Below are positions 1 to 64,000 of a DNA stretch of 64,000 nt, piece after piece. How positions within the stretch are numbered: position 1 is the first letter of the stretch; every line of letters starts with the position of its first letter. Made by a program: the position numbers and the translations under genes. This DNA comes from Litoreibacter roseus (lineage in GTDB: Bacteria > Pseudomonadota > Alphaproteobacteria > Rhodobacterales > Rhodobacteraceae), in NCBI RefSeq assembly GCF_009811795.1, contig NZ_BLJE01000002.1:868001-932000 (forward strand), given 5' to 3'. Below the pieces are notes generated by a model that was not told the origin of the DNA, made no database searches, and saw only the letters and a program-made list of their open reading frames with translations.

Positions 1-1
1 A

Positions 2-169
2 CACACGCTTGCAATGACATGCGCGGGGGGTGCCATTGCCGCGCTTATCTATGTGTGGTTGGGACTCAAGTTCTTGAGCAGGACATGGTTCAACCTCGAT
101 TTGGTGTGGGCTCTGAGCCTCATCGCAGTTGGGATACTCGGTGCAAGCACCGCGTATTTCGGCCACTGA
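2..169 (+). CDS. C-terminal fragment of a membrane protein
   Basis: An open frame enters from the left edge and ends at a TGA at 167-169, leaving 55 residues. It holds two hydrophobic stretches (about residues 8-25 and 34-52) joined by a short polar loop with K, R and D, as in the last two helices of a polytopic membrane protein. The start and most of the gene lie outside the window, so no family can be named. The 156 bases between this stop and the next gene show no further coding signal. Confidence 0.55.
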   Translation, partial: HTLAMTCAGGAIAALIYVWLGLKFLSRTWFNLDLVWALSLIAVGILGASTAYFGH

Positions 170-325
170 AGCCGATGCTAAGGCCACGTCGCAGGTGATG
201 GCATTAGCCAGCTGTGGGGGTAAGAAGTCCCCTCAACTGAGCTGCTCGATGATACTGCGCGCTAGTTTAGAATATCATTCTCGCAGTGGTTTGGCACACA
301 ACAGGGTGGCTGGTGTGCCGACGCA

Positions 326-1231
326 CTATGAGGTCAGCGGTGGCCTGTCGTTCACGTATTTCTCGAAAAAGTCCGAGAATGTCGCGACGCGTAGGGGCAA
401 TTTCTCATACGGTGGATAATACAGCGTCAGCCACAGTTCTGTCGGCTGCCAATCGGGCAGCACGCGGATCAGGGAGCCATTCCGCAGATTTTCCTCAACG
501 AGAAATTCTGGTAGAAGCGCGACACCCTCGCCATCAACGGCCAACGCGCGCAGCATATCGCCGCTGTTGGAGCTAAATGTCGATCCTGCAACAAGCGTTC
601 GCGTGCTCTGATCCTTTGACAATGTCCACGTCTCGGTAAGACCACTTTCCGCATAAGCCAGACAGGCCAGCTTGGACAGGTCGTCGGGCATTTGCAGCTT
701 CGTGCGTTTCTCCAGATATTTGGGGCTTGCAATCAAGCAACGTGGAACAGGACAAATCTTGCGCCATATGGTGGATTTGTCTGTTGGCGCCGTCGAGATC
801 CGGATGGCCAAATCAAACGCACCCGACAGGATATCGACGAAATGATCGCTCAGGTTCAGTGAGATATGGGTGGCTGGATGCAAGCTTCTGAATTGTCGAA
901 CAGCGTCGGGCAACAACCGCAACCCCATGGACAGCGGAGCGCTGATCCGGATCAGGCCGGACGTGATCCCGTCCTCTTCTCGGACAGCTTCGGATGCCGC
1001 ATCGAAAGCCAATACCAATGGTTTAACCCGCGCCGCGTAGACCGCCCCAGCAGACGTAAGGGACACTTTCCGCGTAGTCCGCAGCAGCAACTGAACCCCA
1101 AGTTCTGCCTCCAGCCCGGCGATAGCCCTTGTCACGGATGCAGGTGTCATCGACAGGAGTCGTGCCGCGGCTGAGAAGCTCTGCTCTTCTGCCACGGTCA
1201 GAAACACTTTTAGGGTCGCAACATCCGACAT
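326..1231 (-). CDS. LysR-family transcriptional regulator
   Basis: This 301-residue protein has the LysR layout: an N-terminal winged helix-turn-helix (residues 1-60, with the FSAAARLLSMTPASVTRAI recognition region) and a periplasmic-binding-like effector domain from about residue 90. It is transcribed away from the mhqO-like gene at 1373 across a 141-bp gap, the usual arrangement of a LysR activator with its target. The targets look like quinone or aromatic-electrophile detoxification genes, so an aromatic inducer is plausible, but that is inference. The start at 1231 keeps the complete helix-turn-helix. Confidence 0.9.
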   Translation of the reverse strand: MSDVATLKVFLTVAEEQSFSAAARLLSMTPASVTRAIAGLEAELGVQLLLRTTRKVSLTSAGAVYAARVKPLVLAFDAASEAVREEDGITSGLIRISAPLSMGLRLLPDAVRQFRSLHPATHISLNLSDHFVDILSGAFDLAIRISTAPTDKSTIWRKICPVPRCLIASPKYLEKRTKLQMPDDLSKLACLAYAESGLTETWTLSKDQSTRTLVAGSTFSSNSGDMLRALAVDGEGVALLPEFLVEENLRNGSLIRVLPDWQPTELWLTLYYPPYEKLPLRVATFSDFFEKYVNDRPPLTS

Positions 1232-1237
1232 CCAATT

Positions 1238-1250
1238 ATTATTTCATAAT
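1238..1250. promoter_or_regulatory. AT-rich palindrome in the LysR/mhqO intergenic region
   Basis: ATTAT-TTC-ATAAT is a perfect inverted repeat 6 bp upstream of the LysR start codon, inside the divergent promoter region (1232-1372). LysR proteins bind AT-rich dyads of this general kind, so autoregulation here is possible. No footprint or second copy supports it. Confidence 0.35.
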
Positions 1251-1372
1251 ATGCAATAAACTTCGAACAACTATACGTATTCTCTTTTGCAAAGAAGATG
1301 CCATTTTTTGACCAAGCCAATTGTTCATAGGCGCTCGCACAATAGCTTTTGGGCGCTGGAAAGAGAGAAGCA

Positions 1373-2305
1373 ATGCTTAAAGAGATCAAAGGACTGCATC
1401 ACGTCACTTCCATGGCAGCCGACGCCCAAGAGAACAGTGACTTCTTCACCAAAACGCTGGGACTGCGACGCGTAAAGAAGACCGTCAACTTCGACGCGCC
1501 GGATGTGTACCACCTCTACTATGGGGACGAGCACGGTACGCCGGGCTCAGTGATGACCTATTTCCCGTTTCCTCACATCACGAAGGGCAAACCGGGTGTC
1601 GGTGAGGTCGGCGAAACAACATTTGCCGTCCCGAAGGGGGCGACTGGGTTCTGGAAAGAGCGATTGGTTGAGCATGGTGTAACCGGGCTCGCCCAAGCGG
1701 ATCGGTTTGGTGAGACACGGCTGATGTTTGACGGGCCGGATGGTGACGGGTTTGCGCTGGTGGAGGTGGATGATGATGAACGTGCGCCTTGGACGGGCAA
1801 TGGTGTTGGTTCTGCAGAAGGCATCCATGGGTTCCACGGGGCAAGCATGCGCTTGCGGAATGATGGCGGAACGGATGAGCTGCTCAAATTCATGGGGTAT
1901 GAGAAGGTCGACACGGACGGCGACATCACCCGTTATGCGATTGACGGTGGGAACGGCGCCGATGTCATCGATGTTGATCTGAAGCCAGACGCTGCTGACG
2001 CCCACCAAGGGGCGGGGTCCGTTCATCATATCGCCTTCGCTGTCGAAGATCGTGCGGCGCAGCTGAATGTCCGCAAGGCGCTGATCGACACAGGATATCA
2101 AGTCACGCCCGTTATCGACCGTGATTACTTTTGGGCAATCTATTTTAGAACGCCAGGCGGTGTCCTCTTCGAGGTTGCAACGAACGAACCTGGATTTGAT
2201 CGCGACGAAGACCCGGCGCATCTGGGCGAAGCGCTCAAGCTGCCCTCGCAACATGAACCACTCCGGGATCGGCTTGAGAAACATCTGAGCCCAATTGTCG
2301 ACTGA
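1373..2305 (+). CDS. Ring-cleaving dioxygenase of the VOC/glyoxalase fold (MhqO-like)
   Basis: The protein has 310 residues and two VOC halves, opening with GLHHVTSMAADAQ, where the first metal-ligand His lies; further metal-ligand candidates are in SVHHIAF and LFEVATNEP. This matches the MhqO/LinE-like extradiol dioxygenases that act on hydroquinones and catechols. The start at 1373 follows the purine-rich AGAGAGAAG; an in-frame ATG 24 bp upstream lacks such a site. An esterase gene follows 51 bp downstream. In Bacillus, mhqO and mhqD are paired in the same way, which supports a role in quinone resistance. Confidence 0.85.
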   Translation: MLKEIKGLHHVTSMAADAQENSDFFTKTLGLRRVKKTVNFDAPDVYHLYYGDEHGTPGSVMTYFPFPHITKGKPGVGEVGETTFAVPKGATGFWKERLVEHGVTGLAQADRFGETRLMFDGPDGDGFALVEVDDDERAPWTGNGVGSAEGIHGFHGASMRLRNDGGTDELLKFMGYEKVDTDGDITRYAIDGGNGADVIDVDLKPDAADAHQGAGSVHHIAFAVEDRAAQLNVRKALIDTGYQVTPVIDRDYFWAIYFRTPGGVLFEVATNEPGFDRDEDPAHLGEALKLPSQHEPLRDRLEKHLSPIVD

Positions 2306-2356
2306 CGCGACGGTGGGGTGGCTTGCTGCCCCATCAGCCTAAAAAGGGGATTTCTG

Positions 2357-2965
2357 ATGAAGCAAGATGCTTATCTGAGTAGAGAAAAAGCGCCGGAAGA
2401 CGATGCGCCGCTTGTGTTTGCGTTTCACGGAACGGGTGGCGATGAGAACCAGTTTTTTGGGTTGGTGGAGCAGTTGATGCCCTGTGCGGGAATTGTGTCC
2501 CCTCGGGGCGATGTGTCCGAGCAGGGGGCCAATCGGTTTTTTAAGCGAACCGGCGAAGGTGTGTATGACATGTCTGATCTGCACCACAGAACTGAAAAGA
2601 TGACGGACTTCATTCGCGACCGTGTAGGCAGAGCAGGGCCGCGCCCTGTTTACGGCATAGGATATTCGAATGGCGCGAATATTCTGGCATCCGTTGCATT
2701 GGCATATCCGGAGATGTTTGATCGGATTGCCCTGCTGCATCCACTTATTCCATGGACGCCTGAGCCCGTTTCGGATTTGGCCGGGCGCCGTGTGCTAATC
2801 ACTGCGGGTCAGAGCGACCCGATTTGCCCATGGCCCCTCTCGGGGGCGCTGATTTCATATTTTCAAGACCAGGAAGCGGATGTCACGTCAGCGGTTCATG
2901 AGGGTGGACATGAGATTCGGCCGATGGAGCTAGAGGCGCTTGGAGACTTCCTGAATGCGTCTTGA
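2357..2965 (+). CDS. Phospholipase/carboxylesterase-family hydrolase (MhqD-like)
   Basis: This 202-residue cytoplasmic alpha/beta hydrolase has an oxyanion-side HGTGG motif (24-28), nucleophile elbow GYSNG with Ser104, acid Asp154 in QSDPICPW and base His185 in EGGHEI. Length and motifs match the small carboxylesterases that include MhqD. The start at 2357 is preceded by AAAAAGGGG; an upstream in-frame start at 2318 would add 13 residues of poor quality. It is probably co-transcribed with the dioxygenase upstream, acting on ester or lactone products of quinone metabolism. The substrate is inferred. Confidence 0.85.
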   Translation: MKQDAYLSREKAPEDDAPLVFAFHGTGGDENQFFGLVEQLMPCAGIVSPRGDVSEQGANRFFKRTGEGVYDMSDLHHRTEKMTDFIRDRVGRAGPRPVYGIGYSNGANILASVALAYPEMFDRIALLHPLIPWTPEPVSDLAGRRVLITAGQSDPICPWPLSGALISYFQDQEADVTSAVHEGGHEIRPMELEALGDFLNAS

Positions 2966-3133
2966 GAGATAGCGCGGCATTCGCTCTTTACCGAGCTTGC
3001 AGCGCTGAATTCGTGTCGTTTTTTAATCATTCCGTCGTTTTTACATCTCTGGTCCGCCCTTTTCCTGCCGTATTTCAGCCGAGAAATCACCCAAGTTCTC
3101 GGCAATAATCCGCTTGAGGTAAGGGGATAAGAC

Positions 3134-3403
3134 ATGATTTTTGCAATATATAAGAAGTTTCAACTCTTCTGGTTCGGCTTTTCTGTGTCAGCCAGTGCGC
3201 TTGTGTACGCTGGTATGTCCGCAGGGAGTTTTACGTACCAAGATATTCAAACGGGGATGAGCGATATGACGGCTGATTATCTGGCCGAAAATCCTGATGC
3301 GGCGAGCGGTATCTCTGGATACGTGCGCAGTCTGATGAGCCAAGAGAATGCAGCGCTCGTGGAGCCTGCTCAGGGATCTCGCCTTCCGGTCATCCTGAAC
3401 TGA
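3134..3403 (+). CDS. Small predicted membrane-anchored protein
   Basis: An 89-residue ORF with a good ribosome site (GAGGTAAGGGG, 3115-3127). Residues 1-32 hold a positively charged start (YKKF) and a hydrophobic segment, a signal anchor or signal peptide. The rest is polar, with no motif I recognise. It converges on mipZ, with stops 1 bp apart. Codon use and the ribosome site suggest a real gene, but no family is evident. Confidence 0.55.
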   Translation: MIFAIYKKFQLFWFGFSVSASALVYAGMSAGSFTYQDIQTGMSDMTADYLAENPDAASGISGYVRSLMSQENAALVEPAQGSRLPVILN

Positions 3404-3404
3404 T

Positions 3405-4217
3405 CTAGAAATCGATAGATACGCCCGGCAGTTTCAAGGCGCGAACGAGTTCGCGGACCTCTTGCCGGGCGGCAATGTTGGAGATGTTGAGGTTCTTCAC
3501 CCCGATATCTGCCAGATCCAGCAGGGTAAGGCCCCGTGGAAACAACTCCCGAAAAATGACCCGCTCGGAGAAACCCGGTGCTACGCGAAATCCAATGCGC
3601 TTCGCCAAAGATTCCACTGCGTCGGTGATCTTCTTCTTGTTGTGCATCCGCTGCGTACCAACACGGTTGCGCACGACGATCCAGTCCATTGGTTTCAGCC
3701 CGGCTTGCGCGCGCAACTGTCGGGCGGACCACACCATTTCCGAATAGACTGATGGACCGATGATTTTTTGGCTCTCGGGTTCGATCCGGGCCAATAGATC
3801 AAAGTCTATGAAACTGTCATTCAGGGGCGTGACAAGGGTATCGGCAAGTGAATGGGCGACCTGAGACAGGCGTGTATGCGAACCGGGACAGTCGATCACG
3901 ATAAAATCGTAACTGCCCTCCATCGCGGCCACCGCTTCCGTCAGCCTGCGGTCGTAGACATTTTCGCCCTCGGCAAGATCAGCGGGAGCGATCTCAGGCA
4001 ATTCGACGATATCCGGGACTGCCAAGCTCAGTTTATGCTTCTCGGATTGTGAGATGCGGTTTTCGCAGTAACGCGAAAAGCTGCGCTGGCGAAGGTCCAG
4101 ATCAAGCGCGCCTACTGAAAACCCCATGCGCACCAGCGCAGTCGTCACATGCATGCAATTGGTCGACTTGCCAGAGCCACCCTTTTCGTTGCCAAACACG
4201 ATGATGTGGGATGCCAT
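3405..4217 (-). CDS. mipZ: Division-plane positioning ATPase MipZ
   Basis: This 270-residue ParA/MinD-type P-loop ATPase begins with the deviant Walker A GNEKGGSGKST (residues 9-19), which contains the signature first lysine. DLDLRQRSFSRY and the family-typical FIVIDCPGSHTRLS segment identify the MipZ branch rather than chromosome-partitioning ParA. In Caulobacter and relatives MipZ dimers form a gradient from the ParB-bound poles and block FtsZ assembly away from midcell. It sits alone after the rpmE terminator, facing the same way as the ribosomal operon. Confidence 0.92.
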   Translation of the reverse strand: MASHIIVFGNEKGGSGKSTNCMHVTTALVRMGFSVGALDLDLRQRSFSRYCENRISQSEKHKLSLAVPDIVELPEIAPADLAEGENVYDRRLTEAVAAMEGSYDFIVIDCPGSHTRLSQVAHSLADTLVTPLNDSFIDFDLLARIEPESQKIIGPSVYSEMVWSARQLRAQAGLKPMDWIVVRNRVGTQRMHNKKKITDAVESLAKRIGFRVAPGFSERVIFRELFPRGLTLLDLADIGVKNLNISNIAARQEVRELVRALKLPGVSIDF

Positions 4218-4349
4218 TGTCGTCTGCCTCTTGGACTTGCGCCCGCGTCAGGGCGTACAAAACCTATATGCTGTGGTTGGTTTCAGGTGAAGCGCTATCA
4301 GGAGGTGTTTGTATATTTCCTGTGGGTTCCGAAGCGTCAAAGGGACAAA

Positions 4350-4380
4350 TAAAAAGGGCCGCAGCACAAGCTGCGACCCT
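4350..4380 (-). terminator. Rho-independent terminator after rpmE
   Basis: Read on the minus strand, GGGTCGCAGC, a 4-nt loop and GCTGCGGCCC form a 10-bp stem with one imperfect pair, followed by five T. It lies 25 bp past the rpmE stop and closes the ffh-rpmE operon, separating it from mipZ. Confidence 0.88.
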
Positions 4381-4404
4381 AAGATCGAATACTGAAGAGG
4401 GGGT

Positions 4405-4626
4405 TTAGAAGCCCAGCCCTTCATACTTGTTTTTGAATTTCGAGACGCGACCGCCGGTATCCATCAGACGCTGGTTGCCGCCTGTCCAGGCCGGATGCAC
4501 GGAAGGGTCGATGTCCAAAGCCAGTTGGTCGCCTTCAGCGCCCCAAGTGGATTTCATCTGAACAACATCCCCGTTCGTCATTTTGACGTCGATGATGTGG
4601 TACTCGGGATGGGTATCTTTTTTCAT
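4405..4626 (-). CDS. rpmE: 50S ribosomal protein L31
   Basis: This 73-residue protein opens with KKDTHPEYH and carries the family-typical [11 protein letters not shown] segment near residue 42. It lacks cysteines, so it is the zinc-independent form of L31 common in alphaproteobacteria. It is the last gene of the rpsP-rimM-trmD-rplS-rpmE cluster, 12 bp downstream of rplS and upstream of a strong terminator. Confidence 0.96.
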
Positions 4627-4638
4627 GACATCCGCTCC

Positions 4639-5022
4639 TTACGCTTCAGCGCCAGCTTTGGGCTTGTAGTTGGTGACTTCCGCGATCCGGGCCGATTTAC
4701 CGCGGCGTGAGCGGAGATAGTACAGTTTCGCACGGCGAACGCGGCCGCGACGGACAACGGTTATGTTGTCAATGTTGGTGGAATGCAGCGGGAACACGCG
4801 CTCCACACCTTCACCAAAGGAAATCTTGCGAACGGTGAACGAGCCGGCGATGCCGTCTCCGTTTTTACGGGCGATGCAGACACCCTCATAGTTTTGAACG
4901 CGGCTGCGCGTTCCTTCGGTCACTTTGTAACCGACGCGGATGGTATCACCCGCTTTGAAATCAGGAATGTCCTTCGCAAGTTCTGCGACTTGCTCGGCTT
5001 CCAGTTGTGCGATCAGGTCCAT
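4639..5022 (-). CDS. rplS: 50S ribosomal protein L19
   Basis: This 127-residue protein contains the L19 core ([10 protein letters not shown], near residue 25, and the [20 protein letters not shown] block), at the interface between 30S and 50S subunits. It has a short C-terminal Ala/Glu tail. It lies between trmD and rpmE, the conserved order. AAGGAGCG sits just upstream of the start, a near-ideal ribosome site. Confidence 0.97.
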
Positions 5023-5073
5023 CTGACACGCTCCTTATTTTGCTCACGGTTGATCCGCGAAGTTGATGACACC

Positions 5074-5919
5074 TCAGAGCTCTTGGTCTTCACCCGGGTC
5101 CCTATTGTGACGCTCACAATAAGCCCGCCAGAGATCAGGTCGTCGTTCCTGCGTTAGCCTTTCGGCCATGCCCTGCTGCCAACGCGCGATATTGCCATGG
5201 TGGCCAGACAGAAGAACGTCCGGGATGTCATGGCCGCGCCAACGGCTGGGTTTCGTAAACTGTGGATGCTCAAGCAGGCCGTTCTGGAAGGATTCGTCTT
5301 CCGTGGATGCATGATTCCCAAGCACGCGCGGTATAAGCCGGACGGTTGCATCAATCAAGGCCTGCGCAGCGATCTCACCCCCGGTGAGGACGAAATCTCC
5401 CAGTGAAATCTCTTCTATGCCGTAGTGATCAAGCACCCGTTGGTCCACGCCCTCGAACCGACCACAGAGAAGTGTCACGCCTTCTGCCTCAGACCATTGC
5501 TGTGCTATGGCTTGCGTGAATGGCTTTCCGCGGGGCGACAGGTAGACCAGAGGCCATCGCTTCCGGTCCGGTGGTGTGCCTGATGCGGCGTGATCGAGCG
5601 CGCGTCCGACAACGTCAGGACGCAGGACCATACCGGCCCCGCCACCCGTCGGGGTATCGTCCACGTTGCGATGTTTACCTTCACCAAAAGGGCGCAAATC
5701 GATGGTCTCAAGCGCCCAGAGCCCTTCCTGAAGCGCTTTTCCGATCAAGGACGCCCCAAGAACGCCGGGAAAGGCTTCAGGGAAAAGAGTGATGATTTTT
5801 GCGGTCCAGGCCCCTTTCAATCGAGGCGTTTCACCCATCAGGTCGCGCGGCCGCGCGCTGGCGCTGATCGACAGACGTCCGTGGGATTTAGACCCTGTGC
5901 GTTTGGGCTGGTCAGCCAT
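5074..5919 (-). CDS. trmD: tRNA (guanine-N1)-methyltransferase TrmD
   Basis: TrmD transfers a methyl group from S-adenosylmethionine to G37 of tRNAs that read codons starting with C, preventing +1 frameshifts. The SPOUT knot motifs are clear: [18 protein letters not shown] and [11 protein letters not shown]. The chosen start (MADQPKRTG) gives 281 residues and overlaps the end of rimM by 8 bp; other in-frame ATGs at 5928, 5934 and 5964 cannot be excluded. The polar N-terminal 40 residues before [11 protein letters not shown] are an extension I associate with Rhodobacterales. Confidence 0.95.
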
Positions 5920-6424
5920 CGGCTTCATCGTCATCCGGAGGATCAGCAATGATCCGACCGACACCCAGATCGACCGTCGGCGCGGCCTCTTTGGTGAAGG
6001 GCAAGAGAAGACTCCCCTTCTGCCCCGGTCCGCGAATTTCGAGGATGTCGCCTGCGCCGTGATTCAACACTGCCGCGACCTTGCCCAGTTTGGCGCCCCC
6101 GGTATCCAAGACTTCAAGGCCAATCAGATCGGCGTGATAGAACTCATCATCCGGCAGGGCGGGCAGCAGTTCCCGATCGGCTGACAGCTTTGTCCCGCGC
6201 AATGCGTCGGCTTCGTCTTTGAACCGGATGCCAGACAAGCGCGCGGCGAACCCCCCCTTAATAGGGCGCGTGATTTTGACCGAATACTCCTTGCCCGCGT
6301 CATCGTAGAGCGGGGCGTAGATCGTAATATCTTCAGGGTTTGCACAGAAGGATTTGAGGCGAACCTCGCCTTTGACCCCGAAAGATCCCGCGATGGCGCC
6401 GACGACGATACGGTCGTTGCTCAT
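5912..6424 (-). CDS. rimM: Ribosome maturation factor RimM
   Basis: RimM (170 residues here) helps assemble the 30S head and binds S19. The N-terminal RimM domain starts [20 protein letters not shown], and a PRC-barrel follows from about residue 92 ([11 protein letters not shown]). The start at 6424 follows AGGAATTTCGG. Its ATG overlaps the TGA of the 49-residue small gene upstream as ATGA, so translation is probably coupled. Confidence 0.94.
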
Positions 6425-6570
6425 TCCGAAATTCCTATGCAAATCAAGCGTGTCGGCTCCCACGCGCCGCCAGCATCGACGCAGCGATCCTTGACGCGCC
6501 CGCGTTCAATTTCGATGCCGCCGTAGAAGGCGAGACCGCACAGAACAAGGGTGATCGTACGCCGGATCAT
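6421..6570 (-). CDS. 49-residue small protein between the EVE gene and rimM
   Basis: An uninterrupted 50-codon frame starts with ATG at 6570, inside the EVE gene's stop (ATGA overlap), and ends with TGA at 6421-6423, overlapping the rimM ATG in the same way. The product has a basic start (MIRR), a short hydrophobic stretch (residues 5-18, containing one Cys) and a polar part with Cys30 and Cys45. It could be a signal-anchored or exported small protein. The double 4-nt overlap argues strongly that it is translated. I recognise no family. Confidence 0.7.
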
Positions 6571-6977
6571 TGGGGCGTCATGGCCTTTGCCAGAACGGAA
6601 AAGTCGGTCCCGGAGATTTCGGAAATTGCAGTGTCCAAAGCGGCCCGGGTCTGGTCGGACAGGTCATCTTCGATGTCCCCGAGGGCGATGGGCGCTGACG
6701 GTCGGTAACTGCACCGGCGTACCCATGATTTGAATTTGGGGTGATCGGGCCAGTCGGATTTTTCTTCCGGTGTCTCGGATGTGACTTTTCCCATGGCGGT
6801 GAAGCAGTTCAACGCCGTGCCGCCGTGTGAGAGATGAGGCGAGAAATACGCCACATTGTCCCCTTTTTCGAGACTTTCCACCGGGGCGCGCTGACCGCCT
6901 GCGAACAGGCATACGCCCTCCGCGACAGCGGCCTGAACATAGTCATGTTCCGCGACCCCGATAAAAAATCTAGCCAT
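6567..6977 (-). CDS. EVE-domain protein (UPF0310-like)
   Basis: This 136-residue protein fits the PUA-like EVE fold: an opening beta strand (FFIGVAEHDYVQAAV), a KGDNVAYFSP core strand, and an FTAMGKV strand near residue 60, followed by a WVRRCSYRPSAPIAL segment like that of UPF0310 proteins. EVE domains bind modified bases in DNA or RNA. Its place between rpsP and rimM suggests a modified rRNA or tRNA rather than a restriction context; that is inference. It starts 9 bp after the rpsP stop and couples to the small gene downstream. Confidence 0.75.
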   Translation of the reverse strand: MARFFIGVAEHDYVQAAVAEGVCLFAGGQRAPVESLEKGDNVAYFSPHLSHGGTALNCFTAMGKVTSETPEEKSDWPDHPKFKSWVRRCSYRPSAPIALGDIEDDLSDQTRAALDTAISEISGTDFSVLAKAMTPQ

Positions 6978-6986
6978 CCGAAGGAC

Positions 6987-7400
6987 TTACTCTGCCGTTT
7001 CTTCGGCTGGTGCGTCCTCGGCCGGTGCCTCCTCTGCTGGCGCGTTTGCTGCGTCTTCAGCGGCTTTGGCTTTTTCGGCTTTCTCCTCGGCGCGGTCTTT
7101 GGCTTTCTGGCCGGGCTCGCCCTTCTTGAGGTTGGCGCGCTCTTTCTTGGGCAGGACGCCTGCGGCTTCGAGCATGCGGGAGATCCGGTCGGTGGGCTGT
7201 GCGCCCTGGCCGAGCCAGTACTGAACACGCTCCATATCCATTTTCACGCGCTCCTCGCTGTCTTTGGGCAGCAAAGGATTATACGTGCCGAGCTTCTCGA
7301 CGTAGCGGCCGTCACGGGGCATGCGGCTGTCAGCGGCCACGATGCGGTAGAAGGGGCGTTTCTTGGACCCACCACGGGCCAGACGTATTTTCATTGCCAT
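6987..7400 (-). CDS. rpsP: 30S ribosomal protein S16
   Basis: The first 80 residues are canonical S16 ([29 protein letters not shown]). After that comes a roughly 50-residue low-complexity tail rich in Lys, Ala, Glu and Pro, with repeats of [10 protein letters not shown]. Such tails are common on S16 in this order. The start is preceded by TAAGGAGAACATAAA, a strong ribosome site. Chorismate mutase lies 42 bp upstream in the same operon. Confidence 0.97.
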
Positions 7401-7442
7401 TTTATGTTCTCCTTAGATGGCTGTGTGCAGGCCAAGCGCCTG

Positions 7443-7739
7443 TCATTCCTTGATTTTCTTGTGGTTCTGTATGACTTCCCGAATGATGAAATTCAGAAAA
7501 GATTTCGCGAATTCCGGGTCGAGATCGGCGCGTTTGGCCAAGTCTTCGAGCCGGGCGATCTGCCGGGCCTCACGGTCGGGATCGGAGGGGGGCAGGTCGT
7601 GATCGGCCTTCAACCGGCCAACCGCCTGCGTGTGCTTGAAGCGCTCGCCCAGCGTGTAGACGAGGATGGCATCGAGCCGGTCAATGCTGTCACGGTGGTC
7701 TTTCAAAAGCTCCGCCGCCCGCGTGGCGATGTCGGTCAT
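7443..7739 (-). CDS. Chorismate mutase, AroQ class
   Basis: A stand-alone 98-residue all-helical chorismate mutase converts chorismate to prephenate for Phe and Tyr synthesis. AroQ motifs are visible: the IDRLDAILVYTLGERF helix, Lys in GRLKADHDLPPSDPDREARQ, and the C-terminal IIREVIQNHKKIKE helix. The start at 7739 follows GGGGGGTAGC; the longer form adds only MGGS. Its presence before rpsP is typical of Rhodobacterales. Prephenate may pass to the tyrC product encoded at 62967. Confidence 0.92.
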   Translation of the reverse strand: MTDIATRAAELLKDHRDSIDRLDAILVYTLGERFKHTQAVGRLKADHDLPPSDPDREARQIARLEDLAKRADLDPEFAKSFLNFIIREVIQNHKKIKE

Positions 7740-7757
7740 GCTACCCCCCAAAACGGC

Positions 7758-7801
7758 TTTCGGACTTTTGTCGGACTTTCATCGGACTTCCGTCGGACCC
7801 C
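7758..7801. repeat. Four imperfect 11-bp tandem repeats
   Basis: Four head-to-tail units of 11 bp share the core TCGGACTT or TCGGACCC (starts at 7758, 7769, 7780 and 7791). They fill most of the 73-bp gap between the GNAT gene and chorismate mutase, so they lie in the operon's RNA and end 18 bp before the mutase start. An 11-bp period is about one helical turn. Confidence 0.75.
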
Positions 7802-7812
7802 AAAAAAGCTAC

Positions 7813-8328
7813 TCATGCGGCGATCCCCGGTTGGGGATGAACCCAGACTTCACACTCCGGGTCGTGCGCGGCCATGTCGCCATGGAACCGAGCGCCCAGT
7901 TTGCCTGCCACGGCCTTGGACGCAGTGTTGTCGCGGTCGATGTAGCTGACGATCTGCGGCGCGACGAGCGTGTCCCAGCCCCATGCCAGAACGGTACGCG
8001 CGGCTTCGGTCGCGTAGCCTTGTCCTTGCGCAGCGGGAAACGTGTTCCAGCCTATTTCGAGCGCCTTCTGGTGCGGCGGATGGTGGAGCCCACACGCACC
8101 AACTACGCCGGTGCCGTTGTCGAGGATGAACCAGCCAAATCCCTTGAGATGCCAGTGCCCCATATCCCCCGCAAAGAGCGTCCACGCCTGCTTTGCATTA
8201 TACGGCCCGCCGGTGAAACGGGTCGCATCGGACGCATAGAAGTCGCGATAGCTGGGCCAGTCATCCATGGTCATCTGGCGCAGCGTCAGGCGCTCTGTCT
8301 CAAGCGTGGGGATGGTGATGGTGGTCAT
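7813..8328 (-). CDS. GNAT-family N-acetyltransferase
   Basis: This 171-residue protein belongs to the RimJ/RimL-like branch of GNAT acetyltransferases: ETERLTLRQMTMDDW at the start, the acetyl-CoA-binding region GQGYATEAARTVL near residue 102, and the late DRDNTASKAVAGKLGARF motif. The acceptor could be a protein N-terminus or a small molecule. Its start overlaps the NIPSNAP stop by 4 bp (ATGA), so it is part of the ffh operon. Confidence 0.88.
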   Translation of the reverse strand: MTTITIPTLETERLTLRQMTMDDWPSYRDFYASDATRFTGGPYNAKQAWTLFAGDMGHWHLKGFGWFILDNGTGVVGACGLHHPPHQKALEIGWNTFPAAQGQGYATEAARTVLAWGWDTLVAPQIVSYIDRDNTASKAVAGKLGARFHGDMAAHDPECEVWVHPQPGIAA

Positions 8329-8660
8329 GCGAGGCCCAGTTCATCCGGGCTGGCGCCATCCAGAATGGGGCGGGTGAAGCTGCGGTCATACCGGCGGATG
8401 CAGCGGGTGTTGGCTGCGTGCGCGTAGGCCTGATTGCACTCGTCATCGGCGGCCATGCGAACCCGGTAGTCCTCGTAAGCGGCAAGGCTGGGGAACGAGA
8501 ACATCGCCCATGCGATGTCGTTCGCGCCTTCGTGAGGCAGCCAATAGCCGTGATGGGTGCCGCCGAGCTTGTTCACCAGATAGATCCACGCACGGGCGTA
8601 GATTTCGAACGCGTCGAGCTTGGTCGGATCGACCTCGTATCTGATGGTGCAGGTTATCAT
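8325..8660 (-). CDS. NIPSNAP-family protein
   Basis: This 111-residue ferredoxin-like alpha+beta barrel protein shows NIPSNAP features: an ITCTIRYEVDPTKLDAFE first strand and helix, HHGYWLPHEGANDIAWAMFSF, and a C-terminal RRYDRSFTRPIL strand. The biochemical role of the bacterial members is unclear. It overlaps ffh upstream and the GNAT gene downstream by 4 bp each, indicating translational coupling. Confidence 0.82.
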   Translation of the reverse strand: MITCTIRYEVDPTKLDAFEIYARAWIYLVNKLGGTHHGYWLPHEGANDIAWAMFSFPSLAAYEDYRVRMAADDECNQAYAHAANTRCIRRYDRSFTRPILDGASPDELGLA

Positions 8661-10183
8661 TTCTTTTTGCCGAACCCTGAGAGACCAGGGGGCAGGCCAC
8701 CGCCGCCCAGACCGGGCAGGTTGCCCATGCCCGCGGGCATCTTGCCGCCCAGCGCCTTGGCCGCCTGTTCCATTGCCGCTGGATCGTTCATGTCGGGCAT
8801 CCCGCCCGGGCCCATTCCGGGCATGCCGCTTTTGCCGAACATGCCACGCATGGCTTGTTTCAACATCCCGCCTTTGCCCATTTTCCCCATCTTCTTCATC
8901 ATGTCGCCCATCTGGCGCTGCATCTTCAGAAGTTTGTTCAGGTCAGAGACTTCCATGCCTGCACCCTTGGCGATCCGCTTCTTGCGGGAGGCCTGTAAAA
9001 GTTGCGGGTTGGCGCGCTCTTTTTTGGTCATGGATTGGATCAGGGCGATCTGTTGTTTGAGGATGCGGTCATCAAGACCGGCTTCCTCGGCCTTGGCAGC
9101 CATCTTCTTCATGCCGGGCATCATGCCCATCAGGCCTTCCATGCCGCCCATCTTGATCATTTGTTCAAGCTGCATCTTCAGGTCGTTCATATTGAACTGA
9201 CCCTTCTGGAAGCGCTTCATCATGCGCTCGGCTTGTTCGGCCTCGATGGTTTCCTGCGCCTTTTCGACGAGGGCCACGATGTCGCCCATGCCAAGGATAC
9301 GGCCTGCGATGCGATCCGGCTCAAACGTCTCAAGCGCGTCCATCTTTTCGCCGAGGCCCACGAATTTGATGGGTTTGCCGGTGACCGCACGCATGGAAAG
9401 CGCCGCCCCCCCGCGTCCGTCGCCGTCCATCCGGGTCAGGACGACACCGGTGACGCCGATTTCGCGGTCAAAGTTTTCCGCAACGTTGACGGCGTCCTGA
9501 CCCGTGAGGCCGTCGACGACCAGAAGGGTCTCGCGCGGGTTGGCGACGTCGCGCACGGCAGCGGCTTGTGCTATCAGTTCTTCGTCAATGTGCAGGCGGC
9601 CTGCGGTGTCGAGCATGTAGACATCGTAGCCGCCCAACGTGGCTTGTTGCTTGGCACGCTTGGCGATGGCCACGGGATCTTCGCCCTTGACGATGGGCAG
9701 GGTATCGACGCCGATCTGTTTGCCGAGGATGGCCAATTGTTCCATCGCGGCGGGGCGGTTGGTGTCGAGCGAGGCCATCAGCACGCGCTTGCCGCTTTTC
9801 TGGCTCAGGCGCAGGGCCAGCTTCGCGGTGGTTGTCGTTTTACCGGATCCCTGCAGGCCCACCATTAGGATGGGCGCGGGCGGGTTGTCGATCTTCAGTT
9901 CGCCGGGATCTTCATTGTCGCCCGCGAGTACATGTTTCAACTCGTCATGGACGATCTTGACGACTTGCTGGCCGGGGGTGACCGACTTGGTGACCTGTTG
10001 GCCGGTGGCCTTGTCTTGCACGGCCTTGACGAAATCGCGGGCCACGGGCAGGGACACGTCCGCCTCGAGCAGCGCCACACGCACTTCGCGCAAGGCGGTT
10101 TTCACATCATCTTCCGAGAGCGCGCCTTGTTTGGTGAGCTTGTCGAAGACGCCGGACAGACGTTCGGATAGATTTTCAAACAT
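8657..10183 (-). CDS. ffh: Signal recognition particle protein Ffh (SRP54)
   Basis: Ffh binds 4.5S RNA and signal sequences of inner-membrane proteins and delivers ribosomes to FtsY. In 508 residues it has the N domain (1-90), the GTPase P-loop GLQGSGKTTTT (109-119), DTAGR near 190, TRMDGD near 250, and the methionine-rich M domain from about 330. The C-terminus is an unusually long Gly/Met/Pro-rich tail. It heads the operon running down to rpmE. Confidence 0.97.
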   Translation of the reverse strand: MFENLSERLSGVFDKLTKQGALSEDDVKTALREVRVALLEADVSLPVARDFVKAVQDKATGQQVTKSVTPGQQVVKIVHDELKHVLAGDNEDPGELKIDNPPAPILMVGLQGSGKTTTTAKLALRLSQKSGKRVLMASLDTNRPAAMEQLAILGKQIGVDTLPIVKGEDPVAIAKRAKQQATLGGYDVYMLDTAGRLHIDEELIAQAAAVRDVANPRETLLVVDGLTGQDAVNVAENFDREIGVTGVVLTRMDGDGRGGAALSMRAVTGKPIKFVGLGEKMDALETFEPDRIAGRILGMGDIVALVEKAQETIEAEQAERMMKRFQKGQFNMNDLKMQLEQMIKMGGMEGLMGMMPGMKKMAAKAEEAGLDDRILKQQIALIQSMTKKERANPQLLQASRKKRIAKGAGMEVSDLNKLLKMQRQMGDMMKKMGKMGKGGMLKQAMRGMFGKSGMPGMGPGGMPDMNDPAAMEQAAKALGGKMPAGMGNLPGLGGGGLPPGLSGFGKKK

Positions 10184-10214
10184 ACCCCAAGGCTCCTTCT
10201 TCTTTTTCTCTCAT

Positions 10215-10327
10215 GTCCCCGATGTGGGTGGGGACGGCTCAAAACGCAATTGCCCCCACGGGCGTAACACGCTGGTGGAGGGCGATCCCTGCGGTTGTGC
10301 AGGGACCGGAAGATCGATGCTTCCGGT
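10215..10327 (-). other. Structured leader of ffh: three consecutive hairpins
   Basis: The 157-bp gap between the doxX stop and the ffh start contains three perfect inverted repeats: an 8-bp stem with 7-nt loop (10305-10327), a directly abutting 6-bp stem with 6-nt loop (10287-10304), and a 6-bp stem with 9-nt loop (10215-10235). No T tract follows, so these do not look like simple terminators. A purine-rich GAGAGAAAAAGAAGAAGGAG stretch then leads to the ffh start. It could be a 5' leader or a small RNA. Confidence 0.55.
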
Positions 10328-10340
10328 GATGGCGCGGGGT

Positions 10341-10724
10341 TTAGGCCTGTGGACGGCGCGAGTCAAGCCACGCGGTGACCTGGTGACGGTAGGCGAACGC
10401 GGTCAGCGCCGCGCCCGTGCCCAGCGCAATCATATGCCAGTAGGGCGGCCCCGCGAACAAAATCAGCGCGGAAAGTCCGATGATCATGGTTGCGGTCAAA
10501 GCCAGTGCCGAGATCGCCTGTAAGTGGGGCAGCCAGAGCCCGATCGCGGAGGCCGTTTCGACCGTGCCCGTTACGAAGCGCGGCCATTGGCCGAAGCCCA
10601 GCGTTTCATAGAGCGCAACGGCAGACGGTGCCCCCAGCAGCTTTTCGAGGCCGAAATAGAGGAAGGCCGCGCTGAGGATCATGCGCAGCAGGCGGAACGG
10701 GATGGGGTATTGCGTTGCGGTCAT
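10341..10724 (-). CDS. DoxX-family membrane protein
   Basis: This 127-residue protein has four predicted membrane helices and the DoxX pattern: an early RMILSAAFLYFGLEKLLG helix, a GFGQWPRFVTGTVETASAIGLWLP segment around residues 44-67, and two more hydrophobic helices (73-91 and 95-110). DoxX proteins sit in the inner membrane and some take part in redox balance. It lies between azoR and ffh on the same strand, 65 bp after azoR, so it may be transcribed with azoR. Confidence 0.82.
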   Translation of the reverse strand: MTATQYPIPFRLLRMILSAAFLYFGLEKLLGAPSAVALYETLGFGQWPRFVTGTVETASAIGLWLPHLQAISALALTATMIIGLSALILFAGPPYWHMIALGTGAALTAFAYRHQVTAWLDSRRPQA

Positions 10725-10789
10725 GCCCCTGAATTTAGCGCAGGGCAGGGGCGGGACAACACTGCCCCGCCCGTGGTCGAGCGTATGTG

Positions 10790-11362
10790 TCAGGCCGCGA
10801 GCGCGTCGATCTGGGTCTGTGCGGCGGCAATTTTCTGGTCCGCGCCGGCGCCAAGCGTGTCTGCGATGACGAACTCGACGTCATTGATGCCCACAAATGT
10901 CATGATCTGGCGCAGATGGGGTGTGGCAAAGTCTATGTCGGACCATGCGGCGGTGCCGCCCGAGGCGATTACGATGACCGCGCGCTTGCCTTCCAGCAAC
11001 CCGACGGGTCCATCGGATGTGTATTTGAAGGTAACGCCGAGGCGGGCGATCATGTCGATCCATGCCTTGAGAACCGCTGGAACGCCGAAATTGTAGATGG
11101 GTGCGCCGATGACAAGCGTGTCGGCTGCCTGAAGCTCTGCCACCAGCTTGTCGGAGAGGGCGAGCGCGTGTTTCTGGTCCTGCGTGCGCTGGTCGGTGGG
11201 CGTGAAAGTGGCACCCACCCAGGCTTCGTCCACGAAGGGCAGGCCGTCGGCCAGATCGCGGCGGATGACCTCTCCGCCCAGCTGGTCCACGATGCTGGCG
11301 GTGAGTTTGCGGGACACGGAGCCATCGCTCCGCGCTGAGGCGTCTATATGAAGGATTGTCAT
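10790..11362 (-). CDS. azoR: FMN-dependent NADH-azoreductase
   Basis: This 190-residue flavodoxin-like enzyme reduces quinones and azo compounds by two-electron transfer from NADH. It shows the AzoR pattern: ILHIDASARSDGSVSRKLT at the start, the FMN-contacting APIYNFGVPAVLKAWID near residue 95, and VIASGGT near 138. It is divergent from a LysR gene, the usual arrangement for inducible quinone reductases. With the mhq-like pair at 1.4-3 kb, it is the second quinone-stress locus in the window. Confidence 0.92.
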   Translation of the reverse strand: MTILHIDASARSDGSVSRKLTASIVDQLGGEVIRRDLADGLPFVDEAWVGATFTPTDQRTQDQKHALALSDKLVAELQAADTLVIGAPIYNFGVPAVLKAWIDMIARLGVTFKYTSDGPVGLLEGKRAVIVIASGGTAAWSDIDFATPHLRQIMTFVGINDVEFVIADTLGAGADQKIAAAQTQIDALAA

Positions 11363-11465
11363 TGTGGGAACTCCGGTTGAATGTTTTGCTTGGCGCGAGA
11401 GTTATATTTTGCAAACTTGAACTCAACTGGCGTGAGCGCGCCTTGAGTGTGGATGGACGCACATA

Positions 11466-12353
11466 ATGGATATAGACAATTGGGATGAGATCAGAACCGC
11501 GTTTCAGGTGGCGCGGCTCAGAACGGTGTCAGGTGCCGCAGAAGTGCTGGGCGTGCACCACGCGACGGTCATCCGCCACATCGACAGTCTGGAGGGAAAG
11601 CTGGGTGCAAAACTGTTCCAGCGTCACGCCCGCGGCTACACCCCTACCGAAGCTGGCGAGGATCTGTTGCAGGTGGCGACGGCCACACAGGATCAACTGA
11701 CGCAGCTGGCGGGGCGCATCCACGGGCGCGGGGCCTCGGTCTCGGGCGAGTTGATCGTGACGTGTCTGCCGCAGATGTCGCCTTTGATGGCGAAGACCCT
11801 GACCAAGTATCAGGCGGATCACCCGGATGTGCGGGTCGAGCTGGTCGTTGATATCCGCCCCCTGCGCCTCGAATATGGGGAGGCGCATGTGGCGTTGCGG
11901 GCGGGCCAGCCGGGCAATGATCTGGACAATGTGGTGCAGGAGCTTGGCACCATGCCCATGGGCTTGTTCGCCCACCGGGACTACATCTTCCGCCACGGAC
12001 CGCTGAACGGGATGGAGGATATCCCGAACCACCGTTTCGTGCGGGTGACCAATATCGATCCGCGCGCGCCGTTCATGCGCTGGATCGGGGAACACGTCCC
12101 TGATGAGAACGTCATCTATAAGTGTTCCAGCACCAACGCTGTGCAGGATGCTATTCTCGCGGGCGCCGGTATCGGGTTCCTGCCCAGCTACATGGGACAC
12201 GAGCGCGAGAATATGGTCGAGGTGATGGAGCCGAACCCGGAATGGTTCTCGACCTTCTGGTGCATCACGCATGTGGACCTGCACAGGACGGCCAAGGTCA
12301 GTTCTTTCGTGAATTTCCTCAAGGAAGAGGCAAAAGCCTGGCCGGATCTTTGA
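11466..12353 (+). CDS. LysR-family transcriptional regulator, divergent from azoR
   Basis: The 295-residue protein starts with a LysR helix-turn-helix (ARLRTVSGAAEVLGVHHATVIRHIDSLE, residues 18-45), followed by an effector domain from about residue 88. The 103-bp gap to azoR is AT-rich and contains GAGTT/AACTC arms around a TTGCAAA core, a possible operator. The EamA exporter starts 12 bp downstream and is probably co-transcribed. Confidence 0.9.
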   Translation: MDIDNWDEIRTAFQVARLRTVSGAAEVLGVHHATVIRHIDSLEGKLGAKLFQRHARGYTPTEAGEDLLQVATATQDQLTQLAGRIHGRGASVSGELIVTCLPQMSPLMAKTLTKYQADHPDVRVELVVDIRPLRLEYGEAHVALRAGQPGNDLDNVVQELGTMPMGLFAHRDYIFRHGPLNGMEDIPNHRFVRVTNIDPRAPFMRWIGEHVPDENVIYKCSSTNAVQDAILAGAGIGFLPSYMGHERENMVEVMEPNPEWFSTFWCITHVDLHRTAKVSSFVNFLKEEAKAWPDL

Positions 12354-12365
12354 GGCGCAGCTTGG

Positions 12366-13268
12366 ATGTCTGAGGCCGGGAAAGGCCATCTGGCGATGCT
12401 GCTGTTCTCGATGCTGGTCGCCGGATCTTTTTCGCTGGGCGGGATGGTGGCCGATCAGGTGGCCCCTGCCGCGCTGAACGCGGCGCGGTTCCTGATCGCT
12501 GGGGTTGTAATCGGCACCTTGGCGGCGGTCACCGGCAAGCTGAGCCGGGACGTCTTCGTGGCACCCTGGCGGTTCCTGATCCTCGGGGCGTTTTTCGGCA
12601 CGTATTTCGTGCTGATGTTTGAGGGGCTGAAAACAGCCTCACCCGTGTCGACCAGTGCCGTGTTCACCCTAACGCCGGTGCTGTCGGGGATCACGGGGTA
12701 CTTGTTGTTGCGGCAGATCACGACGCGGCGCATGGCGCTGGCCTTGGCGATAGGGGCTGCGGGCGCGCTTTGGGTGATCTTTCGTGGGGACCTTGCTGCG
12801 GCACTGGCCTTTGACATCGGACGGGGCGAGACGGTCTATTTCTTCGGCGTGATCTGTCATGCGATCTACACGCCGCTGGTACGGCTGCTCAACCGGGGCG
12901 AGAACGTTCTGGCCTTCTCATTCGGGACGATTTGCGCGGGCTTCGTGTTGCTGTGCGCATGGGGCTGGCAAGATATTCGGGCGATCAACTGGCTGGCGCT
13001 GGATCCAGCGATCTGGCTCACGATCCTTTATGTCGCGATCTGCGCCAGTTCGATGACCTTCGTGCTGTTGCAGTTTGCAAGCCTCCGGCTGCCCTCGGCC
13101 AAGGTGATGGCCTATACCTATCTAACCCCAAGCTGGGTTATCGTCTGGGAGATCGCGCTGGGCCATGGTGCGCCGTCCGCGATTGTCCTGGGGGGGATTG
13201 GTCTGACCGTTGTTGCGCTTCTCTTGCTTTTAAAGGGCGAGGACGCGCCGCGCACGGCCAAGGCCTGA
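12366..13268 (+). CDS. EamA-type (DMT superfamily) transporter
   Basis: The 300-residue protein is almost entirely hydrophobic, with about ten predicted helices in two EamA repeats (roughly 1-140 and 150-290). Motifs such as TSAVFTLTPVLSGITGYLLL at the end of the first repeat and AYTYLTPSWVIVWEI in the second are typical. DMT proteins of this kind export amino acids, metabolites or toxic compounds. Linkage to the LysR/azoR pair hints at export of an aromatic or redox-active compound, but the substrate is unknown. Confidence 0.85.
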   Translation: MSEAGKGHLAMLLFSMLVAGSFSLGGMVADQVAPAALNAARFLIAGVVIGTLAAVTGKLSRDVFVAPWRFLILGAFFGTYFVLMFEGLKTASPVSTSAVFTLTPVLSGITGYLLLRQITTRRMALALAIGAAGALWVIFRGDLAAALAFDIGRGETVYFFGVICHAIYTPLVRLLNRGENVLAFSFGTICAGFVLLCAWGWQDIRAINWLALDPAIWLTILYVAICASSMTFVLLQFASLRLPSAKVMAYTYLTPSWVIVWEIALGHGAPSAIVLGGIGLTVVALLLLLKGEDAPRTAKA

Positions 13269-13379
13269 ATACGCGTATACGAATGTATGCTTTATCTTGC
13301 GGTGCGCGGAACCTTTGCCGTCGCAGACGGTTAAGGCCTCAACAGACTTCGGTCTGAATAATCGGAGAAGGGGCACACC

Positions 13380-13454
13380 GTGCGCAATATCATCTACATA
13401 ATTGGTCTTATCGTCGTGGTTCTGGCTGTTTTGCGGCTTCTGGGTATCGCCTAG
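13380..13454 (+). CDS. 24-residue membrane microprotein
   Basis: A GTG start at 13380 follows GGAGAAGGGG at good spacing. The frame encodes 24 residues, nearly all one hydrophobic helix of Ile, Val and Leu, with Arg at position 2 and near the C-terminus, ending in TAG at 13452. I recall near-identical tiny proteins in related genomes, but cannot check here. Its stop overlaps the stop of the convergent arsR-type gene. The preceding 111 bp after the EamA gene show nothing else. Confidence 0.6.
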   Translation: MRNIIYIIGLIVVVLAVLRLLGIA

Positions 13455-13798
13455 CTTCCGTCTTCTGCTTCGGCGGGTGTTTTTAACTCGTTTTGTAAAA
13501 ATTGCTCGAATGCGTCGTAGTTCAGCGGTTCCAGCTCGCCGAAGCTTTCTATCCAGACCACGGCCTCTCGCATGGCGAGGGGTTCCAGCTTGCACCATTT
13601 TACGCGACCGCGCTTTTCTTGGGTGATCAGGCCCGCGCGGGTCAGAATCGTGAGATGCTTTGAGATCGCTGCAAGCGACATCTCAAACGGTTCGGCCACA
13701 TCGGTGACCGCCATATCATCCTCCAACAGCATACCCAGAATACGCCGCCGCGTGGGGTCCGCCAGCGCGGAGAATACCTGATCCAGAGCCGTTTCCAT
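13451..13798 (-). CDS. ArsR-family transcriptional regulator
   Basis: This winged helix-turn-helix protein of about 115 residues has the ALADPTRRRILGML opening that typifies the ArsR branch usually paired with SRPBCC (AHSA1-like) proteins, plus recognition helix MSLAAISKHLTIL. It lacks an obvious metal-binding CxC, so it is unlikely to be a metal sensor. A TTG at 13834 would lengthen it by 12 residues, but that start touches the palindrome at 13831-13846. I therefore prefer ATG 13798. No SRPBCC gene lies next to it here. Confidence 0.85.
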   Translation of the reverse strand: METALDQVFSALADPTRRRILGMLLEDDMAVTDVAEPFEMSLAAISKHLTILTRAGLITQEKRGRVKWCKLEPLAMREAVVWIESFGELEPLNYDAFEQFLQNELKTPAEAEDGS

Positions 13799-13830
13799 TC
13801 GCCACTTGATGGGCAGACTTGGATCAATCG

Positions 13831-13846
13831 TCAACCATATGGTTGA
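13831..13846. promoter_or_regulatory. 16-bp perfect palindrome, likely ArsR operator
   Basis: TCAACCATATGGTTGA is a perfect 16-bp dyad 33 bp upstream of the preferred ArsR start. Operators with an ACCATATGGT or AACTATATGGTT-like core are what I recall for this ArsR branch. Autoregulation is the simplest reading. Confidence 0.6.
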
Positions 13847-13893
13847 ATATGGATCGGGCCGCCTGACGGCTGCGGCATAACGGCAAAGGGGCG

Positions 13894-13907
13894 AATTTCA
13901 TGAAATT
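13894..13907. promoter_or_regulatory. 14-bp palindrome upstream of the atp promoter
   Basis: AATTTCATGAAATT is a perfect dyad ending 40 bp before the putative -35 of the atp operon. It may be a regulator site for the ATP synthase promoter or for a divergent arsR promoter. No binding protein can be named. Confidence 0.35.
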
Positions 13908-13947
13908 ATCATTTAAAATCAGTTATCTGAATGCATGCAGAGTCGAA

Positions 13948-13976
13948 TTGACACTGCCCGTCTCCCTTCATAGTGT
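13948..13976 (+). promoter_or_regulatory. Putative sigma-70 promoter of the F0 operon
   Basis: TTGACA (13948-13953), a 17-bp spacer and TAGTGT (13971-13976) give a good housekeeping promoter 29 bp before the atpI start. Confidence 0.55.
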
Positions 13977-14005
13977 CCGCGCAACTGTCCCAGCGGGGGT
14001 GCCCC

Positions 14006-14329
14006 ATGGCTGATGATCTGGAAAAGGCGCGATTGAAGGCGCTGGAAGACCGGATCGAAGGGTTGAAGAAGACCCAGGCGCCGGAACCACGAGGGGATGA
14101 ACATTATTCTCAGGCGCAACTGGCCTGGCGGATGGTGATAGAGCTTGTGGCCGGTCTGGCGATCGGTTTCGGCATCGGATACGGGCTCGACTGGGCCTTC
14201 GGCACACAGCCGATCTTTCTGGTGCTCTTTATATTGCTGGGCTTTGCGGCAGGTGTGAACGTGATGATGCGCACCGCCAAGGAAGTTCAGGCGGAACAGG
14301 CGGCCCACGCCGCACGGAAGAAGGACTAA
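14006..14329 (+). CDS. atpI: ATP synthase protein I (AtpI)
   Basis: This 107-residue protein has a charged N-terminal coiled segment (residues 1-45) and two membrane helices (about 49-66 and 70-90) with the [22 protein letters not shown] pattern of alphaproteobacterial AtpI. It is thought to help insert or assemble the c-ring. The start at 14006 (MADDLEK) gives the usual charged N-terminus; an upstream start at 13973 is unlikely because it overlaps the proposed -10. It leads the F0 operon. Confidence 0.9.
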
Positions 14330-14334
14330 GGCAC

Positions 14335-15084
14335 GTGGCAGAACCAGCTGAAGACGGCGGTCTCGTTTTTCACCCGATGGACCAGTTTATCGTGAAGCCT
14401 CTGTTTGGTGGAACGGAAGTTGGCATGTTCACCATTACCAATTCGACCCTGTGGATGGCGATTACAGTGCTGTGCATCATCGGTCTGTTGGTTCTGGGCA
14501 CACGGCGCCGTCAGATCATTCCGACCCGAATGCAGTCCATCGGCGAGCTGGCCTACGGCTTCATCTACAAGATGGTCGAGGATGTGACCGGCAAGGAAGG
14601 GTTGAAGTATTTCCCCTATATCATGACGCTGTTCATGTTCATCGTCTGCGCCAATTTCGCTGGTTTGCTGCCGACCGCGTTCACGCCAACGTCCCATATC
14701 GCAGTAACAGGCGTTCTCGCGATGGGCGTGTTCCTGACCGTCACCGTTCTGGGCTTCGTCAAGAACGGCGCAGGTTTCCTTGGCCTCTTCTGGGTGTCCT
14801 CGGCGCCGCTGGCCCTGCGCCCTGTCTTGGCGATCATCGAGATCATCAGCTACTTCGTACGGCCCGTCAGCCACTCCATCCGTCTGGCTGGTAACATGAT
14901 GGCCGGTCACGCCGTGATCAAAGTGTTCGCGGGCTTTGCCGCGATCACGGCCATCGCACCCCTGTCCATTCTGGCGATCACCGCCATGTATGGCCTCGAA
15001 ATTCTCGTGAGCTTCATTCAGGCTTACGTGTTCACCATTCTGACCTGCGTCTACCTGAAGGACGCGTTGCATCCGCATCATTAA
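14335..15084 (+). CDS. atpB: F0F1 ATP synthase subunit a
   Basis: Subunit a forms the proton half-channels next to the c-ring. The 249-residue product starts with GTG, 5 bp after atpI, and has about six membrane helices. The essential arginine lies in [12 protein letters not shown] near residue 183, and the last helix carries the [16 protein letters not shown] ending. Confidence 0.96.
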
Positions 15085-15129
15085 GGTCTGAACCCCAATC
15101 ACCGTAATTCCATCGTAAGGAGAGAAAAC

Positions 15130-15366
15130 ATGGAAGGCGATATCGCACAAATGGGTCAATTCATCGGCGCAGGTCTGGCTTCGGTCGGCATGGGTGGCGC
15201 AGCCATCGGTGTGGGCACCGTGGCTGGCAACTACTTGGCCGGCGCCCTGCGCAACCCATCCGCTGCTGCGTCGCAGACAGCAACCCTGTTCATCGGCATC
15301 GCATTCGCGGAAGCGCTGGGGATCTTCTCGTTCCTCGTCGCCCTTCTGCTGATGTTTGCTGTCTAA
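15130..15366 (+). CDS. atpE: F0F1 ATP synthase subunit c
   Basis: The 78-residue hairpin of two helices forms the proton-carrying ring. The first helix is Gly/Ala-rich ([17 protein letters not shown]), the loop is RNPS, and the second helix contains the proton-carrying acid in [12 protein letters not shown] (Glu near residue 59). AAGGAGAG precedes the start. Subunit c is needed in many copies, which fits its strong ribosome site. Confidence 0.97.
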
Positions 15367-15456
15367 GAGCATCTAAGACTATCCTTACGGTCGGGCGGGG
15401 CGCTGGTCTCGTCCGATGTAAGCGCCGGATTTGAAAACTTTTTTCAGGGGGCCGAA

Positions 15457-15984
15457 ATGGCAACTGAAACCCACGGAGGAGAGGCGGAAAGCGCGGGCAT
15501 GCCGCAGCTGGACTTCTCGACCTTTGACAACCAGATTTTCTGGCTCGTGGTGACGCTGGTCGTGATCTACTTCATCCTGTCACGGATCGCGCTTCCCCGG
15601 ATTGCGTCGGTTCTGTCGGAACGGCAGGGCACAATCACGAATGACATCGCCGCGGCGGAAGACCTCAAACAGCGCGCGGTTGCCGCCGAAGAGGCTTACG
15701 ACAAAGCGCTGGCTGACGCCCGATCCGAAGCCAACAAGATCGTCGCGGACGCCAAGGCCGAGATCCAGTCGGATCTGGAAAAGGCCATGGCCGAGGCAGA
15801 CGCCGAGATCGCGGCCAAGTCCGCCGAGAGCGAAAAGGCGATTGCCGAAATTCGCGAAAGCGCGAAGGACAATGCGGCCGAAGTTGCCCGCGACATTGCC
15901 AAGGACATCGTGGCGGCTATCGCACCGGGCAGCATCGACGCGAAATCCGTCACCGCTGCCGTCAACGCCAAGATGAAGGGATGA
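15457..15984 (+). CDS. F0F1 ATP synthase subunit B'
   Basis: This 175-residue peripheral-stalk subunit has one membrane helix (about residues 28-46) and a long Ala/Glu/Lys coiled coil. It is the b' form, paired with a second, different b subunit encoded immediately downstream, as in alphaproteobacteria and phototrophs. AGGGGGCCGAA precedes the start. The 90-bp gap after atpE contains no gene. Confidence 0.93.
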
Positions 15985-16541
15985 GCGCCATGAAACGTAT
16001 ATCCCTACTGGCATTGATCGCGCCCGCCCCTGCTTTTGCGGCGGGGAAGGGTATTTCGCTCAGCAACACTGATTTTGTCGTGTTCCTTGGGCTGGTCGTG
16101 TTTCTGGCCATCTTGTTCTACTACAAGGTCCCCGGCATGATCATCGGCCTCTTGGACAAGCGCGCCGATACGATCCGGTCCGAACTGGACGAGGCGAAGG
16201 CCCTGCGCGAAGAGGCCCAGACCATCCTGGCCAGCTACGAGCGCAAGCAGAAAGAAGTGGCCCAGCAAGCAGAGCGGATCATCGAAACCGCCAAGAAAGA
16301 TGCGCAAATGGCTGCGGATCAGGCGAAGGAAGACATCAAGGACTCCATCGCCCGCCGTCTGCAGGCCGCCGAAGAGCAGATCGCCTCTGCCGAAGCGGAC
16401 GCTGTCAAAGCCGTGCGCGACACTGCCGTGACAGCTGCGATTGCAGCGGCCGCAGATGTGATCGCGGCCAAGACCAGCGCGGCAGATCAAAACGCCCTGA
16501 TCGACGACGCCATCGCGACAGTTGAAGCCAAACTTCACTGA
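15981..16541 (+). CDS. atpF: F0F1 ATP synthase subunit b
   Basis: The 186-residue second stalk subunit overlaps the B' gene by 4 bp (ATGA). It begins with a signal-like hydrophobic stretch ending in PAFAAGKG, common in alphaproteobacterial subunit b, then a membrane helix at about 31-50 and a long coiled coil. The F1 genes (atpHAGDC) are not in the window, so F0 and F1 are separate operons here. Confidence 0.94.
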
Positions 16542-16562
16542 TCCTGCTTGGATAGAATTACG

Positions 16563-16595
16563 AAAGCCCCGGTTCTCAGAGCCGGGGCTTTTTTT
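16563..16595 (+). terminator. Rho-independent terminator of the F0 operon
   Basis: AAGCCCCGG, a 9-nt loop and CCGGGGCTT form a perfect 9-bp stem followed by a run of T, 22 bp after the atpF stop. Confidence 0.95.
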
Positions 16596-16637
16596 ATTGG
16601 GGCAGCGGTGCTAAGGGCCGCATCGCAGGTCCGCTGA

Positions 16638-16683
16638 GTGGGACGAAGCGGACCTTTGATGTACGCCCAGCAATGTCAGCTTA
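16638..16683 (+). repeat. Degenerate 45-bp repeat, copy A
   Basis: The segment reads GTG-GGACGAAGCGGAC at its left end and AATGTCAGCTT at its right end. The same two blocks at the same spacing recur at 17255-17301. Both copies are on the + strand and flank the VOC gene at 16712. Confidence 0.6.
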
Positions 16684-16711
16684 GGCCAAAGGAGGATAGC
16701 GAGGAGATACT

Positions 16712-17074
16712 ATGCTCAAGACAATCCACCACGTGCAATTGGCAATGCCGGAGGACCATGAAAACGCGGCACGAAGCTTCTATGCCGATGTTCTAGGGCT
16801 TGGTGAAGTTCCGAAACCTGAAAATCTGGCGAAGCGCGGTGGATGTTGGTTCGAGCTTGGCGATGTGAAGGTTCACCTCGGAGTCATGCAAGACTTCCGT
16901 GCCGCAACAAAGGCGCACCCAGCGTTTTTGGTCGACGACTTAGCAGAGATGAGGGCACGTTGCGAAGTTGCCAGCGTCGCCTGTATAGACGACGAACCGC
17001 TAGAGGGTTTTGCAAGACTCTATGTATTCGACCCATTCGGCAACCGGATCGAGTTGATGGAACGCCTGCGATGA
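16712..17074 (+). CDS. VOC-family (glyoxalase/bleomycin-resistance fold) protein
   Basis: This 120-residue single VOC domain carries candidate metal ligands in IHHVQLAMP (His near residue 7), KVHLGV (residue 56) and IELMERL (Glu near 115). Such proteins range from glyoxalases to antibiotic-binding and isomerising enzymes, so the reaction cannot be given. It is preceded by two good ribosome sites (AAAGGAGG and GAGGAG). It sits alone at the edge of the repeat-bearing accessory segment. Confidence 0.8.
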   Translation: MLKTIHHVQLAMPEDHENAARSFYADVLGLGEVPKPENLAKRGGCWFELGDVKVHLGVMQDFRAATKAHPAFLVDDLAEMRARCEVASVACIDDEPLEGFARLYVFDPFGNRIELMERLR

Positions 17075-17254
17075 TCCCGCGTACAGCGCGAAACACGGCT
17101 TTCCCTTCTAGGGCTTGTTGCCTTTGAAAGCCGACATTGGTGCACTGCGCAGCAACTGCAACTAAGGGCTCGTCCGCCTAGTTCGTCGCGCAACAGGTAA
17201 ACTCTCGCATCGGGCCGTCGCAATCGTTCGCAAGATAGCCAACCAACGGCAACG

Positions 17255-17301
17255 GTGCGGACGAAGCGGACACTGCTCCAACGCCTACAAATGTCAGCTT
17301 T
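17255..17301 (+). repeat. Degenerate 45-bp repeat, copy B
   Basis: The second copy of the GGACGAAGCGGAC...AATGTCAGCTT element; its last bases overlap the 3' end of the gene at 17294. The surrounding 17075-17293 gap shows no coding frame with a ribosome site and looks like decayed or repeat DNA. Confidence 0.55.
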
Positions 17302-17701
17302 TGGTTTGCATCGACCAGTCGAGTGCTTTGACCTCAAGCGCCTCGTCTCTGAAGTAGAAATGGAAGTGCCTAGCACCTAAGCCGTTCATTGCGATCCAAG
17401 GAGTTGCGTCCAGATCATCACGAGTATTGCCCGAAATTTCGTAAAATTCGCCCCAAGCCGGTGCGAGACCACTGAAACGACACCGTCCATCATACCAGCC
17501 GTGGTCGTTTACGCTTGTAATGCGATATCTTTCGCAGTTTTCAAACCGGACCAAGATAAACGAGACACGCTCGAACTCGGGATAAAGCAATGCGTTGGGT
17601 CTAAAGCGAGCGACGAGCGAAGTATCGTCATGCTCGACTCGGAGATCAGGTGCGTTTGGTTCGGCATTCCAGTCAGCGTTGAGTTGGGTGAACTTTAGCA
17701 T
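17294..17701 (-). CDS. Hypothetical protein, 135 residues
   Basis: The product is soluble and slightly acidic with many aromatic residues. It has alternating hydrophobic strands (FERVSFILVRFENC, RHFHFYFRDEALEV), suggesting a small beta-rich fold, and no signal peptide. I recognise no family. It starts at ATG 17701 and ends inside repeat copy B. Base composition is more AT-rich than its neighbours, and it lies in a segment of repeats and orphan genes, so recent acquisition is possible. Confidence 0.6.
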   Translation of the reverse strand: MLKFTQLNADWNAEPNAPDLRVEHDDTSLVARFRPNALLYPEFERVSFILVRFENCERYRITSVNDHGWYDGRCRFSGLAPAWGEFYEISGNTRDDLDATPWIAMNGLGARHFHFYFRDEALEVKALDWSMQTKS

Positions 17702-17759
17702 CTTTAACTTGTCTCACGCGATATCCTCTGAAGCTGGATAGCAGACCTTTGTGAAAGGT

Positions 17760-17840
17760 GCAGCATCTGTAACTTTGGGCTCAGAGGGGACCTGCGGCGA
17801 TGCAGCGGAGCCAAAACTCCTGGAAATGACAGAAGTGCGG
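17760..17840 (+). repeat. 81-bp direct repeat, copy 1
   Basis: This copy differs from the one at 18498-18578 at four of 81 positions. It starts GCAGCATC and contains CTTTGGGCTCAGAGGGGACC. The two copies flank the secreted-protein gene at 17879-18412 in the same orientation. Confidence 0.9.
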
Positions 17841-17878
17841 GACTTTGTTGCCGTTCGATGCGTTCAAGCCAATGGCCA

Positions 17879-18412
17879 CTAAGGGAGTTCAACCTCTGCC
17901 TGCCTTGCTCGATAGAACAAATCCTGTGTTGCAGTTCCAAGGCTCACAAACTCGCATATGGAGTATTCGTAAACACGCAAACCATCGCACTCGGGCAGGT
18001 TCTCAAATGTATCTGCCGCCTGCACTAGCGCTCGTGCATAACCATACGCAGTAAAACCACCTCCATCTATCGTTGACGGAAGTAGTGGCATCAACTTCTC
18101 ATAGAACTCCCGCATCGATGCGACTAGATCATGCAAACATCCGCGCCTTCCTTTGTCCACGTTCAAACAAATATCTCCAGCAATACCAACGCATTGCGAT
18201 TCCATCCAACCACGATATCGCGAATCTAGTGGCTCAATAGCTTTCAGGCACGCGATTACGTCTGGAGTAGGAAACCGAATTGCATCAGGAGTAGAGAATT
18301 GAGTTCCATCACCAGAATTCTGGGCTATCGCACCTTCTGCTGCTCCAAAAAGCAAAAACAGTGTGACCATTAAAGTACTCGGAAAACTTGAAGAGTTTTT
18401 CAATCGCAACAC
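17879..18412 (-). CDS. Secreted cysteine-containing protein, hypothetical
   Basis: The 177-residue product has a signal peptide (basic LRLKN, hydrophobic TLMVTLFLLFGAA, cleavage near AIAQ). The mature part contains spaced cysteines in IACLKAI, SQCVGIAGDIC, RGCLHDL, PECDGL and ICEF. The CVGIAGDIC and GCLHDLVASMREFYEKLM pattern resembles LprI/DUF1311-type periplasmic proteins, but I hold that loosely. It is the only gene between two 81-bp direct repeats, which suggests a mobile or duplicated cassette. Confidence 0.65.
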   Translation of the reverse strand: MLRLKNSSSFPSTLMVTLFLLFGAAEGAIAQNSGDGTQFSTPDAIRFPTPDVIACLKAIEPLDSRYRGWMESQCVGIAGDICLNVDKGRRGCLHDLVASMREFYEKLMPLLPSTIDGGGFTAYGYARALVQAADTFENLPECDGLRVYEYSICEFVSLGTATQDLFYRARQAEVELP

Positions 18413-18497
18413 CTCACCGTAGAATGCTCCATCAACCGCGTCAGCGGTAATTAAGTGAACGACTGATGTCTACACTTCACATCAAGAGTTGAGCGGC

Positions 18498-18578
18498 GCA
18501 GCATCAGTTACTTTGGGCTCAGAGGGGACCTGCGGCGATGCAGCGGAGCCAAAACTCCTGAAAATGACAGAAGCGCGG
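18498..18578 (+). repeat. 81-bp direct repeat, copy 2
   Basis: The partner of 17760-17840, about 95% identical. It lies in the gap between the secreted-protein gene and the membrane-protein gene that begins near 18625. Neither copy has terminal inverted repeats or an ORF with a ribosome site, so it is not an insertion sequence in itself. Confidence 0.9.
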
Positions 18579-18624
18579 ACAAAGCTACTGTCTCAGAAGT
18601 TGTTTCGAATGACCGGTATTCGTC

Positions 18625-19269
18625 TTGACCAGTAGAAGCGAAGCTTGGCGCAAAAATCGCCATATTTTTGATCCAGTTCCGTGCAAACTGTGGGTGGTGA
18701 TAGAACCGACCGTAATACACTCATCAAAGCTGCGCGTCGCCAGCCTGCATATCGTTTGGCTCAGTTTCGGGCTGATTTGGCCCTTACTCTACATCTTCGC
18801 AATTCACACGGCCGATCATATCGGATTATTTTTTAAAGCGATCTTTGCCCTTTTGACTTTGGCAAGCGGGGCTCTTGCATTGAGCGAGGGCCGAAAAGCT
18901 TGGCGTGTCTTCAATGCAGCAGGCGATTGGAAAGCCACAGTCTCTTCAAGCAGGCTCATTTGGGATGTCGCCGTACCTTCCAAAAATCTACCAATGGACT
19001 TAGCTCTTGCCGATGTTGCAAAGGCATTGCGGTTAGAAATCAGCCGCACAAGCAAAGACAGTGATGGCGAGTACACCGAGGTCGAAGAGCGCTTCGAGCT
19101 TCATTTTGTCGATGGCAGTGTGCTCACCTTCGATCGCGAAACTGCTGGCATCAACCCGCACCGCGTGTTTCAGGCACTTAAAGAGCGTGGCATAGCTTAT
19201 GAGCTTTGGTCGCAAGATCACACCAAAGGCAGCGTTGATACGTCGAAGACTTTTCAGCGCTCCTATTGA
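18625..19269 (+). CDS. Hypothetical membrane protein with two helices
   Basis: Up to 214 residues. Two hydrophobic segments (about 44-60 and 66-86 in the long form) are followed by a soluble domain with beta-strand-like segments (WKATVSSSRLIWDV, VEERFELHFVDGSVLTFDRE). The layout resembles small proteins with a membrane hairpin and a PH-like cytoplasmic domain; that is a guess. The true start is uncertain: GTG codons at 18690 and 18693 would remove the first 22-23 residues, which look non-coding. It is AT-rich relative to the core genome. The 216 bp after it hold no supported gene. Confidence 0.6.
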   Translation: MTSRSEAWRKNRHIFDPVPCKLWVVIEPTVIHSSKLRVASLHIVWLSFGLIWPLLYIFAIHTADHIGLFFKAIFALLTLASGALALSEGRKAWRVFNAAGDWKATVSSSRLIWDVAVPSKNLPMDLALADVAKALRLEISRTSKDSDGEYTEVEERFELHFVDGSVLTFDRETAGINPHRVFQALKERGIAYELWSQDHTKGSVDTSKTFQRSY

Positions 19270-19485
19270 ACTGTATTCGTAAAAGCTGTTCTTCGCACGC
19301 ATTGCAGCTTCATACAGCAAGGGCTTCAAGGCAGCCGTTTGCACGACGGTTGGTCGCGGTTTCTGGACGCGGTCGCCGTGCTTTGACACCTATCCCGGAG
19401 TGAATCTTGCACTCATTTTGGGATCGATCTCGCTCTCGTCAAGCAGCTCCAAAAGAGCCTCTGAGGTGCTTCGTTCTGTAGATTG

Positions 19486-20688
19486 TCAGGCTGCCTTTGC
19501 TTTTTCATAGTCCGGCAGATCGAACTCGTCTTCATCTACCTTGGACCCACCGCCAAACAGGGATGCGAAGCCCTGGACCGCCGAGGATGCGGCGATGCTG
19601 GCGCCTGCATTGATCAGGCTGACTTTGAAGCGGGACTGGGCATAGGCCAGATCGGGGACGCCCGGGGGCAGCTTCTGGGACTTCTCCGCAAAGGCGCGGA
19701 ATTTCTCCTCATACGCTTTGAAGGCATCTTCGTGGTTCGTGTGCGCGGCCAGTTCATTGGCCAGAATGTAGGACCCGATCAGCGCGAGGGTCGTGCCCAT
19801 GCCGGTGTAGGGCGTGGGGCAATGGGCGGCATCGCCCGCAAGGACGCACCGACCACGGGACCATGTCTTCGACTTGATCTGGTGCAGCGGCCCCAGGAAG
19901 ATATCGTCCACGTCCTCCAACGCGTCGCTCAGCCGTTCAGCCTCCCAACCGGCGCCGTCGAGGCGCTTGCGCAGTTCGGCTTTCTTGTCGGCGAGCGACA
20001 TGCGGGGCGGGTCGTTCTCGTCACTCAGGAAGTTCACCGATGCGCGCATGGTGCCTTGATTGTCCGGTCGCAGAAACGCGATGACGCCCGTCGGGCTTGT
20101 GTACCAGCGCCACCAGTCGTTGTCCCGCTCCAGCCGCGGCACAGTGAAGTAGGAGGACCAGCACCCGAGATAGTCCTCGTGCCCCTCCTCCCCGAGGATC
20201 AGCGTTCGGGTCGAGGAATTCATGCCATCCGCGGCGATGACAATGTCGAAGGTTCCGGTTGTGCCGTCATCAAATGTCACCTCAACGCCGTTGTCTTTTT
20301 CCTCAAGCGTGTCGATGGAAACACCAAACCGGTACTCGACGCTCTTGGGCGTGGCATTGACGAGAATGTCGACGAGATCGCCCCTGAGGATTTCAATCTC
20401 CCGCGTGAGGGAGCCTTTCTTTTCGACCGGGAAGCTGGCCTTGGCGGTGTTGTCGGTGTCGACGAATTGCAGGCCCTTCTCACCGGTGTGACGGTCCTTG
20501 ATGTCGTCCATGATGCCCATTTTCGAGACCACGTCCCGCGCGGCGTCGGTGATGTCGATGTTCTGCCCGCCCAGACGCAGACTGTCCGCCCGCTCTATGA
20601 CTGTTACTTTCCAGCCATTGTGAGCCAGCCAGTAGGCTGCGGTGGGGCCAGCGACCCCTATGCCCGAGATGAGTGCAGTCTGTGCCAT
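19486..20688 (-). CDS. FAD-dependent monooxygenase (aromatic hydroxylase type)
   Basis: This 400-residue class A flavoprotein has a dinucleotide-binding GIGVAGPTAAYWLA motif (residues 9-22), a substrate-domain DG motif in VIAADGMNSSTR near 163, and the second FAD contact CVLAGDAAHCPTPYTGMGTTLAL near 285. Relatives hydroxylate phenols or degrade antibiotics (TetX-like), so the substrate is open. It stands alone on the minus strand with its start at 20688. Confidence 0.88.
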   Translation of the reverse strand: MAQTALISGIGVAGPTAAYWLAHNGWKVTVIERADSLRLGGQNIDITDAARDVVSKMGIMDDIKDRHTGEKGLQFVDTDNTAKASFPVEKKGSLTREIEILRGDLVDILVNATPKSVEYRFGVSIDTLEEKDNGVEVTFDDGTTGTFDIVIAADGMNSSTRTLILGEEGHEDYLGCWSSYFTVPRLERDNDWWRWYTSPTGVIAFLRPDNQGTMRASVNFLSDENDPPRMSLADKKAELRKRLDGAGWEAERLSDALEDVDDIFLGPLHQIKSKTWSRGRCVLAGDAAHCPTPYTGMGTTLALIGSYILANELAAHTNHEDAFKAYEEKFRAFAEKSQKLPPGVPDLAYAQSRFKVSLINAGASIAASSAVQGFASLFGGGSKVDEDEFDLPDYEKAKAA

Positions 20689-20788
20689 GCGTTAATCCCG
20701 ATGAAGATAATCGAGGATTTAACGGGTGGACGCGCCCACGGTTCCCTTGTTTTTCTGAGATAGGCGACTGGCCCCTGATCTGAGAGGG

Positions 20789-21262
20789 CTAGAAGCTGAA
20801 GATATCACCGATGTTTTCAATAATGGCGATCAACAGCAGAACACCAACAATCAGAATCGCGATCATCCAGACGAACTGGAAGGTGATCGCGGCGGCGCCC
20901 AGGCTGGTGCCGTAGGCCGCATAGCGCCAGTTTTCGCGCCGCATGACCGAGATCAGGGACAGAACGACCGCAATCACGCCGAGGACTGGCGCGACCATTG
21001 CGGCATAGAACCAGATTGGCGGCGCGACGACCTCAGGCTCGGGCTTTGGCCATCCCAGCAGGGTCTGCCAGGCCGAGCGCTTGATCTCGCCTGCGATTTG
21101 GCCGATTTGCGTGCCGACGGATTGCTGCGTCTCGAGGGCTGGCCCGATGAGCTGTGCGAAGACGAGCACCAATGCGACAGCCCCAAAAAGAACCGCCCAA
21201 AAGCCCCACCGCCGAAAGAGGTCAGGCATATCACGCAACGGATTGTCCGAGTTGTGTTCCAT
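20789..21262 (-). CDS. Hypothetical membrane protein, 157 residues
   Basis: Three hydrophobic segments are visible (about residues 20-40, 84-107 and 118-150), separated by a periplasmic or cytoplasmic stretch with LGWPKPEPEVV. The N-terminal 18 residues are polar. I recognise no family. It lies between the monooxygenase and a terminator, with no obvious partner. Confidence 0.6.
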   Translation of the reverse strand: MEHNSDNPLRDMPDLFRRWGFWAVLFGAVALVLVFAQLIGPALETQQSVGTQIGQIAGEIKRSAWQTLLGWPKPEPEVVAPPIWFYAAMVAPVLGVIAVVLSLISVMRRENWRYAAYGTSLGAAAITFQFVWMIAILIVGVLLLIAIIENIGDIFSF

Positions 21263-21387
21263 AGCGCTGGCATTCTGCCGCAGGAGTTGGGCAAAACTGT
21301 GGTCTGGGCCGTGGCTGTTTAGCGGTTCTTGGATGTTGGCTGACCTCGTGCGGCGGGGGATGGCCTTGCGGTTCCCGTCCTGACGCC

Positions 21388-21416
21388 AAAAGCCCCAGCC
21401 GATTGGCCGGGGTTTT
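21388..21416. terminator. Terminator after the VWA gene
   Basis: AAAAGCCCC and GGGGTTTT arms with an AGCC/GGCC inner stem form a hairpin with A/T runs on both sides, so it could work in both directions. It lies 18 bp past the VWA stop. Confidence 0.75.
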
Positions 21417-21434
21417 CGCTTTCTTGGGGTGCGC

Positions 21435-23405
21435 TTACCGGGCCTTGGACAGGCTTTCGGCCAGACGCATCAGGGTGACGGCTTCGGTTCTGTAGCCAAA
21501 CGTATCGTCGCCCTTGGCGGTGTTGGCCAGTGCGATGGCGTCCTCGTATGTCCAGTCGCCTGTGTAGCTGGATCCTTGTAGAAGCTGGCCGAACCCTGCG
21601 ATCGCAGTGGCGAAGCGGACATCGGTGTTGGCATCGCTCACACCGGTCGAAATGGGTGTTTCGATCAACTGGCTCTCGCTTTCGCCGGGCGTTTTGTAGC
21701 GCAGGCGGAGAAAGCCCAGCTCGTCACTGTCTGAGGCCACGGGGTCGTCAGCGCCATAGCGAAGCGCGTCGTTCAGGATCGCGTCGGAGCCTATGGGCGT
21801 AATCTCGTAGATCGCTGTGACCGTGTGACCTGCGCCGATCTCGCCCGCGTCGACCTTGTCATTGTTGAAATCCTCACGCTTCAGGGCGCGGGTCTCATAC
21901 CCGATCAGGCGGTATTCGGCGATCTCGGCGGGGTTGAACTCTACCTGTATCTTCACGTCGGACGCGATGGGATAAAGTGCGCCCGCCAGTTGATCGACCA
22001 GCACTTTGCGGGCTTCGCTGAGCGTATCGATATAGGCCGCCTGTCCGTTGCCATTCTGGGCCAGTGTCTGCATCAGGGCGTCGTTCAGATTGCCCCGTCC
22101 AAAGCCCAGAACCGACAGGAAGGTGCCGTCGTCGCGCTTTTCCTCGATGAAGGTCTTCAGCGCCTCGTCCGAGGACAGACCGACGTTGAAATCGCCATCC
22201 GTGGCCAGAAGTACGCGGGAAATCTCGCCTTCATCCGCCATCTGTTCGGCCAGCGCATAGGCTTGTGTCAGACCTGCGGCCCCTGCGGTGGATCCGCCAG
22301 ATATCAGGCTGTTCAGGGCGGCCTCGATCTTGCCGGTTTCGCTCGCTGCAGTCGGCTCCAAAACCGTGCCTGCGCTGCCCGCATAGGTGACGATGGCGAC
22401 CTGATCCTCTGGCCGCAACTCCGGCAGCATCAGCCGGAAGGACTGGATCAGCAGTGGCAGCTTGTCCGGGCTGCTCATGGAGCCAGACGTATCAATCAGC
22501 AGGACTAGGTTCAGGGGCGGGCGATCTTCGATAGCGGGCAATTCCCCTTGGATGCCGATATGAACCAGCTGGGTCCCATCGTTCCACGGCGTGTCGGTGA
22601 CGGTGACGCTCTGCTGGAACGGCAGGTCGCCGGTGGGTGCTGCGTAATCATAGGGGAAGTAGTTGATCATCTCCTCGATCCGCACGGCCTCGGCGTTGGG
22701 CAGTTGGCCATTTTGCAGCGCGCGGCGCACCCACGCGTAGGACGCAGTGTCCACATCGATGGAAAAGGTCGATACCGGCTCTTCGCTGGTGATCTTGACT
22801 GCGTTCGGGGTCTCGTTTGCAAAGCGGTCCCGATCCTCGATGATTTCGGGGTACGGATCCGGCACGGGAAGGATCCTGATCTCCTGACTGCCTTGCAGCA
22901 TGCTGGTGGAGGCAGAGGGGTTCACGACCCTGCGGCCCGGACGCGAAACTTCGGCGGGCGCAAACTCTTCCACGATCTCTTCGAGTATCATCGGTGCCTC
23001 TAAGGGGGAGGCCAGAGGCGCGTCCTGCAAAACGTCCTGATCCGCGGAGGGCTGTGCCTCTTTCGCGGTGATCATTTCGGGCGCGGCGGGTTCCACTTGG
23101 GGGGCCAGAACCGTGGTTTGTGGTCCGGGCTGGTTTTGCACAAAGACAAAGCCCACGCCCAAGACGACGAGGGAAGAGGTGGTCAGAAGAAGCGGTTTCA
23201 GATTTCGGGTGGCAAACATGTCTCTCAGTCCTTTCAGAATGTTGGACCTTTCCGGTCCTGTATCTGTGGGACGTGCGCCGGGCGCCGATCCTTGGAGGCT
23301 TTCGAAATTTTTTTCCGCCACGCGCAAGGCCGCGTCGCGGGCGGCGTCGCTGGCGGGGGGTGGCGTGCCAAGGGCCGCGCGCAGTTTATCAAGCTCATCG
23401 GTCAT
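21435..23405 (-). CDS. Membrane-anchored von Willebrand factor A protein (YfbK-like)
   Basis: Of 656 residues, 1-68 are cytoplasmic and acidic, then a membrane helix (about 70-90), a Pro/Glu-rich linker, and a periplasmic part. The conserved N-terminal YfbK region contains EEMINYFPYDY. The VWA domain has the metal-binding DTSGSMS (MIDAS) motif near 305, and a C-terminal DUF3520-like domain follows. Its start abuts the stop of the ECF sigma gene (TGAATG). The topology (short cytoplasmic head, one helix, large outer domain) is that of many membrane anti-sigma factors, which suggests that it controls the sigma factor; that is inference. Confidence 0.88.
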   Translation of the reverse strand: MTDELDKLRAALGTPPPASDAARDAALRVAEKNFESLQGSAPGARPTDTGPERSNILKGLRDMFATRNLKPLLLTTSSLVVLGVGFVFVQNQPGPQTTVLAPQVEPAAPEMITAKEAQPSADQDVLQDAPLASPLEAPMILEEIVEEFAPAEVSRPGRRVVNPSASTSMLQGSQEIRILPVPDPYPEIIEDRDRFANETPNAVKITSEEPVSTFSIDVDTASYAWVRRALQNGQLPNAEAVRIEEMINYFPYDYAAPTGDLPFQQSVTVTDTPWNDGTQLVHIGIQGELPAIEDRPPLNLVLLIDTSGSMSSPDKLPLLIQSFRLMLPELRPEDQVAIVTYAGSAGTVLEPTAASETGKIEAALNSLISGGSTAGAAGLTQAYALAEQMADEGEISRVLLATDGDFNVGLSSDEALKTFIEEKRDDGTFLSVLGFGRGNLNDALMQTLAQNGNGQAAYIDTLSEARKVLVDQLAGALYPIASDVKIQVEFNPAEIAEYRLIGYETRALKREDFNNDKVDAGEIGAGHTVTAIYEITPIGSDAILNDALRYGADDPVASDSDELGFLRLRYKTPGESESQLIETPISTGVSDANTDVRFATAIAGFGQLLQGSSYTGDWTYEDAIALANTAKGDDTFGYRTEAVTLMRLAESLSKAR

Positions 23406-23948
23406 TCAGATGGCCTCCTTTTCGGCCATATCGCGCAGGTGGCGTTTCACTTCGGACATCCGCCACGCGATGGTTCCTTCGCTGAGGCCCATCACCTCGG
23501 CGGTTTCTTTCTGTGTCAGGTCTTCGCCAAGGGTCAGCGCGACCGTCTCGCGCAACTCCTGAGGCAGGGCGCGCATGGCCGTGCCAAGCCAGTCCTGTGC
23601 GGCTGCCGCGTCCTCATCCTCGGCGGCGCGGCGCTGGTAGTCTTCGGCCCAGCCCTCGCTGGCTTTGGCGTGGCTCTGGGCCTTGCGCGCGCGGTCCGTG
23701 GCGGCGTTCATGGTCACCCGGTAGGCCCATGTGGTGAACTTGGCCTCACCCCGGTAGTTGCGCAGTTTCTGGGGCAGGGCGGCCAAAATGTCATGTGCCA
23801 GATCTTCGGCATCGTGCTGGGTGCCGGTCAAGCGCCACGCAAACCTGTAGATACGATCATAGTGACGGCGAATGAGGAGGTCGAATGCCTCCCTGTCGCC
23901 TGCGGCGGCCGCTTGGGCCAAAGCCTCGTCACTGGTTTTCATGCGCAT
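23406..23948 (-). CDS. ECF-type RNA polymerase sigma factor
   Basis: About 180 residues. Sigma region 2 is FDLLIRRHYDRIYRFAWRL followed by DAEDLAHDIL. Region 4 is LPQELRETVALTLGEDLTQKETAEVMGLSEGTIAWRMSEVKRHL. The start was set at M11 of the long frame (23948); M13 (23942) is equally possible. Co-transcription with the VWA protein suggests an envelope-stress regulon. No typical GGAAC-type target promoter was seen upstream. Confidence 0.88.
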   Translation of the reverse strand: MRMKTSDEALAQAAAAGDREAFDLLIRRHYDRIYRFAWRLTGTQHDAEDLAHDILAALPQKLRNYRGEAKFTTWAYRVTMNAATDRARKAQSHAKASEGWAEDYQRRAAEDEDAAAAQDWLGTAMRALPQELRETVALTLGEDLTQKETAEVMGLSEGTIAWRMSEVKRHLRDMAEKEAI

Positions 23949-24001
23949 AGTGATGGTAGGACGCACGGGGCGGGTCAATCCTTGGAAAGTTTTTTGAAAA
24001 A

Positions 24002-24796
24002 ATGACGAGTGCGCAGGAAAAGCGGGATCTGGCTTATGAAAATGGCGGGTTTATTCCCGATGCGGCTGCCTACGGGGATCGCTGGCCGCGGGCGGCGGCG
24101 GCGTTTCGGGCGGCCCGGCGTTGCGATCTGGATGTTAGCTATGGGGACCATCCGCGGGCGGCGTATGATCTGTTCTGGCCCGAGGGGACACCCAAGGGGC
24201 TGATGGTGTTCGTCCATGGCGGGTACTGGAAGGCGCGGGCCAAGTCGGACTGGTCGCATTTCGCGGCAGGCGGGCTGGAGCGGGGCTATGCGGTTGTCCT
24301 GCCGGGGTATCCCTTAGCCCCCGAGGTGCGGATCAGCGAGATCACCCAGCATATTGCGCGCGCAATTACGGCCGCCGCCGCGCAGGTCGCCGGACCCATC
24401 GCGTTGACAGGTCATTCAGCGGGCGGGCATCTGGTGGCCCGCATGGCGATGCCGGGCGTATTGACCGAAGATGTCGCCGGGCGGATTTTCACCAGCGTTC
24501 CGATCTCGCCCGTGTCGGATTTGCGCCCGCTTGTGGATCTGTCGATGAATGCGGAGCTTAGATTGGACGCTGTCGAAGCCGCGGCGGAAAGCCCGATTCT
24601 GGGTCTGCCTCTTCCGCATATCGCCGTGACCCCCATCGTCGGCGCCGAGGAACGGCCGGTGTTTCTGGATCAGGCCCGCTGGCTGGCAGAGGCTTGGGGC
24701 ACACCACAGATCATCTTGCCCGGCCGACACCATTTCGACGTCATCGACGCGCTCATGGACCCCGACAGCCGCATGATGCGCGCGCTTCTGGGGTGA
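24002..24796 (+). CDS. Alpha/beta hydrolase (kynurenine formamidase-like)
   Basis: The 264-residue enzyme has the HGGYW oxyanion motif (72-76), nucleophile GHSAG (137-141, Ser139) and a late GRHHFDVIDAL segment holding the catalytic His. HGGYW and the overall length match the arylformamidase/KynB-like esterases of the hormone-sensitive lipase type. No kynurenine genes are near, so the substrate is unproven. It starts 53 bp from the divergent sigma gene. Confidence 0.82.
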   Translation: MTSAQEKRDLAYENGGFIPDAAAYGDRWPRAAAAFRAARRCDLDVSYGDHPRAAYDLFWPEGTPKGLMVFVHGGYWKARAKSDWSHFAAGGLERGYAVVLPGYPLAPEVRISEITQHIARAITAAAAQVAGPIALTGHSAGGHLVARMAMPGVLTEDVAGRIFTSVPISPVSDLRPLVDLSMNAELRLDAVEAAAESPILGLPLPHIAVTPIVGAEERPVFLDQARWLAEAWGTPQIILPGRHHFDVIDALMDPDSRMMRALLG

Positions 24797-24935
24797 GCGC
24801 CGAGCGAAGAGGCGGGGTTTGCGTTTTGCTTACCTCCGCTGCGTTGAAAGTGAACCACCGAGGGTTTTTCCCGCGGCACAGAAGGCGCGAGACGAACATC
24901 GGCTTTGAGCCCGGAGCGGAAGCCTAATTGTCGTT

Positions 24936-25418
24936 TTACGGCTCAGGAAATATTCCATACACTCCTTCTTCGGCGAATACCTCGCCGAATGAAACCTCGC
25001 CCCGACTTAGCTTGTATGGCCAATATACGACGACCGAATAATCACCTTCATGATCGAGCGCTATGGCTACCGCGTCACTTTTCCTACTGGTGCCTGGAAG
25101 CGATACACGCACATCATAGGTTAACGCAGTAGCTTTATAATCTCCGCCAACCGCAGAGCTGCGGAAACCTGCGTTGAGTAAATCAATGATTTCGTGTGAA
25201 GGGGGGCGCTCATCTCCGTCATATCCAGCAACCAAAATCATCTGGCCATCTGGTTTCATCGCTGCGCCAAATGGAAAGAACTCTCCATAATTTTGAAGAA
25301 GTTGTTCTGCAAACTCAATGGAAGCGGTCATTAACTCTTCAGCATCTTGCTTCGGTGTTTGCACTGTTTGCGCCTCAACTGAAACAGTCAGAATTAAGAA
25401 TAACACAAGATAACGCAT
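24936..25418 (-). CDS. Secreted hypothetical protein, 160 residues
   Basis: Begins with a short signal peptide (RYLVLFLILTVSVEA). The mature part has a helix with acidic residues (KQDAEELMTASIEFAEQLL), a GAAMKPDGQMILVAGYDGDERPP segment, and strands with VAIALDHEGDYSVVVYWPYKL. I recognise no family. It is AT-rich compared with its neighbours. The 139 bp upstream of 24936 contain no supported gene. Confidence 0.6.
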   Translation of the reverse strand: MRYLVLFLILTVSVEAQTVQTPKQDAEELMTASIEFAEQLLQNYGEFFPFGAAMKPDGQMILVAGYDGDERPPSHEIIDLLNAGFRSSAVGGDYKATALTYDVRVSLPGTSRKSDAVAIALDHEGDYSVVVYWPYKLSRGEVSFGEVFAEEGVYGIFPEP

Positions 25419-25799
25419 TCATAGCTTTCAACAATTTGGTAAATGTTCAAATCGCAATAGATCAGCGATACCTTTGTGATTCAAGAAGCCTCGTATCTTT
25501 AGTCGGCATTGGGTCTGGCTGCTTTGTATATCAACGGCAGCAAAGTCCAGCAAAACAGACGTAAAGTCAGCTGCGCGCGGCGCTCTTTGACACATTTGCG
25601 CAGGTAGGCGCGGTGTTTGGCCGGGCCACGGTTACTTCGCTGGTGCCCTTAACTGACATCACAGTTCCGTTTTTCGCCGTGGCGGGGTAGTTCGGTCATG
25701 GAGCTGCCCATTTTCAATGCTATGGTACGCTCAAGTCTTCACATTTCCGCGAGAGCGCTTATGTGAATGATAGTAACATTGGCGAAGGAAGAGATATAG
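25419..25799. other. 381-bp gap without a supported gene; promoter region of the AAA+ operon
   Basis: No frame here has a ribosome site and normal codon use. The left half is AT-rich and may carry the promoter of the secreted protein. The middle (25560-25690) has GC-rich scraps resembling decayed coding DNA. The last 65 bp contain an inverted repeat (25738-25767) and the ribosome site GGAAGAGAT of the first gene of the AAA+ operon. Confidence 0.6.
25738..25767 (+). promoter_or_regulatory. Inverted repeat upstream of the AAA+ operon
   Basis: TTCACAT and ATGTGAA are perfect 7-bp arms 16 bp apart, with short GCG/CGC arms inside. The element ends 32 bp before the first start codon. It is either an operator for an unknown dimeric regulator or an RNA hairpin in the leader. 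Confidence 0.5.
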
Positions 25800-26876
25800 A
25801 TGGCAGATTTTGATGCTCAGGTCCGGGAAAGTCAGGCGCAGGTCGAAGCCGCGCAGAAGCAGATTATCGAGGTAACGAGCCGGATCGAGACGGCGCGGTC
25901 CAAGCTGAAAAGCGGTGACGACATCACCATCGATATCGAGAACGCTTCGCTGGACGACGTACACACCCATACGGAGCTGATGAATGCCAACATCGCTGAG
26001 TTAATCATGGGGCTGGACGATGTCACGTCCGGGTTCTCCGAAGACTTCTCTGCCATGCGGGACAAGACGGGCTGGGAAAGCTTCGTCGGTATGTTCGCGC
26101 CCGCCAAGTCCGAATCCATGCGGCAGGAACGGATGCGCACGGCGTCGATTGATGACAAGCTGCAGGACCTGATCTCGAAATCCGACACAATTACCCAGCT
26201 TCTGCAAAGCCAATTGAATACGCTGAACGAGCAGAAGGCTAAGGTGGAAACGAACCTGACCGCCACGCTCGACGAGCGCGAAATGGTCGTGGGCGAACTG
26301 GAAGCTTTGCGCGCCGATATTCTGGCGATGGATCCCAAGATGATCGAGTTGGAAAACAAGATCAGCGTCGAACAGGATGCCGCCGCCCGTACGCGGCTGG
26401 AAACCGAACTGGCCGATCTGAATAAACGCTACAATGAGATGGTGCAGCAGGAACAGGTGAAGCTGGCAAACTCCCAGACGCTGGAGCGCTATATCGAGAA
26501 GGGCAAGACCTGGGTTGATTCCCTGCAAAACCAGGCGGCGACGCAGATGGTTCTGATCAACAAGCTGGAAACGGATACCAAACAGCGGGTCGTTCTCTAT
26601 GACGCGCTGACCAAGTCTTTGAAAACCGCGCAACAACAGGACGTGGCCCACCGCATAAATGAGATCGGCGTGGAAACGGACAAAGAAGCGCAGGCTGCGA
26701 TGGCCGGGATCGGTGCCGCGACCAACAACCGGATGGCCGATATGCTGGAGGCCCATGAGGACCAGATGATCTTTGCCCGCAAGGTGCTGGAACAGAAGGC
26801 AAAGGCTGATGAGCGCTTCGCCCGCCGGTTCCAAGCCGTGGTCGATAAGCACGACAAGAACCTGTACGGCGCGTGA
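25800..26876 (+). CDS. TelA-like coiled-coil protein, first gene of the AAA+ operon
   Basis: The 358-residue product has no signal peptide or membrane helix and is mostly predicted coiled coil (residues 5-45, 125-235, 240-345). The central pattern (DDVTSGFSEDF, then long helices with LEALRADIL, LERYIEKGKTWVDSLQ and VLINKLETDT) recalls the TelA/KlaA toxic-anion-resistance family, whose real function is unknown. The similarity is by pattern only. It leads an eight-gene operon and is probably the structural or adaptor partner of the AAA+ ATPase encoded at 28255. Confidence 0.7.
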   Translation: MADFDAQVRESQAQVEAAQKQIIEVTSRIETARSKLKSGDDITIDIENASLDDVHTHTELMNANIAELIMGLDDVTSGFSEDFSAMRDKTGWESFVGMFAPAKSESMRQERMRTASIDDKLQDLISKSDTITQLLQSQLNTLNEQKAKVETNLTATLDEREMVVGELEALRADILAMDPKMIELENKISVEQDAAARTRLETELADLNKRYNEMVQQEQVKLANSQTLERYIEKGKTWVDSLQNQAATQMVLINKLETDTKQRVVLYDALTKSLKTAQQQDVAHRINEIGVETDKEAQAAMAGIGAATNNRMADMLEAHEDQMIFARKVLEQKAKADERFARRFQAVVDKHDKNLYGA

Positions 26877-27076
26877 GCGGTCTTTCCAAATCTCTGATCG
26901 GTTTGGTGGTTGGGGTTGCTTGGTTGACTGTCGTTTACACTCTCGACCTTGGATGGACAGCTTATGTGCCGGGTGGACTGCTGGTGTGCATCTGCTTGAT
27001 TGCAGGCGCCGTATGGACGTCTGATGCGGATCGTTCCGGCTTAGGGAAGTTGGGTGACGGGAGCGGGAGCGGTTGA
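26873..27076 (+). CDS. Small membrane protein of the AAA+ operon (67 residues)
   Basis: Starts with GTG inside the stop of the coiled-coil gene (GTGA overlap). Two hydrophobic helices (about 6-24 and 31-49) are joined by a short loop with W and Y; the C-terminus is short and Gly/Ser-rich. It resembles small two-helix integral proteins that anchor a partner. No family is recognised. Coupled translation and position argue that it is real. Confidence 0.65.
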   Translation: MSGLSKSLIGLVVGVAWLTVVYTLDLGWTAYVPGGLLVCICLIAGAVWTSDADRSGLGKLGDGSGSG

Positions 27077-28203
27077 CGCAGGACATTGACCTCACCATTG
27101 ATCACGCGGGTCTAACGGACAACCTCGCGGCGCGGCGGTATTTTGCGAAGTTCGAGCGCATCACTGACCATCTGGCGCGGGTGGCGGGCGAGATGGAGCG
27201 GGAGCGGACGTTCTCGAAGACCGATGTGTCCATCGTGTCGAATTACGTCCAGCGGATCGCGGCGACGTTTCGGGCATTGAGCCAGAAGTATCTGCTGACA
27301 GGGCGCGATACAGGTGTGTTCTTTGGCTCGCTCAACATCGACCGGGTTGAGTCCGGTTTTCCGGTGTTCGGCGAGTTGATGACGATGGCCAATGATGCAC
27401 AGCAGGCGGGACGGCATCTGGACGGGATGCGGTCGCAGGCTGAGTTGAAAGACGAAATGATCCGTCAGATTGTCGGCGATCTGACGATCCCGACAAAGTT
27501 GCAATATGCCATGTCCCAGCGGCTCTATTATGAAGAGCTTGCGCGGGGGGACCTGTTCTGGGCCCACAACGATCCGCAGGCAATCTGGCAAGGAAATTCA
27601 AATGGCAGGAAACGTTATCTGATCCATTGGGCGGTCTATGACAGCCGCCAGAATGTGCCGACAATCTACCTGATGGAGGTGGAGGATTCAGGCGATATAT
27701 CTCTGCCCAAGGACGACCGGCGCTGGCCCGCCGCGCAGGCTCATCTGGCAGCGCAATCGACAGCGGGCTTGAAGTTGTTGACCATCGCGCAAGGGTTTGA
27801 TCGGGATTTCGACGATCTGCACCCAAAGCGGCTGCGGCGCGTGCATGTGGGCCCGATGTATTCCAGCGCATTCACGCTGCAATCGGGTCCCATTCGCGAG
27901 GTTCTGGAAGAGGCGCAAGCCGCCCCGGGCGAAGACTGGGCGCTGGCCTGGACCATCGAGGAGTTATGGTCCGAGCGGGTTGAGTTGGAGAAAAAGGGCT
28001 GGTTCGGTCAAGTGGAGCGCGAGATTTTCCGGCTGGATCCCTTTGCGGGACGCGGTGCGGAGACCGGTGCGACCTCCATCGAGCGGGCGATCATCTTGCC
28101 GCAAAAACCGTTTCAGGTGCTGGCGGAACGGCAGCCTCAGGGCTTTGCCAGTGTGCGCAAATTCGTAGTCAGCCCGGCGGGTCGCGTCGTCGCATATAAA
28201 TAG
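27073..28203 (+). CDS. Uncharacterised 376-residue protein of the AAA+ operon
   Basis: Begins with TTG, overlapping the previous stop (TTGA). The first 150 residues look helical (ARRYFAKFERITDHLARVAGEMERER...). From about 165 a mixed alpha/beta part follows, with NGRKRYLIHWAVYDSRQNVPTIYLMEVEDSG and a GPMYSSAFTLQSGPIREVLEEA region. There is no catalytic motif, signal peptide or membrane segment. I recognise no named family with certainty. Its place just before the ATPase suggests a substrate or partner of it. Confidence 0.75.
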   Translation: MTQDIDLTIDHAGLTDNLAARRYFAKFERITDHLARVAGEMERERTFSKTDVSIVSNYVQRIAATFRALSQKYLLTGRDTGVFFGSLNIDRVESGFPVFGELMTMANDAQQAGRHLDGMRSQAELKDEMIRQIVGDLTIPTKLQYAMSQRLYYEELARGDLFWAHNDPQAIWQGNSNGRKRYLIHWAVYDSRQNVPTIYLMEVEDSGDISLPKDDRRWPAAQAHLAAQSTAGLKLLTIAQGFDRDFDDLHPKRLRRVHVGPMYSSAFTLQSGPIREVLEEAQAAPGEDWALAWTIEELWSERVELEKKGWFGQVEREIFRLDPFAGRGAETGATSIERAIILPQKPFQVLAERQPQGFASVRKFVVSPAGRVVAYK

Positions 28204-28254
28204 CACCAGCTCGAGATTTGATATGATGACAGAGTTAACATGTGAAGGACTGAA

Positions 28255-30186
28255 ATGAGCCAATCTGCCGATCTGATGGACCTGACCGAGGAAGATATCC
28301 GTAAGCACTATCCGGCGGCTCTGTCGATGCTGCAGGGGCTGGATCACACGCCGCGTTTGGCCAAGGCGAAAGAAGCGCCTGTGGCCGAGCGTTCTGCGGG
28401 TTTGGGGACGCGGCGCCGGTTTCGGTCAACCACGCCCGGTCTGGTGACGCGCTCGACCGCGCGGCCCGAGGGTGTGCGGTTGGTCGAGCAGGTCGAGGGG
28501 ATCGGCGAGGATGAACTGCCATCGCCCCTGCAAGCTACGGTGCTGCACAAGCTGCGCCGATCTTTGGCGATTGCGCTGGCGACGGGGGAGGCGTTTTCTG
28601 AGGCCACGGGTCTGGCCGAGTTGAAGCGCGGCAATCTGGAAGGGCGGCTTTCCGACGACAAAAAGGCCGCGTTCACGGAACTGCTGGCCGCCGAGGCGCT
28701 TGCCACGCTTTACACTTTTGCCAACGCCACCTCTTACCTGCTGGCGCCGTCCCTGACCGAGGTCACGGTCGAGATCGGGGCCGTCGAGGAAGTGCTGACA
28801 GACAATGCACAGTTGGCCTTGCATGGGGCGCTGTGGGAACTGGATCAGGACGTCGCGTTGTTCGCTAATGAGGACACCAAACTGGTGGCGACGGTTGCGG
28901 CCTTCGCGGAGCAGTTGATGGAAAAGGTCGCCCTGCGCGCGCAAACCGCGCCGCGGCTGGTGCCGTTTACCGGCGCGTCCTACCACGTGGAAGCGGACGG
29001 TCTGACGATCAATGGGTTTACGCCCGCGCGGGCGGCCAAGGGCTCCAAACTCACGATGACGTTCAAGAAGCCGAACGAGGTCGTGGGCAACCACATTGCC
29101 AAGTATCAGGCGATGAAGCTGTCCAAGATGCTGATGGCCTATGATTTTGAGCGCAAGCTAAATCCGTTTGCGGAGCTTGGCGGCTTCATCTTTACCTTCA
29201 TGGGGGACGGTGCGCCCGGTACGGGTAAAACGACGCTGATCCAGATGATGGCGGGGCTGATCTCGGGCTATTGCGAGACAGCGGGCTATGCGTTTCGTTA
29301 TCAAAACCTAAGCACGGACAATATCGACAGTTATCAGGGTAAATCGGGTCAAAACGCGAAGGCTTTTATCAACAACGTGATTGATCCGAACGTGATCGGG
29401 TTCGGCACGATTGATGACATCGACCAGTTGGCGGGCAAGCGGGGCGACCGGCAGTCGAGCGCGGGTCAGCTTGAGATCACGGCGGTCCTGATGGAAAGCT
29501 TTGCGGGCGCAAACACGGTCGTACGCGGCAATTGCACCTTTGGCATGTTCTCGAACTACCCCGAAAATGTGGACGACGCGCTGCGGCAGCGGGCGGGTGC
29601 ACGCTTCCTGGTGGATGGACCCCAGACGCGGGAGGATTACATCGACATTCTGCATTTGCTGATGGGCAAGAATCACGACATCCCCGTGGGCGACCATGAT
29701 CTGTTCGCCGCGCAGGAAATCAAGAAAGCCGTGGCTGCGTCGTTCGACAGCCACTCCAAACCGCACGAGGCGGGTCTGCTGGAAGTGTTTGACCGGGTGA
29801 ACAGCAAGATCGGCGGGTTGGACACGATTGCGAAGCTTGGTACCTACCTGAAGGGCATTCAAGAGGCCGACCCACGTTTCACGGGGCGCGCGATCAAGAA
29901 CATCACGGATGCGGTTAAAGTGCGCGCGATGGATTTTGAACTGCCCGATGAATGGATGGATGAGCCAGAGTTGTTCCTGTTCAAATCCTATGACGATAAG
30001 AAGGCGATGATCGAAGAGATGCGCCAGCCGATTACAGTCGAGATGGTCATTCAGGAAATCAACCGCTACGCCGACAGCGAATTCCGCTACGCGGACAAAT
30101 CGGACGAGGTCGCCATCGAAAATATGGTGCGTGACTACGGCCGCACCGAAGAGGCCAAGCGGCGGTATCTGGAGAGCAAGGGGTGA
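28255..30186 (+). CDS. AAA+ ATPase of the uncharacterised operon
   Basis: The 643-residue protein has a helical N-terminal region (1-300) without a known domain, then a AAA+ module. Walker A is GAPGTGKTT (319-327). The Walker B position reads GFGTIDDIDQLAGKRGDR (382-399), where classic AAA proteins have IDEID, so the usual catalytic Glu is Asp388. Sensor 1 is in FGMFSNYPENVDD (Asn434), and arginine-finger candidates lie in LRQRAGARF (443-451). A helical lid follows to about 560. No protease or nuclease domain is present. It starts after GAAGGACT and lies 51 bp from the upstream gene. Confidence 0.88.
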   Translation: MSQSADLMDLTEEDIRKHYPAALSMLQGLDHTPRLAKAKEAPVAERSAGLGTRRRFRSTTPGLVTRSTARPEGVRLVEQVEGIGEDELPSPLQATVLHKLRRSLAIALATGEAFSEATGLAELKRGNLEGRLSDDKKAAFTELLAAEALATLYTFANATSYLLAPSLTEVTVEIGAVEEVLTDNAQLALHGALWELDQDVALFANEDTKLVATVAAFAEQLMEKVALRAQTAPRLVPFTGASYHVEADGLTINGFTPARAAKGSKLTMTFKKPNEVVGNHIAKYQAMKLSKMLMAYDFERKLNPFAELGGFIFTFMGDGAPGTGKTTLIQMMAGLISGYCETAGYAFRYQNLSTDNIDSYQGKSGQNAKAFINNVIDPNVIGFGTIDDIDQLAGKRGDRQSSAGQLEITAVLMESFAGANTVVRGNCTFGMFSNYPENVDDALRQRAGARFLVDGPQTREDYIDILHLLMGKNHDIPVGDHDLFAAQEIKKAVAASFDSHSKPHEAGLLEVFDRVNSKIGGLDTIAKLGTYLKGIQEADPRFTGRAIKNITDAVKVRAMDFELPDEWMDEPELFLFKSYDDKKAMIEEMRQPITVEMVIQEINRYADSEFRYADKSDEVAIENMVRDYGRTEEAKRRYLESKG

Positions 30187-30413
30187 AGATTGCCCTTATC
30201 ATATCAGTGTTTTTTGCGCCCTTTGTGGTGGCGTGGGGCGTGACGGGCTCGGTCTGCGGGTTCGCCAAGCCAAGCGCTTTACAATGCTATGAGGCGGGCG
30301 ATGGCTACTGGAACCTGTTTTTCAGTTACCTCATCATGTTCTCTATCGCGATCTGGGTCGGCGGCGGGCTTGCCTATCTCCTGATCCGTCTGCGCAGGGC
30401 AGATGCCCCATGA
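30183..30413 (+). CDS. Small membrane protein of the AAA+ operon (76 residues)
   Basis: GTG start overlapping the ATPase stop (GTGA). Two membrane helices (about 3-20 and 46-69) flank a loop with two cysteines (SVCGFAKPSALQCYEAG), which would face the periplasm if the Arg-rich C-terminus (RLRRAD) is cytoplasmic; a disulfide there is possible. No family is recognised. Confidence 0.65.
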   Translation: MKIALIISVFFAPFVVAWGVTGSVCGFAKPSALQCYEAGDGYWNLFFSYLIMFSIAIWVGGGLAYLLIRLRRADAP

Positions 30414-31831
30414 TGCGGTTGATCGAAAAGGGGTTGATGTATGGCAACCTCTACCATGTCTCGAGCCCCGCTTTGGTGGCGCGGTACAATCGTGCGCTGG
30501 AGCGGTTGTCTGGCAAGCAGACGGCGCTGACAGATTTTCACATCGACCTGTCGGGGTACGCACCCGAGATTGGCGTGGAACTGGACGATCCCCTTTACCT
30601 GAACCCCAACGGGTGTAACCGGCAGTTCATTCTGCTGTCGACTGAACAAAAGACGGCCCCGCTGCTGGAGTCGAAGTTTTCAACGTCCCGCGGGATCTTG
30701 CGACGGTTCATCGAGGAAAACGAGGCGCAACTTTTTGCGCTGACCGCGCGGGATGCGGTGGCGGGCGAGTTGGTCAACTCGGTTTACAGTGTGAACAGCG
30801 CTGCGGACCTCTTTGACATGCGGCGGGTCACCATCGAGGCTGATACGACCGGAGGCCATGTGGCCGAGGCGGCAAAGCTGAGCGATATGATCGAGGAATT
30901 CCGCACGCGCGATGATGCGTGGTGGGATGATGTCCTGATCGCTGAGATGATCACGCTGGCCAAGACGACGGGCGACGTGACACGTGCACCGATCCGCCTG
31001 TCTAAGGACAGCTACGATCAGGAGAATTTCTGGACCGCGCATTTCGGCGGGCTTTACGTGTTCCGCTCGGTCGATCATCCGGCCGCGATCACGGTCGGTC
31101 CGAAAGAGGATCTGGGCGAGCTGCCGATCAACTTCACCATGAGCTTTTCGGAGCGCAATCATATCGCCACGTTTCTGGCGATGAACGACCTGGTCGAGCC
31201 GATTGTGAAAGCCAAGGGCATCAACGCGGCGGCGATCCTGAGACAGAAGCTGGATTTCATGATCGTGGACGTGGCAGCCAGTGCGGGCATCAATCTGACT
31301 GGCTTGCGGCGCTCTGATCTGCGTGGTCTGGCGCGGCGTTATGCTGCGGAACTGCCCGAAGAGTTCCGCGTGCTCAACGAACTGCTGCGCTGGGCTGAGG
31401 GCGGCGGGCCGTGGCCACGTATTGCCAGCGGTCATCCGGCGTATTTCTACACGCTGCGCGCCAAGCCGCATAAGGACAGGGATCTCATCAATATGCTGCT
31501 GGCCGAACTGTGCCCGTTGGATGTGCGTCAGCTGTTCATCTGCCACAAACAGCTATTCTACGACAGCTACGCCACGTGGCCGGACGAGAAGAAGACCTAT
31601 GTGGCTGATTTCCTTGCGCGCGAATATCAGGCGGACAAAGCAGGCGCGCGTGCGGCCCTTTTCGGGGCAGATGCGCCGCTGAGCGAGCCTGAGAACGAGG
31701 AACTCGGTATCGTGGCGCAGGTCGGGCCGTGGGGACGCATTTCGATCTCACGCGACGACGGTGATGATGACGAAGATGACAAAAGACGGCGGAAGGGCCG
31801 CAAGAAGAAGCGGCGGAGGGACGACGATTGA
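30410..31831 (+). CDS. Uncharacterised 473-residue protein (DUF6638-like)
   Basis: The protein starts MMRLIEKGLMYGNL and contains the segment LYLNPNGCNRQFILLS near residue 64. I recall this as the uncharacterised family DUF6638 of Rhodobacterales, without being able to check. It is soluble, alpha/beta, with no recognisable catalytic motif. The last 25 residues are an acidic run (DDGDDDEDD), a basic run (KRRRKGRKKKRRR) and DDD, a charged tail suited to binding nucleic acid, lipid or a partner. Its ATG overlaps the stop of the preceding small membrane gene. Confidence 0.8.
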   Translation: MMRLIEKGLMYGNLYHVSSPALVARYNRALERLSGKQTALTDFHIDLSGYAPEIGVELDDPLYLNPNGCNRQFILLSTEQKTAPLLESKFSTSRGILRRFIEENEAQLFALTARDAVAGELVNSVYSVNSAADLFDMRRVTIEADTTGGHVAEAAKLSDMIEEFRTRDDAWWDDVLIAEMITLAKTTGDVTRAPIRLSKDSYDQENFWTAHFGGLYVFRSVDHPAAITVGPKEDLGELPINFTMSFSERNHIATFLAMNDLVEPIVKAKGINAAAILRQKLDFMIVDVAASAGINLTGLRRSDLRGLARRYAAELPEEFRVLNELLRWAEGGGPWPRIASGHPAYFYTLRAKPHKDRDLINMLLAELCPLDVRQLFICHKQLFYDSYATWPDEKKTYVADFLAREYQADKAGARAALFGADAPLSEPENEELGIVAQVGPWGRISISRDDGDDDEDDKRRRKGRKKKRRRDDD

Positions 31832-32097
31832 TACTGGGACTTATTCGCCTGAATATAGCGGCGCTGGCTTTAATGCTGATCGTTTATTTCGTGCTGTCCA
31901 TATGGTCGCGATCCGTGCGACGCAAGAAATTGGGCGAGGAATGGGACGAAGAGGTGCAAACCGGGGACCGTGCGGCCTACGTAGAAGAAGGGCTTGAGGA
32001 TTACGACCAGTCCTTGCGCCGCAAACTGATTTTAGGGGTGTTTGTCGTACCGTATCTGGTCATTGGCCTTCTGGTTTATGTGATGAACTTCCAATAG
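31828..32097 (+). CDS. Small membrane protein of the AAA+ operon (89 residues)
   Basis: TTG start overlapping the previous stop (TTGA). The helix at residues 3-23 and a second at 68-87 enclose a charged cytoplasmic loop (SRSVRRKKLGEEWDEEVQ...). This hairpin-with-charged-loop plan suits a membrane anchor for a cytosolic complex. No family is recognised with certainty. Confidence 0.68.
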   Translation: MILGLIRLNIAALALMLIVYFVLSIWSRSVRRKKLGEEWDEEVQTGDRAAYVEEGLEDYDQSLRRKLILGVFVVPYLVIGLLVYVMNFQ

Positions 32098-32106
32098 GGA
32101 ACTGCC

Positions 32107-32787
32107 ATGTTGCGTTATCTGAAATACACCTTCTGGACGGTCTTCTGGGTTCTGGTCCTCTCGTTCCTGCACTACACGCTTCCACAACGCGATATCGTGC
32201 GTATTGTCGATACTGAGGTACGGCGTGTGGACTTCGGGGAAAACTCGATCTTCTGGGCGCAGGCCGATACAGGGCAGGACAATGAAGGCGTGAACCGGGA
32301 TGTCCGCTTCATCAATGCGGTGAAAGAAAACGGTCGGATCCGCGTTTATCGCAACGAAGATACAGGCTGGGGTTGGCCGCCTTATTTCAAGCTCGATTCC
32401 TCCAACCTGCAGACGGAAGCCGCTGATCTGGTAAGCGAAAGCCGGGCCAACCCGCAATGGGTGATCCTGACCCATTATGGTTGGCGGAACGAATTTCTGT
32501 CGATCTTCCCCAATGCCGTCGGCGTGCGGGCCACAGATGATCCCAACCAGCGGCTGATCCCGTGGTTCAATATTCTGGTTCTGACCATTCTGGCGGGGCT
32601 TGCACTGGGCTTTTTCCGGATGACTCAGTGGTTCCGCCGCGAAAAGATTGATCCGATCCTCGAAGATGTGGGGGAAACGTGGGACGCGGTGGACGCGCGC
32701 GCGGACGATGCCCGGGACAATGCGCGCGGCGTCTGGGGCCGGTTCAAGGCGTGGCTTGCCACATGGCGCGGCAAGCCGCGGGTCTGA
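32107..32787 (+). CDS. DUF1523-family membrane protein
   Basis: The 226-residue protein has helix 1 at about 7-25, a periplasmic domain (HYTLPQRDIVRIVDTEVRRVDFGEN, DTGWGWPPYFKLDS), helix 2 at about 155-177, and a charged C-terminal cytoplasmic tail. This is the DUF1523 pattern, a family with no known function that I associate with alphaproteobacteria. It is the last gene of the operon, 9 bp after the 89-residue gene; its stop abuts the stop of the convergent aldehyde dehydrogenase gene. Confidence 0.85.
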   Translation: MLRYLKYTFWTVFWVLVLSFLHYTLPQRDIVRIVDTEVRRVDFGENSIFWAQADTGQDNEGVNRDVRFINAVKENGRIRVYRNEDTGWGWPPYFKLDSSNLQTEAADLVSESRANPQWVILTHYGWRNEFLSIFPNAVGVRATDDPNQRLIPWFNILVLTILAGLALGFFRMTQWFRREKIDPILEDVGETWDAVDARADDARDNARGVWGRFKAWLATWRGKPRV

Positions 32788-35094
32788 TCACTCGCCGTAA
32801 GGTACCCAGATATTTTTCACTTCTGTTGCCGCCCTGAGCAGGTCGGCGTCGGACGGTTCGTTTGTGATCCATGTGCGCTTGAGATTTCCCGTTGAGGCAG
32901 TCTCAATCTGGTTCGCCAACGGCGTTGAGGAGATGGACCAGACGGCATCCACATCATTGTGCGCCGCCAGATGAGGGGCCAGTTCCCCGTGGCTGCCAGT
33001 CAGAATGTTCACGACACCTGCGAGGACATCGGAAGTCTCAAGCACTTGCATCAGATCCGTGGCGGCCAGCGGGAAGGGCTCGCTTGCGACCATGACCGCG
33101 CGATTGCCCATCGCGATGGCCGCGGCCATGGGTTTGACGAAGCCGAGAAGCGGCGCGGCGTCATCGCAGAGCGCGCCGATCACGCCTACAGGTTCCTTCA
33201 TGGCCAAAGCGACGCCGCGGATTGGCACGCCGTGCACTTGACCGTCATATTTGTCGGCCCAAGCGGCGAAAGTGAAGAGCGCCTCCAGGCTGGCCTGCAC
33301 CTCGGCCATGCCTGATTTGCCTGTCATATTTTTCAGGCGGGCTGCGAACTCATCCTGCCGCGCAGCGAGATTTTCGGCTACGTAGTAAAGGATTTGCGCC
33401 CTGAGATGGCCGGTTGTCTTGGACCAGCCCTTCGCGCCTTGAGCGGCCTCGACCGCGTTGCGAATGTCTTTGCGGTTCGCAAGGCTGACCTCACCCAAGG
33501 CGTGACCCTTGGGACCGTAAATCATCTGGGAGTAGCCGCCATCCGGACGGGCCTGCTTGCCGCCGATATAGAGCTTGGCGGTGCGGTCAATGGGGCTGCC
33601 GGATGCGCCGTCGCCGGTGAAGGGTTTGACCTGTGCCGGGGCTTTGATCTGTTTCTTCGGCTTGGTGTAACTGGACAGCCCTTCCCATCCCCCTTCGCGC
33701 CCGAACCCGCTTTCGCGCACGCCGCCAAAGCCCGCAGCGGCATCCATGAGGTTTGTCGCGTTGATCCAGACGATGCCGGAGACGAGCTTCGGCGCGATAT
33801 CGAGCGCAAGGTTTATGTTCTCGGTCCAGACCGTCGCGGCCAGCCCGTAGCGGGTGTTGTTGGCAACCTCCACGACCTCTGCCGGGGTACGGAATGTGGT
33901 TGATACGAGAACGGGACCAAAGATCTCTTCCTGCATCAGCTTGGCAGAGGTGGTCAGACCGGTGATAAGCGTTGGCGGGTAGAAACAGCCGGCAGGTGCT
34001 GGACCTGCCTGATAGATCTCGCCATCGCTATTGTTTGCCACCAGCGCCGAGATGGTCTCAAGTTGCACCGGATCAATGATGGCCCCGATGTCGATGCACT
34101 TGTCCAGTGGGTCACCGATGCGCAACCCATCCATGCGGGCTTTGAGCTTGGCATAGAACGTCTCCGCAATGCCTTCCTGCACCAGAAGGCGGGAACCGGC
34201 GCAGCAGACCTGACCCTGATTGAACCAGATGGCATCGACCAGACCTTCGACCGCGCTGTCCAGATCGGCGTCATCGAACACGATGTAGGGAGACTTGCCG
34301 CCAAGCTCCAGCGTAAGGGATTTACCGCTGCCTGCAGTGGCTTCCCGAATGCGACGCCCGACGGAGGTTGAACCGGTGAAGGCCACCTTGTCCACGTCGG
34401 CTTCCACGATACGCTCACCCGTGGCACCGTCGCCTGTGACGATGTTGACGACACCCTTGGGCAATCCGACCTTGGCGCATATCTCGGCGAACAGCAGCGC
34501 GGTCAGGGGGGTGTATTCAGCGGGTTTCAGAACGACCGTGTTGCCCATTGCAAGCGCAGGTGCGATTTTCCATGCCAGCATCAGAAGTGGAAAATTCCAC
34601 GGGATCACTTGACCGCAAACGCCCAAGGGCGCCCGGTCTGGCAATTCGCTGGCCATTAACTGGGCAAAGCCTGCGTGATGGTAGAAATGGCGTTGGGCCA
34701 GCGGGATGTCGATGTCGCGGCTCTCGCGGATCGGTTTGCCGTTGTCGAGGGTCTCCAGAACCGCAAAGAGCCTGCTGTGTTTCTGAAGCGCGCGGGCAAT
34801 TGCATAGAGATAGCGCGCTCGCTCGAACCCGCTGAGCTTGGCCCATTTCGGTTGCGCCTTACGAGCGGCCGCGACGGCGGCGTCCACGTCTTTCTGGGTG
34901 CCTTGGCTGATTTTGGCCAAAACTTCCCCGCGGGCGGGGTTCTGCGTGTCGAATATCTTGCCCGGTTTGGTGAACGCGCCGTCAATGAAATGCCCGAACT
35001 TGCGGTTGTGCGTGTCCAGCCAGTCCATGGCGGGTCCGGCATCCTCGGGCGCGGGGCCGTAGTCCATCGTGTCGAAAATCTCTTTGACGTTCAT
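32788..35094 (-). CDS. ALDH16-type double-domain aldehyde dehydrogenase
   Basis: 768 residues. The first half (to about 485) is a complete NAD(P)-dependent aldehyde dehydrogenase: Glu263 in TLELGGKSP, catalytic Cys297 in FNQGQVCCAGS, and EEIFGPV. The second half (about 505-768) is another ALDH-like domain without a catalytic Cys or the Glu motif. This matches bacterial ALDH16 enzymes, in which the second domain is structural. The gene starts 3 bp after the deoC stop, so the two are co-transcribed; acetaldehyde or glyceraldehyde phosphate from the DeoC reaction is a natural substrate, by inference. Confidence 0.9.
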   Translation of the reverse strand: MNVKEIFDTMDYGPAPEDAGPAMDWLDTHNRKFGHFIDGAFTKPGKIFDTQNPARGEVLAKISQGTQKDVDAAVAAARKAQPKWAKLSGFERARYLYAIARALQKHSRLFAVLETLDNGKPIRESRDIDIPLAQRHFYHHAGFAQLMASELPDRAPLGVCGQVIPWNFPLLMLAWKIAPALAMGNTVVLKPAEYTPLTALLFAEICAKVGLPKGVVNIVTGDGATGERIVEADVDKVAFTGSTSVGRRIREATAGSGKSLTLELGGKSPYIVFDDADLDSAVEGLVDAIWFNQGQVCCAGSRLLVQEGIAETFYAKLKARMDGLRIGDPLDKCIDIGAIIDPVQLETISALVANNSDGEIYQAGPAPAGCFYPPTLITGLTTSAKLMQEEIFGPVLVSTTFRTPAEVVEVANNTRYGLAATVWTENINLALDIAPKLVSGIVWINATNLMDAAAGFGGVRESGFGREGGWEGLSSYTKPKKQIKAPAQVKPFTGDGASGSPIDRTAKLYIGGKQARPDGGYSQMIYGPKGHALGEVSLANRKDIRNAVEAAQGAKGWSKTTGHLRAQILYYVAENLAARQDEFAARLKNMTGKSGMAEVQASLEALFTFAAWADKYDGQVHGVPIRGVALAMKEPVGVIGALCDDAAPLLGFVKPMAAAIAMGNRAVMVASEPFPLAATDLMQVLETSDVLAGVVNILTGSHGELAPHLAAHNDVDAVWSISSTPLANQIETASTGNLKRTWITNEPSDADLLRAATEVKNIWVPYGE

Positions 35095-35097
35095 GGC

Positions 35098-36090
35098 TTA
35101 TCCCATTGCATGTCGGTGATTGGCGGAATAGGCGCCGGTCAGGTGATGTTCCAGTTGTCGCTCTATGTCGCCCAGAAGGGACGATGCGCCGAAGCGGAAC
35201 AGATCCGGCTGGCACCAGCGCACGCCTAACTCGTCTTTCATCAGGGAAAGGTAGATCAGCGCGTCTTTCGCCTTGGAGATGCCGCCTGCAGGTTTGTAGC
35301 CTACGTGATAACCCGTGGCGTCGAGGTAATCACGGATCGCGCGGATCATCACAAGGCTGACGGGCAAGGTCGCGTTGACGCTTTCTTTGCCGGTGGAGGT
35401 TTTGATGAAATCCGCCCCTGCCATCATGCAGACAAGCGAGGCGCGGGCGACGTTGCGCAGGCTGCCAAGCTCGCCGGTGGCAAGGATGGCTTTGACATGG
35501 GCGTCGCCGCATGCGTCGCGAAAGGCGCGCATCTCTTCATAGAGCGCCTGCCAGTCCTGGGTCAGCACGTGGCGGCGGGAGATAACGATGTCGATCTCCG
35601 CGGCCCCGGCCTTCACGCTTTCCTCAATCTCGGCGATCCGAAGGTGCAGTGGCGAAAGCCCCGCAGGAAACCCGGTGGAAACGGCGGCCACGGGAATGCC
35701 CGAGCCCTGCAACGCGTCGATGGCGGGGGCGATCATGTCGTGGTAGACGCAGACTGCACCGGTGGTCAGACCGCTCATGCCGAGCGGCTCAAGGATATCT
35801 TCGCGCACGGGCTGGCGCGCCTTGGCGCAAAGACGCTGAACGCGGCCCACGGTGTCGTCACCTGATAACGTGGTCAGGTCGATGCAACTGACCGCCTTCA
35901 AAAGCCAAGCGGCCTGATGGGCTTTCTTGACCGAGCGCCGCCCGGGCAGCGTCTTGGCACGGCGCTCAATCGCGGAGGTGTTGGCCTGCACGCGGGCCAC
36001 CCAGTCCAGATCGAGGGCCATGCCGGGATTGCGGGGCGGATGCTCTGCCACAAGCTGCGGAAGCCGTGTTTCGGAGGCTGTTTTTTCCAT
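35098..36090 (-). CDS. deoC: Deoxyribose-phosphate aldolase
   Basis: DeoC splits 2-deoxyribose-5-phosphate into glyceraldehyde-3-phosphate and acetaldehyde. The 330-residue long form contains the Schiff-base lysine in DFIKTSTGKESVNAT, the second active-site Lys in HVGYKPAGGISKAKDAL, and AAEIDIVISRRHVL. AGGAATCCCCGC precedes the start. The long N-terminal extension is typical of alphaproteobacterial and animal DeoC. It couples to the aldehyde dehydrogenase downstream. Confidence 0.94.
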   Translation of the reverse strand: MEKTASETRLPQLVAEHPPRNPGMALDLDWVARVQANTSAIERRAKTLPGRRSVKKAHQAAWLLKAVSCIDLTTLSGDDTVGRVQRLCAKARQPVREDILEPLGMSGLTTGAVCVYHDMIAPAIDALQGSGIPVAAVSTGFPAGLSPLHLRIAEIEESVKAGAAEIDIVISRRHVLTQDWQALYEEMRAFRDACGDAHVKAILATGELGSLRNVARASLVCMMAGADFIKTSTGKESVNATLPVSLVMIRAIRDYLDATGYHVGYKPAGGISKAKDALIYLSLMKDELGVRWCQPDLFRFGASSLLGDIERQLEHHLTGAYSANHRHAMG

Positions 36091-36203
36091 GCGGGGATTC
36101 CTGAGAATGTCCTGCTCAAGGTGTCACGGTGGCGCGGCGGGTGCAAGTTGCGAGCGCGGGCAGAACCGGGTAGGACCGGGCCAAAGCTCCACGAGGTCTG
36201 CCC

Positions 36204-36881
36204 ATGACATTTGATCGTTCCGTAAAAATTGCCCCGTCCATCCTGTCGGCGGATTTCGCCAATTTCGGTGCTGAATGCGAGGCGATTGAGGCGCAAGGGG
36301 CAGACTGGGTTCATGTGGATGTGATGGATGGGCATTTCGTGCCAAACATCACGTTTGGACCTGCCACCTGCAAAGCGATCCGACCCCATATCAAGACGGT
36401 GATGGATGTTCACCTTATGGTGGCCCCGGTAGATCCCTATATCGAGGCGTTTGCCGAGGCGGGGGCGGATGTCATCACCGCGCATATGGAAGCGGGGCCG
36501 CATATTCACCGCACCTTGCAGGCGATCCGGGCGACGGGCGCCAAGGCGGGTCTGGCGCTCAACCCGGGCACCTCAGTGGGCAATGTGGGATATCTGCTGG
36601 ATCTGGTGGACCTGGTCTGTGTGATGACGGTCAATCCAGGCTTTGGCGGGCAGAAGTTCATTCACTCCCAAGTTGAAAAGGTCCGCACCTTGCGCAAGAT
36701 GATCGGCGACCGGCCCATCCACATCGAGATTGACGGCGGTGTGACGCCCGAGACGGCGCCGCTGGTTGTTGAAGCCGGGGCAGACGTGCTTGTTGCGGGC
36801 TCTGCCGTGTTCAAAGGTGGCTCTGTCGAAAACCCTGATCCTTACGGTCAGAACATCCGCGCCATTCGTGACGCCGTCTGA
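36204..36881 (+). CDS. rpe: Ribulose-phosphate 3-epimerase
   Basis: This 225-residue TIM-barrel enzyme interconverts ribulose-5-phosphate and xylulose-5-phosphate. It shows SILSADFANFG at the start, metal-binding HVDVMDGHFVPN and VHLMV, VMTVNPGFGGQKF, and a phosphate-binding GADVLVAGSAVF near the end. It is divergent from deoC by 113 bp. A weak CGCAC/GTGCG hairpin lies just after the stop. Confidence 0.96.
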   Translation: MTFDRSVKIAPSILSADFANFGAECEAIEAQGADWVHVDVMDGHFVPNITFGPATCKAIRPHIKTVMDVHLMVAPVDPYIEAFAEAGADVITAHMEAGPHIHRTLQAIRATGAKAGLALNPGTSVGNVGYLLDLVDLVCVMTVNPGFGGQKFIHSQVEKVRTLRKMIGDRPIHIEIDGGVTPETAPLVVEAGADVLVAGSAVFKGGSVENPDPYGQNIRAIRDAV

Positions 36882-36972
36882 CAGCGCACGGATGCTGTGC
36901 GTCCGGGCAGATCAATCAAGGCTTTCAAGGAAAGCATGGCAGACCTAGGGTCTGCGCAAAGGAGACGGTGAT

Positions 36973-37899
36973 ATGTCAGCGATTGTATCTGCGCGGGCCC
37001 TGACGAAGGTCTATGAGGGCGGGTTTGAGGCCCTCAAGGGCGTGGATCTAGACATCGAGGAAGGTGAGATCCTTGCATTGCTTGGTCCGAATGGAGCGGG
37101 CAAGACCACGTTGATTTCCACGATCTGCGGTATGGTCACGCCGTCTGGCGGGTCCGTGACCGTCGGCGGGCATGATATTGACGCAGGCTACCGCCAAGCG
37201 CGCAAGCTGATCGGGTTGGTCCCGCAAGAGATCAATCTGGAGCCTTTCGAGAAGGTGATGAACACCATCCGGTTTTCGCGCGGTCTTTTTGGCTATGGGC
37301 CGGATGATGCGTATCTCGAGAAGATCCTGCGGCAGCTTTCGCTTTGGGACAAGAAGGACGCGCGAGTGGTGGAACTGTCTGGCGGCATGAAGCGTCGGGT
37401 TCTGATCGCCAAAGCTTTGAGCCATGAACCGCGCATCTTGTTTCTGGATGAGCCGACGGCAGGCGTCGACGTCGAGCTGCGGAAGGATATGTGGGATGTA
37501 GTCCGGGGTCTGCAAAGTGACGGTGTAACGATCATTTTAACGACCCATTACATCGAAGAGGCCGAGGCGATTGCTGACCGGGTGGGCGTGATCAGCGACG
37601 GTAAAATCCTGTTGGTGCAGGACAAGGATGAGTTGATGCGCCAGCTTGGTCAGAAGGAGCTTCGGATCGAGTTGCAGACGCCTGTGCCCCATGTCCCGGA
37701 TGATCTGAAGGAGTTCGACCTGACGCGGGCGGACGACGGGTGCGCGCTTGTTTATACCTATGACACGGGCTCGGACCGGACGGGGATCACGCGGCTGATC
37801 AGCGCGTTGTCTGCGGCGGGGCTGGTGTTGAAGGACGTCTCGACCCACCAGTCTTCACTGGAGGAAATCTTTGTTGGTCTTGTGGGGGAAAAATCATGA
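36973..37899 (+). CDS. ABC transporter ATP-binding protein (YadG-like)
   Basis: The 308-residue ATPase has Walker [10 protein letters not shown] (39-47), the signature LSGGMKRR near 138, Walker [13 protein letters not shown], and a C-terminal domain after about 220. Length and partner match the YadG/YadH-type exporters and the drug-exporting ABC-2 class. The permease gene overlaps its stop by 4 bp. AAAGGAGACGGTGAT precedes the start. Confidence 0.92.
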
Positions 37900-38657
37900 A
37901 CTTGCATGCGATCAAGGCGATTTACATCTTCGAAATGTCCCGGTTCTTCCGAACGTTTCTTCAAAGCTTTATCTCGCCCGTCATCTCGACCTCGCTCTAT
38001 TTTGTCGTTTTTGGTGCGGCCATCGGTAGCCGGATTAATGAGGTCGATGGGGTCGATTATGCAGCGTTCATCGTACCAGGTTTGATCATGCTGTCGGTGA
38101 TGACGCAAAGCACATCCAATGCCAGCTTCGGGATCTATTTTCCGAAGTTTATCGGGACGATCTATGAGCTTTTGTCGGCGCCGATCAGCTTTCTGGAAAT
38201 CGTGATCGGCTACGTCGGGGCGGCCATGACGAAGGGATTATTCATTGGGATTGTGATCCTTGCGACGGCCTATCTGTTCGTCGATCTGGACATCAAATAT
38301 CCGTTGGCCATGCTGGCCTTTCTGGTGATGACCTGTCTCAGCTTCAGCTTGCTGGGGTTCATCATCGGCATCTGGGCCAAGTCCTTTGATCAATTGCAGC
38401 TTGTCCCGCTGCTGGTAATCACGCCCTTAGTGTTTCTCGGCGGAAGCTTCTATTCGATCTCGATGTTGCCGCCCGTTTGGCAGACCATTACGCTGTTCAA
38501 TCCGGTTGTTTATCTGATCTCCGGGTTTCGCTGGTCGTTCTTCGGCGATGCGGATGTGGCCATTGGGGTCAGCCTGTTTGCCATCGGGTTCTTCACCGCA
38601 ATCTGTTTGGCGGTGATCTGGTGGATCTTCAAGACAGGCTACAGGATCAAGAGCTAG
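37896..38657 (+). CDS. ABC-2 type transporter permease (YadH-like)
   Basis: The 253-residue inner-membrane protein has six predicted helices and the ABC-2 pattern: [14 protein letters not shown] in helix 1, [22 protein letters not shown] and [20 protein letters not shown]. With the ATPase upstream it forms a half-transporter pair that would export a hydrophobic substrate. Its last 11 bp overlap the 3' end of the esterase gene on the other strand. Confidence 0.92.
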
Positions 38658-39438
38658 CCTCGGCCAGAAGCTGGTCGAGTTGGTGGGCAAACCATCCGCG
38701 CGGGATGAAGTGACCGCGCGGGTGTACGTCGAGTGTTACGTTCCGCCCGTTCTCGCAATCTGACCAGATGGTCCGCTCAAAAGAGTCCTTGGCGGTCGTG
38801 TCATAGTTTGAGACATCCGTCGCTGGTGTACAGTCCAGCATCTGGCGCCATAAGGCGACCGGATAGGTGGTGTCGCCGTCCCTGCCGAGGGGGAAGTCCA
38901 TCACTGTGTCGCGCAGTCCGTGTACGTGGCGCACCTCGGCGGGATGGGTCGCACAGTTTTCCTGCTGATCGAGCGTGCCGGAGACGGCCAAAAGCGCGCG
39001 TACTTCGGTGCCGCTGTCGCACGCATAGCGCCATGCCATCGCAGATCCGTAGGAGTAGCCCGAGATGAAGATGTTATCGCGATCAATGGGATAGCGCTGT
39101 GCTGCGTCCTCCAGCACGGCGTTCGCAAAATCGACATCAGCGGTGTTGGCAGACCAGAAATTCCAAGTCTTGTTTTCCCCGTTCGGGGCAAGCAGCAAAA
39201 CGCCCCGTGTGCGGGTTGCGCCTGAAATTCGGGCATGTTTGACGATCAGTGTACCCTGCCGGGCCCAGCCGTGAAAATGCAGCATGACCGGCATGGGCGT
39301 CACGCCGTCCCACTCATCGGGCAGCTTTACATGGTAGGATCTGTCGCCCAGATCACAGGGAATTTCGGCGCCACAATCCTGCGCTGCAACAGAGTGGGAC
39401 ATCACCGCCAAGGCTAAACCCGCCAGATACCGTATCAC
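38647..39438 (-). CDS. Secreted polyhydroxybutyrate depolymerase-like esterase
   Basis: 263 residues from a GTG at 39438. The start is decided by a perfect AGGAGGT 5 bp upstream and by the signal peptide that follows at once ([18 protein letters not shown]). The mature part is an alpha/beta hydrolase of the LpqC/PHB-depolymerase type: HFHGW (54-58), nucleophile GYSYG (127-131, Ser129), Cys residues able to form disulfides, and [11 protein letters not shown] with the late His. A longer open frame upstream (to 39735) lacks coding character. Confidence 0.85.
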
Positions 39439-39520
39439 CTGCACCTCCTGCATTCTCGTTCGGACCAGTCTAGCTGCCGAGATCCACTCTGTGATCTCAC
39501 AAGCGCTTGAGCTTCCGACT

Positions 39521-42500
39521 TTATTGATCGTCCTCATAAAGACTGAGAATGCCATAGAGATGCGTGATCTTTTCACCGTCCGGGGTCGTGCTGGCCTGAA
39601 CCGAAATACGGCATGGTGCTGTTGTGGCATCCGCACGGTGGAGCGTGCTGTCGATGCCGAAAGGTTCGCCCTTCGTGGCTGCTGTATCAAACGCCTTTTG
39701 GACGATTTTGCGTTCTTTCTTACCGAAGCAGTCAATCAGGTGCACCAACGAGGCTTTCTTTTCCTTCGTTTCGTATTTCAGGATGCCGTAGACCGCATCG
39801 CTCCAGAACATGCGGCCGTCTTCAATCTCGAGTGAGAAGAATCCGAACGGGGCTGTGCCGTCTGCCAGCTTCGTCTGGGTTTTGAGATCTTTGACGTTCT
39901 GAATGTCGTCCAGACTTCGGAAGAGGCCTACGACATGCGCTGGCGCCCCGCCTTCGTCATACCCGATTTGCGCCCGTGCCTCTACCCATGCGGTCTCGCC
40001 GTCGCCGCGGATGAGCCTTGCTATGAAGTCGTATCCCCGTGACGTCTCTATCGCTTTGTGTACCAGATCCGCGACCATCTCACGATCGTCAGGGTGATAG
40101 AGGTCGATGGCGCTTTGCAAATCAGGCTCGTGCTCTCGCGGGTCCAGCCCATGAATGTCGTAAACTCTGTTGGACCAGTGCAGCTTCTGATCCTCCAGAT
40201 CGATGCGCCAATACCCTATGTGTTGTTCAGCATCCATCAGGTTGAGAGATTGCAGATGGATGCGCGAGCTTTCCCGTTCTTCGATCAGGTTGGTGATGTC
40301 GCTGCCGACGATGAAGACAGATGTCTCTTCGGTGATCGGATCCACATAGGAAAACCGCTCCGCTGCGATCCAGCGTTTTCCGCCGTCATCGGACGTGACG
40401 GCGACATTGGCCTGATCGACCGCTCCGCTGACGATCTCCATCAGTTTGCTGTCGTCCTTGTCCTTGCTACCGTCGCGCAGGTTAAGGATCGTCTGTAGGT
40501 TCATTCCAATCGCGTCGGACTGTTCGATCCCGAGGCTTTCAGCTGTCTTGGCGGACAAACGCTGAATTTTGTTGTTCTCGCCAAAACGGATCAGATGAAG
40601 CGGCGCATGGTCCAGAATAGCGCCCATCTCAGTCGCCAGCGAATCCGCCGTGGCAGAGCTGACAATGATCAGTGTCACACCCAGAAGCTGCCCCATGTCA
40701 CCGCTGAACGGCATGCACTGGAGGCGGTACAATTTATTTTCGGATTCGAAGTCCAACTCGATTGCATCGCCAAAATGAAGCGCACGGTTGCAGACATCCA
40801 CAAGGCGGGGGAAACCGTCTGGCAGGCTAACCTGACTGAGGTGGGGCGAATTGATCGGGACCGGAATATCGAACATTTCGACCGCGGCGCGGCTGGCCCG
40901 GCCGATTTGCAGCGCGTTGTCGAGCACCAGAAGGGGGATCGGAATGTTGCCCAGAACCGATCCAAGTTCTGCATTGAGGGCGGTCAGTTCTGATGAGTTC
41001 ACCTGAAGTTCTTCGTTCACCGTGATCAGTTCTTCATTGGTGGACTGAAGCTCTTCGTTTGAGGTCTCAAGCTCCTCGTTCGTGGCCTGAAGTTCCTCGT
41101 TTGTTGATTGCAGCTCCTCGTTCAGCGCCTGCAGCTCCTCGTTTGAGGTTTCAAGTTCCTCAATCGTTTGCTGCAATGCTTCGCGGGCCGTGGCGAGTTC
41201 CAGATCAAGCTCTCGCAGGTGTTCGCTCGACAATTCGTTTGTTGGCGCCGCGTTTGCATCCGCTTCGTCGAAATCCGTTTTCTCCCACCGATTTATCGTC
41301 AGAAGTGCGAGCTTTTCTTCGGTCTGACGTGCCTTGATCGGAATGGCCTCCAGACGGACCATTTCGTTGTCGCCGACCGGATGCCTTCCACCAACGCGCT
41401 TGTCCTGATGGCGGATTGCCAGTGTCACAAGGCTGCGCGCCTCTTCCCGGAAGGGGGACTTCAGAAGGGCAAGTTTGAGGTCGAGCTCGACACCTTCGCT
41501 GAGGTCTACATAGGGCGCGACTTCGCCGTAGATGCGCAGAAATGAGTGATCCTCAGACACGAGAATCGCGTTGTCACCCAGCGATCGCGCGAGCCCGTCG
41601 AACATCATGCGCTCAACAGATTGGTCGGTTTTCAGCTCAGGTTTGCGCGCAGGGGTCGCTGCCAGAGGCGTTCGAGACGACCAGTTGCCACTAAACGTAT
41701 GCGGCTCGATGGGTTGCTTGCGGGCTAGCATCCGCTTCCGAAACAGACGGACCTGATCGGATGCCGAATGGAACAGCGCGTCGGACCCGCTGATGTTCTC
41801 AGCGGTGCCCAGAAACAGGTGGGCGTCCTGTTTTAGCGCATAGTGCAGGCGCGACAGTACCCGCCCCTGAAGTTTGGAGCCGAAGTAGATCAGCACATTG
41901 CGGCAACAAATCAGGTCCATGTTGAGGAAAGGGGGATCCTGACACAGGTTGTGATCGGAGAAGAGAATCACCGAACGCAGGGCTTCGATCACCCGCACGC
42001 CGTCAGACTGCTGGATGAAGTATGTCTCCACCAATTCTTGTGGCACGTCATAAAGGGCGCCTTGGGAATACTGCCCGCGTCTGGCGTATTCGAGTGCGGC
42101 CCGGTCAATGTCGGTTGCGAAAATCTGCGTTCCGGATCGGGCAAGCGCGTTAGGACCACCCATCGCCTCGGCCAGCATGATCGCAATAGAGTAGGCTTCC
42201 TCCCCGGTGGCACAGCCCGCGACCCAGATCCGAAGGGATTGTTGCTCGTTCTTTTCGACCATTTCGCTCATCGCGTCGGTCAGGCCAAGGAACTGTTCCT
42301 TATCCCGGAAAAACCGGGTCACCGAGATCAGCATGTCCTTGAGCAGCGCGTCCACCTCGGGCGGATGGTTGCGGCAATAACTGACATATTCTTCGATGGT
42401 TTTGATGCCAAGGGCCGTCATGCGCCGTTCCATCCGGCGTTGGACAGTCGCTTGTTTATACTCACGAAAATCGACGCCGGTGCGGGCCAGCAGGATTTGC

Positions 42501-43183
42501 AGGACGGTGGCCGTCGGCCCCTGCATATCGTCGCCTTCCCGGAACTGTTCGAGACTGCGCGGCGATGCCATTATACTTTTGAGTTGGGTGCCAATCTGGC
42601 TAGGTCGCAGGACCAGATCGACGCAGCCGGTCTCAATGGCGGCGTTGGGCATGCCGTCATATTTTGCGCTGCTGTCATCCTGAGCGATGGTAATGCCGCC
42701 CGCCTCACGAACGGCCTGGACGCCGTAAGCTCCGTCCGATCCAGTGCCGGACAAGATCACCGCAGTGCTTCGCTCTCCCAATTCGTTGGCCAGACTGATC
42801 AGGAATCGGTCGACCGATGGCTTGGGTTTGCCGGGTTGGTTGCTGGGTTCTACCAGCAAAAGCCGTCCCTTGTTGATCACCACATCGTAGCGGGGCGGGG
42901 TCACATAGATGATGTCCGGTTCCGGTACCATGTCGTTTTCTACGTCCACCACATTCAGCGTAGTTTCACTGGCGATCAGATGGGTCATGAGACTTTTGTG
43001 CTGAGGCGACATGTGCTGTACGAGCACGTAGGCACAGCCGTAATTGGGCTGTAGTGCGCTTGCGAGCTCGCGGATCGCCTCTAGCCCGCCGGCAGATGAG
43101 CCGACGCCGACGATGGGAATCGCTTTCCTTGGGGTTGCTGTCTCGATTTCAGCTTGGTCCTGAGCGTCAACTTGATCTGTCAC
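39521..43183 (-). CDS. CheB-CheR-PAS hybrid signalling protein
   Basis: 1220 residues. The CheB methylesterase domain (about 20-205) has SSAGGLEA, VQHMSPQHKSL and SGTGSDGAYGV. The CheR methyltransferase domain (about 225-490) has VTRFFRDKEQF and the SAM site VAGCATGEEAYSIA. Then comes a long heptad coiled coil of NEEL repeats (about 660-740) and four PAS domains to the C-terminus. The related hybrid kinases end with a histidine kinase; here the reading frame stops after the last PAS. It is divergent from the gene at 43468. Confidence 0.9.
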   Translation of the reverse strand: MTDQVDAQDQAEIETATPRKAIPIVGVGSSAGGLEAIRELASALQPNYGCAYVLVQHMSPQHKSLMTHLIASETTLNVVDVENDMVPEPDIIYVTPPRYDVVINKGRLLLVEPSNQPGKPKPSVDRFLISLANELGERSTAVILSGTGSDGAYGVQAVREAGGITIAQDDSSAKYDGMPNAAIETGCVDLVLRPSQIGTQLKSIMASPRSLEQFREGDDMQGPTATVLQILLARTGVDFREYKQATVQRRMERRMTALGIKTIEEYVSYCRNHPPEVDALLKDMLISVTRFFRDKEQFLGLTDAMSEMVEKNEQQSLRIWVAGCATGEEAYSIAIMLAEAMGGPNALARSGTQIFATDIDRAALEYARRGQYSQGALYDVPQELVETYFIQQSDGVRVIEALRSVILFSDHNLCQDPPFLNMDLICCRNVLIYFGSKLQGRVLSRLHYALKQDAHLFLGTAENISGSDALFHSASDQVRLFRKRMLARKQPIEPHTFSGNWSSRTPLAATPARKPELKTDQSVERMMFDGLARSLGDNAILVSEDHSFLRIYGEVAPYVDLSEGVELDLKLALLKSPFREEARSLVTLAIRHQDKRVGGRHPVGDNEMVRLEAIPIKARQTEEKLALLTINRWEKTDFDEADANAAPTNELSSEHLRELDLELATAREALQQTIEELETSNEELQALNEELQSTNEELQATNEELETSNEELQSTNEELITVNEELQVNSSELTALNAELGSVLGNIPIPLLVLDNALQIGRASRAAVEMFDIPVPINSPHLSQVSLPDGFPRLVDVCNRALHFGDAIELDFESENKLYRLQCMPFSGDMGQLLGVTLIIVSSATADSLATEMGAILDHAPLHLIRFGENNKIQRLSAKTAESLGIEQSDAIGMNLQTILNLRDGSKDKDDSKLMEIVSGAVDQANVAVTSDDGGKRWIAAERFSYVDPITEETSVFIVGSDITNLIEERESSRIHLQSLNLMDAEQHIGYWRIDLEDQKLHWSNRVYDIHGLDPREHEPDLQSAIDLYHPDDREMVADLVHKAIETSRGYDFIARLIRGDGETAWVEARAQIGYDEGGAPAHVVGLFRSLDDIQNVKDLKTQTKLADGTAPFGFFSLEIEDGRMFWSDAVYGILKYETKEKKASLVHLIDCFGKKERKIVQKAFDTAATKGEPFGIDSTLHRADATTAPCRISVQASTTPDGEKITHLYGILSLYEDDQ

Positions 43184-43467
43184 TTTGCCTCAAATCACGA
43201 AAAATGATTTCTCTGGAAGGGATTGCTGGCTGCGGGATGCGTGATGTGCAGAGAACAATTGCCTAATTTCTAAATTCGATGGAACGAAAAATTAATACTG
43301 TTCGCGTAATAGTCTGTGCCTGACTGGAACAGGTTATTTCGAAAAAGGCAAGAAAGCGCCGAGGTCATGTCCGTAAACCATTTATTAATGAATTTTAATT
43401 AGCTGTTATCCTTACAGGCACTGCGGACACCAAGTAGATATTCGTTTTGCCCTTTGCGGAGTGGTTC

Positions 43468-44139
43468 ATGAAAAGTGTGATGATGAATAGACCGGGCGAT
43501 CAGGATACCTTTGTTGTGCATGTCATGCGCAAGCCTGGTGCTGTGCCGTTTGTCACTTCGATTGAGCTGTTGCTCGCCGACATGCGCAACCGTTACACGT
43601 TTAAAACGCCGCGGAACTTCAAATCCCTGTTCACGGACGACTTGGCTGATCGGCTCAACGAAGTGCTTGGTCGGATCGAGGGCGAGGAAACTGTTGTCAG
43701 CCTTCCCGACTTTGAAATGGCGAAACCGGGTCTTGTGCTTGCTGGATTGCGGGTTCTCGTAACGCGGCTGTCCGATGGGGTCGAACATATCATGATGCGC
43801 TTTCGTTATTACGTTGGTGCGATCAAGTCCGTTTTCAAATTTGATGAGACGATCACCATAGAGAGTGCGACCGTGCGGGAGCAGATTGCGGTGGAGGTGC
43901 TGCGTGACATCGTAACACCGCTGTTTGACATTGTTGCGCTGTCCGACAGCAATCTGACGCGGATGAGCGACAACAATCAGGATGCGATCAGAAAGAGGCT
44001 GCGTGCTATCTCGTCGCGTCAGAATGACCTTTCGTTCTACCTGTCTCTTTTGCAACGGTATGTCGCCGGATGCGAATCCGACACGAACAACAAACTGACC
44101 CAGGCGATGTCGGAAAAGCGGAAGATGCTGGCTGAGTAA
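43468..44139 (+). CDS. Hypothetical protein divergent from the CheB-CheR gene
   Basis: About 223 residues from ATG 43468 (GGAG 7 bp upstream); an upstream in-frame ATG at 43447 lacks a site. It is soluble with mixed alpha/beta character (FVVHVMRKPG, FKTPRNFKSLFTDDLADRLNEVLGRI, MMRFRYYVGAIKSVFKFDETI) and a helical C-terminus rich in Ser, Asn and Arg. I recognise no family. The 284-bp divergent promoter region with the CheB-CheR hybrid is AT-rich and suggests joint regulation. Confidence 0.65.
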   Translation: MKSVMMNRPGDQDTFVVHVMRKPGAVPFVTSIELLLADMRNRYTFKTPRNFKSLFTDDLADRLNEVLGRIEGEETVVSLPDFEMAKPGLVLAGLRVLVTRLSDGVEHIMMRFRYYVGAIKSVFKFDETITIESATVREQIAVEVLRDIVTPLFDIVALSDSNLTRMSDNNQDAIRKRLRAISSRQNDLSFYLSLLQRYVAGCESDTNNKLTQAMSEKRKMLAE

Positions 44140-44145
44140 AACCGG

Positions 44146-45144
44146 TCAGATGTCGCCCGTCTGAAGAAGTATCTGCTTCCAGATCGCTGTTTCATCAAAA
44201 AGTGTCCATTCCCGCCGAACAGTGCCGTCTTCATGTCCGTAGGGGCCGAACTCGGCATGCGTGATTCCCATCACGTGAACATTCGCCCCCGTTGGTCGTC
44301 CAAAGTGGCCCCAACCGTCATGGACACCATCAAGGGACCATCTCACCGCAGCGCGGGGTGAAGTTTGAGGGTCCTGAGCCCCGATGATGTGATGGATTTC
44401 AAACTTTGCGGAAGGAAACGACGCCCGCAATCCAAGCCAAAACCCATCAGCATCGCGGGGGCCGGTGCCTGTCTTGTGGCCAGGATACGCCAAAGCTGCT
44501 GCTCGGTCGTAGCGCCCCGGAATGGTTGAGAACTCAGCTGACATAATCCGGTAGAGGACATCTGCCAGTGTCTGACCCCATGGATCATCCGTGCCACGAC
44601 CCTGATAAGGGCCCTCTATGTTCAGCGCCGGGCTGAAGGGTTGTACGCAGTGTTCTGGCCCACCTTCTCGTCTGATCAGATCACGGGTCCAATCGATGAC
44701 ATCAAAACCCATTTGCTGAACGATGGCGCTCTGGTCGCGCACAAGCCATTCATCTTTCACCTGATTATCGGCGCAGAAACAGTCGGCAATGATTCGGTAG
44801 GTCAAAGCGCGGCCTGTCGGGGGGCCATAGATGCCCTGTTGCGTATGGGTCGCGGTGCAAATTAACCGGTGAGAGGACAGAAACCCACCATTCGCATGAT
44901 CCGAGGCGTCGCACCAGATCACGTCTTCTCCAAAGAGTGCCCTGTCAGGAAACTCTGCCAACGTCGCCAGCGTCGCGGCGATGATCCCGTCATTGCCTTT
45001 CACGATGGACGCCGGGGACCGAACGATTAGATCATCGCCGTAATAGGTGTGTAGGGTGTCGATGCCCCGGTCTTCCCAGATGGCTTTCGTGATACCCAAG
45101 ATGTAGTGCGCAGGATCGGTCCATTTCGGATCGAAATTTTTCAT
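44146..45144 (-). CDS. Tandem SnoaL-like (NTF2-fold) protein
   Basis: 332 residues from ATG 45144, which overlaps the truA stop (ATGA). Two NTF2-like halves are visible (about 10-150 and 175-325), each with a run of aromatic strands ([48 protein letters not shown]) and conserved His/Asp. SnoaL-like proteins include polyketide cyclases and hydrolases. The substrate is unknown. The longer frame to 45222 runs into truA and is not coding. Confidence 0.75.
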
Positions 45145-45917
45145 AACCTCTCCTCGAACGGATCGTCTGGATAGCCCACACCCGACAGGTAGAGCCCTTC
45201 TGGCGGGGACACCGGCCCGCACGCCGCGCGGTCTTTCGCGTCTAGGGCAGTTTTAATGTCGCTTGGCTGCCACGACCCAGACCCGACCCGTGCCAAAGAT
45301 CCCACAAAGCTGCGCACCTGATTGTGTAGAAAAGAGCGCGCGCGCAGGTGAAATCTGTATTCCACGCCATGGTGGGACGGGACCTCTTGAATACTCAGTT
45401 CGTCGAGGGATTTCAGAGGCGACTTGGCTTGGCACATGGTGGAGCGGAAGGTCGTGAAATCGTGATGCCCAATAAGATGCTGCGCGCCTTCCGTCATCGC
45501 CTCTACATTCAGGCGATGATTTATCTGCCAGACCAATCCGGCCTCTTGGGTCGACGGCGCGCGTCGGGACAGCAGTCGAAAAAGGTACCGCCGCTCGGTC
45601 GCACTGAAGCGGGCATGCCAGTCGTCTGCAACGGGGGTGACCTGCAGAACCGCGATCGGGTGGGGCCGCAGATGATGGTTCAGTGCCTCCGACAGCCGAA
45701 ACGGCGTCCAGTTTTTCACCATGTCGCAATGGGCAACCTGAGCGAGCGCATGAACGCCTGCGTCGGTGCGTCCGGCTGCAGCGATTCCGGGGCAGTCCGG
45801 TTCCAGCTTGCGCAATGCGGTTTCAATACAGCCTTGAACCGTGACAGGCCCGTCTTGCCGCTGCCATCCTGCGAAGGGGCCGCCGTGATACTCTATTTTC
45901 AATGCGTAGCGTGGCAT
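45141..45917 (-). CDS. truA: tRNA pseudouridine(38-40) synthase TruA
   Basis: 258 residues from ATG 45917 ([21 protein letters not shown]). The catalytic Asp52 is in [12 protein letters not shown], and [17 protein letters not shown] near residue 200 is the conserved C-terminal motif. It modifies uridines 38-40 in the tRNA anticodon arm. The open frame continues upstream, but the part beyond 45917 has no TruA character. It couples to the SnoaL gene downstream. Confidence 0.96.
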
Positions 45918-46010
45918 TCCGCCCCCATATCCCCTTGAGGCAGAAACGCCAAGACCTACACAGTGCCGCCCGATGGCCCTATGTAATGGCGAAACGGTGA
46001 GAGGGCGCGT

Positions 46011-47426
46011 GTGATACTTTACGATATTGTCGATGGCATCGGCAGGACGGTTGAAGGCGCGACCCAAACCGTCACAGGAACGTTTGAGCCAACCATTCGG
46101 CTTGGGGTCACTGGGCTGAGCCGGGCGGGAAAGACGGTCTTTATCACATCGCTGGTTGCCAATCTCATGGACCGGGCGCGCATGGGGCAATTGCAGGCGG
46201 CAGCGACAGGGTCGATCCAGATGGCGTATCTGCAGCCGCAGCCAGACGATACGATCCCGCGCTTTGATTTTGAGACGCATCTGGCTGCGATGACGGGGCC
46301 GTCGCCCACATGGCCAAATTCCACCCGTACAATCTCGGAGCTTCGACTGTCGCTTCGGGTGCAGCCAACCGGATTGCTGGGCGCGTTTTCCGGGCCGCGC
46401 ACGGTTCATCTGGACATTATCGACTATCCCGGGGAGTGGCTGCTGGATCTGGGATTGATGGATAAGAGCTTTGCGGAGTGGTCCAAGGAAAGTCTGACGC
46501 GCGCCGAAGCGCGCGCGCCCGCCACTGACTATCTGGCGCTTCTGTCCCAGACCGATCCTGCGGCGGCCTTGGATGAACCCTGCGCGCAGCGTCTGGCGGC
46601 CGCCTACACCACCTATCTTCGGCAAAGCCGTGAAGCGGGACTGTCAGATTGCACCCCGGGGCGGTTCTTGTTGCCCGGTGATCTGGACGGCTCCCCGGTG
46701 CTGACATTTGCCCCGCTTCCGGCGCCCGATACCTCCACACGCAAGTCGCTCTACCGAGAGTTCGACCGCCGCTACGAGGCCTACAAATCACGGATCGTGA
46801 AGCCGTTCTTTCGGGATCACTTCGCCAGACTTGATCGCCAGATCGTTCTGATTGACGCCTTGGGTGCGATCCATGCCGGTCCGCAGGCAGTCGAGGACAT
46901 GCGAGGGGCGATGGCTAGCATTCTGGCGGCGTTCCGCCCCGGTCAGAATTCCTGGCTCAGTAAATTGCTCTTCGGCAAGCGTGTCGAAAAAATCCTGTTC
47001 GCAGCAACCAAGGCCGATCATCTGCATCATAGTCAGCATCCGCGTTTGACTGCGGTGATGGAAGCACTGCTGCGGGAGGCGAAGGACCGTGCCGATTTTG
47101 CGGGCGCCAAAACACACGCGATGTCTTTGGCTGCCTTGCGCGCGACAGTCGAGGACCGGATGGATCATGAGGGGACGCCGCTGGATGTCGTGCGCGGGCG
47201 TTTGCTGGATACGGGAAAGCAGGCGGCGTTCTACCCGGGCGAGCTGCCCGCAGATCCCAGCCATTTGCTGACACCTGCACGGGATGGACAGACGGCTTGG
47301 TTAGATGGCGATTATGCGATCATGCGGTTCGCGCCCGCCGCCATCGAGTTGAAACCGGGGGAGGGACCGCCCCATATCCGGTTAGACAAGGCAGCGGAGT
47401 TTTTGATCGGGGATCGGTTGAGATGA
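46011..47426 (+). CDS. YcjX-family GTP-binding protein (DUF463)
   Basis: The 471-residue P-loop protein has Walker A GLSRAGKT near residue 36, an [11 protein letters not shown] motif near 143 and [12 protein letters not shown] near 280. It starts with GTG at 46011. YcjX is linked in many bacteria to the phage-shock/envelope-stress genes and to YcjF, whose gene follows here with a 4-bp overlap. Its cellular role is not settled. Confidence 0.9.
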
Positions 47427-48457
47427 GCGGAGCAAAACCAAAGGGTCCGGTCTTATTTGATCTGGACGATGCGCCACAGATCACGGAACCCGTCACCCCG
47501 GCCACTGCACCGGTTGTCCCGGACCTCGACACGCCCAAACCCTCTGGGCAGGCGATGAAAACGCTTGCAGTCGTGGCGGCGCGCCCTCGCAACCGGCTTG
47601 TGGGACTCTTCTGGTCGGCGCTCTTGTCTTTGATCGGATTTGCGGTATCCGTCGCGGCATGGGATTTTGTGACCGGTCTGCTCGAACGCAACGCCGTTCT
47701 GGGCACGATCGCCATGGTTCTGATCGGCGTCGTCCTTATTGCGCTGCTCTTGCTTGCGGGGCGAGAATGGATCGCCATCGGACGGCTTAAACGCATCGAT
47801 ACGCTGCGGGTCGAAGCTGAAGCGGCCTTGACGACGGGCGATCTGGGCGCGGCGCGGCGGGTGCGGGACCAATTGCTGACGCTGTATTCCAAACGACCCG
47901 GTCTCGACGCGGCGCGCGCCACGGTCAAAGAGCGGGCATCGGATAGTTTTGATGCTGATGCCGCGCTGGATCTGGCGGAACGACACTTGCTGGCGCCCTT
48001 GGATGCGGCGGCGAAAGCAGAGGTTGAAGCGGCGGCGCGCCAGGTTGCAACGGTCACGGCGATCGTGCCGATTGCACTGGCTGATCTGATCGCAGCGCTG
48101 ACCGCCAACCTTCGCATGATCCGCCGGATCGCTGAGATCTACGGCGGGCGATCCGGTACGTTGGGCAATTGGCGGCTGACGCGTGCCGTCATGACCCATC
48201 TGGTCGCCACTGGGGCTGTGGCTGTGGGGGATGACATGATCAGTTCCATCGCAGGGGGCGGGGTTCTGTCACGCATTTCACGGCGGTTCGGGGAAGGTAT
48301 CATCAACGGTGCTCTGACCGCCCGCGTCGGCGTGGCCGCCATCGAAGTGTGTCGCCCCTTGCCGTTTCACGCGGAAAAGCCACCTTCCGTCACACGATTG
48401 ATGCAGCGGGCGCTTACGGGTCTGATCCCAAGCGGCTCTGCCACACCGAAGGACTAG
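47423..48457 (+). CDS. YcjF-family membrane protein (TIGR01620/DUF697-like)
   Basis: 344 residues from ATG 47423, overlapping the ycjX stop. The N-terminus is polar and Pro-rich, then come two helices (about 55-75 and 87-107), and a helical cytoplasmic domain with DLIAALTANLRMIRRIAEIYGGRSGT near residue 225, diagnostic of the family. The frame open from 47297 upstream belongs to ycjX in another frame. It is probably a membrane partner of YcjX. Confidence 0.9.
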   Translation: MSGAKPKGPVLFDLDDAPQITEPVTPATAPVVPDLDTPKPSGQAMKTLAVVAARPRNRLVGLFWSALLSLIGFAVSVAAWDFVTGLLERNAVLGTIAMVLIGVVLIALLLLAGREWIAIGRLKRIDTLRVEAEAALTTGDLGAARRVRDQLLTLYSKRPGLDAARATVKERASDSFDADAALDLAERHLLAPLDAAAKAEVEAAARQVATVTAIVPIALADLIAALTANLRMIRRIAEIYGGRSGTLGNWRLTRAVMTHLVATGAVAVGDDMISSIAGGGVLSRISRRFGEGIINGALTARVGVAAIEVCRPLPFHAEKPPSVTRLMQRALTGLIPSGSATPKD

Positions 48458-48462
48458 TTCAC

Positions 48463-50076
48463 ATGGAAAGTCTCGCCGCCGATCTACGCCAGATGCAGCG
48501 TACGCCTCTTCACGACAGCCACGTCGCCGCGCTGCGCAAAGCGGGAAAAATACAGAGCTTCAAGAAGGGCGATATACTCGCCAATGCTGGCGACCGGATG
48601 GACAAATTTTACTACGTTCTGGACGGTGAGATTGAAGTCGTTGACCCATACACGTGGGAACGGTATTTGCCGCACGGTTTGGGCCCCACGCAGTTCATGG
48701 GCGAGATCGCGTTTCTGAACGGCGGGAATTACTCACTGCCGATGCGCGCGGCCAAGGACACTGAAACGCTTGTGGTCGAGCGCCGCCGGATGCTGGAATT
48801 GATGAGCCAAATCCCGGAGATGAGTGATATCATACTGACGGTGTTCGCGGCCCGCCGTCGCCGTCAAATCGAGGACAATGACAGCTCGCTCAAGATCATC
48901 GGGGCCGATCAGGACCGCAACATCCGGCGCATCGCTGCGTTCGCGGCGCGCAACAAGATACCTTACCAATCGATGGATTTGGGGTCACCAGATGCGGAAG
49001 ATACCGCCGAAACGTGCTCGATATCCCACGGCCCAGCTGTGATCTTTGGACAAAACACCGTGGTTGACGATCCAACCCCGCGCAAGATCGCGCAGCTTTT
49101 GGGGCTGGATCTGGACATGTCCGAAAGTGAGGTGTTTGACGTCATTATCGTGGGCGGCGGACCAGCGGGCGTGGCCGCAGCGGTCTATGCCGGGGCAGAG
49201 GGGCTGTCGGCGCTCGTCGTGGAAGATATCGCGATTGGCGGGCAGGCGGGCACGTCCAGTCGGATTGAGAACTACATGGGCTTCCCGACCGGAATTTCCG
49301 GGTCCGATCTGGTCTGGCGCGGCGAGATCCAGGCGATGAAATTCGGAACGCGCTTTGCGATGCCTCGTCGCGTTTGCAATTTGGAAAAACGCGACGACGG
49401 CCTTTTTTGCGCGACCTTGGATGATGGCCATGAGGTCTGTGCGAAGGCCATCGTCGTGTCCACCGGTGTTCAGTATCGGCGGTTGCCGTTTGATCGGCTC
49501 GAAGAGTTCGAGGGCGCAGGTGTTTATTATGCGGCGACGGACCACGAAGCGCGCTATTGCAAGGGGTCCGAGATCGTCGTCATCGGGGGTGGAAACTCTG
49601 CGGGGCAGGCGGCCATGTATCTGTCGCGAACAGCAAAGCATGTCCACGTTTTGGTGCGGGGTAAAACACTGGCGGCCTCCATGTCGGATTACCTTCTGAG
49701 CAGGCTGGAAGCGGATCCAAAGATCACCATTCATTATCAGACTGAGCTGTTGAGCTTGGCGGGCGAGGATGAGTTGGGCTGTGTTACAATCTGCGACAAG
49801 GCCTCTGGTCAGGACTGGCAGTTGAATGCAAAAGCTTGCTTCATCATGGTCGGGGCGGCTCCGAATACGGAGTGGCTGTCCGGGCTGGTCGATCTGGATG
49901 ACAAAGGGTTCGTAAAAACGGGGGCGGATGTCGATGAAGCATCGCCGTTTGCCACGTCCCATACGGGTATTTTTGCTGTGGGCGACGTGCGCGCGGGCTC
50001 CGTAAAACGTGTGGCAAGCGCGGTCGGCGAAGGGTCGGTCGTCATTTCTCGTGTTTGGGATCACGTGAGTTCTTAA
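48463..50076 (+). CDS. Cyclic-nucleotide-binding/thioredoxin-reductase-like fusion
   Basis: 537 residues: a cNMP-binding domain (about 15-130; FKKGDILANAGDRMDKFYYVLDG), a thioredoxin/glutaredoxin-like segment (about 140-215), and a TrxR-like flavoprotein from 224 (GGGPAG 231-236; VVIGGGNSAGQAAMYLS; TGIFAVGDVR). Where TrxR carries its CxxC pair there is YAATDHEARYCKG, so the redox pair is missing. The start at 48463 lies 5 bp after ycjF. Cyclic-nucleotide control of the flavoprotein is a fair inference; the electron acceptor is unknown. Confidence 0.85.
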   Translation: MESLAADLRQMQRTPLHDSHVAALRKAGKIQSFKKGDILANAGDRMDKFYYVLDGEIEVVDPYTWERYLPHGLGPTQFMGEIAFLNGGNYSLPMRAAKDTETLVVERRRMLELMSQIPEMSDIILTVFAARRRRQIEDNDSSLKIIGADQDRNIRRIAAFAARNKIPYQSMDLGSPDAEDTAETCSISHGPAVIFGQNTVVDDPTPRKIAQLLGLDLDMSESEVFDVIIVGGGPAGVAAAVYAGAEGLSALVVEDIAIGGQAGTSSRIENYMGFPTGISGSDLVWRGEIQAMKFGTRFAMPRRVCNLEKRDDGLFCATLDDGHEVCAKAIVVSTGVQYRRLPFDRLEEFEGAGVYYAATDHEARYCKGSEIVVIGGGNSAGQAAMYLSRTAKHVHVLVRGKTLAASMSDYLLSRLEADPKITIHYQTELLSLAGEDELGCVTICDKASGQDWQLNAKACFIMVGAAPNTEWLSGLVDLDDKGFVKTGADVDEASPFATSHTGIFAVGDVRAGSVKRVASAVGEGSVVISRVWDHVSS

Positions 50077-50155
50077 CTTCCGTTAATACAAAAGTAATTG
50101 AATCTCCCTATAGCTGCCGCGAATTTGACAGAATTCGGGTAATCGGGAAAATAAA

Positions 50156-50800
50156 GTGCTGAAGTTTAACAAGGGTCTTGCCATTGTCGGGGCAAGCATT
50201 TGGGGCGTTGCGGCTGGGGCCAATGCCTCAACCATCCATGGTATCGATTTCCCCCAAGGGGATCTATCTTTTGCTGATCGCATTGTAAGTTACACGCCCG
50301 GGGCAGGCGTCACTTCGCGCTACATGAAGAGCGTCGAGGCACGTGGCCTGCCGGACTGGCCAAAGGGCGGCGGCGTCGATTTCGTCTCGCTTGGATTCGG
50401 TGGATCGCTGGTGTTGGAATTCACCGACAACTTTCTGACAGCATCGGGCGACGACGCCGCGGACCTGTATGTTTTTGAGATCGGCGATCAGATCGAGGAA
50501 TTTGAAGTGGCCATCTCGGTCGATGGCACGGACTGGGTTGATTTAGGCATCTACGTGGGTCAACCCAGTGGCATCGATATTGATGCGGTTTCTACCGTTC
50601 TGACGGATGAACTTTATAGCTTCGTCCGCTTGATCGATGCGCAGGAAGATCTTCCCGGCGCACCGAATTACGCAGGCGCAGACATTGACGCCGTAGGTGT
50701 GATTCAGCGGGTGTCGCTTGTGCCATTGCCCGCCAGTGCGTGGATGCTTTTGGCCGGGCTTGCAGGGCTTGGCGCTGTATCGCGCAAGCGCGCAAAGTAG
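50156..50800 (+). CDS. VPLPA-CTERM sorting-domain protein
   Basis: The 214-residue exported protein starts with GTG and has a signal peptide ending near GANAS. Its C-terminus has a VPLPASAWMLLAGLAGLG motif-plus-helix and a basic tail (RKRAK), the alphaproteobacterial PEP-CTERM variant processed by an exosortase. The mature domain is acidic and beta-rich. No exosortase or polysaccharide genes are in the window, so the sorting machinery must lie elsewhere. Confidence 0.88.
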   Translation: MLKFNKGLAIVGASIWGVAAGANASTIHGIDFPQGDLSFADRIVSYTPGAGVTSRYMKSVEARGLPDWPKGGGVDFVSLGFGGSLVLEFTDNFLTASGDDAADLYVFEIGDQIEEFEVAISVDGTDWVDLGIYVGQPSGIDIDAVSTVLTDELYSFVRLIDAQEDLPGAPNYAGADIDAVGVIQRVSLVPLPASAWMLLAGLAGLGAVSRKRAK

Positions 50801-50914
50801 GTCGGTCCCCAACCGAACCCCATCGCTAGAGCGGGCGCACTTTACGGCGCGGTCGCATCTGCATATAAGCGCGGTCATGACCCGCCCTACGCTGATCATT
50901 ATTCGAATTATATC

Positions 50915-50944
50915 CCCGGCGCTCTGACCTGATGAGACGCCGGG
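50915..50944 (+). other. Stable hairpin in the ileS leader
   Basis: CCCGGCG and CGCCGGG make a 7-bp stem extended by TCT/AGA inside. It lies 71 bp before the ileS start and has no T tract. It could be a leader element of ileS or an end signal for the CTERM gene. The rest of the 50801-51014 gap contains no supported gene. Confidence 0.4.
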
Positions 50945-51014
50945 CCAAGGTGTTTGAGCCACTCGCACCGCCCCTCCCTTGCTTTTCCGATACGTAGACC
51001 AAAGGACGCCACCA

Positions 51015-53912
51015 ATGTGCGCCGACACGCCCGATTACAAAGACACGTTGAACCTGCCTCAGACTGATTTTCCCATGCGCGCAGGGCTGCCCAAGCGGGA
51101 GCCCGATTGGCTGGCGCGTTGGGAGAAGATCGGCATCTACGACCGCCTGCGCGAGAAAGACGGCCGAGACAGCTTCACTTTGCATGATGGACCGCCCTAT
51201 GCGAACGGCCACCTTCATATCGGGCACGCGTTGAACAAGATCCTGAAAGACATGGTCGTGCGCAGCCAACAGATGATGGGCAAAGATGCGCGCTACATCC
51301 CCGGTTGGGACTGCCATGGTTTGCCAATCGAGTGGAAGATAGAGGAAAAATACCGCCAGAAGGGCCGCGACAAGGACGCTGTGCCGGTCGTCGAGTTTCG
51401 TCAGGAATGCCGCGAGTTCGCTGAAGGCTGGGTGGATATCCAGCGGGATGAGTTTAAGCGTCTGGGCATCACCGGCAACTGGTCTGATCCCTATCTGACC
51501 ATGGCCTTTCATGCCGAGCGCGTGATCGCCGAAGAGTTCCAGAAGTTCCTGATGAACGGCACGCTCTATCAGGGTTCAAAGCCTGTCATGTGGTCTCCGG
51601 TTGAGAAAACCGCGCTGGCCGAGGCGGAGGTGGAATACCACGACCGCCAGACCGATGCGATTTGGGTGAAGTTTCCTGTCGTGCGCGGCAAAGGTCCTGA
51701 CTTTGAAAGAGCTCAGGTTGTGATCTGGACGACGACGCCGTGGACCATCCCGCAAAACCGGGCAATCTGTTTTGGGCCTGAAATTTCTTACGGGCTCTAC
51801 GAGGTGATCGGACGGCCCGAGGAATGCTGGGCGACGATTGGCGATCGTTACGTACTGGCCGATGCGCTGGCGGAGGATGTTCTGTCGTCCGCACGGCTGG
51901 AGGACGGTATGTATCGACGTCTGGGGGATGTGTCGGCGGAAGAGTTGTCGGCGCTGGTTTGCGCACACCCCCTGCGTGGGGCTGATGGTGCCGAGGGTGA
52001 ATGGGATTTCGACGTCCCACTTCTGCCCGGGGATCATGTTACTGATGACGCTGGAACGGGTTTTGTCCACACCGCCCCTAGCCATGGCGACGATGACTAC
52101 GCAATTGGCATCAAGCACGGGCTGCCAATGACCTATAACATCCTTGATGATAGCTCGTTCCGCGCCGATCTACCGCTCTTCGGGGGGGAGGCCGTCCTGA
52201 AGCCAAACGGCAAGCCCGGCGGGGCGAACAAGGCTGTTATGGCAAAACTGGTCGATGTGGGCGAACTGTTGGCGCGCAAGCGTATCACGATCAGTGACGC
52301 GCATTCCTGGCGGTCCAAGGCACCCGTGATCCGTTTGAACCGTCCCCAATGGTTTGCCGCTGTCGACAAAGAGATCGGCGATGGTCTGGACACCTATGGC
52401 AAAACGATCCGGGAACGGGCGCTGACTTCCATCGACAAACTGGTGACGTGGACGCCCCAGACCGGCCGCAACCGGCTCTATTCAATGATCGAAGCGCGGC
52501 CCGACTGGGTTCTATCGCGGCAGCGCGCGTGGGGCGTTCCGATGACGTGTTTTATCAAGAAAGACACCAAGCCGGACGCGCCCGATTTCCTCTTGCGCGA
52601 CCCGGCCGTCAATCAGCGTATTCTGGAGGCGTTTGAGTCTGAAGGTGCGGACGCATGGTATAAGAACGGCGCAAAGGAGCGCTTTCTTGGCAACGATCAC
52701 AACCCGGATGAGTACGAGCAGGTGTTCGATATCCTCGACGTGTGGTTCGACAGCGGTTCGACGCACGCATTCGTATTGCGGGATCGGCCGGATGGCTCTG
52801 ACGACGGCTTGGCGGATCTTTATCTGGAAGGCACCGATCAGCATCGTGGGTGGTTCCATTCGTCAATGTTGCAGAGTTGTGGAACGCAGGGACGGGCACC
52901 CTATCGGGCGGTGCTGACCCACGGGTTTACGCTGGACGAGAAGGGCATGAAGATGTCCAAGTCCATTGGCAACACCATCGTTCCCGATGAGGTCGTCAAG
53001 CAGTATGGCGCGGATATCTTGCGGTTGTGGGTGGCACAGACCGATTACACTGCTGATCAGCGGATCGGGCCGGAAATACTGAAAGGAACCGCAGACAGCT
53101 ATCGCCGCTTGCGGAATACCATGCGGTTCATGCTGGGCTCGCTCGCGCAGTTTTCCGAAAGCGATCGGACCGCGGCTGAAGACATGCCCGAACTGGAACG
53201 CTGGGTTCTGCATCGTCTGTCAGAGCTCGATCAGATCGTTCGGGATGGCTACGCCACCTATGATTTCCAAGGGGTGTTTCAGGCGGTTTTCACCTTTGCA
53301 ACGGTGGATCTGTCCGCCTTCTACTTCGATATTCGGAAGGACGCGCTATATTGCGACGGTGACACGGCACGCCGCAGGGCAGCCCGTACGGTTCTCGATC
53401 TGATCTATCATAGGCTGACCACGTGGCTTGCCCCCGTGCTGGTCTTCACCATGGAAGAAGTCTGGCTGGAACGGTTTCCGGGCGATGACAGTTCTGTCCA
53501 CTTGGTTGATATCCCCGAGACGCCCGCTGCGTGGCGAGACGATGCGCTGGCTGAAAAGTGGGGGACCGTGCGGCGTGTCCGGCGCGTCGTGACCGGTGCG
53601 CTGGAGGTTGAGCGCCGCGAAAAGGTGATCGGGTCTTCTCTCGAAGCGGCGCCGATTGTTCACACAGATGCGGCCACCGTTGATATCCTGAAGACTGTCG
53701 CATTTGAGGATATGTGTATCACGTCTGGCCTGCATCTCAGCACAGATCCGGCGCCCGACACCGCGTTCCGCGGGGAGGACAGCAGCGATATTGGCGTGGT
53801 GTTCGCAAAGGCTGAAGGAGACAAATGTCAGCGGTGCTGGAAAATCCTCCCGGACGTGGGCAAGCATAGCCATCCGGACGTTTGCAGCCGGTGCGACGAT
53901 GCGCTTGGCTGA
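51015..53912 (+). CDS. ileS: Isoleucyl-tRNA synthetase
   Basis: 965 residues from ATG 51015 (AAAGGACG upstream; an earlier frame start at 50979 is not supported). Class I signatures are GHLHIGHALNK near residue 70 and KGMKMSKSIGN near residue 640. An editing domain lies between them, and a C-terminal zinc finger (CQRCWK...CSRC) closes the protein. Confidence 0.97.
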   Translation: MCADTPDYKDTLNLPQTDFPMRAGLPKREPDWLARWEKIGIYDRLREKDGRDSFTLHDGPPYANGHLHIGHALNKILKDMVVRSQQMMGKDARYIPGWDCHGLPIEWKIEEKYRQKGRDKDAVPVVEFRQECREFAEGWVDIQRDEFKRLGITGNWSDPYLTMAFHAERVIAEEFQKFLMNGTLYQGSKPVMWSPVEKTALAEAEVEYHDRQTDAIWVKFPVVRGKGPDFERAQVVIWTTTPWTIPQNRAICFGPEISYGLYEVIGRPEECWATIGDRYVLADALAEDVLSSARLEDGMYRRLGDVSAEELSALVCAHPLRGADGAEGEWDFDVPLLPGDHVTDDAGTGFVHTAPSHGDDDYAIGIKHGLPMTYNILDDSSFRADLPLFGGEAVLKPNGKPGGANKAVMAKLVDVGELLARKRITISDAHSWRSKAPVIRLNRPQWFAAVDKEIGDGLDTYGKTIRERALTSIDKLVTWTPQTGRNRLYSMIEARPDWVLSRQRAWGVPMTCFIKKDTKPDAPDFLLRDPAVNQRILEAFESEGADAWYKNGAKERFLGNDHNPDEYEQVFDILDVWFDSGSTHAFVLRDRPDGSDDGLADLYLEGTDQHRGWFHSSMLQSCGTQGRAPYRAVLTHGFTLDEKGMKMSKSIGNTIVPDEVVKQYGADILRLWVAQTDYTADQRIGPEILKGTADSYRRLRNTMRFMLGSLAQFSESDRTAAEDMPELERWVLHRLSELDQIVRDGYATYDFQGVFQAVFTFATVDLSAFYFDIRKDALYCDGDTARRRAARTVLDLIYHRLTTWLAPVLVFTMEEVWLERFPGDDSSVHLVDIPETPAAWRDDALAEKWGTVRRVRRVVTGALEVERREKVIGSSLEAAPIVHTDAATVDILKTVAFEDMCITSGLHLSTDPAPDTAFRGEDSSDIGVVFAKAEGDKCQRCWKILPDVGKHSHPDVCSRCDDALG

Positions 53913-53915
53913 GTG

Positions 53916-53949
53916 GTGATCCGGCGGGCCATATCGGTTTGCCGGTCAC
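53916..53949 (+). other. Hairpin between ileS and ogt
   Basis: GTGA-CCGGC and GCCGG-TCAC arms with one bulged base form a 9-bp stem after the ileS stop. There is no T run, so it may slow or attenuate rather than end transcription into ogt. Confidence 0.35.
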
Positions 53950-53971
53950 TCCAATCTAGAGAGGTGTCTTG

Positions 53972-54439
53972 ATGTCACCGGGCGATCTGACGAAGGCGAG
54001 TGTCGAAACACCGGTTGGTCGCATAAGGGTCGAAGGGTCGGAGAGTATTACAAGCGTGGATTGGGGAGGACCGGTCTACGAGACCGACAATCCGACGTTG
54101 TCAGAGGCGGTCCGACAGATCACGGAGTACTTTGCGCGGGAACGCGTGGCTTTTGATTTACCCTTGGCGCCGCGCGGGTCCGCGTTTCAGCAGCAGTTTT
54201 ATGCTGCGCTTCAAGCCATTCCGTTTGGCGAGACCCGGACTTATGGCGACATCGCGCGCGAACTTGGCGTCTCAGCGCAGGCAATCGGCCAAGCGTGCGG
54301 TGCCAACCCCATTCCGATTTTGATCCCGTGTCACCGGGTTCTCGCCGCCACAAGTCTGGGTGGTTTTTCCGGGGCCGGCGGGGTGGAGGCGAAGGTCGCA
54401 CTGCTGAAGCACGAAGGCGCCGCCTCGCTGTTGATCTAG
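53972..54439 (+). CDS. ogt: Methylated-DNA-protein cysteine methyltransferase
   Basis: The 155-residue repair protein removes methyl groups from O6-methylguanine to its own Cys. The active site IPCHRVLAA is near residue 115, with the DNA-binding ETRTYGDIARELGVSAQAIGQACGANP helix-turn-helix before it. GAGAGGTG precedes the start. Its last 4 bp overlap the 3' end of pcs on the other strand. Confidence 0.93.
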   Translation: MSPGDLTKASVETPVGRIRVEGSESITSVDWGGPVYETDNPTLSEAVRQITEYFARERVAFDLPLAPRGSAFQQQFYAALQAIPFGETRTYGDIARELGVSAQAIGQACGANPIPILIPCHRVLAATSLGGFSGAGGVEAKVALLKHEGAASLLI

Positions 54440-55134
54440 GCGTTCTGACGTTCCGGGATCAATTGCTGTGCGATGCCAGCGAACAGAAGGTAGATTGATG
54501 TCACGACCAGACCCCAATGCGCCCAGCTTTGCGGGTCGAAATCAACCCAAGCCGCCCAACCCGCAAACCATGTCCACGCAAGAGCCATAGGCAGGCTGAC
54601 CGCGCGCCACCGCTTGGTTCGGACGGGATGAACGAACTTGAGCGGCAGAAACATTGCGACGGCCAGCACGGTGACAAGCGTCAGGATGACCCAGAAATTC
54701 GGCTCTAGCGCAAAGACGACGAGGGCCACCATGTTCCAGCAGCCAGGAAAGCCGGAAAAGGAATTATCCTTCGTTTTCATTCTGGTGTCTGCGAAATACA
54801 TCGCGCTGGCAAAGGTGATCACGATGATGACGAACCACCCCGTCCAGCCCTCGAACAGCCCCGACTGAAACAGCGCGAAAGCCGGAATGAAGACGTAGGT
54901 GAGGTAATCGATGATTAGATCCAGAAGCACACCATCAAAGGCTGGCGCATGGGTCTTCACGTTGTAGCGTCTGGCCAAAGGCCCATCGACGCCGTCGACT
55001 GCAAAGGCCACGACGAGCCAGAGGAACATCAATGCCCATTTCTCTTCTACGGCCGCCAACATGGCGAGCATCGCAAAGACCGCGCCGGTTGCGGTGAAAA
55101 GGTGAACGAACAGCGCTTTGAGTTGAATTGTCAT
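54436..55134 (-). CDS. pcs: Phosphatidylcholine synthase
   Basis: Pcs condenses CDP-diacylglycerol with choline in the inner membrane. The 232-residue protein has about eight helices and the CDP-alcohol phosphotransferase motif DGVDGPLARRYN...FDGVLLDLIID (spread over about residues 46-75). The start at ATG 55134 (MTIQLKALF) is favoured over 55218, whose 28 extra residues are Arg-rich and non-membrane. Phosphatidylcholine is a normal membrane lipid in this group. Confidence 0.9.
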   Translation of the reverse strand: MTIQLKALFVHLFTATGAVFAMLAMLAAVEEKWALMFLWLVVAFAVDGVDGPLARRYNVKTHAPAFDGVLLDLIIDYLTYVFIPAFALFQSGLFEGWTGWFVIIVITFASAMYFADTRMKTKDNSFSGFPGCWNMVALVVFALEPNFWVILTLVTVLAVAMFLPLKFVHPVRTKRWRAVSLPMALAWTWFAGWAAWVDFDPQSWAHWGLVVTSIYLLFAGIAQQLIPERQNA

Positions 55135-55261
55135 CGGCGTCTCATGCCGGAAGGCACTTCGGTATGTAAAGCGAAACCTTCGCCGGGATCGAGACGTCCT
55201 CGCATATGAAAATGCCACGCGCGGTCACACACGTGGCATCTGATCGTTCGGACCGTCTGGG

Positions 55262-55846
55262 TCAGTTCGAGATTCGAACCTCTTCGAGAGGGTAGGCCAG
55301 CATGTCCTGCGTTTCCCAAGCAGAGTGGCAGTCGTGACAGAAGCTTTGCTTCACCTTCATGACCTTGCCATTCGGTTGCACGCCCCCATAGAGCCAGTCG
55401 CCGGCATCAGGTGCCGCGCCCGTTTCGAGCTTTGTCATAGTGAAAAGAGGACCAACCCGCCCGGTTTGCTTCTTGGTTATCTTGATACTCTCTTTCGCGA
55501 GTACCGCGCCGACAGGCATTACGACGCCCTCTTCCTCAAACTTTAGATATTGCTCGGCTGCGATGTCGTTTGCGAATGTTTGCAGCAGGCGATTGCCGTG
55601 GGCGCCAGCAACGGCCGGTCGCGTGGATGTGACGGTCCAACTGCGGAAGGCTGTGCCGATTTCATGGCCCTCTTTGGCGTATCCCTCGGCCATCTTGCCT
55701 TCGATACACGCATAAAGCTCAGTGACATCCGCTTCGCCAAGATCGAAAGGATCAGCGGCATTCACGGTGCAATCCGCGGCTTGTGCCACGGCTGTGGTTG
55801 CAGCTGTCGCGATGATGGCAGCGGTAAAAAAACGACGAAAATTCAT
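55262..55846 (-). CDS. Cytochrome P460-family protein
   Basis: The 194-residue periplasmic protein has signal peptide FFTAAIIATAATTAVAQA. The single c-type heme site CHDCH is close to the C-terminus (about residue 170), and FRSWTVTSTRPAVAGAHGN near residue 68 is typical of the family. P460 cytochromes oxidise hydroxylamine or bind NO, but nothing nearby supports nitrogen metabolism. It is a single gene. Confidence 0.85.
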   Translation of the reverse strand: MNFRRFFTAAIIATAATTAVAQAADCTVNAADPFDLGEADVTELYACIEGKMAEGYAKEGHEIGTAFRSWTVTSTRPAVAGAHGNRLLQTFANDIAAEQYLKFEEEGVVMPVGAVLAKESIKITKKQTGRVGPLFTMTKLETGAAPDAGDWLYGGVQPNGKVMKVKQSFCHDCHSAWETQDMLAYPLEEVRISN

Positions 55847-55962
55847 AAAGATGCGGGCCTCCCGTTGGCATTACAGTATCCTTGGGTGGCATCCCCCGCG
55901 TGGCTTTTCCATTAAACTAAGTCTGACGAACTGACACAAAGGCGTGATGCCCCTTGGCCCAG

Positions 55963-56892
55963 TCAGACATTTTCGCCACGCGGATGGGCCTTGTTATAGA
56001 CCTCCATCAGCCGCGCAGTGTCCACCGCGGTATACGCTTGCGTGGTGGAGAGCGAGGCGTGGCCCAACAGGTCCTGGATCGTGCGTAAGTCACCACCGGC
56101 TTCAAGCAGATGGGTCGCAAAGGAATGGCGCATCGCGTGGGGTGTCGCGGTCGCGGGTAAACCAAGTTGAAGACGCGCGCGCTCCATTACCTTTTGAATT
56201 ACCCGCTGTGAAACCGGCCCGCCGCGTACCCCCCGAAAGACAAGATCTTGCGGGGCAAGCTCGAAGGGCAGGAGCTTTAGATAGCGATCAACAGCGGTGC
56301 GCGCGGGCGCAATCACGGGCACAACGCGCTCTTTCCGGCCTTTCCCCACGATACGCAACACATCCGCGATCGGCATCTCAGCCATGGTCAGGGATAACGC
56401 CTCTGATATGCGAAGACCGCAACCGTACAGCAGCGTGACCACCGCCATATCCCGCGCGGCGACCCAGTCTTCGGAGGTTTGCAGCCCGACCGTTTCGATC
56501 ATCGTTTTCGCAGCATCCGGATCAAGCGGGCGGGGTAGTTTTTTCTGAAACTTTGGGGCGCGGGCCGACAACACCGCTGTCGCGTCAAACCCATCGCGTT
56601 GGGAAAACCAGCGGAAGAAGGACTTCACGGCGGACAATCGGCGCGCCAGAGATCGCGGTTGGACGCCGCGTCTGCGCTCGTGCGCCATCCAGCCCCGCAT
56701 ATCGCTTTGACTGACCCTTGTCAGTGGCGCCACGCCTTGGGCTGCCCCGTGATGTTCCGTCAGGAACGCAATGAAATTGTAGACGTCGTTGCGATAGGCC
56801 TCGACCGTATGATCCGCGACATCATCAAGCGCTTTCAGGCGCATCAACCAATCCTGCGCCAGATCACGTGCCGCGGGCGATATCAGGTCCAT
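55963..56892 (-). CDS. xerC: Tyrosine recombinase XerC
   Basis: 309 residues from ATG 56892. There is an N-terminal SAM-like domain (1-110) and a catalytic domain with Arg in YGCGLRISEAL, Lys in GKGRKERVV, HAMRHSFATHLLEAGG, and the nucleophile Tyr in STTQAYTAVD. XerC with XerD resolves chromosome dimers at dif. The adjacent DUF484 gene supports the XerC rather than integrase assignment. Confidence 0.92.
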   Translation of the reverse strand: MDLISPAARDLAQDWLMRLKALDDVADHTVEAYRNDVYNFIAFLTEHHGAAQGVAPLTRVSQSDMRGWMAHERRRGVQPRSLARRLSAVKSFFRWFSQRDGFDATAVLSARAPKFQKKLPRPLDPDAAKTMIETVGLQTSEDWVAARDMAVVTLLYGCGLRISEALSLTMAEMPIADVLRIVGKGRKERVVPVIAPARTAVDRYLKLLPFELAPQDLVFRGVRGGPVSQRVIQKVMERARLQLGLPATATPHAMRHSFATHLLEAGGDLRTIQDLLGHASLSTTQAYTAVDTARLMEVYNKAHPRGENV

Positions 56893-56896
56893 CGCG

Positions 56897-57598
56897 TCAG
56901 GCCAGATGCCGCCGGATCGAGCGCTCGAACACGCCACCAAAGAACGACAGAAGATCCGTGCCCTGGCTTGGACGGAACTGATGCGGGTTCTCGGATCCCA
57001 TCACCAGAAGGCCCGGCAAACGGCCGTTCCCCAGATCAAGGCGAATGAGCGCTTCAGATTTGATGAACGGGGCCTGATCGCCGTAAACCTCGGGCGAAGC
57101 GGGAGAGACTTGCCTCAGCGTGACGGGACGAACTGCGATATCACGCCCCGCGGTGATGTAATGATCCACCACACCCGGACCAACCGCACGCAACACCTCA
57201 TCAAAGCCTACGGATGGCCCAAGCGGATCGCGGCTTTCAAGGATCAGGCGGACGGCTGTCACTTTCAGGGCTTCGGGTAACTCGGTCGCCAGACTTTTAA
57301 GAAAGCTGGGAAAATCCACCGGATCCAGCACCCGAAGGGCTGCGTTGTGGACCAGATTTGTCCCTGCGAGATTGTCGTAAGCTGCTGCGATAACCGCCTT
57401 GTGTGTCTCTTCAAGACGATCAAGGCGGGCTTCGAGGCGCTCCATCGCGATGCCGCGCAAATCGACGATATTGCTGCCGTGGGTCCGTTCGTTGGCGTCA
57501 ATCAGCGCACGCATCACATCCTGATCTTCCAGGACAACTTCGGGTTCGGACAGTATAGAGGCGCGCACGGTGTCGCGCACATCTGCTTTGGTGCTCAT
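56897..57598 (-). CDS. DUF484-family protein
   Basis: The 233-residue protein has a helical N-terminus (ERLEARLDRLEETHK near residue 50) and a GAF-like C-terminal domain ending in LLSFFGGVFERSIRRHL, the hallmark end of DUF484. The function is unknown; the gene usually precedes xerC, as here with a 4-bp gap, so the two are co-transcribed. Confidence 0.9.
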   Translation of the reverse strand: MSTKADVRDTVRASILSEPEVVLEDQDVMRALIDANERTHGSNIVDLRGIAMERLEARLDRLEETHKAVIAAAYDNLAGTNLVHNAALRVLDPVDFPSFLKSLATELPEALKVTAVRLILESRDPLGPSVGFDEVLRAVGPGVVDHYITAGRDIAVRPVTLRQVSPASPEVYGDQAPFIKSEALIRLDLGNGRLPGLLVMGSENPHQFRPSQGTDLLSFFGGVFERSIRRHLA

Positions 57599-57668
57599 GC
57601 CTGTATTCCTTTTTTCTTTTTCCTATAGCGGAAAGAAAATCGGATTTCACCAGCAGAGTTCTAGAAAG

Positions 57669-58820
57669 CTAGGAAACGGCCTGAGGGGTTGCGCAAAGCG
57701 CACGGGCGATCACACGTTCCTCGTCGGTTGGGATAACCAACACGCGGGTGTCGCCCGTTCCTATTTCCTCACGGTTTTCGCGATTGGCCGCCTCGTCGAT
57801 GGCAATCCCCATGAAGCCAAGCGCCTCTGTGGCGCGGGCGCGGATCAGGCGCGAATTCTCGCCGATGCCCCCGGTGAAAACCAGACCGTCGATCCCGCCC
57901 AGACTTGCCGCCATTGCGCCGATCTCGCGCTGCAGCCGGAACACGTAGTAGTCGATGGCTTGGGCTGCCTCGGGCGCGTCGGAGGCTTCAAGGGTGCGCA
58001 TATCGCTTGTGAGACCGGACAGGCCAAGTATGCCGCTTTCCCGGTAAAGCAATGTGGTCAGTTCAGCGGCACTCATCCCGCGCTGATCCATGAGATAAAG
58101 TAATACACCAGGATCAAGCTGGCCCGAGCGGGTTCCCATCGGCAGCCCGTCAAGCGCGGAAAAGCCCATGGTTGAAGCGAGGCTTTTCCCTTCCTTGATC
58201 GCACAGATGGACGCCCCGTTTCCTAGATGTGCCACGACAAGGCGACCTTTGGTGAGGTTGGGGTGCCGTTCAGCGAGAACGCCCGTGATGTAGTCATAGC
58301 TCAGCCCGTGGAAGCCATAGCGTCGGACACCTTCCCGGTAAAACCGACGGGGCAGGGCAAAGGTGTCGTTCACCCACGGATGGCCGCGGTGGAAGGACGT
58401 GTCAAAGCATCCCATCTGAACCGCATCCGGGAATGTTGCGATGGCTGCATCCACGCAAGTAAGATTATGCGGCTGATGGAGCGGTGCCAGAGGCGCCAAA
58501 AGGCGGAGTTTTACCAGCACCGCCTCGGTCAGAACTGTGGGTCCCAAAAAATCGGTACCACCATGCGCGATCCGGTGACCAACGCCCGTAATGGCCTCGC
58601 CACCTATGTGGTCCCAGACCGTTGTCAAAATCTCGTCGAGGGCGCGGGTGTGGTCCGTCATACCCAGAGGGCGATCATCCTCGCCGTCTATGACCATCCG
58701 CGCGTCGGGGCCAAGTCGTTCCACTTGGCCCGCGATGATGAGATCCGGCTCGTCTGCCTTGCGGTAGACCCCGAACTTCAACGAAGACGACCCCGCGTTC
58801 AGTGTCAGAAGCAATGCCAC
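57669..58820 (-). CDS. ackA: Acetate kinase
   Basis: The 383-residue enzyme interconverts acetate and acetyl phosphate with ATP. It has LTLNAGSSSLKFGVY at the start, GHRIAHGG, FDTSFHRG, VAHLGNGASICA and the late VFTGGIGENS. No pta gene is next to it, so acetyl phosphate must come from a phosphotransacetylase or phosphoketolase encoded elsewhere. Confidence 0.95.
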   Translation of the reverse strand: MALLLTLNAGSSSLKFGVYRKADEPDLIIAGQVERLGPDARMVIDGEDDRPLGMTDHTRALDEILTTVWDHIGGEAITGVGHRIAHGGTDFLGPTVLTEAVLVKLRLLAPLAPLHQPHNLTCVDAAIATFPDAVQMGCFDTSFHRGHPWVNDTFALPRRFYREGVRRYGFHGLSYDYITGVLAERHPNLTKGRLVVAHLGNGASICAIKEGKSLASTMGFSALDGLPMGTRSGQLDPGVLLYLMDQRGMSAAELTTLLYRESGILGLSGLTSDMRTLEASDAPEAAQAIDYYVFRLQREIGAMAASLGGIDGLVFTGGIGENSRLIRARATEALGFMGIAIDEAANRENREEIGTGDTRVLVIPTDEERVIARALCATPQAVS

Positions 58821-58858
58821 TTCGCAATCCTTTGCAATTGTTTGGCGGGAACCGCCGC

Positions 58859-59512
58859 TTACAAGATCTTCTGACCAGTTTTTTCCCAGTCTTTCAGGAA
58901 CGCGGCCAAGCCCTTGTCGGTCAGAACGTGATCCGCCATTTTCTTGATAACTGCGGGTGGCGCCGTGGCGACATCCGCACCAATCTTGGCTGCGTCCGAC
59001 ATGTGGTTTACAGAGCGGATCGAGGCTGCGAGAATTTCCGTCTCGAACCCGTAATTGTCATAGATTTCCCGGATATCCGCGATCAGCTCCATGCCATCGA
59101 GATTGAGGTCATCAAGCCGCCCGATGAAGGGCGAGATAAAGCTTGCCCCCGCCTTGGCGGCCAAGAGGGCCTGGTTTGCGGTGAAGCATAATGTGACGTT
59201 CACCATCCGGCCTTCATTGGTCAGCGTGTTGCACGCCTTGAGACCGGCCCATGTCAGCGGCACTTTCACTGCGATGTTGTTCGCGATTTTCGCGAGCTTG
59301 CGGCCTTCCTCAATCATCGCATCGGCTTCGGTGGCGACGACCTCTGCCGAGACCGGACCATCGACCAGATCACAGATCTCCTTGGTCACTTCGAGGATGT
59401 CGCGGCCCGATTTCATGATCAGCGACGGGTTTGTGGTGACGCCGTCGACCATTCCCAGATCATTCAGTTCTGCAATCTCGTCAATTTCGGCAGTATCTAC
59501 GAAGAATTTCAT
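58859..59512 (-). CDS. fsa: Fructose-6-phosphate aldolase/transaldolase
   Basis: 217 residues from ATG 59512. This is the short class: [21 protein letters not shown], Schiff-base Lys83 in IAVKVPLTW, and [11 protein letters not shown]. It may act as a transaldolase in the pentose phosphate pathway; the short family is split between the two activities. The longer frame upstream (to 59593) overlaps priA and is not coding. Confidence 0.92.
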
Positions 59513-59572
59513 GGCGGCACCCTCCAAATTGGTTCGCCGTCCGTCTACCCCATGTGGTGCGGGGCCGGAAGG

Positions 59573-61756
59573 GTGAGTGACGGTTTTTTCCATGAGGGCG
59601 ACCTGGTCGGGGTTCTGACAACGCAGCCGCTTGATCGTTTACTTGACTACAAGGCACCCGAAGGCGGATGCCAGATTGGTGCCTATGTCGAGGTGCCTCT
59701 GGGGCCACGCAAGGTTCTGGGCGTTGTCTGGGGCGACGGGCGCGGCGACTGGGACATCTCGAAAGTGCGCAGCGTGATCCGCGTTCTGGACGCCCCGCCC
59801 ATGCGGGCTGAGATGCAAGAGTTTCTGGCCAAAGCAGGCGCCTACACGCTGACGCCTATGACTGCCATGTTGCGGTTGGCAACCCGGGCGCCTGGGCTGA
59901 GTGATCCGCCGTCCATGCGCAAGATCTATCGGTACGGTACAGGTCAGGTCGACCGTATGACACCGGCCCGCCAAAAGGTGTTGGCCGTGTTGGAGGAATA
60001 CGGCGGTTTAGCCTTTACCCTGAAGGAACTGGCGGAACAGGCGGGTGTCGGCACGTCAGTCGTTAAAGGATTGGTCTCGCAAGGCGCGGTTCGCGAAGAA
60101 GACAGCCCCCGTGATTTGCCGTTTCCCCGGCTGGATCCCGGCTTGCCCGGCAAAGCGCTGAACGCAGATCAGGCGGCGGCGGTTGAGACATTGAACACCG
60201 GTGAAGGCTACGCAACGACGCTTTTGAAAGGCGTCACAGGCTCAGGCAAGACAGAGGTTTACCTCGAAGCCGTCGCAGCCTGTTTGAAACAGGGCCGACA
60301 GGCCCTCGTGCTTTTGCCCGAAATTGCCCTGACGAGCGAATTTCTGACGCGGGTCGAGGCGCGGTTTGGGGCGCGTCCTGCGGAATGGCACTCCGGTGTT
60401 ACGATGACGGAACGCCGCCGCGTTTGGAAAATGGTGGGCCAAGGTGAGGCCCAGTTTGTCGTGGGCGCGCGGTCCGCGCTGTTTCTGCCATATCGGGATT
60501 TGGGCCTGATCGTTGTGGATGAAGAACACGACACGTCCTACAAACAAGAGGACGGCGTGCTCTACAATGCGCGCGATATGGCCGTTCTGAGGGCCTCGCT
60601 GTGCGGGGCGAAGGTGGTGCTGGCCTCCGCGACACCAAGCCTTGAAAGCTGGGCCAATGCAGAAGCAGGGAAGTACCGCCGCGTCGAGCTAAAGACCCGC
60701 TTTGGCAGCGCTGTCATGCCAGATATGCGCGCCATTGACATGCGGGTCGAGGATTTGCCGGGCGGGCGTTGGGTGTCGCCGACCCTGCAAGGTGAGATCG
60801 CGGCGCGGATCGAGCGGGGCGAGCAATCGCTGATCTTCCTCAACCGTCGGGGGTATGCACCGGTCACCTTGTGTCGGGCCTGTGGCAATCAGATCGGATG
60901 CGATCACTGTGACGCCCGGATGGTCGAGCACCGCTTTCTCAAGCGCCTGATGTGCCATCAATGCGGGGAGACAAAGCCGATCCCGACCACATGCCCCAGT
61001 TGCGAGGCCGAGGATCGTCTGGCCCCCATCGGGCCCGGGGTGGAGCGGATGGGCGAGGAAGTTTCTGCTCTCTTCCCAGACGCGAGGGTCGCCGTGCTGT
61101 CGTCGGATCTCTATGGCACCGCGCGACAATTAAAGGCGCAGATTGAAGCCATCGCGGATGGAGCCGCGGATGTAATCATCGGCACACAACTGGTGGCGAA
61201 GGGGCATAATTTTCCGCTGCTGACGCTTGTAGGGGTAATCGATGCCGATCTTGGCCTGCAGGGGTCGGACCTTCGGGCGGCGGAGCGCACGTTTCAGTTG
61301 ATGCGACAGGTTGCCGGTCGCGCGGGGCGAGCCGAGAAACCTGGCTTGGCCCTACTGCAAACCTTTCAACCGGAGCATCCCGTTATCCGCGCGATCCTAA
61401 GCGGTGACGAAGAAGGTTTCTGGCGCGCAGAAGCCGCTGAACGAGAAGAGGCCGGCGTTCCGCCCTTCGGGCGCATGGCTGGAATTGTTCTGTCCGGACC
61501 AGAGGTCGGTGCGGTCTTTGACCTAGGCAATCATCTCGCGCGTAACGATGCGCCCCTCCGCCGGGTCGGCGCGCAGGTGTTTGGCCCTGCGCCTGCGCCT
61601 ATTGCCCGGATTAGAGGCCGCCACAGAGTCAGACTTTTGGTCAAGGCGCCCAAGGGCGTGGCGCTTCAACAAGCGCTTGCTGACTGGACACGCCCGCTCA
61701 AGCTGAAAGGGGATCTCCGATTGAGCATCGATATCGACCCTCAAACATTCTTCTGA
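59573..61756 (+). CDS. priA: Primosomal protein N' (PriA helicase)
   Basis: About 727 residues from GTG 59573, which follows GGAAGG closely; ATG 59552 is an alternative. The helicase core has [11 protein letters not shown] near residue 223, [12 protein letters not shown] near 316 and the zinc-binding Cys pairs (CRACG, CDHC, CHQCG, CPSC) around 435-485. PriA restarts stalled replication forks. It is divergent from fsa. Confidence 0.95.
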
Positions 61757-61875
61757 TCCTCGACGTCAATATGTACAATACAGTCAGTCATATCTGCCTG
61801 CGGTAGTGTGCGGCCTTTCATTCGCCAAGTCCGGTCGCTAGAACGAGCCAGAACGTTCGCAAGGGATCACCGGCC

Positions 61876-62970
61876 ATGACCATCTATCCGCAGCCTGGAA
61901 TTATGGATATTTCGCTGTATCAGGGTGGTGCGGGTCATATCGAGGGGGTGTCTGACGTCGTCAAACTCTCCTCCAACGAAAACCCTCTTGGTCCCAGTCC
62001 CCGTGCGTCTGATGCACTTCGGCAGGCCGCTGGTATGTTGCATCTCTACCCCTCGACCACACATGACGACTTACGCACGGCCATAGGCAATGTTCATGAG
62101 ATGGATCCCGAGCAGATCATTTGCGGTGTCGGCTCCGACGAGATCATTTCCTTTCTGTGCTATGCCTTTGCAGGGCCGGGCGACGAGGTGCTCTATACCG
62201 AGCATGGGTTTGCGATGTACCGGATCTCCGCGCTGGCGGCGGGCGCGACGCCTGTCGTGGCACCTGAGACAGACCGGACCGCGGATGTCGACGCTATCCT
62301 TGACGCTTGCACGTCCGCGACGCGGCTGGTCTTCATTGCCAACCCGAACAATCCGACAGGTACGATGATTTCGGAAGAGGACATAGAGCGCCTCGCAGAT
62401 AACCTGCCCGACGAGGTGCTCTTGGTGTTGGATGGGGCCTATGCCGAATACGTCGAAGGTTACGACGGCGGGAAGAGCATTATCGACGCGCGCGAAAATG
62501 TCTTCATGACGCGCACCTTCTCAAAAATTTATGGACTGGGCGGTTTGCGGGTCGGCTGGGGTTATGGACCGCAGAACATCATCGATGTGCTGAACCGCAT
62601 CAGAGGTCCATTCAACCTGTCTTCCCCCGCATTGGTCGCAGCCGAAGCTGCCATGCGCGATCAGGCCTATATCGCGCGCTGTCGGTCCGAAAATCTGCGC
62701 CTGCGAGCAATGATGTCGGAGGAGTTTGCGCGGATCGGGATCGTGTGTGACCCCTCCTTTGCGAACTTTCTACTGCCTCGGTTCGACAGCGAAGAGATGG
62801 CTGAAGGTTGCGACGCGTATCTCAAAACGCGTGGGGTGATCGTGCGCAAAGTCGGCGGATACGGTCTGCCCCATTGCCTGCGGGTGACAATTGGGGATGA
62901 GTTGGGCTGCAAGCGCGCGATCCGCGGCATAGAGGCGTATCTCGCTGGAAAGCGGAGCTTGCCTGCATGA
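61876..62970 (+). CDS. hisC: Histidinol-phosphate aminotransferase
   Basis: This 364-residue class I/II PLP enzyme has [13 protein letters not shown] near residue 33, ANPNNPTG near 155, the Schiff-base Lys in [17 protein letters not shown] near 216, and a late LRVTIG. Standing directly before tyrC, it may transaminate prephenate or phenylpyruvate as well as histidinol phosphate; hisC-tyrC pairs are common in this order. Confidence 0.95.
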
Positions 62971-63884
62971 GCCAAATCTACGAACGGGTCGCACTGATCG
63001 GCCTGGGTCTCATTGCGTCCTCCATTGCGCACGCCGCGCGGCGCGCCGGTGTGGCAGGTGAAATCGTTGGCTACGCGCGTTCTGCAGAGACGCGTGGGAT
63101 CGCCCGCGAAATCGAACTGTGTGATCGGATCACCGAGACGATGCAAGACGCAGTCGAAGGCGCTGATCTGGTCATTTTATGTGTACCCGTCGGTGTTATG
63201 GGTGATGTTGCGAAAGAGATTGCCCCCCACTTGGCAGACGGAGCGACGGTTTCAGATGTGGGCTCTACAAAGCGTGCGGTGATTGCTGCTGTTCAACCGC
63301 ATATGCCCGGTCACATTCATTTCATCCCGGCACATCCCGTTGCTGGAACGGAGCAGTCGGGCCCGCGCTCGGGTTTCGAGACATTGTTTGACAACCGTTG
63401 GTGTCTTTTGACGCCGCTGCCAGATACGTCTGACGCGAAGCTCGAGACGTTCACGCAGTTCTGGCGAGCGTTGGGGTCTAACGTGGATTTCATGGATCCC
63501 GATCACCACGATCTTGTCTTGGCCGTCACGTCCCATGCGCCACATTTGATCGCCTATACAATGGTCGGCGTAGCAGACGATCTCAGCCGGGTGACTGACA
63601 GTGAGGTCGTGAAGTATTCCGCCGCCGGGTTTCGAGACTTCACGCGGATCGCTGCATCTGATCCGACCATGTGGCGCGATGTGTTTCTGACCAACAAGGA
63701 TGCAACGCTCGAAATTCTAGGTCGGTTTACGGAAGAGCTTTTCGCACTTCAACGCGCCATCAGAACCGGGGATGGTGAGCATCTACATGATTATTTCACC
63801 CGAACCCGTGCAATCCGTCGCGGCGTCATCGAAGCGGGTCAAGACACGGACGCACCTGATTTTGGACGCGGTGGACCTAACTGA
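62967..63884 (+). CDS. tyrC: Prephenate/arogenate dehydrogenase
   Basis: The 305-residue enzyme overlaps hisC by 4 bp (ATGA). NAD-binding [10 protein letters not shown] is at residues 12-21; [25 protein letters not shown] and [12 protein letters not shown] are the substrate-domain motifs. It makes 4-hydroxyphenylpyruvate or tyrosine. Together with the chorismate mutase encoded at 7443 it would complete the tyrosine branch. Confidence 0.94.
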
Positions 63885-63885
63885 G

Positions 63886-64000
63886 ATGCGAAGTCTGATG
63901 GTCGTCGCGCTGTTTCTTTCTTGCTTGCCAACTTGGGGCAGCGCTGGCGCGCCGGACACATCTATCCGACCTCTTGAGCGGCCGGCCGTCCGGATCATCA
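63886..64000 (+). CDS. N-terminus of a secreted protein, cut by the window edge
   Basis: ATG 63886 begins one base after the tyrC stop. The 38 visible residues have a signal peptide (MRSLMVVALFLSCLPTWGSAGA) and a Pro/Arg-rich start (SIRPLERP). In related genomes I recall an extensin-like gene here, but the fragment cannot confirm that. Confidence 0.55.
   Translation, partial: MRSLMVVALFLSCLPTWGSAGAPDTSIRPLERPAVRII

Follow-up and report, generated by a model that had tools for sequence, protein, structure and literature searches.

Several described systems resemble parts of the locus analysed here. Classical AAA ATPases such as Vps4, FtsH/Yme1, the proteasomal Rpt proteins and TRIP13 have a Walker A motif, an arginine-finger region and an aromatic pore residue. 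The PSP literature ties PspA-like coiled coils to AAA+ ATPases (PMC11237479), and in these associations, as in those of ESCRT-III, a coiled coil and an AAA+ protein occur with membrane partners in a presumed envelope stress role. TelA of the Ter systems (PF05816) is a helical protein of about 350 amino acids near membrane genes, while exchangeable-effector defence operons pair an invariant core with a slot whose contents vary and may include nuclease genes. The families DUF6638 and DUF1523 have no known function, and no mention of DUF6638 was found among 5.39 million open-access papers. Here, we describe an operon that combines several of these elements in a 64,000-nucleotide stretch of Litoreibacter roseus DNA (the window).

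Positions 25800-32787 are tiled by eight open reading frames, all on the + strand. Gene A (25800..26876) encodes a coiled-coil protein of 358 aa without a Pfam family, gene C (27073..28203) a cytosolic protein of 376 aa without a known family, gene D (28255..30186) a classical AAA+ ATPase of 643 aa and gene F (30410..31831) a DUF6638 protein of 473 aa with a disordered tail that contains the motif VGPWG. Small membrane proteins with two hydrophobic helices each are encoded by genes B (26873..27076; 67 aa, with a Gly-rich tail), E (30183..30413; 76 aa) and G (31828..32097; 89 aa), and the final gene H (32107..32787) encodes a DUF1523 membrane protein of 226 aa, in which a segment of about 120 residues separates two hydrophobic helices. 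The successive junctions from A to H measure -4, -4, +51, -4, -4, -4 and +9 bp, so that five of the seven are 4-bp overlaps. Beyond gene H lies a convergent gene for an aldehyde dehydrogenase, with its end at 32788. The family assignments of F (PF20343, E 6e-225, 747.5 bits against a cut-off of 27) and H (PF07509, E 9e-68, 227.6 bits against a cut-off of 23) are clear. C and F are not recognizable as relatives (hhalign probability 0.1%), and the confidently predicted fold of F has no match in the PDB or among viral structures. Judged from its reading frames, the eight-gene operon is real, and it is undescribed. The first-pass annotation was right about eight same-strand genes, three two-helix membrane proteins of 67-89 residues and a DUF1523 protein.

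The eight genes are, on comparison of loci, not a fixed set. The order A-C-D-F is fixed in 80 genome contigs (contig ends apart) and is kept in Rhizobiaceae, in Sinorhizobium (S. meliloti strain Ak57 carries the core), in one gammaproteobacterial genome and in Vibrio, as it is across the Rhodobacteraceae. Only these four genes, all for predicted cytosolic proteins, are universal, whereas B and E occupy two variable slots (A-C and D-F), and the annotated idea of a fixed eight-gene unit is not supported. G and H accompany the core in Rhodobacteraceae and are missing from the Vibrio and Rhizobiaceae loci; attachment of the core to the membrane is therefore not universal. Over 86 genomes, the pairwise distances computed for the four core proteins are correlated with one another (r 0.71-0.83), and A is the most conserved of them. 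Within the genus, the core is present as a single copy in 18 of 18 near-complete genomes. Over all loci compared, the operon is followed by the same gene in 56 of 87. The objections that only one or two genes might be conserved, or that the block might be strongly homologous to a described system, do not apply, because four genes are collinear in different classes and match no known system, and the conserved core with its membrane genes supports the earlier proposal of an AAA+-based, membrane-tied system spanning multiple genera. Genus-wide conservation and co-inheritance of the core would also be expected if the operon encoded a constitutive assembly factor dedicated to one envelope or metabolic complex, without a role in stress. 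The operon is missing, however, from 86 of the 150 Rhodobacteraceae genera sampled, which means that no universal complex needs it, and it has a putative operator in common with DUF2852 genes (see below), which makes a dedicated assembly factor improbable.

The AAA+ ATPase with the Walker A sequence GAPGTGKTT, already recognized in the first pass, is borne out by a match of D to Pfam AAA (PF00004; 44.3 bits against a cut-off of 21.2). Aligned D proteins have the Walker A consensus GDGxPGTGKT, which conforms to the P-loop pattern GxxxxGKT, and the second region of homology with the arginine-finger region (NVDDALRQRAGAR) likewise has the expected form. The Walker B motif departs from the pattern hhhhDE: it reads IDDID in D and has DD instead of DE in all 22 aligned sequences (TIDDID and close variants), so that Asp takes the position of the catalytic Glu. 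By its HMM match and its other motifs, D is still placed in the classical AAA family, and the invariant DD could result in slow hydrolysis. In the D profile, the pore loop SYQGKS, with Y360 and G362 invariant in the 22 sequences, aligns with the YVG pore loop of an i-AAA protease. Apart from its Walker B motif, D differs from classical AAA ATPases in its N-terminal region of about 300 aa without a known domain, the lack of a protease domain and its operon partners.

Gene A had been labeled TelA-like, a label that sequence comparison did not confirm. No Pfam family reaches its cut-off for A, TelA is absent from its matches even at E 1 and from searches of 25 homologues of A at E 0.01, and profile-profile comparison with TelA gives a probability of 0.5% (hhalign, with thin profiles). 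For C, the comparison with TelA yields E 0.25 (10.8 bits against a cut-off of 30), and TelA was thus rejected for both proteins by HMM and profile tests. A genuine TelA is encoded elsewhere in the same genome (C2:1272955, E 6e-106), Ter genes are absent among the operon members and none of the long operon loci yielded a TelA gene; a solved structure of TelA was looked for, and none was found. All that favors a module for resistance to toxic anions such as tellurite of the Ter/TelA type is the overall look of A and a short motif (GWESFVG in A, WWERLLG in TelA), and we regard such a function as very improbable. The AlphaFold2 model of A, for which sequence rows from plasmid records were removed from the input, is all-helical (pLDDT 79) with a long hairpin (117-190/194-286). 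Its best Foldseek matches are alpha-pore toxins (TM 0.2-0.4, E about 1e-3), but with an rmsd above 9 Å and a loop at the hairpin tip that is not hydrophobic, these are best read as a generic likeness of long helices, and a pore toxin was rejected. The same hairpin, the conservation of A, the highest among the four core proteins, as expected of a filament former, and the pore tyrosine of a classical AAA protein in D would suit a membrane repair pair of the ESCRT-III/Vps4 kind, in which A polymerizes on membranes and D takes the polymer apart. A PspA gene adjoins one copy of the operon, and the literature linking PspA-like coiled coils to AAA+ proteins points the same way. However, A has no profile match to PspA_IM30 or Snf7 in Pfam, its weak structural matches are toxins and not ESCRT-III, PspA lies nearby in just one of the long loci examined, and C and F are unrelated to these systems and would be left without a role. 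A pair of this kind is therefore about as improbable as the dedicated assembly factor.

While genes F and G, and likewise G and H, are always separated by 40 bp or less, the D-F gap is at least 300 bp in 77 of 94 loci and spans 0.2 to 2.1 kb among loci within one genus. Its contents are unrelated small membrane proteins or genes of nuclease, HEPN or PIN type, including an Mrr type IV nuclease, a PDC-S31 (DUF2971) protein and a PIN-like protein; the HEPN likeness of further proteins is weak or at motif level, and in Rhizobiaceae a DUF559-like gene takes this place. The nuclease-like genes among these would fit a modular conflict system against phages or other elements, in which the core senses or controls and the slot effectors damage the membrane or RNA/DNA, better than a stress machine, and D has a weak, partial match to the PADLOC TRIP13 model (E 1e-5). 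Otherwise, PADLOC returned only coiled-coil noise for A and nothing for B, C and E-H. The patchy, mobile distribution expected of defence was not seen: the core is genus-wide (18/18), single-copy and vertically inherited, the chromosomal site is often the same (neighbor conserved in 56/87 loci) and no phage match was found, in contrast to exchangeable-effector defence operons. Moreover, most slot proteins are small membrane proteins that lack a toxic domain, and in two loci (L102 and L103) D and F overlap and the slot gene is absent. For the core, defence, one of the functions first suggested, is thus not supported, even if part of the slot genes resemble defence genes, and we consider a conflict system unlikely, if less so than the alternatives above. 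The housekeeping-like distribution of the core speaks for a machine of the stress response, as do the PspA and YiaAB genes beside one copy of the operon.

Upstream of gene A (39 nt), a 19-bp operator-like dyad, ATGTGA-N7-TAACAT, is located at 25761..25779 (+). In its general form, ATGTNA-N7-TNACAT, it occurs exactly before A in 34 of 93 loci, with none in shuffled sequences, and within one mismatch in 49 of 93, where 0.5 would be expected from shuffling. A pattern search for the regulon found the same dyad before DUF2852 genes in 16 Rhodobacteraceae genomes, eight of which lack the operon, and in seven DUF2852 genomes paired dyads flank a CTTG-N17/18-CCCATCT-like core of RpoH type (the RpoH reading being made by eye). 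As a putative operator common to the operon and DUF2852 genes, the dyad is new here. This common element places the operon in a small regulon, probably a stress regulon, and lends indirect support to the earlier idea of an envelope or stress function. In those Rhizobiaceae and gammaproteobacterial genomes that were searched, the surroundings of the operon yielded no dyad, and regulation through it would therefore be a feature of the Rhodobacteraceae. The CenR motif of R. sphaeroides, TGA-N8-TGA (PMC9275681), differs from the dyad, and control by CenR was rejected, as was a CRP-like dyad with an N6 spacer, which is not enriched. Upstream of A, sites of the RpoE, CtrA, LexA and Irr types, searched with simple patterns, showed no enrichment either, and a scan for the sigma-70 consensus gave as many sites as in shuffles.

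Taken together, the most likely reading, to which we give a probability of roughly one half, is that the operon encodes an AAA+ remodelling machine that is regulated, linked to the inner membrane and part of the response to envelope or heat stress. A regulator would keep the promoter shut until envelope or protein-folding stress occurs. A would serve as an elongated coiled-coil scaffold, and G and H, or in Rhizobiaceae a DUF2333 protein, would anchor the complex to the inner membrane, where H may sense the envelope through the segment that separates its helices. Clients would be chosen or held by C and F, with the VGPWG tail motif of F docking on a partner, perhaps D, and D would pull the clients through its pore, resulting in unfolding or complex disassembly. 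Proteins encoded in the two variable slots may be interchangeable membrane adaptors or clients. A more far-reaching proposal, which we put forward only tentatively, is that this is a new stress machine in which A, C, D and F, including one new fold, form an AAA+ unfoldase-scaffold complex, while its membrane adaptors or effectors are swapped like cassettes at a fixed operon slot.

For the Rhodobacteraceae, Rhizobiaceae and Vibrio, the hypothesis of a regulated AAA+ machine joins four orphan families (A and C, neither of which has a Pfam entry, DUF6638 and DUF1523) and DUF2852 in one testable scheme. A putative operator sequence in hand opens a way to the regulator and to the stress that induces it. 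The D-F slot, which gathers differing genes beside fixed neighbors, offers a natural experiment on the retargeting of a conserved machine, and if the proposal of cassette exchange is true, one conserved engine would serve differing local threats.

Eight plus-strand open reading frames, A to H, tile positions 25800-32787 of the window (G000:C2:868001-932000; host genome 4.47 Mb) with successive junctions of -4, -4, +51, -4, -4, -4 and +9 bp, and by this spacing they form one translationally coupled operon, bounded at its 3' end, at 32788, by an aldehyde dehydrogenase gene in convergent orientation. An aldehyde dehydrogenase gene is found near the operon in 56 of 87 long loci; a von Willebrand-type protein gene with a sigma-factor-like gene upstream (21435-23978, minus strand) neighbors it in about 10 of the 87. 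Pfam matches far over the cut-off assign D to the AAA family, F to DUF6638 and H to DUF1523, which bears out the AAA+ ATPase and the DUF1523 protein of the first-pass annotation. For A and C, no acceptable family was found in Pfam, NCBIfam, PHROG or PADLOC. A helix scan placed membrane helices in B, E, G and H (in H the second was flagged by the scan and the first read from the sequence) and none in A, C, D and F. The model of A is all-helical with a long hairpin, and its fold matches are weak. The TelA-like label formerly attached to A has to be dropped: an HMM search gave no TelA match, hhalign against the TelA profile returned 0.5%, a value from two thin profiles that leaves a very remote kinship possible, and a genuine TelA (E 6e-106) is encoded elsewhere in the genome. 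The TelA HMM scored C at E 0.25.

For the conservation survey, every locus found with D was read for the remaining operon genes, and genes absent where a contig ends were taken as expected loss from the contig break. The order of the cytosolic core genes, A-C-D-F (the tetrad), is kept in Rhodobacteraceae loci, Rhizobiaceae (L104-L107; S. meliloti), a gammaproteobacterial genome (L102) and Vibrio, where the copies sit on replicons of ~0.9 Mb. These giant V. vulnificus and V. parahaemolyticus replicons (L117 and L119) are labelled plasmids, and there the tetrad adjoins an mfd gene. Nearly every Rhodobacteraceae locus has G and H downstream; in Rhizobiaceae they are replaced by a DUF2333 membrane protein. 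R. leguminosarum has only DUF2333 and a diverged A, lacking ~20 residues after Y267, in an unchanged chromosomal setting; this reduced locus (L118:7794-10148) lies between tdk and fhs, the site of the full tetrad in Sinorhizobium. D occurs in 64 of 150 Rhodobacteraceae genera and in all 18 near-complete genomes of the window's genus; among sampled Pseudomonadota, A was found in 30 of 398 genomes and DUF6638 in 20 of 299. Pairwise distances of the four tetrad proteins are correlated (r 0.71-0.83), and on these comparisons the genera that carry the operon inherit it mostly vertically, as a stable module of the chromosome.

Of the eight genes, conservation across genera holds for the tetrad and, within Rhodobacteraceae, nearly throughout for G and H; B and E are, by the same comparisons, only the current occupants of two variable slots. 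Gaps reach 300 bp between A and C in 29 of 92 loci and between D and F in 77 of 94, as against 8 of 95 between C and D, and F-G and G-H gaps never exceed 40 bp. Within one genus the D-F gap has extremes of 223 bp in the window and 2104 bp in L016, D still being 79-86% identical. Mechanical ORF calls, some of which may be false, gave a membrane helix in 57 of 60 plus-strand ORFs of the A-C slot and 90 of 114 of the D-F slot. Single-linkage at E 1e-3 yielded 44 and 41 clusters, respectively, some of which may be hidden relatives, as small membrane proteins diverge fast. The soluble occupants of the D-F slot, however, are plainly distinct genes: a Mrr nuclease, a PDC-S31/DUF2971 protein, a PIN-like protein, proteins whose HEPN likeness is weak or at motif level and, in Rhizobiaceae, a DUF559-like gene. 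A recurrent D-F family combines N-terminal helices with the motif GDTLAGIxGxLAF (L047:12032-12751, L005:11932-12846, L057:12512-13372 and others), and the members scanned had no Pfam or PADLOC match. Some slot genes are defence-like, which makes a modular conflict system the strongest rival reading, yet genus-wide presence counts against such a role for the core and we consider this reading rather unlikely.

A 19-bp dyad, ATGTNA-N7-TNACAT, lies upstream of A (25761-25779), exact in 34 of 93 loci and with at most one mismatch in 49 of 93 (mononucleotide shuffles, 0 and 0.5), although many loci are related and the counts are hence not independent events. A second target supports the dyad despite this relatedness: of only seven exact sites in the window's genome, just one outside the operon shares its half-sites, and this one is located 27 nt ahead of a DUF2852 gene. 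In all seven relatives that carry the operon, and in eight Rhodobacteraceae genomes that lack it, the dyad is again present ahead of DUF2852, and the operon is therefore probably an addition to an older DUF2852 regulon; reversed control patterns had zero matches in any genome searched. By these sites, the dyad defines a small Rhodobacteraceae regulon of A-H and DUF2852 (25761-25779; L198:5026-5050). DUF4112-like and nitroreductase-like genes, each with a dyad near its start in a single genome (L203:1501-1519 and L219:1501-1519), are possible additional members. The dyad and the presumed core promoter overlap, so a repressor would fit. The DUF2852 dyads are usually paired, 58-59 bp apart (L205-L209, L214, L215, L224, L227-L229), and in the seven relatives flank a CTTG-N17/18-CCCATCT-like core that we read, by eye, as an RpoH-type promoter, which suggests that a heat-shock-type promoter is repressed cooperatively. 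In published work, DUF2852 expression went down in an envelope mutant of Brucella (PMC6377625) and up in Bradyrhizobium under microoxia (PMC6515984); neither report proves a stress role.

D retains Walker A, the arginine-finger region and the pore loop SYQGKS, in which the invariant Y360 and G362 align with the YVG of an i-AAA protease and so suggest that D is a disassembly motor or a threading unfoldase; a protease is not encoded. Its Walker B is DD in 22 of 22 aligned sequences, which may slow hydrolysis. The predicted structure of F (pLDDT 82.5) had no Foldseek match in PDB (best E 0.64) or among viral models, and judged against these it is probably a new fold. Its disordered tail carries GPWG in 86 of 94 homologues (one search also accepted GPWK), at a median distance of 9 residues from the C-terminal end; the other operon proteins lack this motif, which is likely to serve in docking. 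In F of the window (30410-31831) the tail reads VGPWG, a motif doubled in 5 of 94 homologues. DUF6638 is not mentioned in the non-subscription literature searched, and DUF1523 and DUF2852 appear in few papers, with one or two mentions apiece. A 2024 survey of PSP partners treats AAA+ associations (PMC11237479); its AAA+/Vps4 passages do not describe the tetrad, and neither TelA nor YiaA is named. PspA and YiaAB genes adjoin the operon in one alphaproteobacterial genome, past an opposite-strand TetR-like gene (L103:6902-7915, minus strand). Two further readings, an ESCRT-like membrane-repair pair and a constitutive assembly factor, are each given a low probability.

What sequence comparison establishes is the operon, its conserved tetrad, membrane partners, variable slots and shared operator. 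Our preferred reading, to which we give a probability of about one half, is that under heat or envelope stress the AAA+ machine would act at the inner membrane to remodel proteins.
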